A DNA stretch of 43,157 bases from Candidatus Saccharimonadota bacterium (GTDB lineage: Bacteria > Patescibacteriota > Saccharimonadia > Saccharimonadales > Saccharimonadaceae). The number at the start of each line of letters is the position of its first letter. The stretch's first letter is position 1. The stretch spans positions 1-43,157 of the forward strand of contig JAFZBS010000001.1 in NCBI GenBank assembly GCA_017561575.1. Direction: 5' to 3'. Below, in pieces: positions 1 to 43,157 of the stretch. Under the pieces are notes generated by a model, which was given only the letters and a program-made list of their open reading frames with translations, was not told the DNA's origin and ran no database searches. The position numbers were made by a program, and so were the translations under genes.

Positions 1-504
1 AACTTTAGCTAACTTCATGGCCCACTGCGAATTATCTCCTGAAGTAGCAGTGCCGGTAGAAATGGTGGCATTAGTATTAGCTCCTATCATGGTATTATTA
101 CCATAAGTATCATCTGAATAGCCTACTGCATAAATAGCAAAGCCTGAAGCATCATTACAAAAGGCAGTTAAAGTGGTTTTACCTATACCATTTGGATAAT
201 AATCATTACCACCAGAATAAATACCATTAAGAAGTGTAGCGTTATGAGCTGTGTCTACTACGGCAGTGAGTGAACAAGAAGATGGAACTGTAATAGTAGC
301 GGTAGAAACGACAGAATCATCATCGGCAAAGACGTTAGTAGATAAATTAGCTAACATAACCGCAGCAATAGTTGTAATACCTACTAATGCAATACAACTA
401 CTAAACATAATATTATGTTCTTGAATCTTGAGATTATGATTTTTGCGCTCTCTGTTAAAAGGCGTTTTATGTTCCCTTAAAACAATATTATGTTTATCGT
501 GCAT
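1..504 (-). CDS. FISUMP-type secreted surface protein, N-terminal part only (runs off window)
   Basis: The frame is open from an ATG at 504 down to base 1, giving 168 codons with no stop, so the C-terminus lies outside the window. The N-terminus is charged and followed by a hydrophobic stretch (about residues 35-60), a signal peptide or anchor. After it comes a Ser/Thr-rich beta-type segment with the phrases LLNGIYSG, NGIG and SQWAMKLAKV. The same phrases occur in the same order in the next gene (559-2490), so the two are tandem paralogues. By analogy a FISUMP domain is expected further on. The start is fixed by a consensus promoter ending 8 nt upstream and the lack of a Shine-Dalgarno. It is probably a cell-surface protein; the ligand is unknown. 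Confidence 0.8.
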   Translation of the reverse strand, partial: MHDKHNIVLREHKTPFNRERKNHNLKIQEHNIMFSSCIALVGITTIAAVMLANLSTNVFADDDSVVSTATITVPSSCSLTAVVDTAHNATLLNGIYSGGNDYYPNGIGKTTLTAFCNDASGFAIYAVGYSDDTYGNNTMIGANTNATISTGTATSGDNSQWAMKLAKV

Positions 505-512
505 ATACTTAT

Positions 513-541
513 ATATTAATCTTTGCTTTGGGGTTTGTCAA
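513..541 (-). promoter_or_regulatory. Consensus promoter of the first surface-protein gene
   Basis: On the minus strand TTGACA (541-536), a 17-nt spacer and TAATAT (518-513). Only 8 nt (ATAAGTAT) separate the -10 box from the ATG at 504, so the transcript should start at or within 1-2 nt of the start codon. Spacing and downstream 8-mer are identical to the promoter of the paralogue at 2499-2527. Confidence 0.75.
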
Positions 542-557
542 TGGCGAGAGGAAACCG

Positions 558-574
558 CCTAGCTGCCGGCTAGG
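558..574 (-). terminator. Hairpin spanning the stop codon of the surface-protein gene
   Basis: CCTAGC and GCTAGG arms around a 5-nt loop overlap the TAG at 561-559. No T-run follows, so termination is uncertain; it could stabilise the 3' end. Confidence 0.35.
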
Positions 575-2490
575 CACCTAATAGAGAAGCCGACGTAATT
601 ACTGCTGTAATAGGTACCTGGGTAGACAGCGGAGCTACTCAGGGTCAAGCCGTATGAAAAGTAGCCATTATTCGCAGTAGGCGACCAATAGCTCCCGAGG
701 GTGCCTCTACTACCGACTGACGAACCATTGGCGCCGCCAGAGTAGAGGAAATTGTTAGGATAGCTTCTTAGGGCAATGGAGGCGTTTGTTCCTTCTGGGC
801 TACTTGTGTAGCATGGAATAGTGTCACTATCGTAGTTAGCTGGGTTAGTACCATTATTAATGCCGGTGACGATGAGTGACCAAGAATCATTAGTAGCTTC
901 TCTAGATTTATCGCCACCACGTGGCAGTTTCCAACCAGCTGGGCAAAGTGAGGTATTTACTGTCTCGCTGGTTTTACCATCAGCATCGGTAGCGGTAGGG
1001 CTATTATAATATATAGTGTTAGCTAGAGCTGCAGACCAAGTATAATAGTTACCATAGGAGTAAATGTTTTGGTTTGTACCGGTCATATTAGCTACGGTAG
1101 TATTGGGGTTAGTAGTACTATCTGTGTTGGTATTATCATTACGGTATCTTGGCATACGATATTCAGGATAATTAGTGGTATTTATATTAATGGTAGCAGT
1201 ACCACTTTGAGTACCACTATAATATATACTGTTAGCAGTAGTATTACTAGTGAAGTTAGCTGTTTCTGGCTTAGCTAAGCCAATAAAGTTACCATAGGTA
1301 GTAGACTTGCCAAAGCCTTGGGAGAGCGATTCGGTGAAATCAGCATCGTAGTCTAGTCTTAGGTTCTCAATCATCCAACATTTACCATCAGCGAGTTTAG
1401 CTACGGCATAAGTATCATTGTCGCGTTGATCGGTAAGGGCGGTTACAGTGCCTATTGGCATAGCAGTATTATTTGGGCAAGTCCAGTTCTGGAGATTACC
1501 GGCGGATGGTACCCAAACGGCATAGAGCGACAGACCTTCAGTGCTATATTGTCTAGCAGTGAAGGTAATAGTGGCATTAGGACCATAGATATGATAGCCA
1601 GCATTAGCGCCAGTACCATTGCCACTGGCGTCATTAGCTCCTAGCACCCAGTTGTATTTATCGGTCCAGCCAGCAAAGCCATAACCTTCACGCTTGAAGT
1701 TGGAGGCCCAAAGCACAGCCGAAGTAGCACTATTCGAAACACTTTGGTCGCCCATAGAATCTGTCACACTACTTGGCCCCGGCGAATAGCATATTTTACC
1801 ACCATCACACGCTACTGGTTGAGCCGGAGTTTCTGGTAAGGCGCTAGCTGGGTGCACCATAGTGTATTTTACTTTGCCAGTATAAGTATCTGCAGCTTGA
1901 TTAGCTGAGATAAAAGCTGCATAGGTAGCAGTAAGTTTAGAGCCTAGAGTCTGATCAGTAGATGAGGAAAAGCTAGCTACTTTAGTGTATTTGTTTGGCA
2001 CTGCATGGTAGCTATCAAAACTATTAGTGATAGTAAGATTGGCTGGGTTGTAGGCGGTAGAATCTGTGACTTTGGCTAATTTCATGGCCCATTGCGAGTT
2101 AGCTCCTGACGTAGCAGTACCAGTAGGAATGGTAGCACCAGAAGTACCTATCATAGTATTATCACCATAGATATCGCCAGAAAAGCCCACTGCATAAATA
2201 GCAAAACCTGCATTGTCATTACATACAGCTTTGATAGTAGTACTACCTATACCATTAGGATAATTATCATTACCAGAATAGATACCATTAAGTAAAGTAG
2301 CGGTGTGCTCAGCATCAACAGTCGCAGACAATGAGCAAGAAGATGATACATTTACGGTTGCTGTGGCGGTAGATGAAGATTCTGCCGTGGCACTTGGGAC
2401 TATATTAGATAATAATGAGCCAGTCACGATAGTTATACCAATAAGACTAAGGCTGCCACAAAAGAGAACTCTATAGATTTTATTATGCAT
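559..2490 (-). CDS. FISUMP-domain secreted surface protein with InlB-like repeat
   Basis: Protein of 643 residues. It has a signal peptide or anchor (hydrophobic up to about residue 28, then a PSATA-type cleavage site) and an N-terminal Ser/Thr-rich region shared with the upstream partial gene. Around residues 225-330 lies a segment like Listeria-Bacteroides (InlB B) repeats (GYGFAGWTDK ... LSLYAVW). A C-terminal Fibrobacter succinogenes major paralogous domain starts near residue 350, with RDNDTYAVAKLADGKCWM then IENLRL, and ends GFSIRCLAGS. Such proteins are common on Saccharibacteria surfaces. An in-frame ATG exists at 2517, but it lies inside the promoter, so the ATG at 2490 is chosen. 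No sortase motif or other anchor is visible at the C-terminus. Role: probable adhesion or host contact, inferred only. Confidence 0.85.
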   Translation of the reverse strand: MHNKIYRVLFCGSLSLIGITIVTGSLLSNIVPSATAESSSTATATVNVSSSCSLSATVDAEHTATLLNGIYSGNDNYPNGIGSTTIKAVCNDNAGFAIYAVGFSGDIYGDNTMIGTSGATIPTGTATSGANSQWAMKLAKVTDSTAYNPANLTITNSFDSYHAVPNKYTKVASFSSSTDQTLGSKLTATYAAFISANQAADTYTGKVKYTMVHPASALPETPAQPVACDGGKICYSPGPSSVTDSMGDQSVSNSATSAVLWASNFKREGYGFAGWTDKYNWVLGANDASGNGTGANAGYHIYGPNATITFTARQYSTEGLSLYAVWVPSAGNLQNWTCPNNTAMPIGTVTALTDQRDNDTYAVAKLADGKCWMIENLRLDYDADFTESLSQGFGKSTTYGNFIGLAKPETANFTSNTTANSIYYSGTQSGTATININTTNYPEYRMPRYRNDNTNTDSTTNPNTTVANMTGTNQNIYSYGNYYTWSAALANTIYYNSPTATDADGKTSETVNTSLCPAGWKLPRGGDKSREATNDSWSLIVTGINNGTNPANYDSDTIPCYTSSPEGTNASIALRSYPNNFLYSGGANGSSVGSRGTLGSYWSPTANNGYFSYGLTLSSSAVYPGTYYSSNYVGFSIRCLAGS

Positions 2491-2498
2491 ATACTTAT

Positions 2499-2527
2499 AT
2501 AATAATTCTTTATTCAAATATAGTCAA
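2499..2527 (-). promoter_or_regulatory. Consensus promoter of the second surface-protein gene
   Basis: TTGACT (2527-2522), 17-nt spacer, TATTAT (2504-2499), then 8 nt to the ATG at 2490. The -35 box starts 9 nt after the dprA stop. The layout and the ATAAGTAT sequence are the same as for the paralogue, predicting a leaderless mRNA. Confidence 0.75.
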
Positions 2528-2535
2528 TGGTCTAC

Positions 2536-3462
2536 CTACATTAGGCTCCAGTTATTCATGCCGAGGGCGCGGACGCGGGATTTGAGCTCAAGCATGGTGA
2601 CGGTCTGATTAAAAACTTCGGCAGGTAGCAGGGAAACCTTCATAATATCGTCGCCACTTCTGGCACCAGCGGCGAGGGCTTTCAAAATGGCAGTTTCGGC
2701 ATCAGTGTCGCCGATGAGGTGAGATTTTTTTAGTTTGCGATATTTTTTGGTGTAGTCTTCGGGGAATAATTCGCGCAAAATATCATCTGGCTCACTATAA
2801 GGAATGGCGCCTTGGCGAATAAGTTTATTGCAACCTTGCGAATAAGGGCTTGTGACATTGCCTGGTACAGCAAAGATTGTCTTGCCCTGGGCAAGAGCAT
2901 GAGTAGCGGTATTGAGCGAGCCGGATTTTTCGGCCGCCTCGACCACTACCACAATGTCCGAAAGCCCCGAAATGATGCGGTTGCGCTCTAGGAAGCTAGT
3001 TTTTGGAAAAACTTCGGCACCGGGGGCATATTCGCTGATAATGGCGCCGCCGGTTTCGATAATCTCTTTTGCCAACCCGCGGTGCTCTTTTGGGTAAATC
3101 TGATCAATTGGTGTGCCAAGCACTGCTACGGTGGTGCCACCAGCATCAAGACAGCCTCGGTGACCAATACTGTCTATGCCATAGGCGAGGCCAGAAATAA
3201 CCACCACGCCTTTCTTACCCAGCTCATAGGCGAGTTTGTAGGCGATTTCTTCACCGTATTTAGTATTGTGCCGAGAGCCCACTATGGCGACGGTTTTTGA
3301 GTGCATCTGTTTGCCATTTTTTACCATATTTTGCGGTAATTTTCCATAGAAATACAATGTTTTAGGCTTAACCGCAATAGAGCTTAACACCTCTGTGAAA
3401 TCGGCTTCTTGGGGTGCAATTTGGTTGATTTTTTCAAAAAAGTGTGAAAAAAGTGTTGACAT
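2536..3462 (-). CDS. dprA: DNA-processing protein DprA
   Basis: 308 residues. DprA binds incoming single-stranded DNA during natural transformation and loads RecA. The Rossmann-like core is clear: GSRHNTKYGEE, then SGLAYGIDSIGHRG, then the FLERNRIISGLSD region and a KSGSLNTATHALAQG-type segment. A C-terminal winged-helix-like segment of about 55 residues follows (ETAILKALAAGARSGDDI). No N-terminal SAM domain is seen, which is usual for short DprAs. An AGGAG ribosome site lies 6 nt before the ATG at 3462. It stands alone, divergent from the RNA region and topA. Its presence fits the known retention of competence genes in Saccharibacteria. Confidence 0.92.
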   Translation of the reverse strand: MSTLFSHFFEKINQIAPQEADFTEVLSSIAVKPKTLYFYGKLPQNMVKNGKQMHSKTVAIVGSRHNTKYGEEIAYKLAYELGKKGVVVISGLAYGIDSIGHRGCLDAGGTTVAVLGTPIDQIYPKEHRGLAKEIIETGGAIISEYAPGAEVFPKTSFLERNRIISGLSDIVVVVEAAEKSGSLNTATHALAQGKTIFAVPGNVTSPYSQGCNKLIRQGAIPYSEPDDILRELFPEDYTKKYRKLKKSHLIGDTDAETAILKALAAGARSGDDIMKVSLLPAEVFNQTVTMLELKSRVRALGMNNWSLM

Positions 3463-3531
3463 ATTTTCTCCTGTGTGATATAATGAGTACAGTTAGGACT
3501 TGAAAAAGCCCTACACCGCACCTAAATAAGT

Positions 3532-3755
3532 TATAATTTCAGCTATACTAGTTTTAGTATAGCAGAAGTTGCGTGCTTTTGAAACCCTTTCAGGCAATGA
3601 ATTTCTTCATGGTTTGTTGTTTTATAAGTATTACCTCCACTTTTGAAAGGACTATTTCGAAGGCATAGCAATCCCTCTAACCGGCGGGCCCCGATTTGTG
3701 TGAGGTGGGTCGCGCTTCCGGGGTTCACCCGGTATAGTAGTGAAGTGTTAGAGGG
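3532..3755 (+). ncRNA. Putative structured RNA between dprA and topA
   Basis: The 395-bp gap between dprA and topA has no credible ORF but much secondary structure. A TATAAT lies at 3532-3537 (no clear -35), followed by a perfect 9-bp hairpin (3542-3550 with 3555-3563). Near the other end CCCTCTAAC (about 3671-3679) pairs with GTTAGAGGG (3747-3755) and encloses a GC-rich domain containing GGGCCCCG and CGGGGTTCACCC. A strong terminator (3756-3802) follows directly. The pattern suggests a plus-strand RNA of about 210 nt. The family is not recognised: no RNase P, SRP or tmRNA signature was found, and transcription from the minus strand is not excluded. Confidence 0.45.
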
Positions 3756-3802
3756 CCAAAAAACCCTCAGGTGATGCCCACCCTTACCTGAGGGTTTTTT
3801 GG
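3756..3802. terminator. Bidirectional intrinsic terminator (17-bp perfect stem)
   Basis: Arms 3756-3772 and 3786-3802 are perfect reverse complements with a 13-nt loop. A6 and T6 tracts in the arms allow use in both directions. It isolates the RNA region from topA. Confidence 0.85.
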
Positions 3803-3841
3803 TGATTTAAGATTTGTTTTGTGGTTATGGTTGACTGGGTG

Positions 3842-3850
3842 TGATATTAT
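3842..3850 (+). promoter_or_regulatory. Extended -10 promoter of topA
   Basis: TGA plus TATTAT, with TATTAT at 3845-3850, ends 7 nt before the ATG at 3858. There is no Shine-Dalgarno, so a leaderless mRNA is predicted. Confidence 0.5.
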
Positions 3851-3857
3851 TATATAT

Positions 3858-6161
3858 ATGGCAAAAAATTTAGTAATCGTGGAGAGCCCAGCAAAAGCAC
3901 ATACGATCGAGAAATATCTCGGCAGTGATTTTAAGGTGCTAGCAAGCGTGGGGCATATTCGGAAAGACACCAAGGTAGACAAGTCTACTTTTGATGTAAC
4001 CTATGAAATAGATCCGGACCATAAAAAGATTATTTCAGAACTTAAAAAAGAAGCTAGGGCGGCCGACAAAATCTGGCTCGCAACGGATGAAGACCGCGAA
4101 GGAGAATCAATTTCTTGGCATCTGGTGGAAGTGCTGGGTTTGCCATCAAATACGGCGAGAATTACTTTTCATGAAATTACAAAACCAGCGCTAGAAGCGG
4201 CAATCCAGAATCCACGAACAGTGGATATGGATATGGTCTATAGTCAACAAGCTAGGCAGACGCTAGACATGCTGGTGGGGTATGATTTGTCCGACATGGT
4301 GCGAAAAAAAGTACCAGGGGCGGTGTCGGCTGGACGTGTGCAGTCGCCAGCACTACGATTAATCGTGGAGCGAGAGAAGGAAATTGAAAAGTTCGCTAGT
4401 AAATCATCATTCAAGGTGTCGGGGATATTTTTAAAAGATGCCGACGGGGTATATGGTGGCGAAGAGTCTGGCTGGGATTTTGATGCTACCTACGAGGAAA
4501 AGGCACCCGAAGACGAGAAAGCCGCAGTGGAATTATTAGAGCGACTTAAGGAGGCCGAATTTAAAGTAGAAGATGTCGAAGAATCCGAAGGCTCTAAGGC
4601 AAATCCGGCACCATTTACGACCGCTGCACTTCAAATTGAAGCCAACGCAAAGCTTGGTTTTTCATCGCGCACCACGATGAGCGCGGCACAAGGATTATAT
4701 CAGGCTGGCCTGATTACTTATCATAGAACAGACTCTCTTAATCTGTCGTCGCAAGCTGTGGCAGCAATGGCTTCATATATAAAGGAGAAGTTTGGCCTCA
4801 ATTATTTGAAAACGAGGCATTTTAAAACCAAAGACGCGTCGGCGCAGGAAGCGCACGAAGCAATTCGCCCAACTGATATATATCGGACAAGTGCAGGGAA
4901 GAACGATTACGAAAAAAGGCTTTATCAGTTGATTTGGAGCCGAACTTTGGCCACCCAAATGGCAAATGCTAAGGTTGCGAAAACTACTATTCATATTAGC
5001 AATGATTTTGTTGCTAAGGGTGAAGTGGTGATATTTGATGGTTTTTTGCGTGTTTATGGCAAGAGTAAGGATTTGGAGCTACCAAAAGTAGCAAAGGGTG
5101 ACAAATTGTCATACCTAAGTCTCACGGCGAAACAAAATTTTGCAAAACCACCTGCTCGCTACACTGAAGGTTCATTGGTTAAAAAACTCGAAGAGCTTGG
5201 AATTGGACGGCCTTCTACTTACGCTTCGATTATGACTGCAATTCAGGCGAGAGGATATGTGATAAAAGGTGAATCTGACGGGGAAGAGCGCGAAGTAGTG
5301 GTATTATCGGCGAAGCCGGGTATGTCGGTGGAGCGTAGTATTTCGAAAGAAAAGTTCGGCGCAAACAAAGGTAAACTTATACCAACACCAATTGGCGAGC
5401 TAGTGGCTGGGTTTTTAACAGATAATTTCAAGAGCATTGTGGATTATAAGTTTACCGCCAATATTGAAAAGGACTTAGATTTAATTGCCGAGGCGAAATT
5501 AAAGCGCGTAAAGATGCTCCAGGATTTTTATGGACCATTCCGCGATACCGTACTTGCGGCGCAAGGAGTAGAACGCTATAATAACGCACGTTTGCTTGGT
5601 CACCATCCAGAGAATGGCAAGCCAATCTATGCAAAAGTTGGCAAGAATGGTGGCTTTATTCAGCTGGGCGACAATGAAAAATCAACTGGCGAAAAACCAC
5701 GTTTTGCACCCTTGCCAAAACGGAAGTCCGTAAATACAGTGACTCTAGAACTCGCTTTAAAGCAACTTGCGTTACCATCTTTGCCACGTTCGCTCGGAAA
5801 AGCACCAGACGGAAATGAGCTAATTGCTGCAAATGGGCCGTTTGGGCCATATCTTAAGGGTGGAAAGTATAATATACCGATGAAAGATTTTGATCCTTAT
5901 ACCGTAACACTTAAGGAGGCTTTGCCTTTGTATCAGAAAAAAGTCGATTCAATGATTGCCGACTGGGGGGAAATACAGATTATTAATGGTGCATACGGGC
6001 CATACGTTAAGGGACCTGGGCGCCGCAATAATGTAAAAGTGCCAAAAGACGTAGACCCTAAAAAGATAACCGAAGAACAGGCACGCGAAATGCTTGAAAA
6101 CAAGCCCAAAAAGACCGCTACAAAGACTAGGCGAGGTGTTAGAGGCAGGAAAAAGAAGTAG
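3858..6161 (+). CDS. topA: DNA topoisomerase I (type IA)
   Basis: 767 residues from ATG 3858; the MAKNLVIVESPAKA N-terminus is the family hallmark, so the longer upstream reading is rejected. It relaxes negative supercoils by cutting one strand through a tyrosine. Visible are the TOPRIM domain with TDEDREGE near residues 76-83, the QARQTLDMLVGYDLS region, SAGRVQSPALRLIVERE, and the catalytic Tyr288 in GLITYHRTDS. The C-terminus has no Cys4 zinc fingers. It carries two Lys-rich topo C-terminal repeats (NGPFGPYLKGGKY, NGAYGPYVKGPGR), as in actinobacterial-type enzymes, and ends in a basic tail. A DNA-topology gene next to dprA and a transcription factor fits a housekeeping block. Confidence 0.95.
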   Translation: MAKNLVIVESPAKAHTIEKYLGSDFKVLASVGHIRKDTKVDKSTFDVTYEIDPDHKKIISELKKEARAADKIWLATDEDREGESISWHLVEVLGLPSNTARITFHEITKPALEAAIQNPRTVDMDMVYSQQARQTLDMLVGYDLSDMVRKKVPGAVSAGRVQSPALRLIVEREKEIEKFASKSSFKVSGIFLKDADGVYGGEESGWDFDATYEEKAPEDEKAAVELLERLKEAEFKVEDVEESEGSKANPAPFTTAALQIEANAKLGFSSRTTMSAAQGLYQAGLITYHRTDSLNLSSQAVAAMASYIKEKFGLNYLKTRHFKTKDASAQEAHEAIRPTDIYRTSAGKNDYEKRLYQLIWSRTLATQMANAKVAKTTIHISNDFVAKGEVVIFDGFLRVYGKSKDLELPKVAKGDKLSYLSLTAKQNFAKPPARYTEGSLVKKLEELGIGRPSTYASIMTAIQARGYVIKGESDGEEREVVVLSAKPGMSVERSISKEKFGANKGKLIPTPIGELVAGFLTDNFKSIVDYKFTANIEKDLDLIAEAKLKRVKMLQDFYGPFRDTVLAAQGVERYNNARLLGHHPENGKPIYAKVGKNGGFIQLGDNEKSTGEKPRFAPLPKRKSVNTVTLELALKQLALPSLPRSLGKAPDGNELIAANGPFGPYLKGGKYNIPMKDFDPYTVTLKEALPLYQKKVDSMIADWGEIQIINGAYGPYVKGPGRRNNVKVPKDVDPKKITEEQAREMLENKPKKTATKTRRGVRGRKKK

Positions 6162-6254
6162 CTTTTTTACTATTTTGGTTATGTTTTTTATAATTTTTTT
6201 CCACAATTGTAAAAAATGTGATACAATAATATTGCAAAGTGTATAATTACATAG

Positions 6255-6283
6255 TTGACAATCATATATAACTATGTTATTAT
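6255..6283 (+). promoter_or_regulatory. Consensus promoter of the sigma-4/HARE-HTH gene
   Basis: TTGACA (6255-6260), 17-nt spacer, TATTAT (6278-6283). Unlike many genes here it is followed by a leader of about 40 nt with an AAAAGG ribosome site before ATG 6330. A TTTTCCACA motif (6197-6205) lies 49 bp upstream of the -35 box. Confidence 0.75.
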
Positions 6284-6329
6284 AAGTAAAATATTATTAT
6301 TTAACAGGTGCGAGAAAAGGTAAAATCTA

Positions 6330-7358
6330 ATGAATCAAAATGCGGAAATTCTTGAGAAAGCAATCGACGGAAGCCTAAAAGTCATTGAACAAGATCGCGA
6401 AAAGGAAATCATTTCAAGACGCTTCGGGCTAACCGGCAGTCGTGAGACCCTTGAACAAATTGGCGAAATGCTATCAATCACCCGCGAGCGGGTACGTCAG
6501 CTCGAAAAAGCAATTTTAATTCATCTTCAAGTTTCCGCAGAAGAAAACCAAATCTCAGAACTTGCGCCAGCTGAAAAGATTCTGATTCGTAATTTAACCG
6601 AAATGGGACGCGTAGCAAAGCTTGATGCGCTAGCCGACAAGGTCTATGGTCGTACCGCCACCGCGCTAGAACGGGCGGGCATTAATTTTATTGCTACCTT
6701 TTCTAAGGGTTTAACCGTAATTGAAGAGAGTGACTCTTATAATGCAGCGATTGGGATTGCTGAATATGGCGACGCGCTTGCGATTCGTAATCGCGTTGAT
6801 GAGATTGTCGGTATTATCCGTAAAAATAAAGAGCCGATGACATTGGACCAGCTTGACAATTTGTTGAACTATGAACACCCTGACCATATTAAGGCCGTTG
6901 CGTCAATCTCAAAGTTGCTTGCCAATTTGAATGGCGTATGGGGTCTTTCAAAGTGGCCGTCCGTTAATCCGCGCAACATTCGCGATAAGATTTTTGTAAT
7001 TTTAGAGGCACACAAAGAGCCGATGCATTTTTCGGAAATTGCAAAAGAAATCCGCGAGTCAAACTTTAAGCGTAAAAATGTCACCGTACAAGCAATCCAC
7101 AATGAACTAATTAAAGATTCGCGGTTTGTTTTGATTGGACGAGGTATTTATGCGCTTTCTTCGTGGGGGTACAAGAAGGGAACTATATCTGAGATTATTA
7201 CTGGAATTCTCGAAAAAGCCGAGCAACCACTTACGCGTGAAGAAATCGTAAAACAAGTACTACGTGTTCGTAAAGTGAAGGAAACCACAATTTTGCTGAA
7301 TTTACAGAATAAAAAATTGTTTAAAAAAGTAGACCGAAACTCTTATACTATAGCCTAA
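6330..7358 (+). CDS. Sigma-70 region 4 plus HARE-HTH transcription factor
   Basis: 342 residues. Residues about 20-68 match sigma-70 region 4 (REKEIISRRFGL ... LEQIGEMLSITRERVRQLE), the part that reads the -35 box. There is no region 2, so it cannot melt a -10 box by itself. Around residues 225-285 lies a HARE-HTH type domain (PMHFSEIAKEIRESNF ... LIGRGIYALSSWGY) as in the RNA polymerase delta subunit, and further winged-helix-like repeats surround it (PMTLDQLDNLLN, PLTREEIVKQVL). It is probably a transcription modulator that contacts RNA polymerase or promoter DNA. It lies 19 nt upstream of the TraG-like gene, which has its own -10 box. Function inferred from domains only. Confidence 0.8.
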   Translation: MNQNAEILEKAIDGSLKVIEQDREKEIISRRFGLTGSRETLEQIGEMLSITRERVRQLEKAILIHLQVSAEENQISELAPAEKILIRNLTEMGRVAKLDALADKVYGRTATALERAGINFIATFSKGLTVIEESDSYNAAIGIAEYGDALAIRNRVDEIVGIIRKNKEPMTLDQLDNLLNYEHPDHIKAVASISKLLANLNGVWGLSKWPSVNPRNIRDKIFVILEAHKEPMHFSEIAKEIRESNFKRKNVTVQAIHNELIKDSRFVLIGRGIYALSSWGYKKGTISEIITGILEKAEQPLTREEIVKQVLRVRKVKETTILLNLQNKKLFKKVDRNSYTIA

Positions 7359-7362
7359 TTCA

Positions 7363-7371
7363 TGTTATAAT
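7363..7371 (+). promoter_or_regulatory. Extended -10 of the TraG-like gene
   Basis: TGT plus TATAAT (7366-7371) ends 6 nt before ATG 7378; no ribosome site is present. Leaderless start predicted. Confidence 0.55.
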
Positions 7372-7377
7372 TGTTGT

Positions 7378-10300
7378 ATGGATGCAGTCATACATTTTAT
7401 ATTGATGCCTATCTTCTGGATACCAGCGGTGGGGCTTTTAGCTTTTTTTACGTATAAAAATTATAAAAAATTAAATCAGCTCAAGATTTTAAATGTCGAT
7501 TCGGTGCTTTTGATGCTAGAAATACCACGTACGAATGACAAAAAAGAATTAGCGGCTGAGCAAATGTTTGCCTCACTCCATGGTATTTTAAGAGACAAGG
7601 AAGAATTAAAAAATTCTGGTGGTGTACAGGAGCATTTGTCTTTTGAAATTGTGTCTACGGCGGGGCAGATTAGATTTTATGTGTGGACGCCGAAAGTTTT
7701 GCAAAGCTTCGTTGAGGGCCAAATATATTCGCAATATCCAACTGTGCAGATTTACAAAATGAATGAGGATTACGTTGATAACCGTGATAAATATCCAATA
7801 CAATACTCTGCCGAGCTTGGTTTGATTGAAGATAGTGCTTTGCCAATCAAAACTTTTGATACTTTCGAAGTGGATCCCTTGGCCGGCATTACCGGAACTC
7901 TTGCCAAGCTTGACCCTGACCATTCCGAAGAAATGTGGATTCAGATTTTGACGCGTCCAATTGCTGATGATTGGCATAAGAGCACGACCGATAAATGGGT
8001 CCAGCAGATTAAATCTGGCAGAAGGTCAATTTTCAGCGGAGTGATTGACTGGACCTATATGATTGAAATACTCGGCGCATTGTTTAGGCCGCCAGCTGGG
8101 GGAACTAATTCAGAAGAAAAAGTAGAACTATCCGAACGCGCCAAAACACAAATTGCCAAAGCCGAAGAAAAAGCCACAAAGCTTGGTTATGAGGTAAAAA
8201 TTCGTTTGGCATATCTCGGCAATTCCGATGTAGATGCAAAACTTAATATGCAAGCACTGGTTGGTACCTTTAAGCAGTTTAACTCCACTAATTTAAATGG
8301 CTTTAAACAGGTCGGTGGAAGCTTTGAAAAGAAGGGAATGGATGATTATAAATTAAGGCAGTTTGCGGATCATGGCTTTATTCTGAATATTTCAGAACTG
8401 GCATCAGTTTATCATTTACCACATACGTCGGTCGAGACGCCAAATATCGTTTGGGCGTCATCAAAGACGGCCGAACCGCCTGCTAAGCTCCCTGTACTCA
8501 CCGGTGACGCTAAGAACGATGAAAATATTTCGGCCTTTGGTCTCACGAACTTCCGTGGCATAAATCATCAGTTTGGACTAACGAGACGAGATCGTTCACG
8601 CCACGTATATATTATTGGACAAACTGGAGCAGGGAAAAGTGGTTTGCTCGAACTTTTGGCGCTGTCTGATATTTATTATAATCAGGGTTATTGTATTATT
8701 GACCCCCACGGTGATTTTGCGATTGATAATTTGAAGTTTGTACCTGAGTCAAGGATTAAAGACGTGGTGTACTTCAACCCGGCCGATACAGCGTTCCCTG
8801 TAGCATTTAATCCACTTGAGGTCTCCGATCCAAGCCGTAAGCCAAATATTTGTTCTGAAGTAATTGGCGTACTAAAAAGAATGTTTGGTGATTCGTGGGG
8901 TCCGAGACTCGAGCATATTTTGCGTTATACTTTACTTGCTTTGCTTGATCGTCCTTCGACGACTTTGCTTGACATCTCAAGAATGCTTACCGACAAAGAT
9001 TTTAGAAAGGAAACTCTTGAATATTGTAAAGATGTCACGGTATTACAATTCTGGAAACATGAGTTTGGCCAGTGGAATGAAAAACAAGTCAATGAGTCCA
9101 TTGCTCCAGTTCTAAATAAGGTGGGGGCTTTTACGGCAAACCCAATCATTCGTAATATTATCGGTCAACCAAAATCGTCTTTTGATATTCGCAAAATAAT
9201 GGACGAAGGCAAGATTCTAGTAGTAAACTTGTCAAAGGGACTCATTGGTGAAGATAATGCTGGTATTCTCGGGGCATTTCTCGTTACAAAGGTACAGCTT
9301 GCTGCTATGTCTAGGTCCGATATTCCGCGCGTAGAAGATAGGCGACCATTTTATTTGTACGTAGATGAATTTCAGAACTTCGCAACGGATTCTTTTGCGG
9401 TTATTCTGTCTGAGGCACGCAAATATGGTCTAAATCTAACTGTCGCCAATCAATATGTGGCACAAATGACCGAATCGGTACGCGATGCGGTGTTTGGTAA
9501 CGTCGGTACGACAATTTCATTCCGTGTATCAGCCGATGACGCGCCAATCCTTGTAAAACAGTTTGAGCCAATATTTGAGGCGTCAGACCTTTTGCAGTTA
9601 AATAATAGGCATTTTATCATCTCGATGATTATAAATGGTGAGAAGGTGCCAGCATTTTCGGCAACAACCTTATCAATCCCCGATTCCCCTGCGGATAACT
9701 TTAGTGCAATTATAGAGTCGTCTAGGGCTCTCTACGCGCGTCCTAGGGCCGAAGTAGAAGCCGAAATCCGCGAGACAATCGAGCAGTCCGAAAAATACAA
9801 AAAGGAACTGTCTGACTCTGGACGCGAAGCCGGTACGGCTGGTGGTGGCAACAAGGCTCCAGTCTTTGCGCCAATTTCCAAACATAATACTTCCCCAATT
9901 AGCACTCCTAATCTAAATAGTGAATCCCCCGAACAAAAACCGAACTTAAAATACAGTACTTCACCTCAAGCTGATTTTATGAAAACCAAGATGTCACCAA
10001 ATACCGCTGAAGGTAAAGAGCGAATGGGGCTTAAGGATTTAGCAAAACTGGTTTCCGAGAAGACAAATGAAGAGGGAAGCAAACAGTCCATAAAGAAGGA
10101 AGAGTCTAAGCTTAAACCAGCAGCAGAGGGAACTGCTAAGGAATCTCGTAAAAACAAGAGGGAAAAGCGGCGTGAAGAAAAACGAGCCAAGAAAGTATTA
10201 AAGGTTGTGGAAAAAGAGAAGAAAAAGGCTAAGTTGGAGCCAAAAACCGCCAATAGTTCCCCTCAGTCTTCCCCTGTTCCGCAAGTTAAGGCTACCCCTG

Positions 10301-10452
10301 TTATAAAGCCTATTATTGAGCAGTCAGAAAAACCAGCTGAACAGATTACAACCACTGAAAAAAGTTTCGACTTAACTCAGCCTATCCGAGACCCGCAAGG
10401 CTACATGGGTCAGGATAATTCGATGGACGGATTTCTAAGCATCAAGCACTAA
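7378..10452 (+). CDS. TraG/VirB4-like membrane-anchored ATPase
   Basis: 1024 residues. One N-terminal transmembrane helix (about residues 5-25) precedes a long domain of unknown fold. An FtsK/HerA-superfamily ATPase follows: Walker A GQTGAGKS at residues 414-421 and Walker B FYLYVDEFQNF with the acidic pair at 663-664. The stretch after it (ARKYGLNLTVANQYVAQM, GNVGTTISFRVSADDA) matches TraG/TraD C-terminal (TraM recognition) domains of DNA-pumping coupling proteins. The last 230 residues are Lys/Glu/Pro-rich and look disordered. Such lone ATPases are frequent in CPR genomes, where they may power DNA or protein transfer. No other type IV secretion genes are in the window, so the partner system is unknown. 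Confidence 0.8.
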   Translation: MDAVIHFILMPIFWIPAVGLLAFFTYKNYKKLNQLKILNVDSVLLMLEIPRTNDKKELAAEQMFASLHGILRDKEELKNSGGVQEHLSFEIVSTAGQIRFYVWTPKVLQSFVEGQIYSQYPTVQIYKMNEDYVDNRDKYPIQYSAELGLIEDSALPIKTFDTFEVDPLAGITGTLAKLDPDHSEEMWIQILTRPIADDWHKSTTDKWVQQIKSGRRSIFSGVIDWTYMIEILGALFRPPAGGTNSEEKVELSERAKTQIAKAEEKATKLGYEVKIRLAYLGNSDVDAKLNMQALVGTFKQFNSTNLNGFKQVGGSFEKKGMDDYKLRQFADHGFILNISELASVYHLPHTSVETPNIVWASSKTAEPPAKLPVLTGDAKNDENISAFGLTNFRGINHQFGLTRRDRSRHVYIIGQTGAGKSGLLELLALSDIYYNQGYCIIDPHGDFAIDNLKFVPESRIKDVVYFNPADTAFPVAFNPLEVSDPSRKPNICSEVIGVLKRMFGDSWGPRLEHILRYTLLALLDRPSTTLLDISRMLTDKDFRKETLEYCKDVTVLQFWKHEFGQWNEKQVNESIAPVLNKVGAFTANPIIRNIIGQPKSSFDIRKIMDEGKILVVNLSKGLIGEDNAGILGAFLVTKVQLAAMSRSDIPRVEDRRPFYLYVDEFQNFATDSFAVILSEARKYGLNLTVANQYVAQMTESVRDAVFGNVGTTISFRVSADDAPILVKQFEPIFEASDLLQLNNRHFIISMIINGEKVPAFSATTLSIPDSPADNFSAIIESSRALYARPRAEVEAEIRETIEQSEKYKKELSDSGREAGTAGGGNKAPVFAPISKHNTSPISTPNLNSESPEQKPNLKYSTSPQADFMKTKMSPNTAEGKERMGLKDLAKLVSEKTNEEGSKQSIKKEESKLKPAAEGTAKESRKNKREKRREEKRAKKVLKVVEKEKKKAKLEPKTANSSPQSSPVPQVKATPVIKPIIEQSEKPAEQITTTEKSFDLTQPIRDPQGYMGQDNSMDGFLSIKH

Positions 10453-10654
10453 ACTAAACCACAAACGAGGCTATTTATACATGGCCCGTGATATTTGGCT
10501 CATTTGTGGACGTATATTTTATCGTCATTTCCATATAGTCTTAATGTCGCACAATACATATTTTACGTCATTAAAGGTAGTGGGCTTTATATGACAACTA
10601 TGCCGCCGTACAACATTTAATAGCTTGGCTTTCCTTGCAATTTCAAAAATTATC

Positions 10655-10680
10655 AAGGGGAATTAGCTTAAAAACCCCTT
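10655..10680 (+). terminator. Possible terminator after the TraG-like gene
   Basis: AAGGGG (10655-10660) pairs with CCCCTT (10675-10680) across a 14-nt loop. No clean T-run follows, so this is weak. Confidence 0.3.
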
Positions 10681-10901
10681 TGGAATGGCGGGACTTGTTC
10701 GCCGCTATTTTTACAACGTCAAGTCGGTCGCAATTTTTAAATCTGATCATCGATGAGTTTTTAACGGATTTTTTAAATTTTTGCCTAAATTTGGCTAAAA
10801 TTTGCCGATTTGACATTTCCCCGTCTTATTTCCCTTTTTTATGTTTTTCCCTGTTTTTCGGAAAGATTCCACGCGCTATGATGATTTACCTTGCTAAATA
10901 T

Positions 10902-10956
10902 CCGAACAAATACCGAACAAAAAGAGCATTAAACAGAATCGAACAAAAACCGAACA
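10902..10956. repeat. Cluster of four CGAACA direct repeats
   Basis: CCGAACA at 10902, 10913 and 10950 and TCGAACA at 10939 form two pairs, each with 11-bp spacing (one helical turn). The same heptamer recurs upstream of the DUF4868 gene (18782, 18827; inverted at 18495) and at 39713. Confidence 0.5.
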
Positions 10957-10969
10957 TTTCCCCTTAATG

Positions 10970-11611
10970 CTATTTCCAGTAGGCTTTGCCAGGGATACGT
11001 ACGTCAATATATTGATAATCAGAAATCCCCTGTTTTTCGAGATAGTTTATCATTCGAGAGGCATCTTCAACTGAGACGGCAGTTTCGCGATCTAATATCA
11101 TTTTGATAAAACCCGGATGACCATCGAGATAGAAATCCACTTCACGTATTGCACCCGTAGGAATGACTGCTTTGACTGGAATTAGGCCGAGCTCGCGGTA
11201 ATCGGCTTCAGCTTGACCAATATATTCTTTCATGCGATTTGTAATGTGGCTTGACAATGAATCTTCGTCGATAATTTCTATTGTAGGCTGATAGATTACT
11301 AGCTCATTGTGGGTTTCTTTTGATGGTTCTTCGCTCGAGTTTTTTGAAAGTACAACTCCTAAGCCGACCAAGGCGGCGATTGCAATGGCAAAAATAACAA
11401 TTGTCAGCAAAATACGAATTTTTTGACGTTTTTTAAACTTTTGATGAGCAATAATACGCTCGGTTGAGGTCTCGATGTGTTCCCTTTTTGCGCTTAATGT
11501 GCGGCCAGTTTTCAAAACCGAATGACGATTTTCGCGTCGACGAACTAGTTTTGGTGGAGTTGACTCTGAACTTAAGCTAGGCTGTTGTTCTTTTTTTTCT
11601 TTCTTTTTCAT
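10970..11611 (-). CDS. ftsQ: FtsQ/DivIB-like division protein, shortened
   Basis: 213 residues from ATG 11611, one base after the murG stop (TAG-T-ATG); a longer frame would run inside murG and is rejected. A basic, disordered N-terminus of about 65 residues and a single transmembrane helix (TIVIFAIAIAALVGLGVVL) are followed by an extracellular part. This ends with the FtsQ signature YLEKQGISDYQYIDVRIPGKAYWK-type segment (YIDVR then GKAYWK). A typical POTRA domain after the membrane helix is not recognisable. FtsQ links early and late divisome proteins. Last gene of the dcw cluster; the ribosome site GGGGGAAG lies in the murG end. Confidence 0.75.
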   Translation of the reverse strand: MKKKEKKEQQPSLSSESTPPKLVRRRENRHSVLKTGRTLSAKREHIETSTERIIAHQKFKKRQKIRILLTIVIFAIAIAALVGLGVVLSKNSSEEPSKETHNELVIYQPTIEIIDEDSLSSHITNRMKEYIGQAEADYRELGLIPVKAVIPTGAIREVDFYLDGHPGFIKMILDRETAVSVEDASRMINYLEKQGISDYQYIDVRIPGKAYWK

Positions 11612-11612
11612 A

Positions 11613-12809
11613 CTATTCTTCCCCCAAAATAAGCTTGGCAAGGCGCGCGGCAGCATCTGGTCGTGCCTCTTCATGAAGGCGATTCGCCATATCGGTGCGA
11701 GTTTTGGACGAGCGGACGAGGTGTTTAATTTTATCTAAAAGTATGCTGGGATTTTTGACCATATCAGAATCTTTAATCATGATTGCAGCGCCAGCCTTGT
11801 CGAGACGTTCGGCATTGCGGAGCTGATGGCTGCCAGGCAAAACTTCAAATGGGACTAAAATGACGGTTTTTTTGAGGCCAGCAAGTTCAGCAATAGTGGT
11901 GGCCCCAGCACGTGACACTACCACATCCGCAGCACCCATTAATTCGTTCATGGTCGTATTAAACTCCCACATCCTGAAATCCGATTCTAGGCTCGCATGG
12001 TCCCAGTTTTCGTAATCTTTGAGATCTATCATGTTTTCGTAGTGCTTGCGGCCCGCAACTAGACCAACAGATGTAAATTTTAATAATTCTGGCAAAATTA
12101 GACGGGTAGCCTCGTTGAGGTTTTCTGAACCCTGAGAACCGCCTGTTATAACGACGAGTGGCCTACTGGGACTGAAGGAAAAAGCTTTTTTGAGTGATGC
12201 AACATGGGATGCTGGTACTGCTTTAAACTCTGGCCCAACTGGAATGCCAGTCCAAACGTAATTTGGATGAGCTTTTTTTACCTCATCATCTAGCGGCATA
12301 CCAAAAGCAACATATTTCGCATGCTTCATGAGGAGCCGATTAGCAAGCCCGGCAACTGTATCAGATTCGTGAATAATGTAAGGAATCTTAAATAACCTAG
12401 CAATTAAGCCTACAGGCAAACAGACATATCCGCCTTTTAGAAAGATGACATTGGGGCGAGTCTTTGGCGCCACTAAGCGAATAAAACTAACTATGATACC
12501 GGCAATAAACTTTAAAAAACCAAACAGGTTGCCAAAAATGATTTCCTTTAATGTGATGTCAAAATGAGCAAAATAATCTTTTAGTTTCCAGCCTGAATAG
12601 CGATGGAACTTGCCAGACGGAATCCGTCGAACGTTGATTTCGGTAGAAACACCTAGCTCGGTAGTGAGCTTGGTAACGTTTTTATAGTACTTAAAATCAG
12701 TCCAAAATTCCATTTTGGTACGTGGGCGAAGATTCAAAATTTCACGGACGACGGCGACGGCTGGAGTGATATGCCCTCCCGAGCCGCCCCCCACTACTAG
12801 TATTTTCAT
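11613..12809 (-). CDS. murG: UDP-GlcNAc:undecaprenyl-PP-MurNAc-pentapeptide transferase MurG
   Basis: 398 residues. MurG adds GlcNAc to lipid I, making lipid II, at the inner face of the membrane. The N-terminal GGGSGGHITPA loop, GGSQGSENLNEA and the UDP-GlcNAc site SRAGATTIAELAG followed by PGSHQLRNAERL are all present. ATG 12809 is preceded by GAGAGGG. The start lies inside the end of ftsW, giving a 68-nt out-of-frame overlap. An extended -10 (TGT TATACT, minus strand 12834-12829) sits just upstream and might give murG some independent expression. It is somewhat longer than the usual ~360 residues because of an insertion around residues 80-110. Confidence 0.95.
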   Translation of the reverse strand: MKILVVGGGSGGHITPAVAVVREILNLRPRTKMEFWTDFKYYKNVTKLTTELGVSTEINVRRIPSGKFHRYSGWKLKDYFAHFDITLKEIIFGNLFGFLKFIAGIIVSFIRLVAPKTRPNVIFLKGGYVCLPVGLIARLFKIPYIIHESDTVAGLANRLLMKHAKYVAFGMPLDDEVKKAHPNYVWTGIPVGPEFKAVPASHVASLKKAFSFSPSRPLVVITGGSQGSENLNEATRLILPELLKFTSVGLVAGRKHYENMIDLKDYENWDHASLESDFRMWEFNTTMNELMGAADVVVSRAGATTIAELAGLKKTVILVPFEVLPGSHQLRNAERLDKAGAAIMIKDSDMVKNPSILLDKIKHLVRSSKTRTDMANRLHEEARPDAAARLAKLILGEE

Positions 12810-13965
12810 GTTTAATTCCCTCTCTACTAGTATAACACGAAATTTGCAAAACTAGGCCTAAAGCATAAGCTAAAAATACCATACTGGTGCCGCCATACGA
12901 AAGTAGTGGCAAAGTGATACCGGTAACTGGAATGAGGCCAGTCATAGCCATAATATTCACAGCAAACTGCGCTAGTGTCCAAGAAAAAACTCCAACAACT
13001 AAAATACGCCGATCGTCTGATTCGGTATGATCAGCAACTTTAAGCATTCTAAAAAGAAGCATACTAAACACTAAAATTATAAAAAAGAGGCCGATAAAAC
13101 CAAATGTTTCGCCCATAATAGCAAAAACTGAGTCGTTGATCGATTCTGGTAAATATCCGGTGGCTTGCACGGAATTGCCAATGCCAACCCCCGCTAAACC
13201 ACCGGTGCCAATAGCTAAAATGGCGTTTTCGATATGGTAGGTAGAGTCCGTAACGGCGGCGCCCTGAATGGTATCAATCCAGGCATGAATACGCTCCATG
13301 CGATGAGCAGAAGTTGCAACCGAAAGGACTGCCACAACAATAACAATGGCGAGCATAATAAGATATTGTTTAGTGGGAACACCGGCAACTAAAAGTGTGC
13401 CGAAAATAATTGCCATGAGAGCAACGCCAGTACCAAGGTCGCCCTGGGCAACAACAACTAGCCCGAGTGATAGCCCCGCCACAATAATGAGTGGCAACCA
13501 AAATTCCCTAATATTCCCTATCTCACCTGCTTCTTTTTTGCGAGCGAGAAAATCGGCAAGGTAAATTGTAAGAGCGAGCTTTAACAGCTCGGCGGGTTGA
13601 AAGCTCATAAAACCTAAGTTAAACCAGCGGCATTCACCGAGTTCACACTTGGCTAGTGATGAGCCAGTTTTGGCCAAAACCCAGAGTGCAACTGAAAGAC
13701 CAATAGCTAAAATAACAATTGGCTTGGAAAACTTTTTGATGTACTTATATGGTATTACTTTGAACGCAAGAAAAAAAGCCACTAGAGAGATTGCAACCGA
13801 GCGAAGTTGGCCGAAGAAAAAATAGTTTGGGTCGTAATTTGTGCCATAAGTGGAATTTAAGACATTTGCGCGCATCGGGCCAATGGCGTAAATCACAATT
13901 AATCCTAAGGCCATAAGTCCTAGGGTTGTAAAAAGAATCACGAGGTCTGATTTATGTTTTCTCAA
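12742..13965 (-). CDS. ftsW: Lipid II polymerase / division protein FtsW
   Basis: 407 residues if the TTG at 13965 is the start. It overlaps the mraY stop (ATTTGAG) and follows GGGGGTG, while the upstream reading is just mraY in another frame. SEDS-family membrane protein with about ten hydrophobic helices. Family marks include the GELGECRWF-like segment (CELGECRWFNLG), PAELLKLALTIYLADFLA, AQGDLGTG and the C-terminal TGITLPLLSYGGTSM. It polymerises glycan strands with the PBP encoded by 14992-16737. The C-terminal 22 residues are encoded in the overlap with murG and look like a read-on tail rather than conserved sequence. Confidence 0.92.
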   Translation of the reverse strand: MRKHKSDLVILFTTLGLMALGLIVIYAIGPMRANVLNSTYGTNYDPNYFFFGQLRSVAISLVAFFLAFKVIPYKYIKKFSKPIVILAIGLSVALWVLAKTGSSLAKCELGECRWFNLGFMSFQPAELLKLALTIYLADFLARKKEAGEIGNIREFWLPLIIVAGLSLGLVVVAQGDLGTGVALMAIIFGTLLVAGVPTKQYLIMLAIVIVVAVLSVATSAHRMERIHAWIDTIQGAAVTDSTYHIENAILAIGTGGLAGVGIGNSVQATGYLPESINDSVFAIMGETFGFIGLFFIILVFSMLLFRMLKVADHTESDDRRILVVGVFSWTLAQFAVNIMAMTGLIPVTGITLPLLSYGGTSMVFLAYALGLVLQISCYTSREGIKHENTSSGGRLGRAYHSSRRRRP

Positions 13966-14984
13966 ATTGCACCCCCGACGGCGGCAATGAAGATACCAAG
14001 AATGGCGCAGACGCCGGCGAAAATCCAAAAGCGCATGACAATTTTGGCTTCACCCCAACCTTTAGCTTCAAGATGGTGATGCAAAGGGGCCGAGATGAAT
14101 ATTTTGCGATGGAAAAACTTTTTGCTAAAGAGCTGGATTAAGCTAGAGCCCGTTTCAATCACGAATGGCAAACCAATGATTGGCAAAAGCAAGAATGAGT
14201 TGGTCATCATGGCGACAATGCCAAGGCCGGCGCCAAGTGCGAATGAACCAGTGTCACCCATCATAAAACGAGCCGGCGGAACATTGAACCAAATATAAGA
14301 AAGGAGCCAACCAACCACCGTCATACAAAAGCCAAATAGAAGCATATTGCCCTGGAAAAGTGCAATCACACCGAAAGCGCCGTAAGCCATCATGGCGAGA
14401 CCACCGGACAAACCATCGAGGCCATCGGTGATATTTACCGCATTACTGGTGGCGACTACCGCAAACGCAAAAACGAGTATCATGCCAGCAATGCCAATTT
14501 CAATATTGCCAACAAATGGTATTAGGATTGTTGTCCAACCGAGTTTAACTGCAAAAAACCAACCTAGTACCAAGCCAACCGCTGAGATTAGGAAAAACTT
14601 AACTGGGCCACGAAGCCCAGCTGCACCACGACCACTGCCGAAAATATTAATTGAGTCGTCAATAACGCCAACAAATGAACCGCCCAAAAACCCAACGAGA
14701 GGTAGCCACGTCTGTCCACGATCTAAATTAAAAATCCAGGTCACTAACGTGACGGCAACTATGCCGATAAGACCCGCCATGGTAGGAAAAGTATGTTTGA
14801 ATTTGTGTGCATGGAGCTTGGTCATGATTGGCAAATCTTTGCCATCGACGGTTTTTTTCTTTTGTTTCTTCCAAAAATGATACTTATATGCAAAGTGAGT
14901 GTAAATTGGCGTTAAAACCATTGAGAAGAGGAATCCTGCTAATGCAAGCAAAAGACCGTAAAACATTTCATCATTGATTGTCAT
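13962..14984 (-). CDS. mraY: Phospho-N-acetylmuramoyl-pentapeptide transferase MraY
   Basis: 340 residues, about ten membrane helices. It transfers phospho-MurNAc-pentapeptide to undecaprenyl phosphate, making lipid I. Diagnostic motifs are GVIDDSINIF (Asp pair), NAVNITDGLDGLSGG, FMMGDTGSFALG and the histidine loop APLHHHLEAKGW. The start at 14984 has no ribosome site, but a -10 box ends 6 nt upstream and overlaps the ftsI stop codon, so mraY can be transcribed on its own as a leaderless message. The stop overlaps the ftsW start. Confidence 0.96.
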   Translation of the reverse strand: MTINDEMFYGLLLALAGFLFSMVLTPIYTHFAYKYHFWKKQKKKTVDGKDLPIMTKLHAHKFKHTFPTMAGLIGIVAVTLVTWIFNLDRGQTWLPLVGFLGGSFVGVIDDSINIFGSGRGAAGLRGPVKFFLISAVGLVLGWFFAVKLGWTTILIPFVGNIEIGIAGMILVFAFAVVATSNAVNITDGLDGLSGGLAMMAYGAFGVIALFQGNMLLFGFCMTVVGWLLSYIWFNVPPARFMMGDTGSFALGAGLGIVAMMTNSFLLLPIIGLPFVIETGSSLIQLFSKKFFHRKIFISAPLHHHLEAKGWGEAKIVMRFWIFAGVCAILGIFIAAVGGAI

Positions 14985-14990
14985 AAGAAC

Positions 14991-14999
14991 ATTATAACA
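14991..14999 (-). promoter_or_regulatory. Extended -10 of mraY embedded in the ftsI stop codon
   Basis: TGT plus TATAAT (14996-14991) on the minus strand, 6 nt before the mraY ATG. The TAA inside TATAAT is the ftsI stop codon. Confidence 0.55.
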
Positions 15000-16737
15000 C
15001 AGGACGCACTTTTAGGTAGTTTATTACATAATTTGATAGGGTATCGAAGAGATCTTGTGCTTCCCCACCGGATAGAGCGGCGCCTTCTCCCCACATTTTG
15101 GTCATGATTACGTACTGTGGAAGTTCTCCAGCCGAACCAACAAATCCTATATATGAACCTACAAGGTTGCTCATGGTGTTATCATAGGCGCCATTAACGA
15201 TAACCTGTGCGGTACCGGATTTGCCGCCAACGGCATAGCCTGGCTTGTCAATTCCGCCACGGACTTTATAGTTTCGGTTGTTGATAAGCATGTCACGCAT
15301 CGAAGCCGAAGTTTCTTCAGAAAGAATGTGGTCTTCAATTTTTTCTGTATCAAGTGGTATTATTTTACCATTTTCAAGTGTTCCTTTAATGATAGTGGGG
15401 GTGCGCCAATAACCGCCGTTGATTACCGAGGAAAACGCGGTGGCAGTCTGAATCATGGTGATGCCAAGATTTTGGCCGAATGTCATATTGGCATAGGTAG
15501 AGTTGCGCCCGTAACCTTCATTTGGGTCTTCAATATAACCTTCCGCCTCGATAAGCTCAATGCCAGTAGCACGACCGAGTCTAAATTTATTGCGATAATA
15601 ATCGTAGAGTCTTTCCCTTCCCACTTTAGTAATTTCATTGTTACTGTCACCAAGTAGCATTAGAGCGTGAATAGAACCAGTGTTAAGCGACCAATAGAGC
15701 GCAGTTTTCATAGTGATGGTGCCATAAATGCTAGAGCGTTGTTCGGCGTTCATGATTTTCCAACCATCAATTATTTCATAACCATTATTAAAATAAGTGG
15801 TTTCACTAGTCATTTTTCCTTCATTAATTGCAGCAGAAAAAGTAAAGTTTTTGCAGATAGAAGCCGGCTCATATGGGACTTCGGTAACCTGATTAATATA
15901 GGCTGAGGCGTCCTTGACGTTGCCATAATTTGCTGGATTATAATTGGGGAGTGACGTCATGGCAATAACTTCACCGTTATTTGGATTCATCACAAGAACG
16001 GCGGCATGAGTGGCTGGAGTATTCGCAATATGCCCAGCAGTGATTTCTTCGATTCCCTTTTCGAGACCACGATCTACGCTGAGGACTACATCTTTACCAT
16101 CTTCGGCTGGGATTTTAATATTATCGTTGCCAATCGAAAGAGCGACATTATTAACATCGGAGATAGTTTTGAGTAAGCCATCTTTGCCGGAAAGAATTTT
16201 ATTGAGCGAGCCTTCCACCCCGTACTGGCCAATACCATCCGCATTAACAAAGCCAAGCAAAGTAGAACCCATTTCGCCTTCTGTATAGACACGTTGATTG
16301 CCTTTTTTAAACCAAACCCCGTCCAGCTCAGCTTCGGCGACTAACGTAGCAATTTTATATGGGAGATTTTTGGCAACTATGTAATATCTTAAACCTTCTA
16401 TATTATATACTTCATCTAGGTCGGCCGTAATGTAATCCTTGGCGTATGTTTCTAGAGTCTTTTTGAGAGATTCTTTATCGGTAATCGCTGGGTCAATTAC
16501 TATTTGATACGTTGTCTGGTTTAAGACGATTGGGGCAGGTTCCCCTCCATCCATCATATAAATTTCACCGCGGCGGGCAGTAATAGTTTCGAGGAGAGTA
16601 TGTTGTTCATTGGCTTTAGCCACCCATTCATCGTGTTCTAAAATCTGGATAATAAAAAGTCGCGCGGTAATAATTGCCAGCGCGGCAAAGGTGGTAATCT
16701 TTAAAATCTTAATGCGAGAAAAACCCTGTCCTAACAT
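14992..16737 (-). CDS. ftsI: Septal peptidoglycan transpeptidase (FtsI / class B PBP)
   Basis: 581 residues. One N-terminal membrane helix (ILKITTFAALAIITARLFII) precedes a pedestal domain and a penicillin-binding transpeptidase domain with the three catalytic motifs: SICK (active-site Ser in EPASICKNFTFS), SLN (YWSLNTGS) and KSGT (VGGKSGTAQV). It cross-links septal glycan made by FtsW. No PASTA domains are visible. Two overlapping -10-like boxes (TGA TATAAT ATAAT, minus strand 16752-16742) lie 4-9 nt before the ATG, again suggesting a very short or absent leader. The product could equally be named PbpB or SpoVD-like. Confidence 0.93.
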   Translation of the reverse strand: MLGQGFSRIKILKITTFAALAIITARLFIIQILEHDEWVAKANEQHTLLETITARRGEIYMMDGGEPAPIVLNQTTYQIVIDPAITDKESLKKTLETYAKDYITADLDEVYNIEGLRYYIVAKNLPYKIATLVAEAELDGVWFKKGNQRVYTEGEMGSTLLGFVNADGIGQYGVEGSLNKILSGKDGLLKTISDVNNVALSIGNDNIKIPAEDGKDVVLSVDRGLEKGIEEITAGHIANTPATHAAVLVMNPNNGEVIAMTSLPNYNPANYGNVKDASAYINQVTEVPYEPASICKNFTFSAAINEGKMTSETTYFNNGYEIIDGWKIMNAEQRSSIYGTITMKTALYWSLNTGSIHALMLLGDSNNEITKVGRERLYDYYRNKFRLGRATGIELIEAEGYIEDPNEGYGRNSTYANMTFGQNLGITMIQTATAFSSVINGGYWRTPTIIKGTLENGKIIPLDTEKIEDHILSEETSASMRDMLINNRNYKVRGGIDKPGYAVGGKSGTAQVIVNGAYDNTMSNLVGSYIGFVGSAGELPQYVIMTKMWGEGAALSGGEAQDLFDTLSNYVINYLKVRPVL

Positions 16738-16762
16738 ATATATTATATTATATCACGCAGTA

Positions 16763-17107
16763 TTATTCGGTGGCGTAACCAGTGACTACGGCATCTTCCA
16801 TGGCGGCCGCAACGGTGCTATTTTTGGCGGCAGCAACCGAAGTTAGTCGAGCCTTTTCAACCGCCAAATCGTCACGACGAGCGGTCATTTCGGTAATTTC
16901 AGACTCAACAGCAGATATTTCATAATCAAAACCAGTGGCACGAGTGCCTTCAGCAACATAAATAAGGCCAAAAACTAATGTAATGAGGCCGACGATGATG
17001 ATTTGTGAAATGGAACCTAGACTTTTTCTGGTATGCCTGACGGTATTGCGGCCGCGTGTAAAGCTTACTCCGGTGCTTCGTCGCGTTACATAAGTTTGAC
17101 TTAACAT
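16763..17107 (-). CDS. ftsL: FtsL/DivIC-like division protein
   Basis: 114 residues. A basic cytoplasmic N-terminus (about 30 residues), one membrane helix (ISQIIIVGLITLVFGLIYVA) and an extracellular heptad-like coiled coil (YEISAVESEITEMTARRDDLAVEKARL) match the size and layout of FtsL, which bridges FtsQ and FtsW/FtsI. Sequence in this family is poorly conserved; the call rests on topology and position between rsmH and ftsI. A GAGG ribosome site lies 12 nt before the ATG, a long spacing. Confidence 0.75.
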   Translation of the reverse strand: MLSQTYVTRRSTGVSFTRGRNTVRHTRKSLGSISQIIIVGLITLVFGLIYVAEGTRATGFDYEISAVESEITEMTARRDDLAVEKARLTSVAAAKNSTVAAAMEDAVVTGYATE

Positions 17108-17174
17108 TTTAAAATAATTCCTCGCTTTTTAGCTTTTTATTTTTGTGTTTGATTTTTGGTTTTCGCAATTGGTT

Positions 17175-17360
17175 TTTCCTTAGTCCGGGTCTTTTTGAGA
17201 GCAGAGCTATAAGTGACTCTCAAAAAGTTGCCCGGGAAGGTCATACACTTCGCACACTCCTTGCGAAAACTCTATTTGTTGGTGGACCCTCGCAATCCGA
17301 TGGTCCATGACGCAGTAATAAAGTTTTCTTTGGCGGTGGGGTCACTGTGGGGACCCCACC
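17175..17360 (-). other. Hairpin-rich leader between mini-ORF and ftsL
   Basis: Four hairpins in 190 nt: 17191-17201 with 17217-17227 (11 bp, extended by CCGGG/CCCGG at 17185-17189 and 17231-17235), 17249-17254 with 17262-17267, 17283-17288 with 17302-17307, and 17335-17342 with 17353-17360 (8 bp GC-rich). No T-run follows in the direction of the operon. Not a known RNA to me; it may be a regulatory leader of ftsL-ftsI. Confidence 0.45.
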
Positions 17361-17370
17361 CTAATTCTCT

Positions 17371-17436
17371 TTAACGAAAGTGAACTTTCACAACTTGTTT
17401 GCGAGATTTGTTCGCGATTACGATTTGCTTTGGCAT
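17371..17436 (-). CDS. 21-residue basic mini-protein in the dcw cluster
   Basis: ATG at 17436 follows a perfect GGAGG ribosome site with 5-nt spacing, the best such site in the operon. The product MPKQIVIANKSRKQVVKVHF plus a final Arg has seven Lys/Arg and no recognised family. It sits 38 nt after rsmH and just before the hairpin-rich leader of ftsL. It could be a real small protein or a leader peptide whose translation affects the downstream hairpins. Codon choice and the strong ribosome site argue against chance; no homologue can be named. Confidence 0.5.
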   Translation of the reverse strand: MPKQIVIANKSRKQVVKVHFR

Positions 17437-17474
17437 AATTGCCTCCTTTTTTTTGTTTATTATTTTTGTTTTTA

Positions 17475-18344
17475 TCAATTCCGCACTGCCACTCGCAGCT
17501 TGGCGCTTCTGGCGCGCGGGTTGATAACTAACTCCATTTTTTCCGCAACTATTGGTTTTTTGGTGATGACAGTAATTTCTGATTCTTCGCCATAGCTTGA
17601 GGCTTCTTTAAAGAAGTCTTTCACGAGGCGATCCTCGAGACTGTGAAAGGTGATGATGGCTAGACGGCCATTTTTGTTTAACAATTTTGGGAGGAGCGGA
17701 AGAGTTTTTTCAATCTCTTCGAGTTCCCCGTTTACTGCAATACGAATGGCTTGAAATACCTGGGTTGCTGGATGGGTATGACTGTATTTAGACTTCTTTG
17801 CGATGAGGTCAGCAAGCTCTTTAGTCGTAGCGATGGGACGATGAGTGACTATTTCCCTTGCGAGCATTTTGGCACGCCCGGTCGGCTCTTCGCCGTAGTG
17901 CGTGAAAATCTCGGCAAGATCCCGTTCGCTGTATTTGTTTACGATATCGTTCGCCGTTAATTGCTGCCTTTGATCCATCCGCATATCCAGAGGCCCGTCG
18001 TTTTTGAATGAAAAACCGCGCTCAGCCTGGTCTAGTTGCGGAGAAGAAACGCCAAAATCCGCTAGTATCATATCAAAAGTTCTTCCACACTGTAAAAGCT
18101 GCAGCACTGCACTATAAAAATCCATATTGATGAGCTCTGTTTGCGGAAATTTTGCTTTTAAATGATTAATCGCAAAACTATCACGGTCAACAAGAACCGA
18201 ATCTTTAAACTGCTGTGTCACATCCAAAATTTTGCTTGCATGTCCGCCATAACCGGCCGTGAGATCGAGATATGTCTCTTTCGGCTTCGGGGCGAGGCTC
18301 GCTAGAACTTCGGATAATAATACTGGGATATGTAATTTCTCCAT
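17475..18344 (-). CDS. rsmH: 16S rRNA m4C1402 methyltransferase RsmH (MraW)
   Basis: 289 residues from ATG 18344. It methylates C1402 of 16S rRNA using SAM and usually heads the dcw cluster, as here; mraZ, its usual partner, is absent. Motifs: IPVLLSEVLASL, the SAM loop LDLTAGYGGHASKIL, DMILADFGVSSPQLDQAERGFSF, DMRMDQ, ATQVFQAIRIAVNGEL and ITFHSLEDRLVKDFF. An apparent upstream GTG start would lie inside the -10 box TATAAT (18356-18351), which ends 6 nt before the ATG, so the shorter, leaderless form is chosen. Confidence 0.95.
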   Translation of the reverse strand: MEKLHIPVLLSEVLASLAPKPKETYLDLTAGYGGHASKILDVTQQFKDSVLVDRDSFAINHLKAKFPQTELINMDFYSAVLQLLQCGRTFDMILADFGVSSPQLDQAERGFSFKNDGPLDMRMDQRQQLTANDIVNKYSERDLAEIFTHYGEEPTGRAKMLAREIVTHRPIATTKELADLIAKKSKYSHTHPATQVFQAIRIAVNGELEEIEKTLPLLPKLLNKNGRLAIITFHSLEDRLVKDFFKEASSYGEESEITVITKKPIVAEKMELVINPRARSAKLRVAVRN

Positions 18345-18350
18345 ATCTAT

Positions 18351-18356
18351 ATTATA
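18351..18356 (-). promoter_or_regulatory. -10 box of rsmH / dcw operon
   Basis: TATAAT ends 6 nt before ATG 18344. A TTGAAC lies 14 nt upstream, too close for a normal -35 box. Confidence 0.5.
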
Positions 18357-18469
18357 CACTGTTTGAGACCGTTCAACTAGAAACTTCGGCGTTTTTGTTT
18401 TTGTTCGATTTTTGTTTGGTCACAATTAATCTACTACGATTTCTTGATCTACGCTAGGCAAATCACATA

Positions 18470-18714
18470 ATCGTAGCCGTTGAGAGACTTATTGTGTTCG
18501 GTCATTTGACCATAGAGTTTTATTGGGAGGTGTGTTCTTTAGAAGAAGGTACTCACGATTTTGGTGTCGCATCTCGCTAAGATTTAATGCGCGCCAAAAC
18601 TCCTAGTTGGTCGGCCTCAAACTATGTTAATGTGCGTTTTTATTTGTGGTTTTTGTGATTATTTCCACTGATTTAAGTTTAGTATATTTTTTTAAAAAAA
18701 GCAAGAGCTTTTTT
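18470..18714 (+). ncRNA. Putative structured RNA upstream of the DUF4868 gene
   Basis: The 615-bp gap before the DUF4868 gene has no ORF longer than a few codons with a ribosome site. TTGATC (18444-18449) and CATAAT with 16-nt spacing could start a plus-strand RNA near 18478. It contains a 5-bp GGTCA/TGACC hairpin, a composite stem TTTTGG..CGCAT with ATGCG..CCAAAA (18559-18572 with 18587-18599), an alternative GAGTTTT/AAAACTC pairing, and ends at the terminator 18695-18714. The strand is not certain; on minus it could be a long leader of rsmH. Family not recognised. Confidence 0.35.
18695..18714. terminator. Intrinsic terminator (AAAAAAGC/GCTTTTTT)
   Basis: 8-bp stem (18695-18702, 18707-18714) with a 4-nt AAGA loop and A/T tracts on both sides; works in either direction. 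Confidence 0.65.
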
Positions 18715-18745
18715 GGACTTTTTTATGTATTTATTTTTGGATAAG

Positions 18746-18765
18746 TTTTCCACAATTGTGGACAA
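18746..18765. promoter_or_regulatory. Paired inverted DnaA-box-like 9-mers
   Basis: TTTTCCACA (18746-18754) and, inverted, TTGTCCACA (18765-18757) lie 2 bp apart. TTTTCCACA also occurs at 6197-6205 and inverted at 39745-39753, each time just upstream of a strong promoter. DnaA binds TTATCCACA in many bacteria, but binding here is only inferred. Confidence 0.4.
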
Positions 18766-18869
18766 ATTCCCTGTTAATTTACCGAACACATTGGTCTTGA
18801 TTTTTGTTATTATTGTGTTTTAATAACCGAACATAACAGAGGTGGCATAGGTGTTTGGCGATGGTTCTA

Positions 18870-18898
18870 TTGACTTTTGATTATGCTTATGGTATAAT
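18870..18898 (+). promoter_or_regulatory. Upstream promoter of the DUF4868 gene
   Basis: TTGACT (18870-18875), 17-nt spacer, TATAAT (18893-18898). A second, extended -10 (TGA TATAAT, 18930-18935) lies closer to the gene, so two transcription starts are possible. Confidence 0.7.
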
Positions 18899-18959
18899 TA
18901 GGGGATATGGTCTTTTTATTATTTTCTGATATAATAGGAAGAAATAAGAGAGGTAAAAT

Positions 18960-19955
18960 ATGGAAAATACTGAAAATTCATCTGTTGAACCGTTTGATGT
19001 GTTTCTGTGGGCAAACGAAATTGATGAGGTGAAAAACAACGTTTCGGCAGAGTTGTTTTTATTTAACAAAAATTACACGCCATACAAGATAAAATATTCC
19101 GACAAGCTAACTGGTGCTGTCAAAGCAATGTTTATGCAAGAGGCGGTTTCGTTTATTATCAAAGAGGCGGATAAGGGATTAGAGTGCCGTGAATATGAGC
19201 GATCGGATGGTGAAGAGAAAGTTGTTTATCGTACTTCCCTTTCTAAAGTAGGGCGGGCGGAAACTTTGATTCATTTGATTGAAAAAGAGTATCAAGATAT
19301 TGATTATTTCACTGAAAACGAATATGACTTCAAAAAAGTAAAAGGTATTATTGCGAAGTTTACTTATCCTGGCGAAACTGGGATGAAAACTTTTTACATA
19401 GCGAAATTACTTCCGGCATCATCGGCACTTAAGGGTGCTTCATCTTGGGAGATTAATGGTGAATCATTTGAGCCGTTTTCGGCAGAAATTGCGCTCAAAA
19501 TGCCAGATGATAACCAGGTGGCAATTATCGACGGCACCATTGTGGTATTTAACCAAGCAAAGTTTGAAAACCTATTCCAATATGATTACAAATCACAGGT
19601 GATTGCAGAGGCGAAGGCAAAAGAGTTGGTCGAAAAGTATAAGTTGTCTTTTTCGGAAGGCTTAACTTTGGATGCTTTGCTGGCTGATAAAAAGCCATTA
19701 CTCAAAAAAGTGCAGGCGATGGATATCGCTGAGGAAATGCCACAAGACAAGCTACTCGAATATGCAGATGAGATGCAACTCGAATTAATGACTGATGATG
19801 ATGGTTCAATTATTATTATGGACGACAAAGATCTCACTATGTTTGTTAATCTCTTGAATGAAGATTATTATGTATCACCTGTGAATGGACGACGGTATGA
19901 GATTAAGAGCAAAAAACTGCTCGGCGAACCAGATGGCGAACCGCCAAGAGGCTAG
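18960..19955 (+). CDS. DUF4868-family protein (KwaB-like)
   Basis: 331 residues. The C-terminal two thirds resemble DUF4868, the domain of KwaB from the Kiwa anti-phage system: an IIDGTIVVFNQAKFENLFQYD segment (IDGTIVVFNQ then FENLFQYD), a helical middle, then MFVNLLNEDYYVSPVNGRRY and KSKKLL near the end. AGAGGT precedes the ATG with 6-nt spacing. It has two promoters and stands alone: its 3' neighbour is convergent, and no membrane KwaA-like gene is adjacent, so it is an orphan. It could be a defence protein or have another role. The assignment rests on remembered family features, not a search. Confidence 0.55.
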   Translation: MENTENSSVEPFDVFLWANEIDEVKNNVSAELFLFNKNYTPYKIKYSDKLTGAVKAMFMQEAVSFIIKEADKGLECREYERSDGEEKVVYRTSLSKVGRAETLIHLIEKEYQDIDYFTENEYDFKKVKGIIAKFTYPGETGMKTFYIAKLLPASSALKGASSWEINGESFEPFSAEIALKMPDDNQVAIIDGTIVVFNQAKFENLFQYDYKSQVIAEAKAKELVEKYKLSFSEGLTLDALLADKKPLLKKVQAMDIAEEMPQDKLLEYADEMQLELMTDDDGSIIIMDDKDLTMFVNLLNEDYYVSPVNGRRYEIKSKKLLGEPDGEPPRG

Positions 19956-19972
19956 AAGCTAGGCAGGTCTTG

Positions 19973-20503
19973 TTATAACTCAAAATATGCGGATTCGACA
20001 ATGTCGGTTTCGTTGAGGGTTTCAAAGGTTTTCTTTAGTTCGTTTTTGATTTCGGCAGTAGAGTCGCCATCGTGAAGTTCGGTCTCGATTTTGGCGTAGG
20101 CTTCTTCTCTATTATCCAACTCGTCTAGATGCATGATGGTTCCCTCACCCATAATAAGATCTTGGCGACGACGCGATACTTCGCCGGCTTGGCGAAAACC
20201 TAGTTGCAAAATAATATTAACGGTGGTTGCATAATCATTGACTGGTGTTTTTTCGATGATATCAATGCCGGAATCTTCGATGTGACGACGAAGAATCAGA
20301 TAGTACTCTGGTTTTTCATCAATAGCTTTTAGTTCTGTACGCATGACAAGTCGCGGAAAGTTTGATCTTGGCTGATAACCGCGCGGAGTATAAACACGAT
20401 CATGCTGCCAGTAGACGGCACCAAAATCCATGTCAATTTCGCTGAGTTTATCTTCGAAATTGTCGCGGTTATTTAATCTGCATTTGATGATAACTTTCTT
20501 CAT
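19973..20503 (-). CDS. CYTH-like (triphosphate tunnel) domain protein
   Basis: 176 residues from ATG 20503 (the longer frame starts upstream of the -10 box). The order of charged strands resembles CYTH/ThiV domains, which bind triphosphates: KVIIKCRLNN at the start, QHDRVY, RLVMRTELK, YYLILRRHI, an E-rich middle, GFRQAGEVSRRRQDLI and a final IMHLDELDN with AKIETEL. The usual first motif EIEIK is altered to IIKCR, so catalysis is uncertain. Possible roles in the family are adenylate cyclase class IV or inorganic triphosphatase. It converges on the DUF4868 gene. Confidence 0.55.
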   Translation of the reverse strand: MKKVIIKCRLNNRDNFEDKLSEIDMDFGAVYWQHDRVYTPRGYQPRSNFPRLVMRTELKAIDEKPEYYLILRRHIEDSGIDIIEKTPVNDYATTVNIILQLGFRQAGEVSRRRQDLIMGEGTIMHLDELDNREEAYAKIETELHDGDSTAEIKNELKKTFETLNETDIVESAYFEL

Positions 20504-20509
20504 AATTGT

Positions 20510-20518
20510 ATTATAACA
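20510..20518 (-). promoter_or_regulatory. Extended -10 of the CYTH-like gene
   Basis: TGT plus TATAAT (20515-20510) ends 6 nt before ATG 20503. Leaderless start predicted. Confidence 0.55.
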
Positions 20519-20655
20519 TATCAATAGCATTTTAGCAATAGTAGGAGGGGTTATCTACACAGATTATGCTTAATCTAAGCCTAGACGGTTTGTTGAATTT
20601 TAAAGGGGTGATAGTTTTAGTGTTTTATTCTTTTGTATTTTTTATAGGTAGGGGG

Positions 20656-20683
20656 TTGACTAAGCTTTTATTCTATATATAAT
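20656..20683 (+). promoter_or_regulatory. Strong promoter of an RNA without an ORF
   Basis: TTGACT (20656-20661), 16-nt spacer, TATAAT (20678-20683); start expected near 20690. No ORF with a ribosome site follows. Confidence 0.7.
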
Positions 20684-20689
20684 GGCGGC

Positions 20690-20940
20690 GTTGGGTTTTC
20701 GGAGTTTAATGGGCCTTTTTCAGGAATAGTGATGTTCGTGGAGTGTGAGGTGACCATTAAAGAACTTTTCTAGGGTAGTTAGGTTACCGGAAAGGGTGAT
20801 AAAAATGACTATACAAATCAATCTTTTGTGTATTATCATTCCTAGAAAAAACCGTACGAAAAAAAATCTAACTAGCAAAAGCTAGTTAGACCCAAAAACC
20901 TGAGAAACGTTCCTAGAGCGTTTCTCAGATTCATTTTAAC
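20690..20940 (+). ncRNA. Putative structured RNA with own promoter and terminators
   Basis: About 250 nt behind a near-consensus promoter. Long-range pairings: TTTAATGG (20705-20712) with CCATTAAA (20754-20761), TTTTCTAGG (20766-20774) with CCTAGAAAA (20841-20849). The second pair encloses another imperfect hairpin (AATGA-TATACAAA / TTTGTGTA-TATCATT). Two compact hairpins end it: 20867-20890 (10-bp stem, AAAA loop) and 20900-20928 (10-bp stem). No ORF or known RNA signature (SRP GGAA loop, RNase P, tmRNA tag) was seen. It is the best-supported new RNA of the window because promoter, structure and 3' end agree. Confidence 0.5.
20867..20928 (+). terminator. Tandem 3' hairpins of the putative RNA
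   Basis: TCTAACTAGC/GCTAGTTAGA with an AAAA loop, then CTGAGAAACG/CGTTTCTCAG with a 9-nt loop followed by ATTCATTTT. Only the second has a weak T-run. Confidence 0.5.
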
Positions 20941-20967
20941 AAATGTCTTGTTATTTGACAAGATTAT

Positions 20968-21007
20968 AAAAAACGAGCATCCTTCCTCCTTCGTTTGCTC
21001 GTTTTTT
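20968..21007. terminator. Bidirectional terminator after recJ with a CCTCC loop
   Basis: AAAAAACGAGC (20968-20978) pairs with GCTCGTTTTTT (20997-21007), 11 bp. The 18-nt loop reads CCTTCCTCCTT on plus (anti-Shine-Dalgarno like) and AAGGAGGAAGG on minus. Confidence 0.8.
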
Positions 21008-21044
21008 GTGGTAATTATTTCTTAGACGCATTTTAGCATTATTA

Positions 21045-22658
21045 TTACATGGGGTCAATATCGACCAATCTGGCCTCAATGGAACGGATACCATTCCACT
21101 CATTCTCGACCGGTTTGATATAAAAATCGTATTGTTCATCATCGTATAGGTTAAACCATTTTTCTGGCGCAAAAAAAGCAACGCACTTGATAATTTTGCC
21201 AGTTCTATCCTTGAGATCTAGGCGGAGGTGTTGACCTTTGTCGCCCATGTGTTTGGTTTCAAGAATAGTGGCGCCTCTTAGACAAAAGATTGGCTCTTCA
21301 TTCCCTGCGCCGTAAGGCTCTAGGGTTTTTAGATTTGTTATTAAATCTAGTGTAAAGTCTTTAAGGTTATCGAGCACTAGGTCGGCATGAGTTCTAAAAA
21401 ATTGTTCTTCATCCGAGAGATTCAGACTCTCGTAGTAGGCATTGATTTTTTCACGGAAGGCATATAAATTTTTTTGTTCAAGTTTAACACCGGCAGCACC
21501 AGCATGGCCGCCGCCAGATATGATTATGTCGTTAGCACAGTTTAGAGCTTCGGCGAGGTTAAAATTGCCAAAACTACGTCCAGAGCCTTTAAAAATACCA
21601 TCTTCTGTTTCGGCAAGAACGAAGGCTGGTTTGTGGTACTCTTCAACCAGGCGCCCGGCAACAATACCGAGAATGCCTTCGTGCCAGTTTCCAGTTTCAA
21701 TGATAACTGGAGTATCTTTGACACCTCTATTTTTTATCTCTTCGGTAGCAGCACGCTGCTCGGTGCGTCGTTTTTTGTTTAGTTCTTCGAGTTTGACAGC
21801 TAGCTTGGCGGCTTCGGTGGCAGAATCTGTGCGGAGAAGTTTTAGGGATAGTTCGGCCGTTTCGAGGCGGCCTGCAGCATTAAGGCGTGGGCCGATTTGA
21901 AAACCAACTGACTCAGAGGTAATGGTTTTGATGCCAGCATTTTTCATGAGTTCTTTTAACCCTTTGCGGCGAGTCTTTTCCAGGACTTTGACACCAAAAA
22001 AACCAAGAATGCGATTTTCTTTTGTGAAGACCATATTATCGCAAATGGTGCCAAGCAAAACTAGATCAAGAAGCCATTTCTCCTGGCCTTTTTTAATTAG
22101 ACCTTCTTTTGTAAGAGCTTCAGCGAGTTTGAAAGCGACGCCGACGCCGGCGAGGTCTTTTAACTCATTTGGCCCGGTAAAATCTTTACGCTTAGGGTTG
22201 ATGGTGGCTATAGCTTTAGGCAATTCTTCGTCGCATTCGTGATGATCTGTAATAATAGTATCGACCCCTATCTGATTTAGTTCATCTATAATAGAGTGGT
22301 TTTTGGAGCCACAATCCACAGTGATAACGAGAGTGATTTTGTTTTGTTTGGCTTTTTGTATGAGGCGCGGGCTCATACCATAGCCGTCCATAAAACGGTC
22401 TGGTAACATGATATCTACGCTCGTAGCTCCAGCGAGTTTAAGGGCATTTTCCATAAGAGTACTCGCAGTCACACCATCTACATCGTAATCGCCATAGACG
22501 AGGATTTTTTCACCAGACTCGATTGCTTTTTTTATACGCATAACGGCCTCTTTCATATCATTTATAAGATATGGGTCGATGAGGTTGCTATAATTTGGAT
22601 TTAAAAAATCTGTAGACAAATGCCGTTTCTCAACTAGCTGATTAAAAATCTTATTCAT
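21045..22658 (-). CDS. recJ: Single-stranded-DNA exonuclease RecJ
   Basis: 537 residues, near the usual size. RecJ degrades ssDNA 5' to 3' in recombination and repair. DHH phosphoesterase motifs: VYGDYDVDGVTAS, DCGSKNHSI, DHHECDEELP; DHHA1 part with SGGGHAGAAGVKLE; a C-terminal OB-like domain with GATILETKHMGDKGQHLRL. ATG 22658 has AGAGGTG 5-6 nt upstream and follows the winged-helix gene by 12 nt, so they form an operon ending at the terminator 20968-21007. Confidence 0.95.
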   Translation of the reverse strand: MNKIFNQLVEKRHLSTDFLNPNYSNLIDPYLINDMKEAVMRIKKAIESGEKILVYGDYDVDGVTASTLMENALKLAGATSVDIMLPDRFMDGYGMSPRLIQKAKQNKITLVITVDCGSKNHSIIDELNQIGVDTIITDHHECDEELPKAIATINPKRKDFTGPNELKDLAGVGVAFKLAEALTKEGLIKKGQEKWLLDLVLLGTICDNMVFTKENRILGFFGVKVLEKTRRKGLKELMKNAGIKTITSESVGFQIGPRLNAAGRLETAELSLKLLRTDSATEAAKLAVKLEELNKKRRTEQRAATEEIKNRGVKDTPVIIETGNWHEGILGIVAGRLVEEYHKPAFVLAETEDGIFKGSGRSFGNFNLAEALNCANDIIISGGGHAGAAGVKLEQKNLYAFREKINAYYESLNLSDEEQFFRTHADLVLDNLKDFTLDLITNLKTLEPYGAGNEEPIFCLRGATILETKHMGDKGQHLRLDLKDRTGKIIKCVAFFAPEKWFNLYDDEQYDFYIKPVENEWNGIRSIEARLVDIDPM

Positions 22659-22670
22659 TTGTCACCTCTG

Positions 22671-22961
22671 TTAATTAATGGTTTTGGAGGGTTTGGCGCC
22701 ACGCTGGCTCTTGATTACAATACTTTGGAGCTCTTTTAGAATCGGATATTGTTTGTTGGTCTGATAGATTTTAGTATTGCCTTTTTTAGTAACTATGAGA
22801 AAATTGCCAGCCGCCATGCGATTGAGTTCCCTCTGGATGTTGCCAGGATCTTCTTTAATAAGCTTCGCTAAGCCTCGAACGTGGGTCTTAAAATCTGGGT
22901 ACTTGGCAAAAACTACGATGATTTTGCGACGAACTCTAGATGATACAAATAAATCTAACAT
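22671..22961 (-). CDS. Small winged-helix DNA-binding protein
   Basis: 96 residues from ATG 22961 (GAGGT ribosome site; an upstream TTG frame overlaps the predicted transcription start). Winged-helix fold of the ArsR/MarR type: a first helix (SSRVRRKIIVVFAKYP), the HTH HVRGLAKLIKEDPGNIQRELNRMAAGNFLIV and a wing ending in KIYQTNKQYPILKELQSIV. Similar proteins are often auxiliary regulators or parts of nucleotidyltransferase systems. It is co-transcribed with recJ; a TATAAT (minus, about 22995) is its likely promoter. Target unknown. Confidence 0.7.
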   Translation of the reverse strand: MLDLFVSSRVRRKIIVVFAKYPDFKTHVRGLAKLIKEDPGNIQRELNRMAAGNFLIVTKKGNTKIYQTNKQYPILKELQSIVIKSQRGAKPSKTIN

Positions 22962-23030
22962 TTTACCTCGCTTTAACTTTTCCAATTATAGCACACCTTT
23001 TGTAAAAATTACAACGACTTTTATTACTCT

Positions 23031-23110
23031 GGACGGGTCCTGCCGGTCGCTGTCCTCCCCCAAAATTGATGGCAATTTTGGGGGTCCCCCTCCGCGACCG
23101 TCACCCGTCC
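23031..23110 (+). repeat. Palindromic element, intergenic copy A
   Basis: 80 bp with three nested stems: GGACGGGT (23031-23038)/ACCCGTCC (23103-23110), CGGTCGC (23044-23050)/GCGACCG (23094-23100), and CCCCCAAAATT (23057-23067)/AATTTTGGGGG (23074-23084). It shares GACGGGTCCTG, TCCTCCCCC and CCCCCTCC with copy B in priA. Confidence 0.8.
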
Positions 23111-23174
23111 ATGTTATATCAGTCATCTATCCAAGGCTCGGCTGGGGGTCCCCCAAGCTCGGCCACCCGCCCGT

Positions 23175-23182
23175 GTTATAAT
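23175..23182 (+). promoter_or_regulatory. Extended -10 of priA
   Basis: TGT plus TATAAT (23177-23182) ends 6 nt before ATG 23189; no ribosome site. A GC-rich palindrome (CTGGGGGTCCCCCAAG, about 23142-23157) occupies the -35 area. Confidence 0.55.
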
Positions 23183-23188
23183 GGTAGT

Positions 23189-25279
23189 ATGTATTATGAG
23201 GTAGTGCCGGAAGGTAAGGTTGAAAGACTAACATATCAATACGATGATTCCCTTTTTGAAGGCCAGATTGTTATGGTGCCACTTGGGAAACGCATAGTGC
23301 CAGGCGTTGTGATAAAAAAAGTTGCGCAACCGGATTTTGCTACAAAAAAAATTTCTAAAATATTGTACTCAACACCTTTGCCACAGCATTTACTTGCAAC
23401 GATAAGGTTTATACACGAGTATTATCTGGCACCAAGCGGAACAGCAGTATCTCTTATACTCCCTAATGGGGTCGAGAAGAAACGAAGAAAAACCGAACAA
23501 ATGTTCGGTGGCGCTAAACACCCTCCAGAGTTCACTCTTGCGACGGGTCCTGTCGCGTCCTCCTCCCCCAAATTTTTGCAAGCCAAAAATTCGGGGGACC
23601 CCCTCCGGACGCACCACCCGTCGCAGCTTGAGGAGTGTTTAACCGCTTCCAAACAATTACTTGCAGATAACACCCCACCAACACATACCAACCAAACAGG
23701 CACTATTCCGCTTAACCCCCATCAAAAAAATGCGCTAGAAGGCCTCCAGAAGGCCGCTAGTGCCACGAAACTGCTGCTTGGCGTTACTGGTAGTGGTAAA
23801 ACTAACATATACCTTAAAATGGCTCTAAATGCCTTTAAACGGCAATTGTCTACCATACTTCTAGTGCCGGAAATCGCCCTGACGAGCCAGTTGGTGCAGG
23901 TTTTTCAGAATATATTTAAAGATAAGGTCGTAGTAATTCATTCAAAACAAACTGAAGCGGAGAGACATCTCATCTTTAATGCTCTTCTTGAAGCCAAGGA
24001 GCCGCTTGTAGTGATTGGCGCTCGTTCGGCGCTATTTGCCCCGCTCCATAATCTAGGCTTGATTATTATTGATGAGGAACATGAAATGTCTTATTACCAA
24101 GAAAACGCGCCGAGGTATTCCGCAATTAGGGTAGCGAGCTTTATGGCGGGCACATTGAAATGCGATTGCGTTCTTGGTTCGGCTACCCCAACGGTGGCGG
24201 ATTATTATGTCGCAAAGAAGAAAGAATCTCTTGTGCTTTTGGATAAAAAAGCTAAAGCTGGAGCCATTCGACCAAATGTTAAGATAATAGATTTTAGAAA
24301 TAGGGATAATTTTATTAAAAACCGGTATTTTAGCGATCAGTTATTAAAAGCAATATCAAATAATCTAGAGAAGGGGCAACAAACTTTAATTTTTCACAAT
24401 CGCAGAGGCTCAGCGCCATTAACTATTTGCGAACATTGTGGGCATGAACTGGTTTGCCCAAATTGTTTTTTGCCGCTGACGCTGCATGCAGATACTTATG
24501 AAATGCTTTGCCACACTTGTGATTTCCGAGAAAAAGTACCCTCTACTTGCCCAGAATGTGGTAATGCTGAGTTAATACATAAAGGGTTTGGCACCAAGCT
24601 ACTTGAGACAGAACTAAAACATCTTTTCCCGAAGGCAAGAGTGATGCGATTTGATGCCGATAACAAAAAAGGTGAAGGTCTAGAGGCGGTATATGAAAAG
24701 GTAAGGTGCGGCGAGGTAGATATTTTGGTGGGGACACAGGGACTAGCGAAGGGCTTAGATTTGCCTAAGCTTGCGACGGTTGGCGTTGTACAGGCAGATG
24801 CTGGACTTTCTCTTCCCGATTTTGCAGCGGAAGAGCGGGTTTTTCAGCTTCTCACACAGGTAATTGGGCGCGTTGGAAGAGGTCACCTTGAGACGGCGGA
24901 GGTATTTATTCAAACTTTTCAGCCGGAGCATCCAGTGTTATCTTTTGCCATAAATGAAGACTATGCTAAGTTTGCGGATTACACGTTAAAGACGCGAAGA
25001 AGGGGTGGTTTCCCACCCTATAAGTACGCATCGAAGCTCAGTATGACACTCAAAACCGAAGCTTTGGTATTAAAAAAAGTGCGCGAAGCTGCCAATAAGC
25101 TAGCCTCAGATAAGCGCTTGATGGTTTCGCCACCTATGCCGGCATTTCATGAACGCAATACTAATGGTTACACTTGGGAGATTGTAGTAAGAGCCTTGTC
25201 GAGAAAGGTATTGATTGAAGCCTGTAATGGCCTAGATAAGAATTTCCGTATATCACTTGACCCTCCATCTCTGTTATGA
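23189..25279 (+). CDS. priA: Primosomal replication-restart helicase PriA with in-frame repeat insertion
   Basis: 696 residues from ATG 23189; the longer upstream frame crosses repeat copy A and is rejected. PriA reloads the replisome at stalled forks. It has the N-terminal 3'-end-binding domain (about residues 1-108), a 65-70 residue low-complexity stretch encoded partly by repeat copy B where the winged-helix domain is expected, then helicase motifs: Walker A GVTGSGKTNIYL, DEEHEMSYYQENAPRY, GSATP, and zinc ligands CEHCGHELVCPNC / CHTC / CPECGN. Motifs VI and the C-terminal domain are present (QVIGRVGRG). The insertion does not break the frame, so the protein is probably functional. The start of the priA-def-fmt group. 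Confidence 0.93.
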   Translation: MYYEVVPEGKVERLTYQYDDSLFEGQIVMVPLGKRIVPGVVIKKVAQPDFATKKISKILYSTPLPQHLLATIRFIHEYYLAPSGTAVSLILPNGVEKKRRKTEQMFGGAKHPPEFTLATGPVASSSPKFLQAKNSGDPLRTHHPSQLEECLTASKQLLADNTPPTHTNQTGTIPLNPHQKNALEGLQKAASATKLLLGVTGSGKTNIYLKMALNAFKRQLSTILLVPEIALTSQLVQVFQNIFKDKVVVIHSKQTEAERHLIFNALLEAKEPLVVIGARSALFAPLHNLGLIIIDEEHEMSYYQENAPRYSAIRVASFMAGTLKCDCVLGSATPTVADYYVAKKKESLVLLDKKAKAGAIRPNVKIIDFRNRDNFIKNRYFSDQLLKAISNNLEKGQQTLIFHNRRGSAPLTICEHCGHELVCPNCFLPLTLHADTYEMLCHTCDFREKVPSTCPECGNAELIHKGFGTKLLETELKHLFPKARVMRFDADNKKGEGLEAVYEKVRCGEVDILVGTQGLAKGLDLPKLATVGVVQADAGLSLPDFAAEERVFQLLTQVIGRVGRGHLETAEVFIQTFQPEHPVLSFAINEDYAKFADYTLKTRRRGGFPPYKYASKLSMTLKTEALVLKKVREAANKLASDKRLMVSPPMPAFHERNTNGYTWEIVVRALSRKVLIEACNGLDKNFRISLDPPSLL
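23494..23507. promoter_or_regulatory. Gram-positive-type LexA (SOS) box match inside priA
   Basis: CGAACAAATGTTCG fits the published consensus CGAACRNRYGTTYG at every position, with flanks extending the symmetry to ACCGAACA/TGTTCGGT. It lies 305 nt into the coding sequence, so a regulatory role is doubtful. Confidence 0.25.
23541..23623 (+). repeat. Palindromic element, copy B inside priA
   Basis: 83 bp with the same design as copy A: CGACGGGT (23541-23548)/ACCCGTCG (23616-23623), GCGTCC (23555-23560)/GGACGC (23607-23612), and TCCCCCAAATTTTTG (23564-23578)/CAAAAATTCGGGGGA (23584-23598, one mismatch). Outer and middle stem sequences differ from copy A but still pair. Confidence 0.8.
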
Positions 25280-25285
25280 TATAAT
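25278..25285 (+). promoter_or_regulatory. Extended -10 of def
   Basis: TGA plus TATAAT (25280-25285) ends 6 nt before ATG 25292 and overlaps the end of priA. Leaderless start predicted. Confidence 0.55.
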
Positions 25286-25291
25286 GAGCTT

Positions 25292-25864
25292 ATGAAAATA
25301 ATTACTACGCCGGATCCAAGGCTAAGGGAGAAATCAAAAAAAGTTAGCACTATCGATGAAGAAGTGCTTGATGTGATTGCCAAAATGCGAAAACTTTCCC
25401 TCGATTGGGAGGCGGAGCATCCTTATGAATTGTCTGCAGCGATGGCGGCTCCCCAGATGGGTATTTTAAAGCGAATCATCATTGTACGCGACGATATGGA
25501 AAACAAGGAAAAGGCAACTTTTACAGCCCTAATAAACCCATCGGTCATTAAGGCTGAGGGTAAGATTAAGAAAGATTATGAGGGGTGCCTTTCGGTACCG
25601 TCTATTTACGGAATGGTGCCACGCGCTTCAAAGGTGAGGGTTAAAGCTCTACTTGAGGACGGGACAGAGGTACGCATTAAGGCAACCGATGAGCTCGCCA
25701 GGACGCTTCTGCACGAAATCGACCATCTTGATGGTGTGCTCTTTATTGATCATATCAAAGATGATCGCGATGCGTTTTATAAGATGAATGACAAGGGTGA
25801 TTTAGAACCCGTAGATTACGACAAAGAGATTGCTAATAACAAGAAGCTTTGGGGCGAGGAGTAG
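25292..25864 (+). CDS. def: Peptide deformylase
   Basis: 190 residues. It removes the formyl group from new proteins. The three metal-site motifs are present: AAPQMGI (motif 1), EGCLSVP (Cys ligand) and LLHEIDHLDGVLF (HExxH). A somewhat long N-terminal part (SLDWEAEHPYELSAAM) replaces the usual short loop. It starts 12 nt after priA with its own -10 box and is followed 5 nt later by fmt, so removal and addition of the formyl group are encoded side by side. Confidence 0.96.
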   Translation: MKIITTPDPRLREKSKKVSTIDEEVLDVIAKMRKLSLDWEAEHPYELSAAMAAPQMGILKRIIIVRDDMENKEKATFTALINPSVIKAEGKIKKDYEGCLSVPSIYGMVPRASKVRVKALLEDGTEVRIKATDELARTLLHEIDHLDGVLFIDHIKDDRDAFYKMNDKGDLEPVDYDKEIANNKKLWGEE

Positions 25865-25869
25865 TTTTA

Positions 25870-26646
25870 ATGAAAAAGGTAATCTTCTTTGGAAATGGCC
25901 CCTTGGCGGATTATACCCTTGGGGTGATTAGCGCGAAGTGCGATGTAATTTTTCACGCTAAAACCAAAGGTGATTTAGAGGAAGTTAAACGATTGAAGAC
26001 TCTGCACCCAGAGGCGCATGGAATATTAGCTTCGTTTGGGGTAATGATAAAAACCGATGTGCTCGAAGTATTTGAACCGGAGGGGATTTTAAATATTCAT
26101 CCTTCCCTGCTTCCTTTATATAGAGGCGCTTCGCCAATTGAGAGCGCGATTTTATTTGGAGATACGGAGTTCTCGGTGTCAGTAATGAAACTGGTTAAAG
26201 CGATGGATGCAGGGCCGATTTATTATCAGACAACTCTTTTTAATCTTCCGCTTGATAAGGCTGAAATATACAAAGCTTTGGCGGAAACTGGGGCGAAGTG
26301 GATTGTTTCTCATCTTGATAATTTACCAAAACCAGTTTCTCAAGATGACTCGCAGGCGACATTTTGCGGAAAATTAGATAAATCTATGGGGGTTCTCACG
26401 CCAAAAACAGATACGGCGGAACAAACTTTGCGCAAAATCGTAGCTTTTCAAGGATTTCCAAAACCAAAATATACTTTTTTTGGCCTTTCTTGTATTGTTT
26501 TAGAGGCACACATATTAAAGCAGGGTGAGACAGCGGTTCTAACCCTTCCTTGTGCTGATGGTGATTCTCTTGCAATTGACAGATTGCAACCAGAGGGGCG
26601 AAAACCAATGGATGCAAAAAGTTTTCTAAATGGCTATAAAAGATAG
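25870..26646 (+). CDS. fmt: Methionyl-tRNA formyltransferase, short form
   Basis: 258 residues from ATG 25870 (GAGGAG ribosome site within the end of def); the usual enzyme is about 310. It formylates initiator Met-tRNA. The catalytic segment is intact: NIHPSLLPLYRGASPIESAI and a VMKLVKAMDAGPIYYQ stretch. The N-terminus is reduced (KKVIFFGNGPLADYTL, then an early HAKTKGDLEEV), and the C-terminal tRNA-binding domain is short but recognisable (AFQGFPKPKYTFF). It ends 6 nt before the convergent DUF5663 gene without an obvious hairpin. Confidence 0.92.
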   Translation: MKKVIFFGNGPLADYTLGVISAKCDVIFHAKTKGDLEEVKRLKTLHPEAHGILASFGVMIKTDVLEVFEPEGILNIHPSLLPLYRGASPIESAILFGDTEFSVSVMKLVKAMDAGPIYYQTTLFNLPLDKAEIYKALAETGAKWIVSHLDNLPKPVSQDDSQATFCGKLDKSMGVLTPKTDTAEQTLRKIVAFQGFPKPKYTFFGLSCIVLEAHILKQGETAVLTLPCADGDSLAIDRLQPEGRKPMDAKSFLNGYKR

Positions 26647-26651
26647 AGTAA

Positions 26652-26945
26652 TTAGGCGTTCATGAGTTTGTTCCGATTGGCTCGGATTTCTGCTTTCATT
26701 TCTTCGATAGTGCGATTGACGATCTCGCGATAATCTGGACGATTTTTCTCAAGCCACACGGCAGCCTCGGCGGGATCAGTAATCATATCAAACTCGTTGA
26801 GCTGGACCTCGGAAAGACCTTTAGAAATCCTTTCGCCTATACGGATTTCAAGTTCTTCTTGAACATATTCAAGAAAGGCTTGTTTTTGGTTTTCTGGCAT
26901 GGCCTGAAGCCCCATTTCTTGTAAAAACTTATCGTCAAATTGCAT
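26652..26945 (-). CDS. DUF5663-like small protein (first copy)
   Basis: 97 residues from ATG 26945, preceded by AAGGAG. Typical DUF5663 pattern: a start FDDKFLQEMGL, Glu-rich helix (QKQAFLEYVQEELEIRIG), GLSEVQLNEFDMI, then WLEKNRPDYREIVNRT. A second member is encoded at 36655-36960. These CPR-associated proteins have no known function. The hairpin TTGTGC/GCACAA lies just before the ribosome site. It follows infB in the same direction by 72 nt and may be co-expressed. Confidence 0.65.
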   Translation of the reverse strand: MQFDDKFLQEMGLQAMPENQKQAFLEYVQEELEIRIGERISKGLSEVQLNEFDMITDPAEAAVWLEKNRPDYREIVNRTIEEMKAEIRANRNKLMNA

Positions 26946-27017
26946 TATATACTCCTTGTGCTTATAATAGCACAAAAAAATAGACAATGCTAGTATTTTT
27001 AATAATAATGATTAATA

Positions 27018-28784
27018 TTAGAGAGTGCGTTTTTTGGTTTCGCGAGTAAAGAATTTAAGACGATCATTTATTTGGAGGTCGATTTTCGAAGTGGTTTTCA
27101 GTGCAAGGCCGCCAGTTTCGCCAGATACCAGTTCTTTTACGTCCATTTTTTCTTTCTGAGTGGACACAATTTCAGCTTCGCCGAGGTATTTTTTGTCACG
27201 GACAACTCTTGCTAGATAGCCTGGTTTTACGTCACCTTTTAGCACTTCGCCACCAGCAATAATACTGGTTTTTTCGGTACGAAATACACCAAGCACTTTC
27301 ATTTCACCTTTATCTTCTTCGATAATTTCAGCATCAAGGAGATTTTCCATTTCGTGTTTTGCATCATCTAAGAGTTCATAAATAACTTTGAAAGTACGGA
27401 TCGGAACATTGTCACGCGCTGCCATCTTGGATATATTGACTGGGACGGATACATTAAAGCCATAAATCACCGTACGGTCACCTGCCGCCATATAGACATC
27501 ATTTTCATTAATATCACCAACGCCTGTAGAAACGATATTTAGCGTTATTTCGCCGTGTGTGTCAATCATCTTGAGACTATCTACTACGCTAGTAACTGAG
27601 CCAAGCACGTCACCTTTAATAATGACGTTGAATACCTTGGAGTTATCAGCTACATTCATCATACGGAGAAGATCCGTAGAGGTAACATTGGCGGATGCGG
27701 ACTCATTTGCGATAGCTTGAGCGTTAAGAAGTGCCATCTTGCGGGCGGTTTTTTCGTCTTTGACTTCGACAAAACGATCACCGAAGTTTGGAAGATCCTT
27801 GAAACCAGTGATAGTAACTGGGGTGGACGGAGTAGCTTTGCCTCTTGGTTTACCCTGCCAATCTAGCATGGTGCGGATTTTGCCATAGGCCGATCCAGCT
27901 ACGATAAATTCGCCAGTTTTTAGTTCACCACCTGTGACTAAGAGATTGACCACCGAACCTTTACCTGTTTCCATGTGAGATTCGATTACAAGACCTTCGG
28001 CCGGAATGTCGACGTCGGCCTTTAATTCCTCTATATCAGCGGTGAGTAAAATCATATCAACAAGTTGGTCAAGGTTTTGGTTAAGTTTTGCAGAAATCGG
28101 TACCATAGTAATGTCGCCTCCCCACTCTTCTGGCTGGAGTCCATGGTTAGATAAGTCAGCCTTGGTTCGGTCAATATCAGCGCCTTCACGATCGATTTTG
28201 TTGATAGCAACGATAATCTTAGCATTGGCGGACTTGGCAAAATTGATTGCTTCGATGGTTTGAGGCTTGACGCCATCATCTGCAGCAACAACGATTACGA
28301 CAATATCCGTAAGCATCGCGCCGTGCTGGCGAATTGCAGCAAAAGCTTCATGTCCTGGCGTATCGAGAAAAGTAATCAGGCGGTCGTCGTGTTTTAACTG
28401 ATAAGCAGAGATGTGCTGAGTGATGCCACCAGCTTCACCTTCGACGGTCTTTTTGTTTAGAAGAGTGTCGAGCAAGGTGGTTTTACCATGGTCGACGTGA
28501 CCCATGACTGCAACAACTGGTGGACGAGCGATAGCTTTGTCGGATAGTTCATGGTGGATGTCGCTGGTTTTCGTGGCGGTGTTTTTCTTTTCGAGCTTGA
28601 CATTTTTTAGGCCTAATTCATCTATAATAATTGAGGCGGTTTCGTAGTCTAAACGTTGGTTGATGGTGGCAACAATGCCATTCTTAAAAAGAGTGCCAAT
28701 AAGTTCGGTAACAGAAAGGCCGAGAGCTTTGGAGAGCTCGTCTACGGTGATTGAACCGGCGATCTGGATTGTCTTTTCTTCCAT
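27018..28784 (-). CDS. infB: Translation initiation factor IF-2, short form
   Basis: 588 residues. IF-2 brings formyl-Met-tRNA to the ribosome. It begins with the IF2-N fold ([26 protein letters not shown]) and lacks the several-hundred-residue N-terminal extension of E. coli IF-2. GTPase motifs: [24 protein letters not shown]; domains II, III (GDVLGSV) and the C-terminal tRNA-binding domain ([20 protein letters not shown]) follow. ATG 28784 is preceded by GGAAAGGAG. With def and fmt nearby, the region groups formyl-Met initiation functions. Confidence 0.96.
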
Positions 28785-28858
28785 TTTGCTCCTTTCCGTG
28801 AAAAAGTATTAAAAAATGAGTGTTATCTTATATAATTTTATCACATTTTGGAAAAATA

Positions 28859-28867
28859 TGCTATAAT
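28859..28867 (+). promoter_or_regulatory. Extended -10 of tRNA-Asn
   Basis: TGC plus TATAAT (28862-28867), 8 nt before the mature 5' end at 28876. Confidence 0.6.
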
Positions 28868-28875
28868 AGAGTTAT

Positions 28876-28950
28876 TCCCCTGTAGCTCAATGGTGGAGCA
28901 AGAAGCTGTTAACTTCGAGGTTGCCAGTTCGAGTCTGGCCGGGGGAGCCA
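28876..28950 (+). tRNA. tRNA-Asn (GUU), CCA encoded
   Basis: Acceptor TCCCCTG pairs with CGGGGGA (one G-T), anticodon loop CTGTTAA gives GUU, T-arm GCCAG-TTCGAGT-CTGGC, discriminator G and CCA at 28948-28950. The T-run right after CCA may act as terminator. Confidence 0.95.
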
Positions 28951-29072
28951 TTTTTTTGTCAAAAAAACAACAAAAAGAGCAGACATCGGACCTCCGCTTC
29001 GCTCCGGTGCGAGTCAAAGCCGGGGGAGCCATTTTTTTGTCAAAAAATATCAAAAAGAGCAGACATCGGACC
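28931..29072 (+). repeat. Imperfect tandem duplication of the tRNA-Asn 3' end
   Basis: Copy 1 (28931-28992) begins in the T-loop of tRNA-Asn. Copy 2 (29011-29072) repeats GCCGGGGGAGCCATTTTTTT and, after a small indel, CAAAAAGAGCAGACATCGGA. The shift is 80-81 nt. Copy 2 keeps the acceptor end but not a working T-arm. It may be an integration scar or a slippage product. Confidence 0.75.
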
Positions 29073-29083
29073 AAAACTTAAGC

Positions 29084-29677
29084 TTAGTGTCTGCGGCCGA
29101 ATATGCCACCCATTCTCGTAATTTTTGATGCAAGCTTCCCTTTTGTGTTTTTGCTGGACTCGCCGTCGGAAGGATTCATCGTTTCTCCCCTCATTTGCTG
29201 TTCGAGCTGCGCCGTCTCTTCTCTAAGTCGCTGTTCATATTCATTAATTTTTCTCATATCTTTGGTTAATTCTTGTATTTCTGATTGTCTGGCACGACTA
29301 TAATCATCTAAAAATGCATCGCTAGAAACATAATCATCTATTATTTCATAGAGGTCCTTCTCCGGTGATTTATCGGATGATTGTTTAGCTTTACTATTTA
29401 GCATTGACTCTATAAATGCGAGGTTTTTTTCTATTTCTTCTCTTGATTGTTTAGGGGATGACTCTTTTTTTACTACTGGAAATTCGGGCCTTTCAAGTTT
29501 TGGTACAAGTGGACCCCTAGCGGTGAGTCGGCTTTCTGTCGTGCTAAGCCTTGGTGGTCTAGGGTCGTATGAACTCTTTTGTCCGCCAAAGCCAACTTCG
29601 TCACCTAATCGTTGCCATCTAACAGCATTATCATCTGATGAAGAACCTCTATCATTTGCCTCAAATTTTACTACCAT
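29084..29677 (-). CDS. Hypothetical coiled-coil protein
   Basis: 197 residues, start ATG 29677 after GTGAGG. The first 85 residues are Ser/Arg/Pro-rich and look disordered. Residues about 80-165 are rich in Glu, Gln and Lys with heptad character (RQSEIQELTKDMRKINEYEQ). The C-terminus is basic (KGKLASKITRMGGIFGRRH). No membrane helix, no recognised domain. It lies 34 nt downstream of the DUF1653 gene on the other side, on the same strand, and may share its operon. Function unknown. Confidence 0.6.
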   Translation of the reverse strand: MVVKFEANDRGSSSDDNAVRWQRLGDEVGFGGQKSSYDPRPPRLSTTESRLTARGPLVPKLERPEFPVVKKESSPKQSREEIEKNLAFIESMLNSKAKQSSDKSPEKDLYEIIDDYVSSDAFLDDYSRARQSEIQELTKDMRKINEYEQRLREETAQLEQQMRGETMNPSDGESSKNTKGKLASKITRMGGIFGRRH

Positions 29678-29710
29678 TTTTCCTCACTTTTTTACATATG
29701 TTTGATTTAA

Positions 29711-29956
29711 TTATACTACATTGTTTATAGTTTTTTGCAATTCAAATCGGTATCTTTGACCAAATTTGGCCTGTTTTTCCGGTTCGATTTCATCTAAAAA
29801 CATTTCATATGGACGGCACCAAAGCTTGTGATCGCCGTAAAGGGCGCGATAGATGACGAGCTTTTCTTGGGTTTCAGAGTGGAAACCGACATCTTCCACA
29901 ATATAGTAGTTTCCTTTGTAATGTTTATAAACGCCGTGGATTACGAGTTTTCTCAT
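29711..29956 (-). CDS. DUF1653 protein
   Basis: 81 residues from ATG 29956. The longer frame would overlap the upstream gene and lacks a ribosome site, while this start has GGAG 6 nt upstream and begins 1 nt after the previous stop. The family pattern is clear: HYKGNYYIVEDVGFHSETQE, LVIYRALYGDHKLWCRPYEMFL. DUF1653 is a small widespread beta-rich domain of unknown function. The protein has an extra 25-residue tail (KQAKFGQRYRFELQKTINNVV). Confidence 0.85.
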   Translation of the reverse strand: MRKLVIHGVYKHYKGNYYIVEDVGFHSETQEKLVIYRALYGDHKLWCRPYEMFLDEIEPEKQAKFGQRYRFELQKTINNVV

Positions 29957-29957
29957 G

Positions 29958-30452
29958 CTAAGCTCCGCCACCAAAGAGGAATTTAAAAACACCGAGCGAA
30001 ATTAGTAGCATAATAATACCTGCTACTAAAATCCCCGCGATAATAGAAATTGCTGCTTTTTTGAAGTTGAGATTTAGAACACTCGCCGCCAAGGTACCGG
30101 TCCAAGCACCGGTGCCGGGGATTGGCACAGCAACAAAAAGGAATAGTGCCCAATAAACTCCGCCTTTGACTTTTTTTAGGAGTTTATTGCCGGCTTTTTC
30201 GCCTTTTTTGAGACAAAAAACACAAAAATTTTTAAACCATTTCCACTTACACTTGGTAGACCCCCAATTTAAAACTTTGCGGGCAAATAAGTATATGATT
30301 GGGATTGGGATAATGTTGCCTATAATAGCAATAATTAGAACTAGCCATTCTGGCAATCCTAAGTCCATACCAATGGCTACCGGAATTGCGCCGCGTAATT
30401 CGATTAACGGTATCATCGATATAAGAAAAACTAATAGAATCTTCCAAACCAT
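29958..30452 (-). CDS. Small multidrug export-like membrane protein (COG2426 type)
   Basis: 164 residues with about four hydrophobic helices. The signature PLIELRGAIPVAIGMDLG near the start and VAVPIPGTGAWTGTLAAS in the middle match the Sm_multidrug_ex family (PF06695), named for a weak resistance phenotype; its true substrate is unknown. An extended -10 like TGA TACAAT (minus, 30466-30461) ends 8 nt before the ATG with no ribosome site. First gene of a group with DUF1653. Confidence 0.8.
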   Translation of the reverse strand: MVWKILLVFLISMIPLIELRGAIPVAIGMDLGLPEWLVLIIAIIGNIIPIPIIYLFARKVLNWGSTKCKWKWFKNFCVFCLKKGEKAGNKLLKKVKGGVYWALFLFVAVPIPGTGAWTGTLAASVLNLNFKKAAISIIAGILVAGIIMLLISLGVFKFLFGGGA

Positions 30453-30474
30453 ATGCTTTTATTGTATCACGAAA

Positions 30475-31200
30475 CTATAAGCCTTTACTAGCTAAGATTT
30501 CGTCGATTTTTTTACGAAGTTCGGAGCTTTTGACCTGCTCTCCGTTGATCCGAAAATGCGGCGTACCAGTCAGTCCTACAGAATCACCAGCGGCGTGGTC
30601 AAAAGCGATTTTTTGAATGACATCATTAGACGACATTTCGATAAATAACCTGTCTATATCACCTTTGCCATTTGAGGCTTCTGCGAAAGTTTGGCTAATG
30701 TAATCTTTAAGTTCTTTTGGTTTCATGTCATACCAGACAGCCTGTTCCTCGAAGACGGTATTTTTGAAGTTTTCCCAATATCCTTGGCGGTAAGCCGCGT
30801 TCGCCGCTGCAGCTATCTCAAGACCATTGCTGTACCCTAATAAATAGTTTCGAAAAACGATAGCAACTTTTCCGTTGTATTCTTTATAGATACGGTTGAT
30901 TTCGGTATTCATTTCGGCGCAGTGGGAACAAGCATAGTCAGCGTATTCAAAGATTATTACTGGAGCGTTTTTGTCGCCTTTGATTTTTTCATCTAGACCG
31001 CCATTGTCGTTATTGGGGCCTAGGATTGTCTCTGGGTCGTACAAATCGAAATTTATACCATAAGACATATTTACCACATCTTCGGCGCTATATCTTACCA
31101 GGGTAACTTTTTCGGCTGGCGGACGATTCATGATTAGCACACTAGCTACGATCATAAAGATTAATATTGCTCCACCTACTATAAAACCTAATTTCTTCAT
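30475..31200 (-). CDS. DsbA-like membrane-anchored thiol-disulfide oxidoreductase
   Basis: 241 residues. N-terminal signal anchor (FIVGGAILIFMIVASVLIM), then a DsbA/thioredoxin fold: EYADYACSHCAEMNTEI with the CSHC active site near residue 95, a helical insertion, and the cis-Pro loop GLTGTPHFRINGE. It acts outside the membrane, making or reshuffling disulfides. An extended -10 (TGT TATAAT) ends 7 nt before the ATG. Convergent or downstream genes are spaced; it is divergent from a glycosyltransferase with only 11 bp between the two -10 boxes. Confidence 0.9.
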   Translation of the reverse strand: MKKLGFIVGGAILIFMIVASVLIMNRPPAEKVTLVRYSAEDVVNMSYGINFDLYDPETILGPNNDNGGLDEKIKGDKNAPVIIFEYADYACSHCAEMNTEINRIYKEYNGKVAIVFRNYLLGYSNGLEIAAAANAAYRQGYWENFKNTVFEEQAVWYDMKPKELKDYISQTFAEASNGKGDIDRLFIEMSSNDVIQKIAFDHAAGDSVGLTGTPHFRINGEQVKSSELRKKIDEILASKGL

Positions 31201-31207
31201 AGTTTTG

Positions 31208-31230
31208 ATTATAACATATCATGCTATAAT
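31208..31230. promoter_or_regulatory. Back-to-back extended -10 promoters (dsbA-like / glycosyltransferase)
   Basis: Minus: TATAAT at 31213-31208 with TGT in front, 7 nt from ATG 31200. Plus: TATAAT at 31225-31230 with TGC in front, 6 nt from ATG 31237. Eleven base pairs separate the boxes, so polymerase can hardly sit on both at once. Confidence 0.65.
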
Positions 31231-31236
31231 ATTGAT

Positions 31237-32166
31237 ATGATTATTTCGGTGATTATACCGGTTTACAATGCGGAAAAATATTTAAAAAGGTGTATCAAAT
31301 CGGTTTTTGAGGCAATCAAAAATATTGATGGCGAAATACTGTTAATTGATAATAATTCTTCCGACAATTCTTATGAATTATCAAAAGAAATAGCCAGTTC
31401 TTATAATTATCCGATTCGGTTATTTAAGTGTTCTACTCCAGGGGCTGGCGCAGTACGAAATATGGGTGTCAAGAAAGCTTCTGGGGAGTATCTTTGGTTT
31501 ATTGACGCAGATGATGAGGTGACGCGTGAAAGTGCTTCCCTTTTAATAGCCGAGGCAGAAAAAACTAAAGCCGATCTTGTCATGATGGGCGCTCGAAGAA
31601 TCAATGCAAATGGAAAAAGTGATTACTTGTCCGCGGTAGATGCAAGTACTGATAATTACCGAAGTCGCTTTGTACGCTATGGTGCTGGGCCATGGCAGTT
31701 TTTAATTCGCCGTAAGTGGTGGCTTAAAAATGATTTTATGTTTAAGGATGTTATTATTCATGAAGATATGGAGATAATCTCATCCTTGATTTTATATACT
31801 AACAAATATGCTTCCGTAGATCGGCCTCTTTATTTCTATTATCAAAATGAAGATTCAGTGCTCCATAAACAAAAATGGGATCCGCATTATTTGGATATTT
31901 TTGACGCGCTCGAGGGTCTGTACGAGAGATTTAAAAAAGCCGATGCTACGGAAGAATTCCATGATGAACTAGAATGGTTTTTTATTTGGAACTTGCTAAT
32001 TGATTCCGCGAAGGATTTTGCAAAATTCTCAGAAGGAAGAATCGGGTTTTCTCGTTCACGTAAAATATTAAAGAAGTATTATCCAAAATGGCGAAAAAAC
32101 CGTTTTTTGAAGGAAAAACCACTCAAATTACGAGCTAGGGTATACTTGAATTATTTAAAGAAGTAG
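31237..32166 (+). CDS. Family 2 glycosyltransferase
   Basis: 309 residues, GT-A fold. The nucleotide-binding start ISVIIPVYNAEKYLKRCIKS, the LLIDNNSSDNS motif, PGAGAVRNMGVKKASGEYLWFIDADDE (DADD metal motif) and a later VIIHEDMEI (catalytic base region) fit WcaA-type enzymes that add sugars to cell-surface polysaccharides. No membrane helix is visible, so it is probably a cytosolic peripheral protein. Leaderless start predicted. Its stop codon forms part of the shared terminator with the acyl-CoA synthetase gene. Confidence 0.92.
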   Translation: MIISVIIPVYNAEKYLKRCIKSVFEAIKNIDGEILLIDNNSSDNSYELSKEIASSYNYPIRLFKCSTPGAGAVRNMGVKKASGEYLWFIDADDEVTRESASLLIAEAEKTKADLVMMGARRINANGKSDYLSAVDASTDNYRSRFVRYGAGPWQFLIRRKWWLKNDFMFKDVIIHEDMEIISSLILYTNKYASVDRPLYFYYQNEDSVLHKQKWDPHYLDIFDALEGLYERFKKADATEEFHDELEWFFIWNLLIDSAKDFAKFSEGRIGFSRSRKILKKYYPKWRKNRFLKEKPLKLRARVYLNYLKK

Positions 32167-32188
32167 ACCTTGAAAAAGCCTACTTCTT
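32158..32188. terminator. Bidirectional terminator formed by two facing stop codons
   Basis: AAGAAGTAG (32158-32166) pairs with CTACTTCTT (32180-32188). The TAG stop of the glycosyltransferase (32164-32166) pairs with the stop of the synthetase (32182-32180 on minus). A pyrimidine-rich tract follows on plus. Confidence 0.7.
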
Positions 32189-33904
32189 CTTTTCTTTTTC
32201 TTCAGCTTCAAGTTTTTTGAAGGCAACTTTACCAACTAGGGTTTGAGGAAGTTTATCGCGGAATTCGTAAGCGGTCGGAAGAGCATAGATTGGGACATTA
32301 CGCTCGAGTAATTCCCTGATCTCACGCTCAAGACGTTTGCCCGGACGATAACCTGGTTTTAGGACAATGAAGGCTTTTGGCACTTGGCCCTTGTAAGGGT
32401 GATCTATACCAATTACTGTGGATGTGAGCACTGCTTCGTGAGAGTTGATGACTGATTCGAGGTGGGTAGGATAGATATTGTAGCCACTGGAGATGATGAT
32501 GCGTTTTAGACGCTGTGCGAAGTATATGAGGCCATCTTCACCCAAACGACCAAGATCGCCAGTATGGAGCCAGACTTTGCCATCCGGATGAACACGAATG
32601 GCCTGCGCCGTTTCAGCGTCATTGTCGAGATAGCCCATCATTACTAGTGGGCCACTAATGCATATTTCACCTTCTTCGCCGGTTGGGAGCTCTTTAAATG
32701 TATCATTTTTGATGATCTTGAAGTAGGTGTCAGGGAGAGGCGCGCCAATGATACCATCTGCAAAAGCATTCTCTGGCGAAAGACACACCGCACCAGACCC
32801 CTCGGTTAAACCATAGCCGACACGGATTTTGGCATTTGAACCGTGAGCTTTGAGGTAGTTATTGACTTTGTCGCGCAGAGTTTGGTTTAATGCATCGCCG
32901 CCACAAATAACCGCCGTAACCGATTTTAAGTCATCATTTTTTAGCTTAGTATTAACTAAGGCTTCAAAGAGCGTGGGTACGCCAACAATGAAATTTGGTT
33001 CATTTTTTCTGATAATATCGGCAAATTGCTTGTGTGAAAAAGCCGGTATTAAAATACATCCCATACCTCTACAGAGCGGAGTGTGAATGCAAACACCCAA
33101 ACCAAAACAATGGAAGAGTGGTAAAATTGATAAAACTGTAGCGCCTGGTACGATTTGACGAATCATGGTTGCGTCGCAAAGCGACTCGGCATTGATGTTG
33201 AGATTCGAAAGAAGAACCGGTTTTGGGGCGCCAGTTGTACCACCAGAGTACATAATAATTGCGGGGTCGGCACCGCTACGTTCTTCGTGATAATTGCCCT
33301 GATAGAAATAGGAGTTAGCAATGAAATCTTCCCATAGTACTACTCTGCTGTCACTGGTTGGAAGTTTGACCTTTTTGACGTGAAGGAGTTTATACATGCG
33401 TTGCTTCAAAAAGCCTAGACCATCACTGGGCCGCACGACGATGATGCGTTCTAGTTGGGCGATATCTCGAAGTTTGTAAACTTTGTCAAAGACGGCGTCA
33501 AAGACTAGGACATACTTAGAGTCAGTAACTCTAATGTAGTATTCAAGCTCCTTTTCTGACGAGAGTGGGTGAACCATATTACAGACGGCGCCCACCATGT
33601 TGACCGCATAAACCATCGTGATGCCCTCTGGCGTGTTTGGCATACAAATTGTAACCTTGTCACCTTCTTTTACGCCATAATTTTTGAGAGCGCGGGCGAC
33701 TTTTTCGATTTTTCTTATGAAATTTTTGTAGGTCACTTTGTGGCCATAGTAAGAGTAGGCAACATTGTCTGGCCACTTTTCAGCAGACTGGATAACCATG
33801 TCTACCATGGAACAATCTGGATATTCGATATTAGCCGGGATGTTTTCTTCTTCATAATACTTGAGCCACGGGCGCTCATCATAATCTTTTTTGGTATATT
33901 TCAT
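32180..33904 (-). CDS. Long-chain acyl-CoA synthetase-like (AMP-forming)
   Basis: 574 residues of the ANL superfamily, which activates a carboxylic acid with ATP and usually joins it to CoA. Motifs: MYSGGTTGAPKPVLLSN (P-loop), YGLTEGSGAVCLSPEN, WLHTGDLGRLGEDGLIYFAQR with KRIIISSGYNIYP, and the late catalytic Lys in QTLVGKVAFKKLE. FadD-like by overall sequence, but the true substrate cannot be read. A Lys/Glu tail ends the protein. Start ATG 33904 follows AGAGG(A)GTT-type sequence. Known reduced Saccharibacteria lack fatty-acid synthesis, so use of scavenged lipids is a plausible role. Confidence 0.88.
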   Translation of the reverse strand: MKYTKKDYDERPWLKYYEEENIPANIEYPDCSMVDMVIQSAEKWPDNVAYSYYGHKVTYKNFIRKIEKVARALKNYGVKEGDKVTICMPNTPEGITMVYAVNMVGAVCNMVHPLSSEKELEYYIRVTDSKYVLVFDAVFDKVYKLRDIAQLERIIVVRPSDGLGFLKQRMYKLLHVKKVKLPTSDSRVVLWEDFIANSYFYQGNYHEERSGADPAIIMYSGGTTGAPKPVLLSNLNINAESLCDATMIRQIVPGATVLSILPLFHCFGLGVCIHTPLCRGMGCILIPAFSHKQFADIIRKNEPNFIVGVPTLFEALVNTKLKNDDLKSVTAVICGGDALNQTLRDKVNNYLKAHGSNAKIRVGYGLTEGSGAVCLSPENAFADGIIGAPLPDTYFKIIKNDTFKELPTGEEGEICISGPLVMMGYLDNDAETAQAIRVHPDGKVWLHTGDLGRLGEDGLIYFAQRLKRIIISSGYNIYPTHLESVINSHEAVLTSTVIGIDHPYKGQVPKAFIVLKPGYRPGKRLEREIRELLERNVPIYALPTAYEFRDKLPQTLVGKVAFKKLEAEEKEKKK

Positions 33905-33950
33905 TTTAACTCCTCTAAAACTCTACCTGGAAAATACATTATTCGTCGGT

Positions 33951-36653
33951 TTATTCAACTGATTCGACTGCCGCTAAGGCTTCTTCCCTCATCTTTGAAT
34001 CATGAGCTTCGCCAAAGAATAATCTAAATCCTGTCATAACGGCTGCCATTGCAAGGTCATGCTCCGCTTTACAGCGTGACTGAGTAGCTGCCTCAATGTA
34101 ATCATTATACCTCTGATAGGCCGTTTCGGCAACCTCTTCGTAGTTACCAACGCTTAGGCCTTCTTTTTTGCCTTTCCTAAGTGATTCTGTAACTATCTTT
34201 CTGACTTTTTCACTCAATTCTCGCTTGAGATCGTCGAGATTCTCGCCATCTTTTGGACGCTTGTCTACATATTCTTCGATTGCGGCGCGAACTTTATCTG
34301 TGGTCTCTTGATCGGCTTCGGAGATTCTCTCGTCAAAATCGAGCTGGTTGCGGAGACCTTGCATACTGTCTACGGCGCCTAGCGTGAAACGCCTGATGAG
34401 ACCTTTACTTTTACGAGCTAGCAACTCATTAACAGTCAATTTTTCCCCGCCGACCTTTGCCGTTCGTTCATTGTTAGCAAACTCTTTGGCAATATCTTCA
34501 GAATAGGCTCTTGGGAATAGTTTGGTTCGCCAAATCCTGGTCATGAGTGATTTTTTTCTACTCCTAAAGGCTTCAACTTTACGTGCAAGTCTGTCGGCGA
34601 GCGCATTTCTGTCGCGAGTAACATCAACATCGATGGCAAGAAGAGGATTGCTGTCAATAATATCAACTTGTTTATCGAGATTACGGCGCTTTTTGCTGAG
34701 GTGTTCAACATATTCATCATCATCTATTTTGTCTTTTTCTATGTCAGCTAATTCGGTATCAATTTTAGCGAGTTCTTCATCAATTCCGGCAAGCTCGGCT
34801 TCCTTATCGGCTTTGGTTTTTTCCTCATCTTCTTTCTTTGGTTGATCGTCCGTATCTCTGAATATTTTTGACCAAGGGTCCTCTTCGTTGGCGGCACGTT
34901 TTTCCAATTCCTCAATTTGTTCTAATAGGGATTCGTCTACGTAGCGTGGGTAATTACTACTCCCAGGTTGATTTAATAATGCTAGAGTCAATTCATGTGC
35001 TTTTTCACGAATATCTTCAGAAATCTTTTCATTATCTTCTATTTTTTTAAGTCGGGCTGCTGTTTCTTTCCATTTCTTTTGTTTGGTGGAGAATTCAGCT
35101 TCGACAGCACCATTAAGATTAGCTATATCATTACGCTTTTCCAGTTCCTGGATTTTGGCTAATACATCTTCTGTTATAATGACTGGCTCGAGTAATAAGC
35201 TTTCAAGCAATTTGCTCGCGTCGTAACGTATTTCTTCGGTAGTTCGACTAAGCACTATTTTGTCTAGTCGATCCTTTGCTTCCCTCCACGCCTTTATCAT
35301 TGCTTCTTCATCTTCTGGTTTTTCTGTGGCAGAGCCCGGTTTTGGCTTGTCGCTGAATTGTTCCAAAACATCCGCAAATTCATAACCAGGCAAGACGGTT
35401 TCTTTTGATTCAGGTTTATCTTTTGATTCCTCTGCGACAGAGCCTGGTTTTGACTCAGTGGCTAATTCAGTAATCTTTTTCCCTAGATCTTCGATTTCAG
35501 CTTTTAGCTTTTCGGACTCGGATCCGATATCGTCCAGCTCTTTCTTGGTGTCAGCAAGTTCTGGACTATCTCCTTTTTGAGCAGATTCTGTAAGTGCTTC
35601 TGCAATTGGGGCCATTGGGAAGACTGGTTCAATTTCTTCACCAGCTTTGTCGCCTCTTGGGATGGCAATTTCGGCACCATCCTTGACGTTTTCCGCTATT
35701 GGCGAGATAAGGTCTTCGCTAAATGCTGTCGATTTTTTCTCAGTGTTTACTTCTGGTTTTTTGGTGAGACCGAGTAGAGCGTTTGAAATAACTTCACGAC
35801 GAAATCTGTCGTATTCTTCCTTGGTATGCTTATGACTAATCGCAAATGGGTTCTCGTAATCTTTTTTCTCATCCTCTTTTATCTGGGCCGTATCGTCTTT
35901 GATTTTTTGACGAGCCTCTTTGGAAAGTTTTGCTAAATCTTTTTTTATTGCCCTACGTACGGCTTCTTTTCTGAAGGCTTCGTATTCTTCTCTTGTATGC
36001 TTGTGGCTGATTTTGTTTGGGTTTTCATAATCTTTTTGTTCATCCCAATCTATTTGTTCAAGTTCGCCTTTGAGCCATTTTGTGGTGGCTTCTGTAACAT
36101 TCAAGCCCTCAATGCTTGCAATGGTAGTTTTTGTTATTTCTTTATCTTCTGGGGTAGAAACCTTAATTTCGATAGCATCAACGGCGGTTCCGTCTTCATT
36201 TGCCTCGGCTTTTTTCGCGGGGGACTCTTTACTGAGAGTACCTAATGCTCTCGCCATGGCGTCGCGACGAAAACCATCATATTCTTCTTTTGTATGCTTT
36301 GGTTTATCGGAATTATCTCTTTGTTCATCCCAATCAATACTGGCAAAATCGTCATTCAATCTTTTAAGGTCTTCGTCGGCAAGTGACAGTAAATCTCGTT
36401 CAACTGCTTCACGAGCAACGTCCCTTCTGATTTGTTCATACTCTTCTTCGGTATGCTTACGATCGTGTGGCCTGTTGTTGTCTTTTTGCTCGTCTTCGCT
36501 AATTTGGGCAAATCTAGCTTCGAGTCCTTTTTTTGTATCTTCAGAAAGGTTTTGTACTGCAAAATCAACAACTTTTGGATGTTGAATAAGCAAGTTTTTA
36601 ATATCTTCTTGTTCACCGTTTGTTTCTGGTGCTCTTTTTAGTGATTCGTTCAT
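33951..36653 (-). CDS. 900-residue repeat and coiled-coil protein, unknown function
   Basis: The N-terminal ~300 residues hold four imperfect repeats: a helix, then DEQKD or DEKKD, a short linker, KHT(K/R/E)EEY..FRR(E/D), and an Ala-rich helix. Copies occur near residues 30-75, 85-130, 190-245 and 245-290. The middle (300-680) is Glu/Lys-rich with long coiled coils (ELAGIDEELAKIDTELADIE). The last 200 residues form a separate, mostly helical basic domain (FRSRKKSLMTRIW, RKSKGLIRRFTLGAVDSMQG, GFRLFFGEAHDSK). No clear signal peptide or membrane helix. GGAG of the ribosome site is inside the end of the DUF5663 gene, one base upstream, so translation is coupled. A structural or scaffold role is possible. 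Confidence 0.7.
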   Translation of the reverse strand: MNESLKRAPETNGEQEDIKNLLIQHPKVVDFAVQNLSEDTKKGLEARFAQISEDEQKDNNRPHDRKHTEEEYEQIRRDVAREAVERDLLSLADEDLKRLNDDFASIDWDEQRDNSDKPKHTKEEYDGFRRDAMARALGTLSKESPAKKAEANEDGTAVDAIEIKVSTPEDKEITKTTIASIEGLNVTEATTKWLKGELEQIDWDEQKDYENPNKISHKHTREEYEAFRKEAVRRAIKKDLAKLSKEARQKIKDDTAQIKEDEKKDYENPFAISHKHTKEEYDRFRREVISNALLGLTKKPEVNTEKKSTAFSEDLISPIAENVKDGAEIAIPRGDKAGEEIEPVFPMAPIAEALTESAQKGDSPELADTKKELDDIGSESEKLKAEIEDLGKKITELATESKPGSVAEESKDKPESKETVLPGYEFADVLEQFSDKPKPGSATEKPEDEEAMIKAWREAKDRLDKIVLSRTTEEIRYDASKLLESLLLEPVIITEDVLAKIQELEKRNDIANLNGAVEAEFSTKQKKWKETAARLKKIEDNEKISEDIREKAHELTLALLNQPGSSNYPRYVDESLLEQIEELEKRAANEEDPWSKIFRDTDDQPKKEDEEKTKADKEAELAGIDEELAKIDTELADIEKDKIDDDEYVEHLSKKRRNLDKQVDIIDSNPLLAIDVDVTRDRNALADRLARKVEAFRSRKKSLMTRIWRTKLFPRAYSEDIAKEFANNERTAKVGGEKLTVNELLARKSKGLIRRFTLGAVDSMQGLRNQLDFDERISEADQETTDKVRAAIEEYVDKRPKDGENLDDLKRELSEKVRKIVTESLRKGKKEGLSVGNYEEVAETAYQRYNDYIEAATQSRCKAEHDLAMAAVMTGFRLFFGEAHDSKMREEALAAVESVE

Positions 36654-36654
36654 T

Positions 36655-36960
36655 TTATTCTCCTGTCCCTAGATAAAAATTACGAAACTTCGACATTATT
36701 TCAGAAGCTACTTCATCAATATTCACCCCGGACTTTTGGATAAACTCATCTAGTTGGTCTCTGGAGAAGTTCTCGTCATCCATCATGTTAGCTAACTCGG
36801 TAGCCTGTTCATCACTTAGCTTATACACAACAGCTTTGTCAATTTGCTCCATAAGCTGTTCTTTCATTTCGCTTTTGAGTCCTTCTTTTGTTTCAGGATC
36901 AATATCAGTGATGCCCTTTTCTTGAAGCAGACCCTCGATATAATCATCGACGTTTTGCAT
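36655..36960 (-). CDS. DUF5663-like small protein (second copy)
   Basis: 101 residues, acidic and helical: VDDYIEGLLQEKGITDIDPE, Glu-rich central helix MKEQLMEQIDKAVVYKLSDEQATELANMM, then a C-terminal helix. Same style as the protein at 26652-26945, though with low identity. Weak ribosome site AAAGG; promoter TTGCAT-17-TATAAT upstream. Coupled to the 900-residue repeat gene (stop and next ATG are 1 nt apart), which suggests the two products work together. Confidence 0.6.
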   Translation of the reverse strand: MQNVDDYIEGLLQEKGITDIDPETKEGLKSEMKEQLMEQIDKAVVYKLSDEQATELANMMDDENFSRDQLDEFIQKSGVNIDEVASEIMSKFRNFYLGTGE

Positions 36961-36991
36961 TTTTTGACCTTTCTTTTAGATACTTTGTTTC

Positions 36992-37020
36992 ATTATACTG
37001 CTAATGGCAAAAAAATGCAA
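36992..37020 (-). promoter_or_regulatory. Promoter of the DUF5663 / repeat-protein operon
   Basis: TTGCAT (37020-37015), 17-nt spacer, TATAAT (36997-36992). The -35 box touches the rpsA terminator stem. Confidence 0.7.
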
Positions 37021-37052
37021 CAAAATAGCTCCTTTTTTGGAGCTATTTTGTT
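37019..37052 (-). terminator. Terminator of rpsA
   Basis: 14-bp perfect stem AACAAAATAGCTCC (37019-37032) with GGAGCTATTTTGTT (37039-37052), T6/A6 loop. Ends 13 nt after the rpsA stop. Confidence 0.8.
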
Positions 37053-37064
37053 AAATCTTTGCAA

Positions 37065-38126
37065 CTATTTTGCAATTGATAGTGAAATCTTGCGACCTTC
37101 TTTATCGATGTCTAGCACCTTGAAAGTTTTACGCTCATTTAGAGTGAAGATTTTCTCGGGATCAACATCAGAGCCCTCACCCAATTCTGAAACGTGCACA
37201 AGAGCTTCAACTGCTGGGCTGATTTGGACAAAGGCACCAAATGGCGTGATACGAGTAACCGTACCTTCGACTTTGCTACCTTTCTTAAGTTTGTCTACTT
37301 CGGACAGCCACGGGTCCTCGACTAGCTGTTTCATGGAGAGCGAGAGGCGCTCTTTGTCGATTGCAATAATCTTGGCCTCGATTGTTTCACCAACTTTTAC
37401 GTAGTCTGATGGGTTATTTACGCGTTCCCAGGAGATTTCTGAGATATGAACTAGGCCTTCGATGCCATCGACATTGACAAACACACCGAAGTCAACTACG
37501 CCAGTAACTACACCTTTTACAGTGTCACCAACTTTGAGCTCCGCAAACCGTTCTGCGAGCCCATCTTTGATGGCTTCTTTCTCTGAGAAGATAAGCTTGT
37601 TGTCCTTCTTGATTGCATCAAGAATTCGAACCTTGATACTCTTACCTACGAGAGAGTTGAGCCGTTGCAAAATCTCATCTTTATCAGCGCTGCCTACGCG
37701 TGGGTAATGCTCGGCTGACAACTGAGATACCGGTAAGAAACCACGAATACCTTCGTATTCAACAAGAAGTCCACCACGGTTGGCATCAAATGGAATAACT
37801 TCCACTATTTCGCCATTATCTAGCTTAGTGCTGATTTCGTCCCAGCCCTTGTCTTTAACTGCTTTTTTGAGCGACAATAGCACATAACCGTCATCCATTT
37901 CGGCTTCGATGACGGAGGCGGAAACCTCATCGCCAACATTTAAATTACGTACATAAGACGCTTCTCGACGCGGAACTAATCCGACGCCTTGATTACCGAG
38001 ATCGATTAGAATCTCGTGTTTTTTTACAGAGATAACCGTACCGTTTACGGTATCGCCTGCGATTACTTTTTTGGAATCTTCTTCCTTTAGAAGATCGTCA
38101 AAAGTTACTTTTTTGGCATTTGCCAT
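37065..38126 (-). CDS. rpsA: 30S ribosomal protein S1, four-domain form
   Basis: 353 residues with four S1 (OB-fold) RNA-binding domains starting near residues 20, 105, 195 and 280 (VNGTVISVKKHEILIDLG, VVEVIPFDANRGGLL-like, VKGVVTGVVDFGVFVNVDG, VEGTVTRITPFGAFVQISP). S1 helps the ribosome unfold and bind mRNA leaders. E. coli S1 has six domains; four is common in other phyla. AAGGAAGG lies before ATG 38126. The leader carries the palindrome CCCTTAAGGG (about 38153-38162), a possible autoregulatory site. An extended -10 (TGC TATAAT, 38186-38181) is the likely promoter. Confidence 0.93.
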   Translation of the reverse strand: MANAKKVTFDDLLKEEDSKKVIAGDTVNGTVISVKKHEILIDLGNQGVGLVPRREASYVRNLNVGDEVSASVIEAEMDDGYVLLSLKKAVKDKGWDEISTKLDNGEIVEVIPFDANRGGLLVEYEGIRGFLPVSQLSAEHYPRVGSADKDEILQRLNSLVGKSIKVRILDAIKKDNKLIFSEKEAIKDGLAERFAELKVGDTVKGVVTGVVDFGVFVNVDGIEGLVHISEISWERVNNPSDYVKVGETIEAKIIAIDKERLSLSMKQLVEDPWLSEVDKLKKGSKVEGTVTRITPFGAFVQISPAVEALVHVSELGEGSDVDPEKIFTLNERKTFKVLDIDKEGRKISLSIAK

Positions 38127-38180
38127 ATTATTTTATTCCTTCCTTTTAATCTCCCTTAAGGGAAATTAAAAACTTGTTTA

Positions 38181-38206
38181 ATTATAGCAAATTTTCGTGA
38201 TATAAT
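38181..38206. promoter_or_regulatory. Back-to-back extended -10 promoters (rpsA / ROK protein)
   Basis: Minus TATAAT 38186-38181 with TGC in front; plus TATAAT 38201-38206 with TGA in front. Fourteen base pairs separate the two boxes, so each -35 area lies in the other gene's transcribed side. The plus box ends 9 nt before ATG 38216. Confidence 0.6.
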
Positions 38207-38215
38207 CAAGGTGCA

Positions 38216-38983
38216 ATGTATTTAAGTATTGATATTGGAGGTACAAAAACACTCATTGCCCTGTTTTCAAAACATGGGCGAGTGATACGTCGTTTTAAAT
38301 TTAAAACAGCGGGCTTGTATAATGATTTTGTTCGAGATTTAACGGGTGTGCTCAAAGGTTTTGTGCGCCCAAATATATTAGCTGTGACGGTGGCAATTCC
38401 GGGTGTTGTACAAAATAGTTGTTCAGTCAGATTTGGTAACCGTGATTGGGGTGATGTGGATTTATACACGCCAATAAAGGCGCTGTTTGATTGCCCAGTT
38501 TACTTTGAGAATGACGCGAATTTAGCAACAATTTACGAATCTTATCGTTTGCCGGGAAAAACTGTTTTCTTAACATTCTCAACTGGCATTGGTGGTGGCA
38601 TCGCATCTAGAGGCCGTTTATTGCCCGAATCGGATGGTTTTGAGCCTGGACACAAAATTTATTCAATTGACGGAATTAGGGCCGAATGGGAAGATATCGC
38701 GGCCGCATCAGCCTTAGAAAAACACTTCGGGATTAATTTTGCCACCGCTCTTAGGGGCACTGATAATATGAAAGAAGTAGCAAGAAGGGTTAGTTTAGGT
38801 TTGCAGGATATCGTCAGCACCTATCGTCCAGACACCATTGTTCTTGGTGGGCCGCTTGGTAAAATATTTAAGCTGTATGTAAAATATTTACCCAAGCTCG
38901 GAGTTAAGTATCGCCGACCGCGCCGACCGCTAGAGTCGGTAATCTACGGTTGTTATCTTTATTCTCGAGGCAAAATGAAATGA
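38216..38983 (+). CDS. ROK-family sugar kinase-like protein without the zinc motif
   Basis: 255 residues. ASKHA/ROK fold: phosphate-1 loop DIGGTKT, the catalytic-Asp segment VYFENDANLA, GTGIGGGIAS and the adenosine region DTIVLGGPLG. ROK kinases phosphorylate glucose, N-acetylmannosamine and related sugars. The usual CxCGxxGCxE zinc site after EPGH is missing: here EPGHKIYSIDGIRAEWEDIAA has no cysteine, and the protein is about 50 residues shorter than the family norm. It may be a kinase with altered specificity or a non-catalytic sugar sensor. Its stop overlaps the start of the HExxH gene (ATGA). Confidence 0.8.
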   Translation: MYLSIDIGGTKTLIALFSKHGRVIRRFKFKTAGLYNDFVRDLTGVLKGFVRPNILAVTVAIPGVVQNSCSVRFGNRDWGDVDLYTPIKALFDCPVYFENDANLATIYESYRLPGKTVFLTFSTGIGGGIASRGRLLPESDGFEPGHKIYSIDGIRAEWEDIAAASALEKHFGINFATALRGTDNMKEVARRVSLGLQDIVSTYRPDTIVLGGPLGKIFKLYVKYLPKLGVKYRRPRRPLESVIYGCYLYSRGKMK

Positions 38984-39372
38984 ATAATGAGGTACTAAGT
39001 AGGCTCAGGGTGGATTATCCTGAGCTACGTTTTATTGTTGGCAAAAGGGATGCCTTTCGTCCGCCGAAGACGATAATTGTTGATCCGAATGGGTCTTCCC
39101 TTTCTTTGCTACACGAAGTGGGGCATGCGCTTTGTCACCACAGAACGTTTAATACGGCCATACAAAGATTAAAAATGGAACGCGAAGCATGGGAGAAGGC
39201 ACGCGAACTATGCAGAAAATATGACGTTTTATTTGATGACGATTTTGTAGAAGATGAACTGGATAGTTACAGAAATTGGGTAGAAAAAAAATCGCGTTGC
39301 CCTGTTTGCGGACTAACGCGATTTCAATCTCTTGATGGCAATTATTATTGCCCCAGATGTGATTTAAATTAG
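38980..39372 (+). CDS. Mini HExxH metalloprotease (ImmA/IrrE-like) with C-terminal zinc ribbon
   Basis: 130 residues from ATG 38980, which overlaps the ROK stop; GAGG lies 9 nt upstream. A short N-terminal part leads to SLSLLHEVGHALCHH (HExxH zinc site), then a helix with EREAWEKA that can supply the third ligand, as in IrrE/ImmA proteases. The end is a zinc ribbon CPVCG ... CPRC. Proteases of this class cut repressors in the SOS-like, phage-induction and toxin-antitoxin responses; the target here is not known. Translational coupling to the ROK-like protein hints at a sensor-protease pair. Confidence 0.75.
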   Translation: MNNEVLSRLRVDYPELRFIVGKRDAFRPPKTIIVDPNGSSLSLLHEVGHALCHHRTFNTAIQRLKMEREAWEKARELCRKYDVLFDDDFVEDELDSYRNWVEKKSRCPVCGLTRFQSLDGNYYCPRCDLN

Positions 39373-39572
39373 GCAGCTTTTTTAGCTGGGCCACGACGAG
39401 AGATGCGACCACCCTTAGCGCCAGCGATGCGTGCTAGAGCAGGGTTAGCGGCAAAACCGCCAGTATGACCATTTTGACCACCTTTTTTACCGATACGGGC
39501 ATAAAACTCTTTTCCGTATTTGGCTTTGTTGGTAGCGGCAGCTTTCATGCCACCAGCTTTGGTTCCAGACAT
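39369..39572 (-). CDS. KGG-repeat small basic protein (stress-protein-like)
   Basis: 67 residues from ATG 39572 (GGAG 8 nt upstream; a longer frame has no ribosome site). Repeats of the KGG/GsiB type: ATNKAKYGKEFYARIGKKGG, GGFAANPALARIAGAKGG, then RRGPAKKAA. Such Gly/Lys/Ala-rich hydrophilic proteins occur in stress responses and as nucleic-acid-binding small proteins; it is a conserved item in Saccharibacteria. Promoter TTGACA-17-TATAAT with about 60 nt of leader. It overlaps the HExxH gene by 4 nt, tail to tail. Confidence 0.8.
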   Translation of the reverse strand: MSGTKAGGMKAAATNKAKYGKEFYARIGKKGGQNGHTGGFAANPALARIAGAKGGRISRRGPAKKAA

Positions 39573-39640
39573 TGTGGAAACTCCGTTCTGCCCACCACAA
39601 TTACACTGATAATACACACCTACTTAGAGGCTATGTTTCT

Positions 39641-39669
39641 ATTATAGCATAGTGCTTTAGTTTTGTCAA
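39641..39669 (-). promoter_or_regulatory. Perfect consensus promoter of the KGG-protein gene
   Basis: TTGACA (39669-39664), 17-nt spacer, TATAAT (39646-39641): the only full-consensus match noticed in the window, which suggests high expression. Confidence 0.85.
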
Positions 39670-39759
39670 TATGCTTTTTCTTATGTTTTATGTTTTAATA
39701 AATTTAATTTTTCCGAACACTTTTTTAATATTTTTTGCACAAAATGTGGAAAAAAAGTA

Positions 39760-39788
39760 TTGACATTATGCGCATGGTGATATAAAAT
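39760..39788 (+). promoter_or_regulatory. Promoter of a small RNA candidate
   Basis: TTGACA (39760-39765), 17-nt spacer, TAAAAT (39783-39788). A TTTTCCACA motif (inverted, 39745-39753) lies 6 bp upstream of the -35 box. Confidence 0.65.
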
Positions 39789-39794
39789 GGTATT

Positions 39795-39880
39795 AACTTG
39801 AGTAGATTAAACTGCGAGGCTACTTAAGTGTATGTATGACCTGGGAAAGCCGCCACCTCACTAATAGGCGGTTTTTCCTT
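39795..39880 (+). ncRNA. Putative ~85-nt small RNA
   Basis: After the promoter comes a hairpin ACTTGAGTAG (39796-39805)/CTACTTAAGT (39820-39829, one G-U), a single-stranded stretch, then a terminator stem GGGAAAGCCGCC (39843-39854)/GGCGGTTTTTCC (39867-39878) with two G-U pairs and a following T-rich run. No ORF with a ribosome site. It matches no RNA family I know (not SRP-like). About 70 nt separate it from tRNA-Ile. Confidence 0.5.
39843..39878 (+). terminator. Terminator of the small RNA candidate
   Basis: 12-bp stem (39843-39854 with 39867-39878), 12-nt loop, T5 in the 3' arm and CCTTTTAGG after it. Confidence 0.65.
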
Positions 39881-39952
39881 TTAGGGGCATATTTTATCTC
39901 TTTACATTTTGGGGATTTTGATATAAAATAGAGTGTAGTATTTTAAAAACTT

Positions 39953-40029
39953 GGGGATATAGCTCAGCTGGTTAGAGCGCGTCACTGATAATGACGAGGT
40001 CTGTGGTTCAAGTCCACATATCCCCACCA
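39953..40029 (+). tRNA. tRNA-Ile (GAU), CCA encoded
   Basis: Acceptor GGGGATA/TATCCCC, anticodon loop CTGATAA giving GAU, T-arm TGTGG-TTCAAGT-CCACA, discriminator A, CCA 40027-40029. TTTACA-17-TAAAAT about 20 nt upstream is its likely promoter. Confidence 0.96.
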
Positions 40030-40032
40030 TCT

Positions 40033-40109
40033 GGGGTAATAGCTCAGTTGATTAGAGCGCTGCCTTTGCAAGGCAGAGGTCCAGGGTTTGAGTCCCTGTT
40101 ACTCCACCA
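40033..40109 (+). tRNA. tRNA-Ala (UGC), CCA encoded
   Basis: Acceptor GGGGTAA/TTACTCC, anticodon loop TTTGCAA giving UGC, T-loop TTTGAGT, discriminator A, CCA 40107-40109. It follows tRNA-Ile after 3 nt. This Ile-Ala pair usually sits in the 16S-23S spacer, but not here. A GC-rich hairpin (CGCCCG..CGGGCG-like, GCCCGTTGCAGGGC) with T-run follows as terminator. Confidence 0.96.
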
Positions 40110-40178
40110 GTTTCGTTCTATCAAACGCCCGTTGCAGGGCGTTTTTTGGTGTATAATTCTTTTTTTATTGATAATTTT

Positions 40179-40187
40179 TGTTATAAT
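40179..40187 (+). promoter_or_regulatory. Extended -10 of the small membrane protein
   Basis: TGT plus TATAAT (40182-40187) ends 6 nt before ATG 40194. Confidence 0.5.
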
Positions 40188-40193
40188 ATGGTT

Positions 40194-40427
40194 ATGGATT
40201 TTACTTTTGATTATGGTTGGATGTTTGGCGGGTTGGTTATTTCTGCAATCGGTGGTGCAATCGTGTTTTTTTATCGCCAAATTGCAGATAACTTTGCAAG
40301 CGGCGTGAGATCTTATGATAAAGTAAAGCTTTTTGGCATTATTACCTTGGTGATTGGATTTCTGGTGACGGCAAATTTGCACACTTTTTTCTTGAGTTTA
40401 CTCGTTGATCTGATTAGTAAAAATTAG
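40194..40427 (+). CDS. Small two-helix membrane protein
   Basis: 77 residues from ATG 40194; the upstream ATG at 40146 region lies inside the tRNA terminator and before the -10 box. Two hydrophobic segments (GGLVISAIGGAIVFFY and FGIITLVIGFLVTANLHTFFLSLLV) are joined by a charged loop (RQIADNFASGVRSYDKVK). No family recognised. It overlaps the SPOUT gene tail to tail by 4 nt. Small membrane proteins like this are common in CPR genomes with no known role. Confidence 0.6.
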   Translation: MDFTFDYGWMFGGLVISAIGGAIVFFYRQIADNFASGVRSYDKVKLFGIITLVIGFLVTANLHTFFLSLLVDLISKN

Positions 40428-40945
40428 AAAAGGTTTTGGCGAGTCCATTCATACATGGCAATGGCGGCGGCGGCGCCGACATTAACTGAGCGAGTAGAAC
40501 CAAAGCTTTCAATATAACGAACGTCGGTGGTTTTTTCTAGGAGCTCCTTGGTGATGCCATTATTCTCGGAGCCAAAAATCAAGGTCGTATTCTTTGAAAA
40601 AACTTTGGTGTGCAACTCTTTTGCGCGCGGAGTATTATTTTCAATTGCGACTAGTTCCCTGTCTTTTTGTGTGTTTAAAAAATCCTCAATTGTAGGGTGG
40701 TGGATTATTTCAAGATATTTGTCGGTGCACATAGCTCCGCGGCGATTATATTTTTTACGCCCTATGATATGTACTTTTTTTACGTTAAATGAGTTCGCAG
40801 TGCGAACAATTGAACCAATATTAAAATCATGTTCAACGTTTTCGATGGCAATTTCGAGATTATTACGTTTCTTAGATAAAACATCAAAAACTTGTTCATT
40901 GGTTAATCCTTTTAGTTCGTCAATCAGATTTCGGCTATCTTCCAT
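40424..40945 (-). CDS. SPOUT (TrmH-like) RNA 2'-O-methyltransferase
   Basis: 173 residues. The three SPOUT motifs are present: NVEHDFNIGSIVRTANSF (motif 1), LIFGSENNGIT (motif 2) and ESFGSTRSVNVGAAAAIAMYEW (motif 3, knot). TrmH/SpoU enzymes methylate ribose in tRNA or rRNA; the exact nucleotide cannot be read. No ribosome site, but TGA TATAAT (40958-40953 on minus) ends 7 nt before the ATG. Possibly the last gene after pyrH, from which it is separated by 60 nt and a hairpin. Confidence 0.88.
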   Translation of the reverse strand: MEDSRNLIDELKGLTNEQVFDVLSKKRNNLEIAIENVEHDFNIGSIVRTANSFNVKKVHIIGRKKYNRRGAMCTDKYLEIIHHPTIEDFLNTQKDRELVAIENNTPRAKELHTKVFSKNTTLIFGSENNGITKELLEKTTDVRYIESFGSTRSVNVGAAAAIAMYEWTRQNLF

Positions 40946-40952
40946 GCATTAT

Positions 40953-40961
40953 ATTATATCA
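40953..40961 (-). promoter_or_regulatory. Extended -10 of the SPOUT methylase gene
   Basis: TGA plus TATAAT (40958-40953) ends 7 nt before ATG 40945. Confidence 0.5.
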
Positions 40962-40974
40962 CGAGATAGCACAA

Positions 40975-40994
40975 TCCCCCAGATGACTGGGGGA
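40975..40994. terminator. Hairpin after pyrH
   Basis: TCCCCCAG (40975-40982)/CTGGGGGA (40987-40994), 4-nt loop, extended by CACAA/TTGTG. No strong T-run, so it may be attenuating rather than terminating. Confidence 0.45.
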
Positions 40995-41005
40995 TAGTTG
41001 TGTTA

Positions 41006-41737
41006 TTAAGAGGAGATGGTGGTACCAACGAAGTCGGTGCCATCGAGTATTTTGCGCGTATTCTCGATGCTGCGGCCGCCGGCACAGATAACGGTGAGAT
41101 TGAGCTCTTCGGCGCGCCTACTCGCAATGGGGTCGAATGGGGTATTTTTCCCTGGCTCCCAGGTGTCACCGACCATCTTGCGAAAATCACGCCAACTAAT
41201 CCGATCGAGAGGTTTCGCATCGGGGTTTTTATTAGGATCAGCGTCACAAACTTTTTCGATGTTTGACAGGTTAATAACTGTATCCGCGCCGTATTTTTCG
41301 GCGAGTAAGACGGCGTCATTATCACTACTAAATCCCGGCTTCCAGCCGGCAGCCACGAGGACGCGCCCTTGCCAGTCATCTGGTGCTTCTGTGGGATTCG
41401 TAACAACTGGTGTAGGCGCAAGCGTTCCGAGACAGGCACGAAGCAGTTCGGCATTAAGGCGAGTAGCCATGACGCCAATCCAGTCGGCAGCTTCGTTTGA
41501 TTCTTCTTTGGTGGCGAAATGAATGTTTGCATCAGCCATTTGCGGTTCGATAGTGTGATATGCTTTTTGGTATGCTCGGGCAGGGCCACCGCCGCCAGCA
41601 ATAAGAATAAGGCTACCGTCATCGTTTTTTTCTAACCAATCCGCTAACATTTTAACAAATTTAGCTAAGAACTCAGTGTCTGGCTCTTTTGGTGAAATGA
41701 TTGAACCACCGACGCTGATAATCTTGATATTCTTCAC
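41006..41737 (-). CDS. pyrH: UMP kinase, archaeal-like amino acid kinase fold
   Basis: 243 residues; start GTG 41737 with GGAG 8 nt upstream. Amino acid kinase fold making UDP from UMP: SVGGSIISPKEPDTEFL at the start, IAGGGGPARAYQKAY, NEAADWIGVMATRLNAELL, GWKPGFSSDNDAVLLAEKYGADTVINLSNI (acceptor Asp region) and CAGGRSIENTRKILDG. The pattern is closer to archaeal UMP kinases than to the common bacterial PyrH, as described for several CPR lineages. Divergent from the MazG-like gene. Confidence 0.85.
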   Translation of the reverse strand: MKNIKIISVGGSIISPKEPDTEFLAKFVKMLADWLEKNDDGSLILIAGGGGPARAYQKAYHTIEPQMADANIHFATKEESNEAADWIGVMATRLNAELLRACLGTLAPTPVVTNPTEAPDDWQGRVLVAAGWKPGFSSDNDAVLLAEKYGADTVINLSNIEKVCDADPNKNPDAKPLDRISWRDFRKMVGDTWEPGKNTPFDPIASRRAEELNLTVICAGGRSIENTRKILDGTDFVGTTISS

Positions 41738-41806
41738 GCGTTTTTCTCCTTTCTAAAAATGTTCTTGTGAGGTTTAATGTTATTATATCAGGTTTAATAT
41801 CGATAT

Positions 41807-41814
41807 GATATAAT
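41807..41814 (+). promoter_or_regulatory. Extended -10 of the MazG-like gene
   Basis: TGA plus TATAAT (41809-41814); the leader is about 15 nt with TAAGGAGGTG before ATG 41836. Confidence 0.6.
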
Positions 41815-41835
41815 TAGGCCAGTTAAGGAGGTGAA

Positions 41836-42198
41836 ATGGATTTTGACGAATATCAAAAAAGGGCGGTAAAGACAGATTTGGACGCTAAATCTTTAGGCGA
41901 AGTAATGAAAAAACGTAATTTTAACACGGTAGGATTTTTAGATAAGGCGCTCGGGGTGGCGGGTGAGGCTGGTGAGTTTGCCGATAAGGTTAAAAAGATT
42001 TTGAGGGACAAGAAGGGGGCTTTTACCGATGAAGATAGAGATGCGATTATTAAAGAATTAGGTGACGTACTTTGGTATGTGGCCTTAGTGTCTTTGTATT
42101 TAGATGCGCCGTTATCTAAAGTAGCGCAAGGTAATTTAGATAAATTAGCGAGTAGACAAAAAAGAAATAAACTGACCGGCGAGGGAGATGAGCGCTGA
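41836..42198 (+). CDS. MazG-like nucleotide pyrophosphohydrolase
   Basis: 120 residues, all-alpha NTP pyrophosphatase fold. Metal ligands: GEAGEFADKVKKI (ExxE) and IIKELGDVLWYVAL (ExxD). Such enzymes cleave NTPs or dNTPs to monophosphate and pyrophosphate and remove damaged or excess nucleotides. A very strong GGAGGTG ribosome site lies 4-5 nt before the ATG. Neighbour to UMP kinase (divergent), consistent with nucleotide housekeeping. A 17-codon frame at 42188-42241 overlaps its stop; no support for it was found. Confidence 0.88.
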   Translation: MDFDEYQKRAVKTDLDAKSLGEVMKKRNFNTVGFLDKALGVAGEAGEFADKVKKILRDKKGAFTDEDRDAIIKELGDVLWYVALVSLYLDAPLSKVAQGNLDKLASRQKRNKLTGEGDER

Positions 42199-42247
42199 AA
42201 AAGTCGTGGATAAAAAATACCCTTTCGGGCGTGAAGTATGATGGCGA

Positions 42248-42272
42248 GGGCCCAAGCTAGAAGCTCGGGCCC
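42248..42272. terminator. GC-rich hairpin between convergent genes
   Basis: GGGCCC-A-AGCT (42248-42258) pairs with AGCT-C-GGGCCC (42262-42272), one mismatch, 3-nt loop. No T-run; may block transcription from both sides. Confidence 0.45.
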
Positions 42273-42287
42273 GTATGTGCGATGATA

Positions 42288-42734
42288 TTAAGGAGGTGAT
42301 TTGCCACTGACCAAGTATTTCCAATCTTCGGGCTTACCCAGCCTTTTTAGAGTACCCCAGGACGGGGTGCGCCTGCGCTTGGCTCTTTCGATGAGCATAG
42401 GCTGAGTTATTTTACCACCAAACTCTTGCCAGAGTATTTTTAACTCTTCCAACAATTCTTCGTCGGTATATCTCTTATATCTCACATAATCTTCGTGACT
42501 CTTCCCTCTTTTGACGCCAGGGCCAATCTTTAAAATCTCTTTTTTATAAAACGCCACTACATCTTCCCAGTATCTTACTCCTAGGATTTTTTTGGCTTCT
42601 TCTGGAGTAATTATCGTTTTCTCGCGCCGCGCAAACGATTCGGCCTGTGTCTCTGTCGGGTCATTTCCATATTCACTTGTCAAATTGCACATAAATGCGG
42701 TAACCTGTTCGACGTTATAATCACCGACGTTCAT
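42288..42734 (-). CDS. Protein with homing-endonuclease-associated repeat
   Basis: 148 residues from ATG 42734 (GGTGGTGAG ribosome-like site; earlier GTG codons are less likely). C-terminal part RYTDEELLEELKILWQEFGG followed by PSWGTLKRLGKPEDW resembles the homing endonuclease associated repeat (PF18780), a small DNA-binding helical unit. The N-terminal ~95 residues contain TPEEAKKILGVRYWEDVVAFY, another HTH-like segment. No HNH or other nuclease motif is visible, so it is a probable DNA-binding protein of unknown role. TTGCTA-17-TAGAAT upstream may be the promoter. Confidence 0.6.
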   Translation of the reverse strand: MNVGDYNVEQVTAFMCNLTSEYGNDPTETQAESFARREKTIITPEEAKKILGVRYWEDVVAFYKKEILKIGPGVKRGKSHEDYVRYKRYTDEELLEELKILWQEFGGKITQPMLIERAKRRRTPSWGTLKRLGKPEDWKYLVSGKSPP

Positions 42735-43003
42735 TTTTCTCACCACCTTTTTTCGTCTAAATGTGCGCCCCTATTTTGCGCTAATTCTACCATGATGCGT
42801 TTTTTATAGCAAGCATAACAAAAATCCGCCCTTATGAGCGGATTTGTTTAACAACTTAGTTGTGCAATTTTCATCTGACAGTGTAAAAGCTTAATGTTAC
42901 GTCTAGTAATAGATGTTGTTGTGTTACAAGCTTATTTAACACAACCGTAACCGACCTAGCATTATGCATCCTCGCGGATTCATAAGCATCAATTCCTTCT
43001 CAA
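42735..43003 (-). other. 16S rRNA 3' trailer and spacer to next gene
   Basis: No tRNA or 23S sequence. An 8-bp hairpin GTTGTGTT/AACACAAC (42918-42925 with 42938-42945) and the terminator at 42822-42845 end the rRNA transcript about 180 nt after the mature 3' end. Confidence 0.75.
42822..42845 (-). terminator. Terminator behind the 16S rRNA gene
   Basis: AAATCCGC (42822-42829)/GCGGATTT (42838-42845), 8-nt loop, followed on minus by a TTTTTG run. Confidence 0.75.

Positions 43004-43157
<154 letters not shown>

What the first reader, a model, noticed from the sequence alone, without database searches (positions are those of the whole stretch)
38181..39372. Zinc-less ROK protein translationally coupled to a mini HExxH protease
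The ROK-like protein keeps DIGGTKT and the catalytic Asp region but lacks the cysteine zinc motif. Its stop overlaps the ATG of a 130-residue protein with HEVGH and a CPVCG/CPRC ribbon. ImmA/IrrE-type proteases usually cut a repressor; pairing one with a sugar-kinase fold is unusual and suggests a sensor-protease module.
Basis: partly seen in the sequence, partly recalled or inferred. Interest (0 to 1): 0.65.

Follow-up and report, generated by a model that had tools for sequence, protein, structure and literature searches.

The report
Conserved Saccharibacterial sugar-kinase/metalloprotease gene pair
Two overlapping genes, one for a sugar-kinase-type protein without the usual zinc site and one for a tiny zinc-protease-like protein, form a conserved operon across the Saccharibacteria; the protease-like gene is nearly universal there, sits beside translation genes and is kept even where the kinase is lost, so it is probably an uncharacterised core enzyme rather than a mere accessory of the kinase.

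Summary
A 255-aa ROK protein (38216-38983) without the CxCGxxGC zinc motif overlaps, by ATGA, a 130-aa HExxH protein with a four-cysteine ribbon (38980-39372). The pair is conserved: 118 of 121 genome entries of the window's family with both genes mapped have them adjacent on one strand. It lies between rpsA/infB (often fmt/def) and a KGG gene, often beside the rRNA operon.

The small protein is the constant partner. It occurs in 131 of 139 good genomes of the family, in all 13 other genomes sampled from the class, and in three families outside it. Thirteen good genomes keep it without any ROK; only two show the reverse.

It is a gluzincin-type protein related to ImmA/IrrE (M78) proteases: HExxH-18-ExxAW in 36/36 sequences, phage metalloprotease profile in 31/36, Pfam M78 cut-off reached by some members but not by this one. 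It lacks the ANxFAAxLLMP block and adds LDTYRDWLH plus a ribbon, so I call it a new M78-related family. The ROK keeps its catalytic motifs; zinc-less ROK kinases are known.

No repressor gene lies beside it. A ROK-gated sensor-protease is possible (MecR2 is a partial precedent) but not shown. Best reading: a core metalloprotease co-expressed with a sugar kinase.

The parts
38216..38983 (+). ROK-family protein, 255 aa, no zinc motif; likely sugar kinase
   Evidence: ORF; PF00480 82.9 bits over cut-off 22.9; AF2 model aligns to NanK/NagK at Z 23-25; only ROK match in the genome
38231..38251 (+). DIGGTKT phosphate/ATP-binding motif (residues 6-12)
   Evidence: read from the translation; D6, G8, T10, K11, T12 invariant in A2
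38510..38515 (+). Asn99-Asp100, catalytic Asp of the ROK fold
   Evidence: invariant in the 20-sequence alignment A2; catalytic role by homology (PMC5458393)
38967..38970 (+). GAGG, Shine-Dalgarno-like sequence 9 nt before the second start codon
   Evidence: read from the sequence; function inferred
38980..38983 (+). ATGA overlap of the ROK stop and the HExxH start (translational coupling inferred)
   Evidence: overlapping or abutting starts in relatives
38980..39372 (+). 130-aa M78-related metalloprotease-like protein with C-terminal zinc ribbon
39112..39126 (+). HEVGH metal-binding and catalytic motif (residues 45-49)
   Evidence: H45, E46, H49 invariant in 36 sequences
39178..39192 (+). EREAW (residues 67-71), predicted third metal ligand Glu67
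   Evidence: HExxH-18-ExxAW in 36 of 36; matches the ExxAN position of M78
39262..39273 (+). DSYR (residues 95-98), family-specific LD[TS]YR[DEN]W motif
   Evidence: D95, Y97, R98 invariant
39298..39360 (+). CPVC...CPRC zinc ribbon (Cys107, 110, 124, 127)
   Evidence: all four Cys invariant; PF11781 29.1 bits over cut-off 27.1
37065..38126 (-). rpsA-like S1-domain protein, divergent neighbour
   Evidence: four S1 domains; present in 51 of 61 loci
39369..39617 (-). KGG-motif protein, convergent neighbour whose stop overlaps the HExxH stop
   Evidence: PF10685 27.9 bits; present in 39 of 61 loci

Best explanation
The pair is one conserved operon made of two enzymes. The small protein is a minimal intracellular zinc metalloprotease of the gluzincin type, related to but outside the known ImmA/IrrE (M78) family. 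It is a core housekeeping or regulatory protease of Saccharibacteria, probably cutting one or a few specific proteins. His45, His49 and Glu67 would hold the metal and Glu46 would activate water; the ribbon would recognise the substrate or respond to zinc or redox state. The ROK protein is an ordinary sugar or amino-sugar kinase that does not use the structural zinc. Both are made from one transcript that diverges from rpsA. Ribosomes that finish the ROK gene reinitiate at the overlapping ATG, so the two are made together where both exist. Shown: the genes, overlap, conservation, invariant catalytic residues, sequence and fold relationship, and one-sided retention. Inferred: protease activity, kinase activity and substrate, the shared transcript and coupling, and that no physical complex is needed.
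For: Catalytic residues are invariant in 36 homologues. phrog_87 'metallo-protease' matches 31 of 36 members, best E 1.7e-7. Pfam Peptidase_M78 matches 21 of 36, best 2.9e-5, and exceeds its cut-off in family members of G636 and G409. hhalign against 13 Saccharibacterial M78 proteins gives 88.8% probability. The AF2 model has pLDDT 88.9; IrrE is among the best structural rows (Z 4.2, 3.3 A over 73 residues) and a phage IrrE-domain protein is third in BFVD. Retained without ROK in 13 good genomes against 2 the other way. Gene order 118 of 121, with start/stop overlaps. The ROK keeps DxGxTKT, NDA, TGIG and GG and matches NanK at Z 24.9.
Against: The window protein itself scores 15.8 bits for M78, under the cut-off of 22. 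Fold Z values of 4-5 are weak, and the hydroxylase YfcM ties with IrrE. No substrate is known and no activity has been measured. The long-standing adjacency may mean a physical or regulatory link that this reading leaves out.
Confidence: 0.5

Rival explanations
1. Sensor-protease module: the ROK protein binds a sugar or sugar phosphate and, as a partner or adaptor, switches on or directs the HExxH protease against a distant regulator, in the manner of MecR2 promoting MecI proteolysis or of ImmA/IrrE cutting XRE repressors.
For: Conserved coupling over the class; homology to repressor-cutting M78 proteases; joint absence in 6 good genomes, odds ratio 27; MecR2 (4ija) is a ROK-fold protein matched at Z 23.6 that promotes repressor proteolysis (PMC3406092).
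Against: The HExxH gene persists without any ROK in 13 good genomes and in sister lineages away from any ROK; no repressor is a conserved neighbour; the one conserved XRE protein, an HTH-MurA fusion, does not share its distribution. The joint absences may be losses or assembly gaps of one locus next to rRNA genes.
Confidence: 0.25
2. Not a protease: a metal-dependent modifying enzyme, for example a YfcM-like protein hydroxylase or another HExxH enzyme acting on the translation machinery whose genes surround it.
For: YfcM is the top structural row (Z 4.6); YfcM also carries HExxH; the neighbours are def, fmt, rbfA, infB, rpsA and rRNA genes; most family members have a basic C-terminal tail after the ribbon.
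Against: hhalign to YfcM gives 2.2% against 88.8% for M78, though with one YfcM sequence against 13 M78; no EF-P domain was found in the window's genome, which is about 80% complete; the Glu ligand pattern ExxA matches M78.
Confidence: 0.13
3. Passive neighbours: the genes sit together only because the whole rpsA-infB/rRNA region is kept in fixed order, with no functional link at all.
For: rpsA, infB and KGG genes are also kept as neighbours, so gene order in general is stable here; another gene (a tyrosine recombinase) takes the ROK's place in one sister lineage.
Against: The overlapping or abutting reading frames are kept over large sequence divergence, and the ROK is nearly always exactly upstream wherever it is present in the family.
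Confidence: 0.1

Closest known systems
ImmA/IrrE-type metallopeptidases (Pfam PF06114 Peptidase_M78; phrog_87)
   Same: HExxH followed by ExxA on the next helix; small zincin; detectable profile similarity in most family members
   Different: ExxAW instead of ExxAN; no FAAxLLMP block; extra LDTYRDWLH helix and C4 ribbon; no XRE repressor next door; core chromosomal gene in a fixed translation-gene neighbourhood
ROK-family kinases, zinc-less type (F. nucleatum NanK, 5NCK); also compared: Arthrobacter polyphosphate/ATP-glucomannokinase, 1WOQ
   Same: DxGxT, catalytic Asp and the fold (Z 22.7 to both); FnNanK also lacks the cysteine motif (PMC5458393)
   Different: Shorter (255 aa); the ExGH histidine is often Arg or Lys in relatives; operon with a metalloprotease-like gene
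mecR1-mecI-mecR2 (metalloprotease sensor, repressor, ROK-fold anti-repressor)
   Same: A ROK-fold protein and a metalloprotease in one operon (PMC3406092; 4ija)
   Different: MecR1 is a membrane sensor (own knowledge); [quoted passage not shown] a repressor gene lies in the same operon, which is absent here; MecR2 is thought to act through other cytoplasmic proteases
YfcM/EpmC EF-P hydroxylase
   Same: HExxH metal site and comparable small fold (Z 4.6)
   Different: No profile similarity; no ribbon in its sequence; works on beta-lysylated EF-P (PMC4231759)

Membership tests
Peptidase_M78 (ImmA/IrrE) | HExxH zinc motif with catalytic Glu | tested here: met
   H45, E46, H49 invariant in 36 sequences
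Peptidase_M78 (ImmA/IrrE) | Third metal ligand Glu in an ExxA motif downstream | tested here: met
   HExxH-18-ExxAW in 36 of 36; [ED]xxA motif at 13-33 residues in 12 of 13 M78 proteins by the same scan. Ligand role inferred.
Peptidase_M78 (ImmA/IrrE) | Pfam gathering score of 22 bits | tested here: inconclusive
   Window protein 15.8 bits; relatives of the same family 28.4 and 23.5 bits
Peptidase_M78 (ImmA/IrrE) | ExxANxFAAxLLMP block | tested here: not met
   Replaced by ExxAWxxAxxL in the family
Peptidase_M78 (ImmA/IrrE) | Fold of IrrE | tested here: inconclusive
   IrrE Z 4.2, rmsd 3.3 A, 73 residues; tied with YfcM
Peptidase_M78 (ImmA/IrrE) | Neighbouring XRE repressor as substrate (ImmA/ImmR-type arrangement) | tested here: not met
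   No HTH gene among the conserved neighbours
Peptidase_M78 (ImmA/IrrE) | Proteolytic activity on a repressor | not testable with these tools
   Needs biochemistry
ROK family | Pfam PF00480 over cut-off | tested here: met
   82.9 bits against 22.9
ROK family | DxGxT and catalytic Asp | tested here: met
   Invariant in A2
ROK family | ExGH sugar-binding motif | tested here: met
   EPGH in the window protein; many relatives have EAGR or EGGR
ROK family | CxCGxxGCx(E/D) zinc motif (usual, with accepted exceptions such as FnNanK, PMC5458393) | tested here: not met
   0 of 20 family members
ROK family | ROK fold | tested here: met
   AF2 model pLDDT 81; Z 24.9 to 6jda over 252 residues, rmsd 2.7 A
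SprT-like proteases | SprT domain profile | tested here: not met
   No SprT-domain hit at E up to 10; only the SprT ribbon model at E 9.1
YfcM/EpmC hydroxylase | Sequence or fold similarity to YfcM | tested here: inconclusive
   Fold row Z 4.6 but hhalign probability 2.2%
MecR2-type ROK anti-repressor module | Repressor gene in the operon | tested here: not met
   None in the window or in the conserved neighbourhood

The most novel reading that the evidence does not exclude
A new class of sugar-gated proteolytic control: the ROK protein senses a host-derived sugar and switches a new M78-related metalloprotease, placed among the translation-initiation genes, so that an obligate episymbiont matches protein synthesis or a regulator to its host's sugar supply.
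Probability: 0.15. Interest if true: 0.85.

Novelty: new variant of a known kind. Interest (0 to 1): 0.5.

Why it matters
Saccharibacteria have small genomes (roughly 0.5-1.5 Mb in the family sampled here), so a gene kept in about 94% of good genomes of a family and throughout the sampled class at one fixed place is probably important to them. No assigned function for it was found in the literature searches made here. A metalloprotease of a new M78-related type, joined to the only ROK gene of the genome, gives a concrete target for work in cultured Saccharibacteria, where genetics now exists (PMC10633639). It also bears on the open question of whether the ROK proteins of these bacteria are sugar kinases, which earlier work could not settle (PMC7304191).

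Tried and rejected
(1) SprT-like or ribosome-linked protease: no SprT-domain match. (2) HTH-MurA fusion as a dedicated target: it occurs in many lineages without the HExxH gene and is not detected as a fusion in several lineages that have it, so co-distribution fails. (3) Link of the ROK to glycolytic PGI: PGI-like genes are present in ROK-less members of the window's genus and not found in many ROK-bearing genomes. (4) Viral origin: a scan of IMG/VR with the conserved motif found no relative. (5) Defence system: no meaningful PADLOC match. (6) PDB sequence search with the HExxH profile hit mostly zinc-finger and ribbon proteins and no peptidase. (7) Foldseek against the PDB gave no match under E 1. 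(9) The main text of the Saccharibacteria Tn-seq paper has no hit for ROK, glucokinase or protease terms; its supplementary tables could not be read here. (10) A co-folded model of the two proteins could not be made with the tools.

Full report
Observation. The window holds a ROK ORF at 38216-38983 (+), 255 aa, whose TGA overlaps the ATG of a 130-aa ORF at 38980-39372 (+) in the form ATGA. The ROK has DIGGTKT and NDAN but no cysteine zinc motif. The small protein has HEVGH, EREAW, DSYR and a CPVC...CPRC ribbon.

Who has it. Ten loci fetched from public genomes with the small protein all come from records titled Candidatus Saccharibacteria bacterium. In 199 genomes of the window's family, the small protein was found in 175 and the ROK in 160; among genomes at least 90% complete and at most 5% contaminated, 131 and 120 of 139. 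A profile search over 380 genomes of the phylum found it in all 24 genomes of the family, all 13 others of the class, and ten genomes of three families outside the class; three further matches were weak and partial. Each genome with a ROK domain has one match (60 genomes searched).

Gene order. Of 121 HExxH places whose genome also has a listed ROK place, 118 are adjacent on the same strand; the printed lists were cut, so this is a sample. In 61 loci read in full or part, clustering gave the order def, fmt, (rbfA), infB, rpsA, then ROK and HExxH divergently from rpsA, then a convergent KGG gene, then ORFs that look like spurious frames over the rRNA operon (identities of the neighbours by Pfam). 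The rRNA assignment rests on those frames and not on an RNA search. In most pairs the likely HExxH start lies 4-50 nt upstream of the ROK stop; a few abut or have a gap of up to about 23 nt. The conserved overlap is the evidence for translational coupling; coupling itself was not measured.

Which partner is constant. Thirteen good genomes keep the HExxH gene with no ROK detected anywhere, checked with the 20-sequence ROK profile. The reverse was seen in two (G046, G154), and six lack both. The association is strong (odds ratio 27, Fisher p 7e-5), but the genomes are related and the locus lies beside rRNA genes where assemblies break, so p is not to be taken at face value. In family f9 of the class and in the sister lineages the ROK-like genes lie elsewhere. 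In three sister-lineage loci a tyrosine recombinase gene takes the ROK's place. The small protein therefore has a function that does not need the ROK.

What the small protein is. In 36 aligned homologues, H45, E46, H49, E67, W71, D95, Y97, R98 and the four Cys are invariant. The spacing HExxH-18-ExxAW is the same in all 36. Thirteen Saccharibacterial M78 proteins were compared: 12 of 13 show HExxH followed 13-33 residues later by the acidic-xxA motif, usually with N after it. Pfam M78 matches 21 of 36 members at E up to 1 (best 2.9e-5) and passes its cut-off in members of the same family in G636 (L125, recognisable by LDTYRDWLH and the ribbon) and G409. phrog_87, metallo-protease, matches 31 of 36 (best 1.7e-7). 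Profile-profile comparison to the M78 set gives 88.8% over 36 columns, so it rests mainly on the HExxH helix. The AF2 model is confident (pLDDT 88.9). Its structural rows include YfcM (Z 4.6), IrrE (4.2), BlaR1, selecase and thermolysin, all low scores. The best viral models include a phage IrrE-domain protein. I conclude that it is a gluzincin-like protein related to M78. Because the ANxFAAxLLMP block and a neighbouring repressor are absent, I do not file it as a member of M78 proper.

What the ROK is. PF00480 scores 82.9 bits. D6, G8, T10, K11, T12, N99, D100, TGIG and GG are invariant among 20 relatives. The model fits ManNAc, GlcNAc and glucose kinases at Z 20-25. The zinc motif is absent in 20 of 20. 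F. nucleatum NanK also lacks it and keeps the structural features of enzymatic activity (PMC5458393). Earlier work noted TIGR00744-type ROK proteins in Candidate Phyla Radiation bacteria but could not place them as glucokinases (PMC7304191). I infer an active sugar kinase of unknown substrate. Presence of a PGI-like gene did not follow presence of the ROK.

Mechanism. M78 proteases such as IrrE cut XRE repressors, and IrrE is switched on by free zinc, proposed to be released from cysteine sites (PMC7907104). A ribbon in the same chain could sense zinc or redox state or bind a nucleic acid or protein target; this is inference. The conserved neighbourhood is rich in translation-initiation genes, which makes a translation-linked target attractive but proves nothing. 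No HTH gene is a conserved neighbour. The one XRE protein that appears in nearly all genomes of the family is an HTH-MurA fusion, and its distribution over the phylum does not match that of the small protein. The sensor-protease idea has a precedent in MecR2, a ROK-fold anti-repressor encoded with the MecR1 metalloprotease (PMC3406092; 4ija at Z 23.6), but one-sided retention argues that the protease does not depend on the ROK.

Verdict. The pair is real and conserved, and the HExxH protein is the more interesting half: a near-universal, apparently uncharacterised, M78-related metalloprotease-like protein of Saccharibacteria with a ribbon and a private LDTYRDWLH motif. The sensor-protease module remains a minority hypothesis.

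Noticed in passing
L142:909-2459 (G000:C1:6908-8458, minus strand): An XRE helix-turn-helix domain fused to the N-terminus of a MurA-like EPSP-synthase-fold enzyme (PF01381 plus PF00275). Full-length matches occur across the window's order and in several other Patescibacterial families, while elsewhere the match starts only after the HTH.
   Followed up: partly
window 39369-39617 (-), and relatives' loci (39 of 61): KGG-motif (PF10685) small protein convergent with the HExxH gene, its stop overlapping the HExxH stop; a conserved neighbour of unknown role.
   Followed up: partly
L052:3239-3655, L054:7467-7892 and 17 other loci: Small proteins with one likely membrane span ending in an LPxTG-like signal (LPQTGP, LPETGA), encoded between rpsA and the ROK gene on the rpsA strand; no Pfam match for the one tested. 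Not present in the window.
   Followed up: no
L110:2200-2667, L097:7641-8216 and other loci: ORFs resembling LAGLIDADG homing endonucleases within the presumed rRNA operon next to the locus, suggesting introns in rRNA genes.
   Followed up: no
L101:6347-7177, L103:6281-7096 and L105:6347-7162: In one sister family a tyrosine recombinase (PF00589) gene sits directly upstream of the HExxH gene, where Saccharibacteria have the ROK.
   Followed up: partly
window 33951-36653 (-): 900-aa charged protein with repeated (K)HTKEEY..FRR(D/E)A-like segments, near rpsA on the same strand; nature unknown.
   Followed up: no
G150:C1:178805-179185 and G150:C4:55463-55843: One genome of the window's genus carries two copies of the HExxH gene, one with the ROK and one without, each beside an rpsA copy and a KGG gene (L046, L047); may be a mixed assembly.
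   Followed up: no
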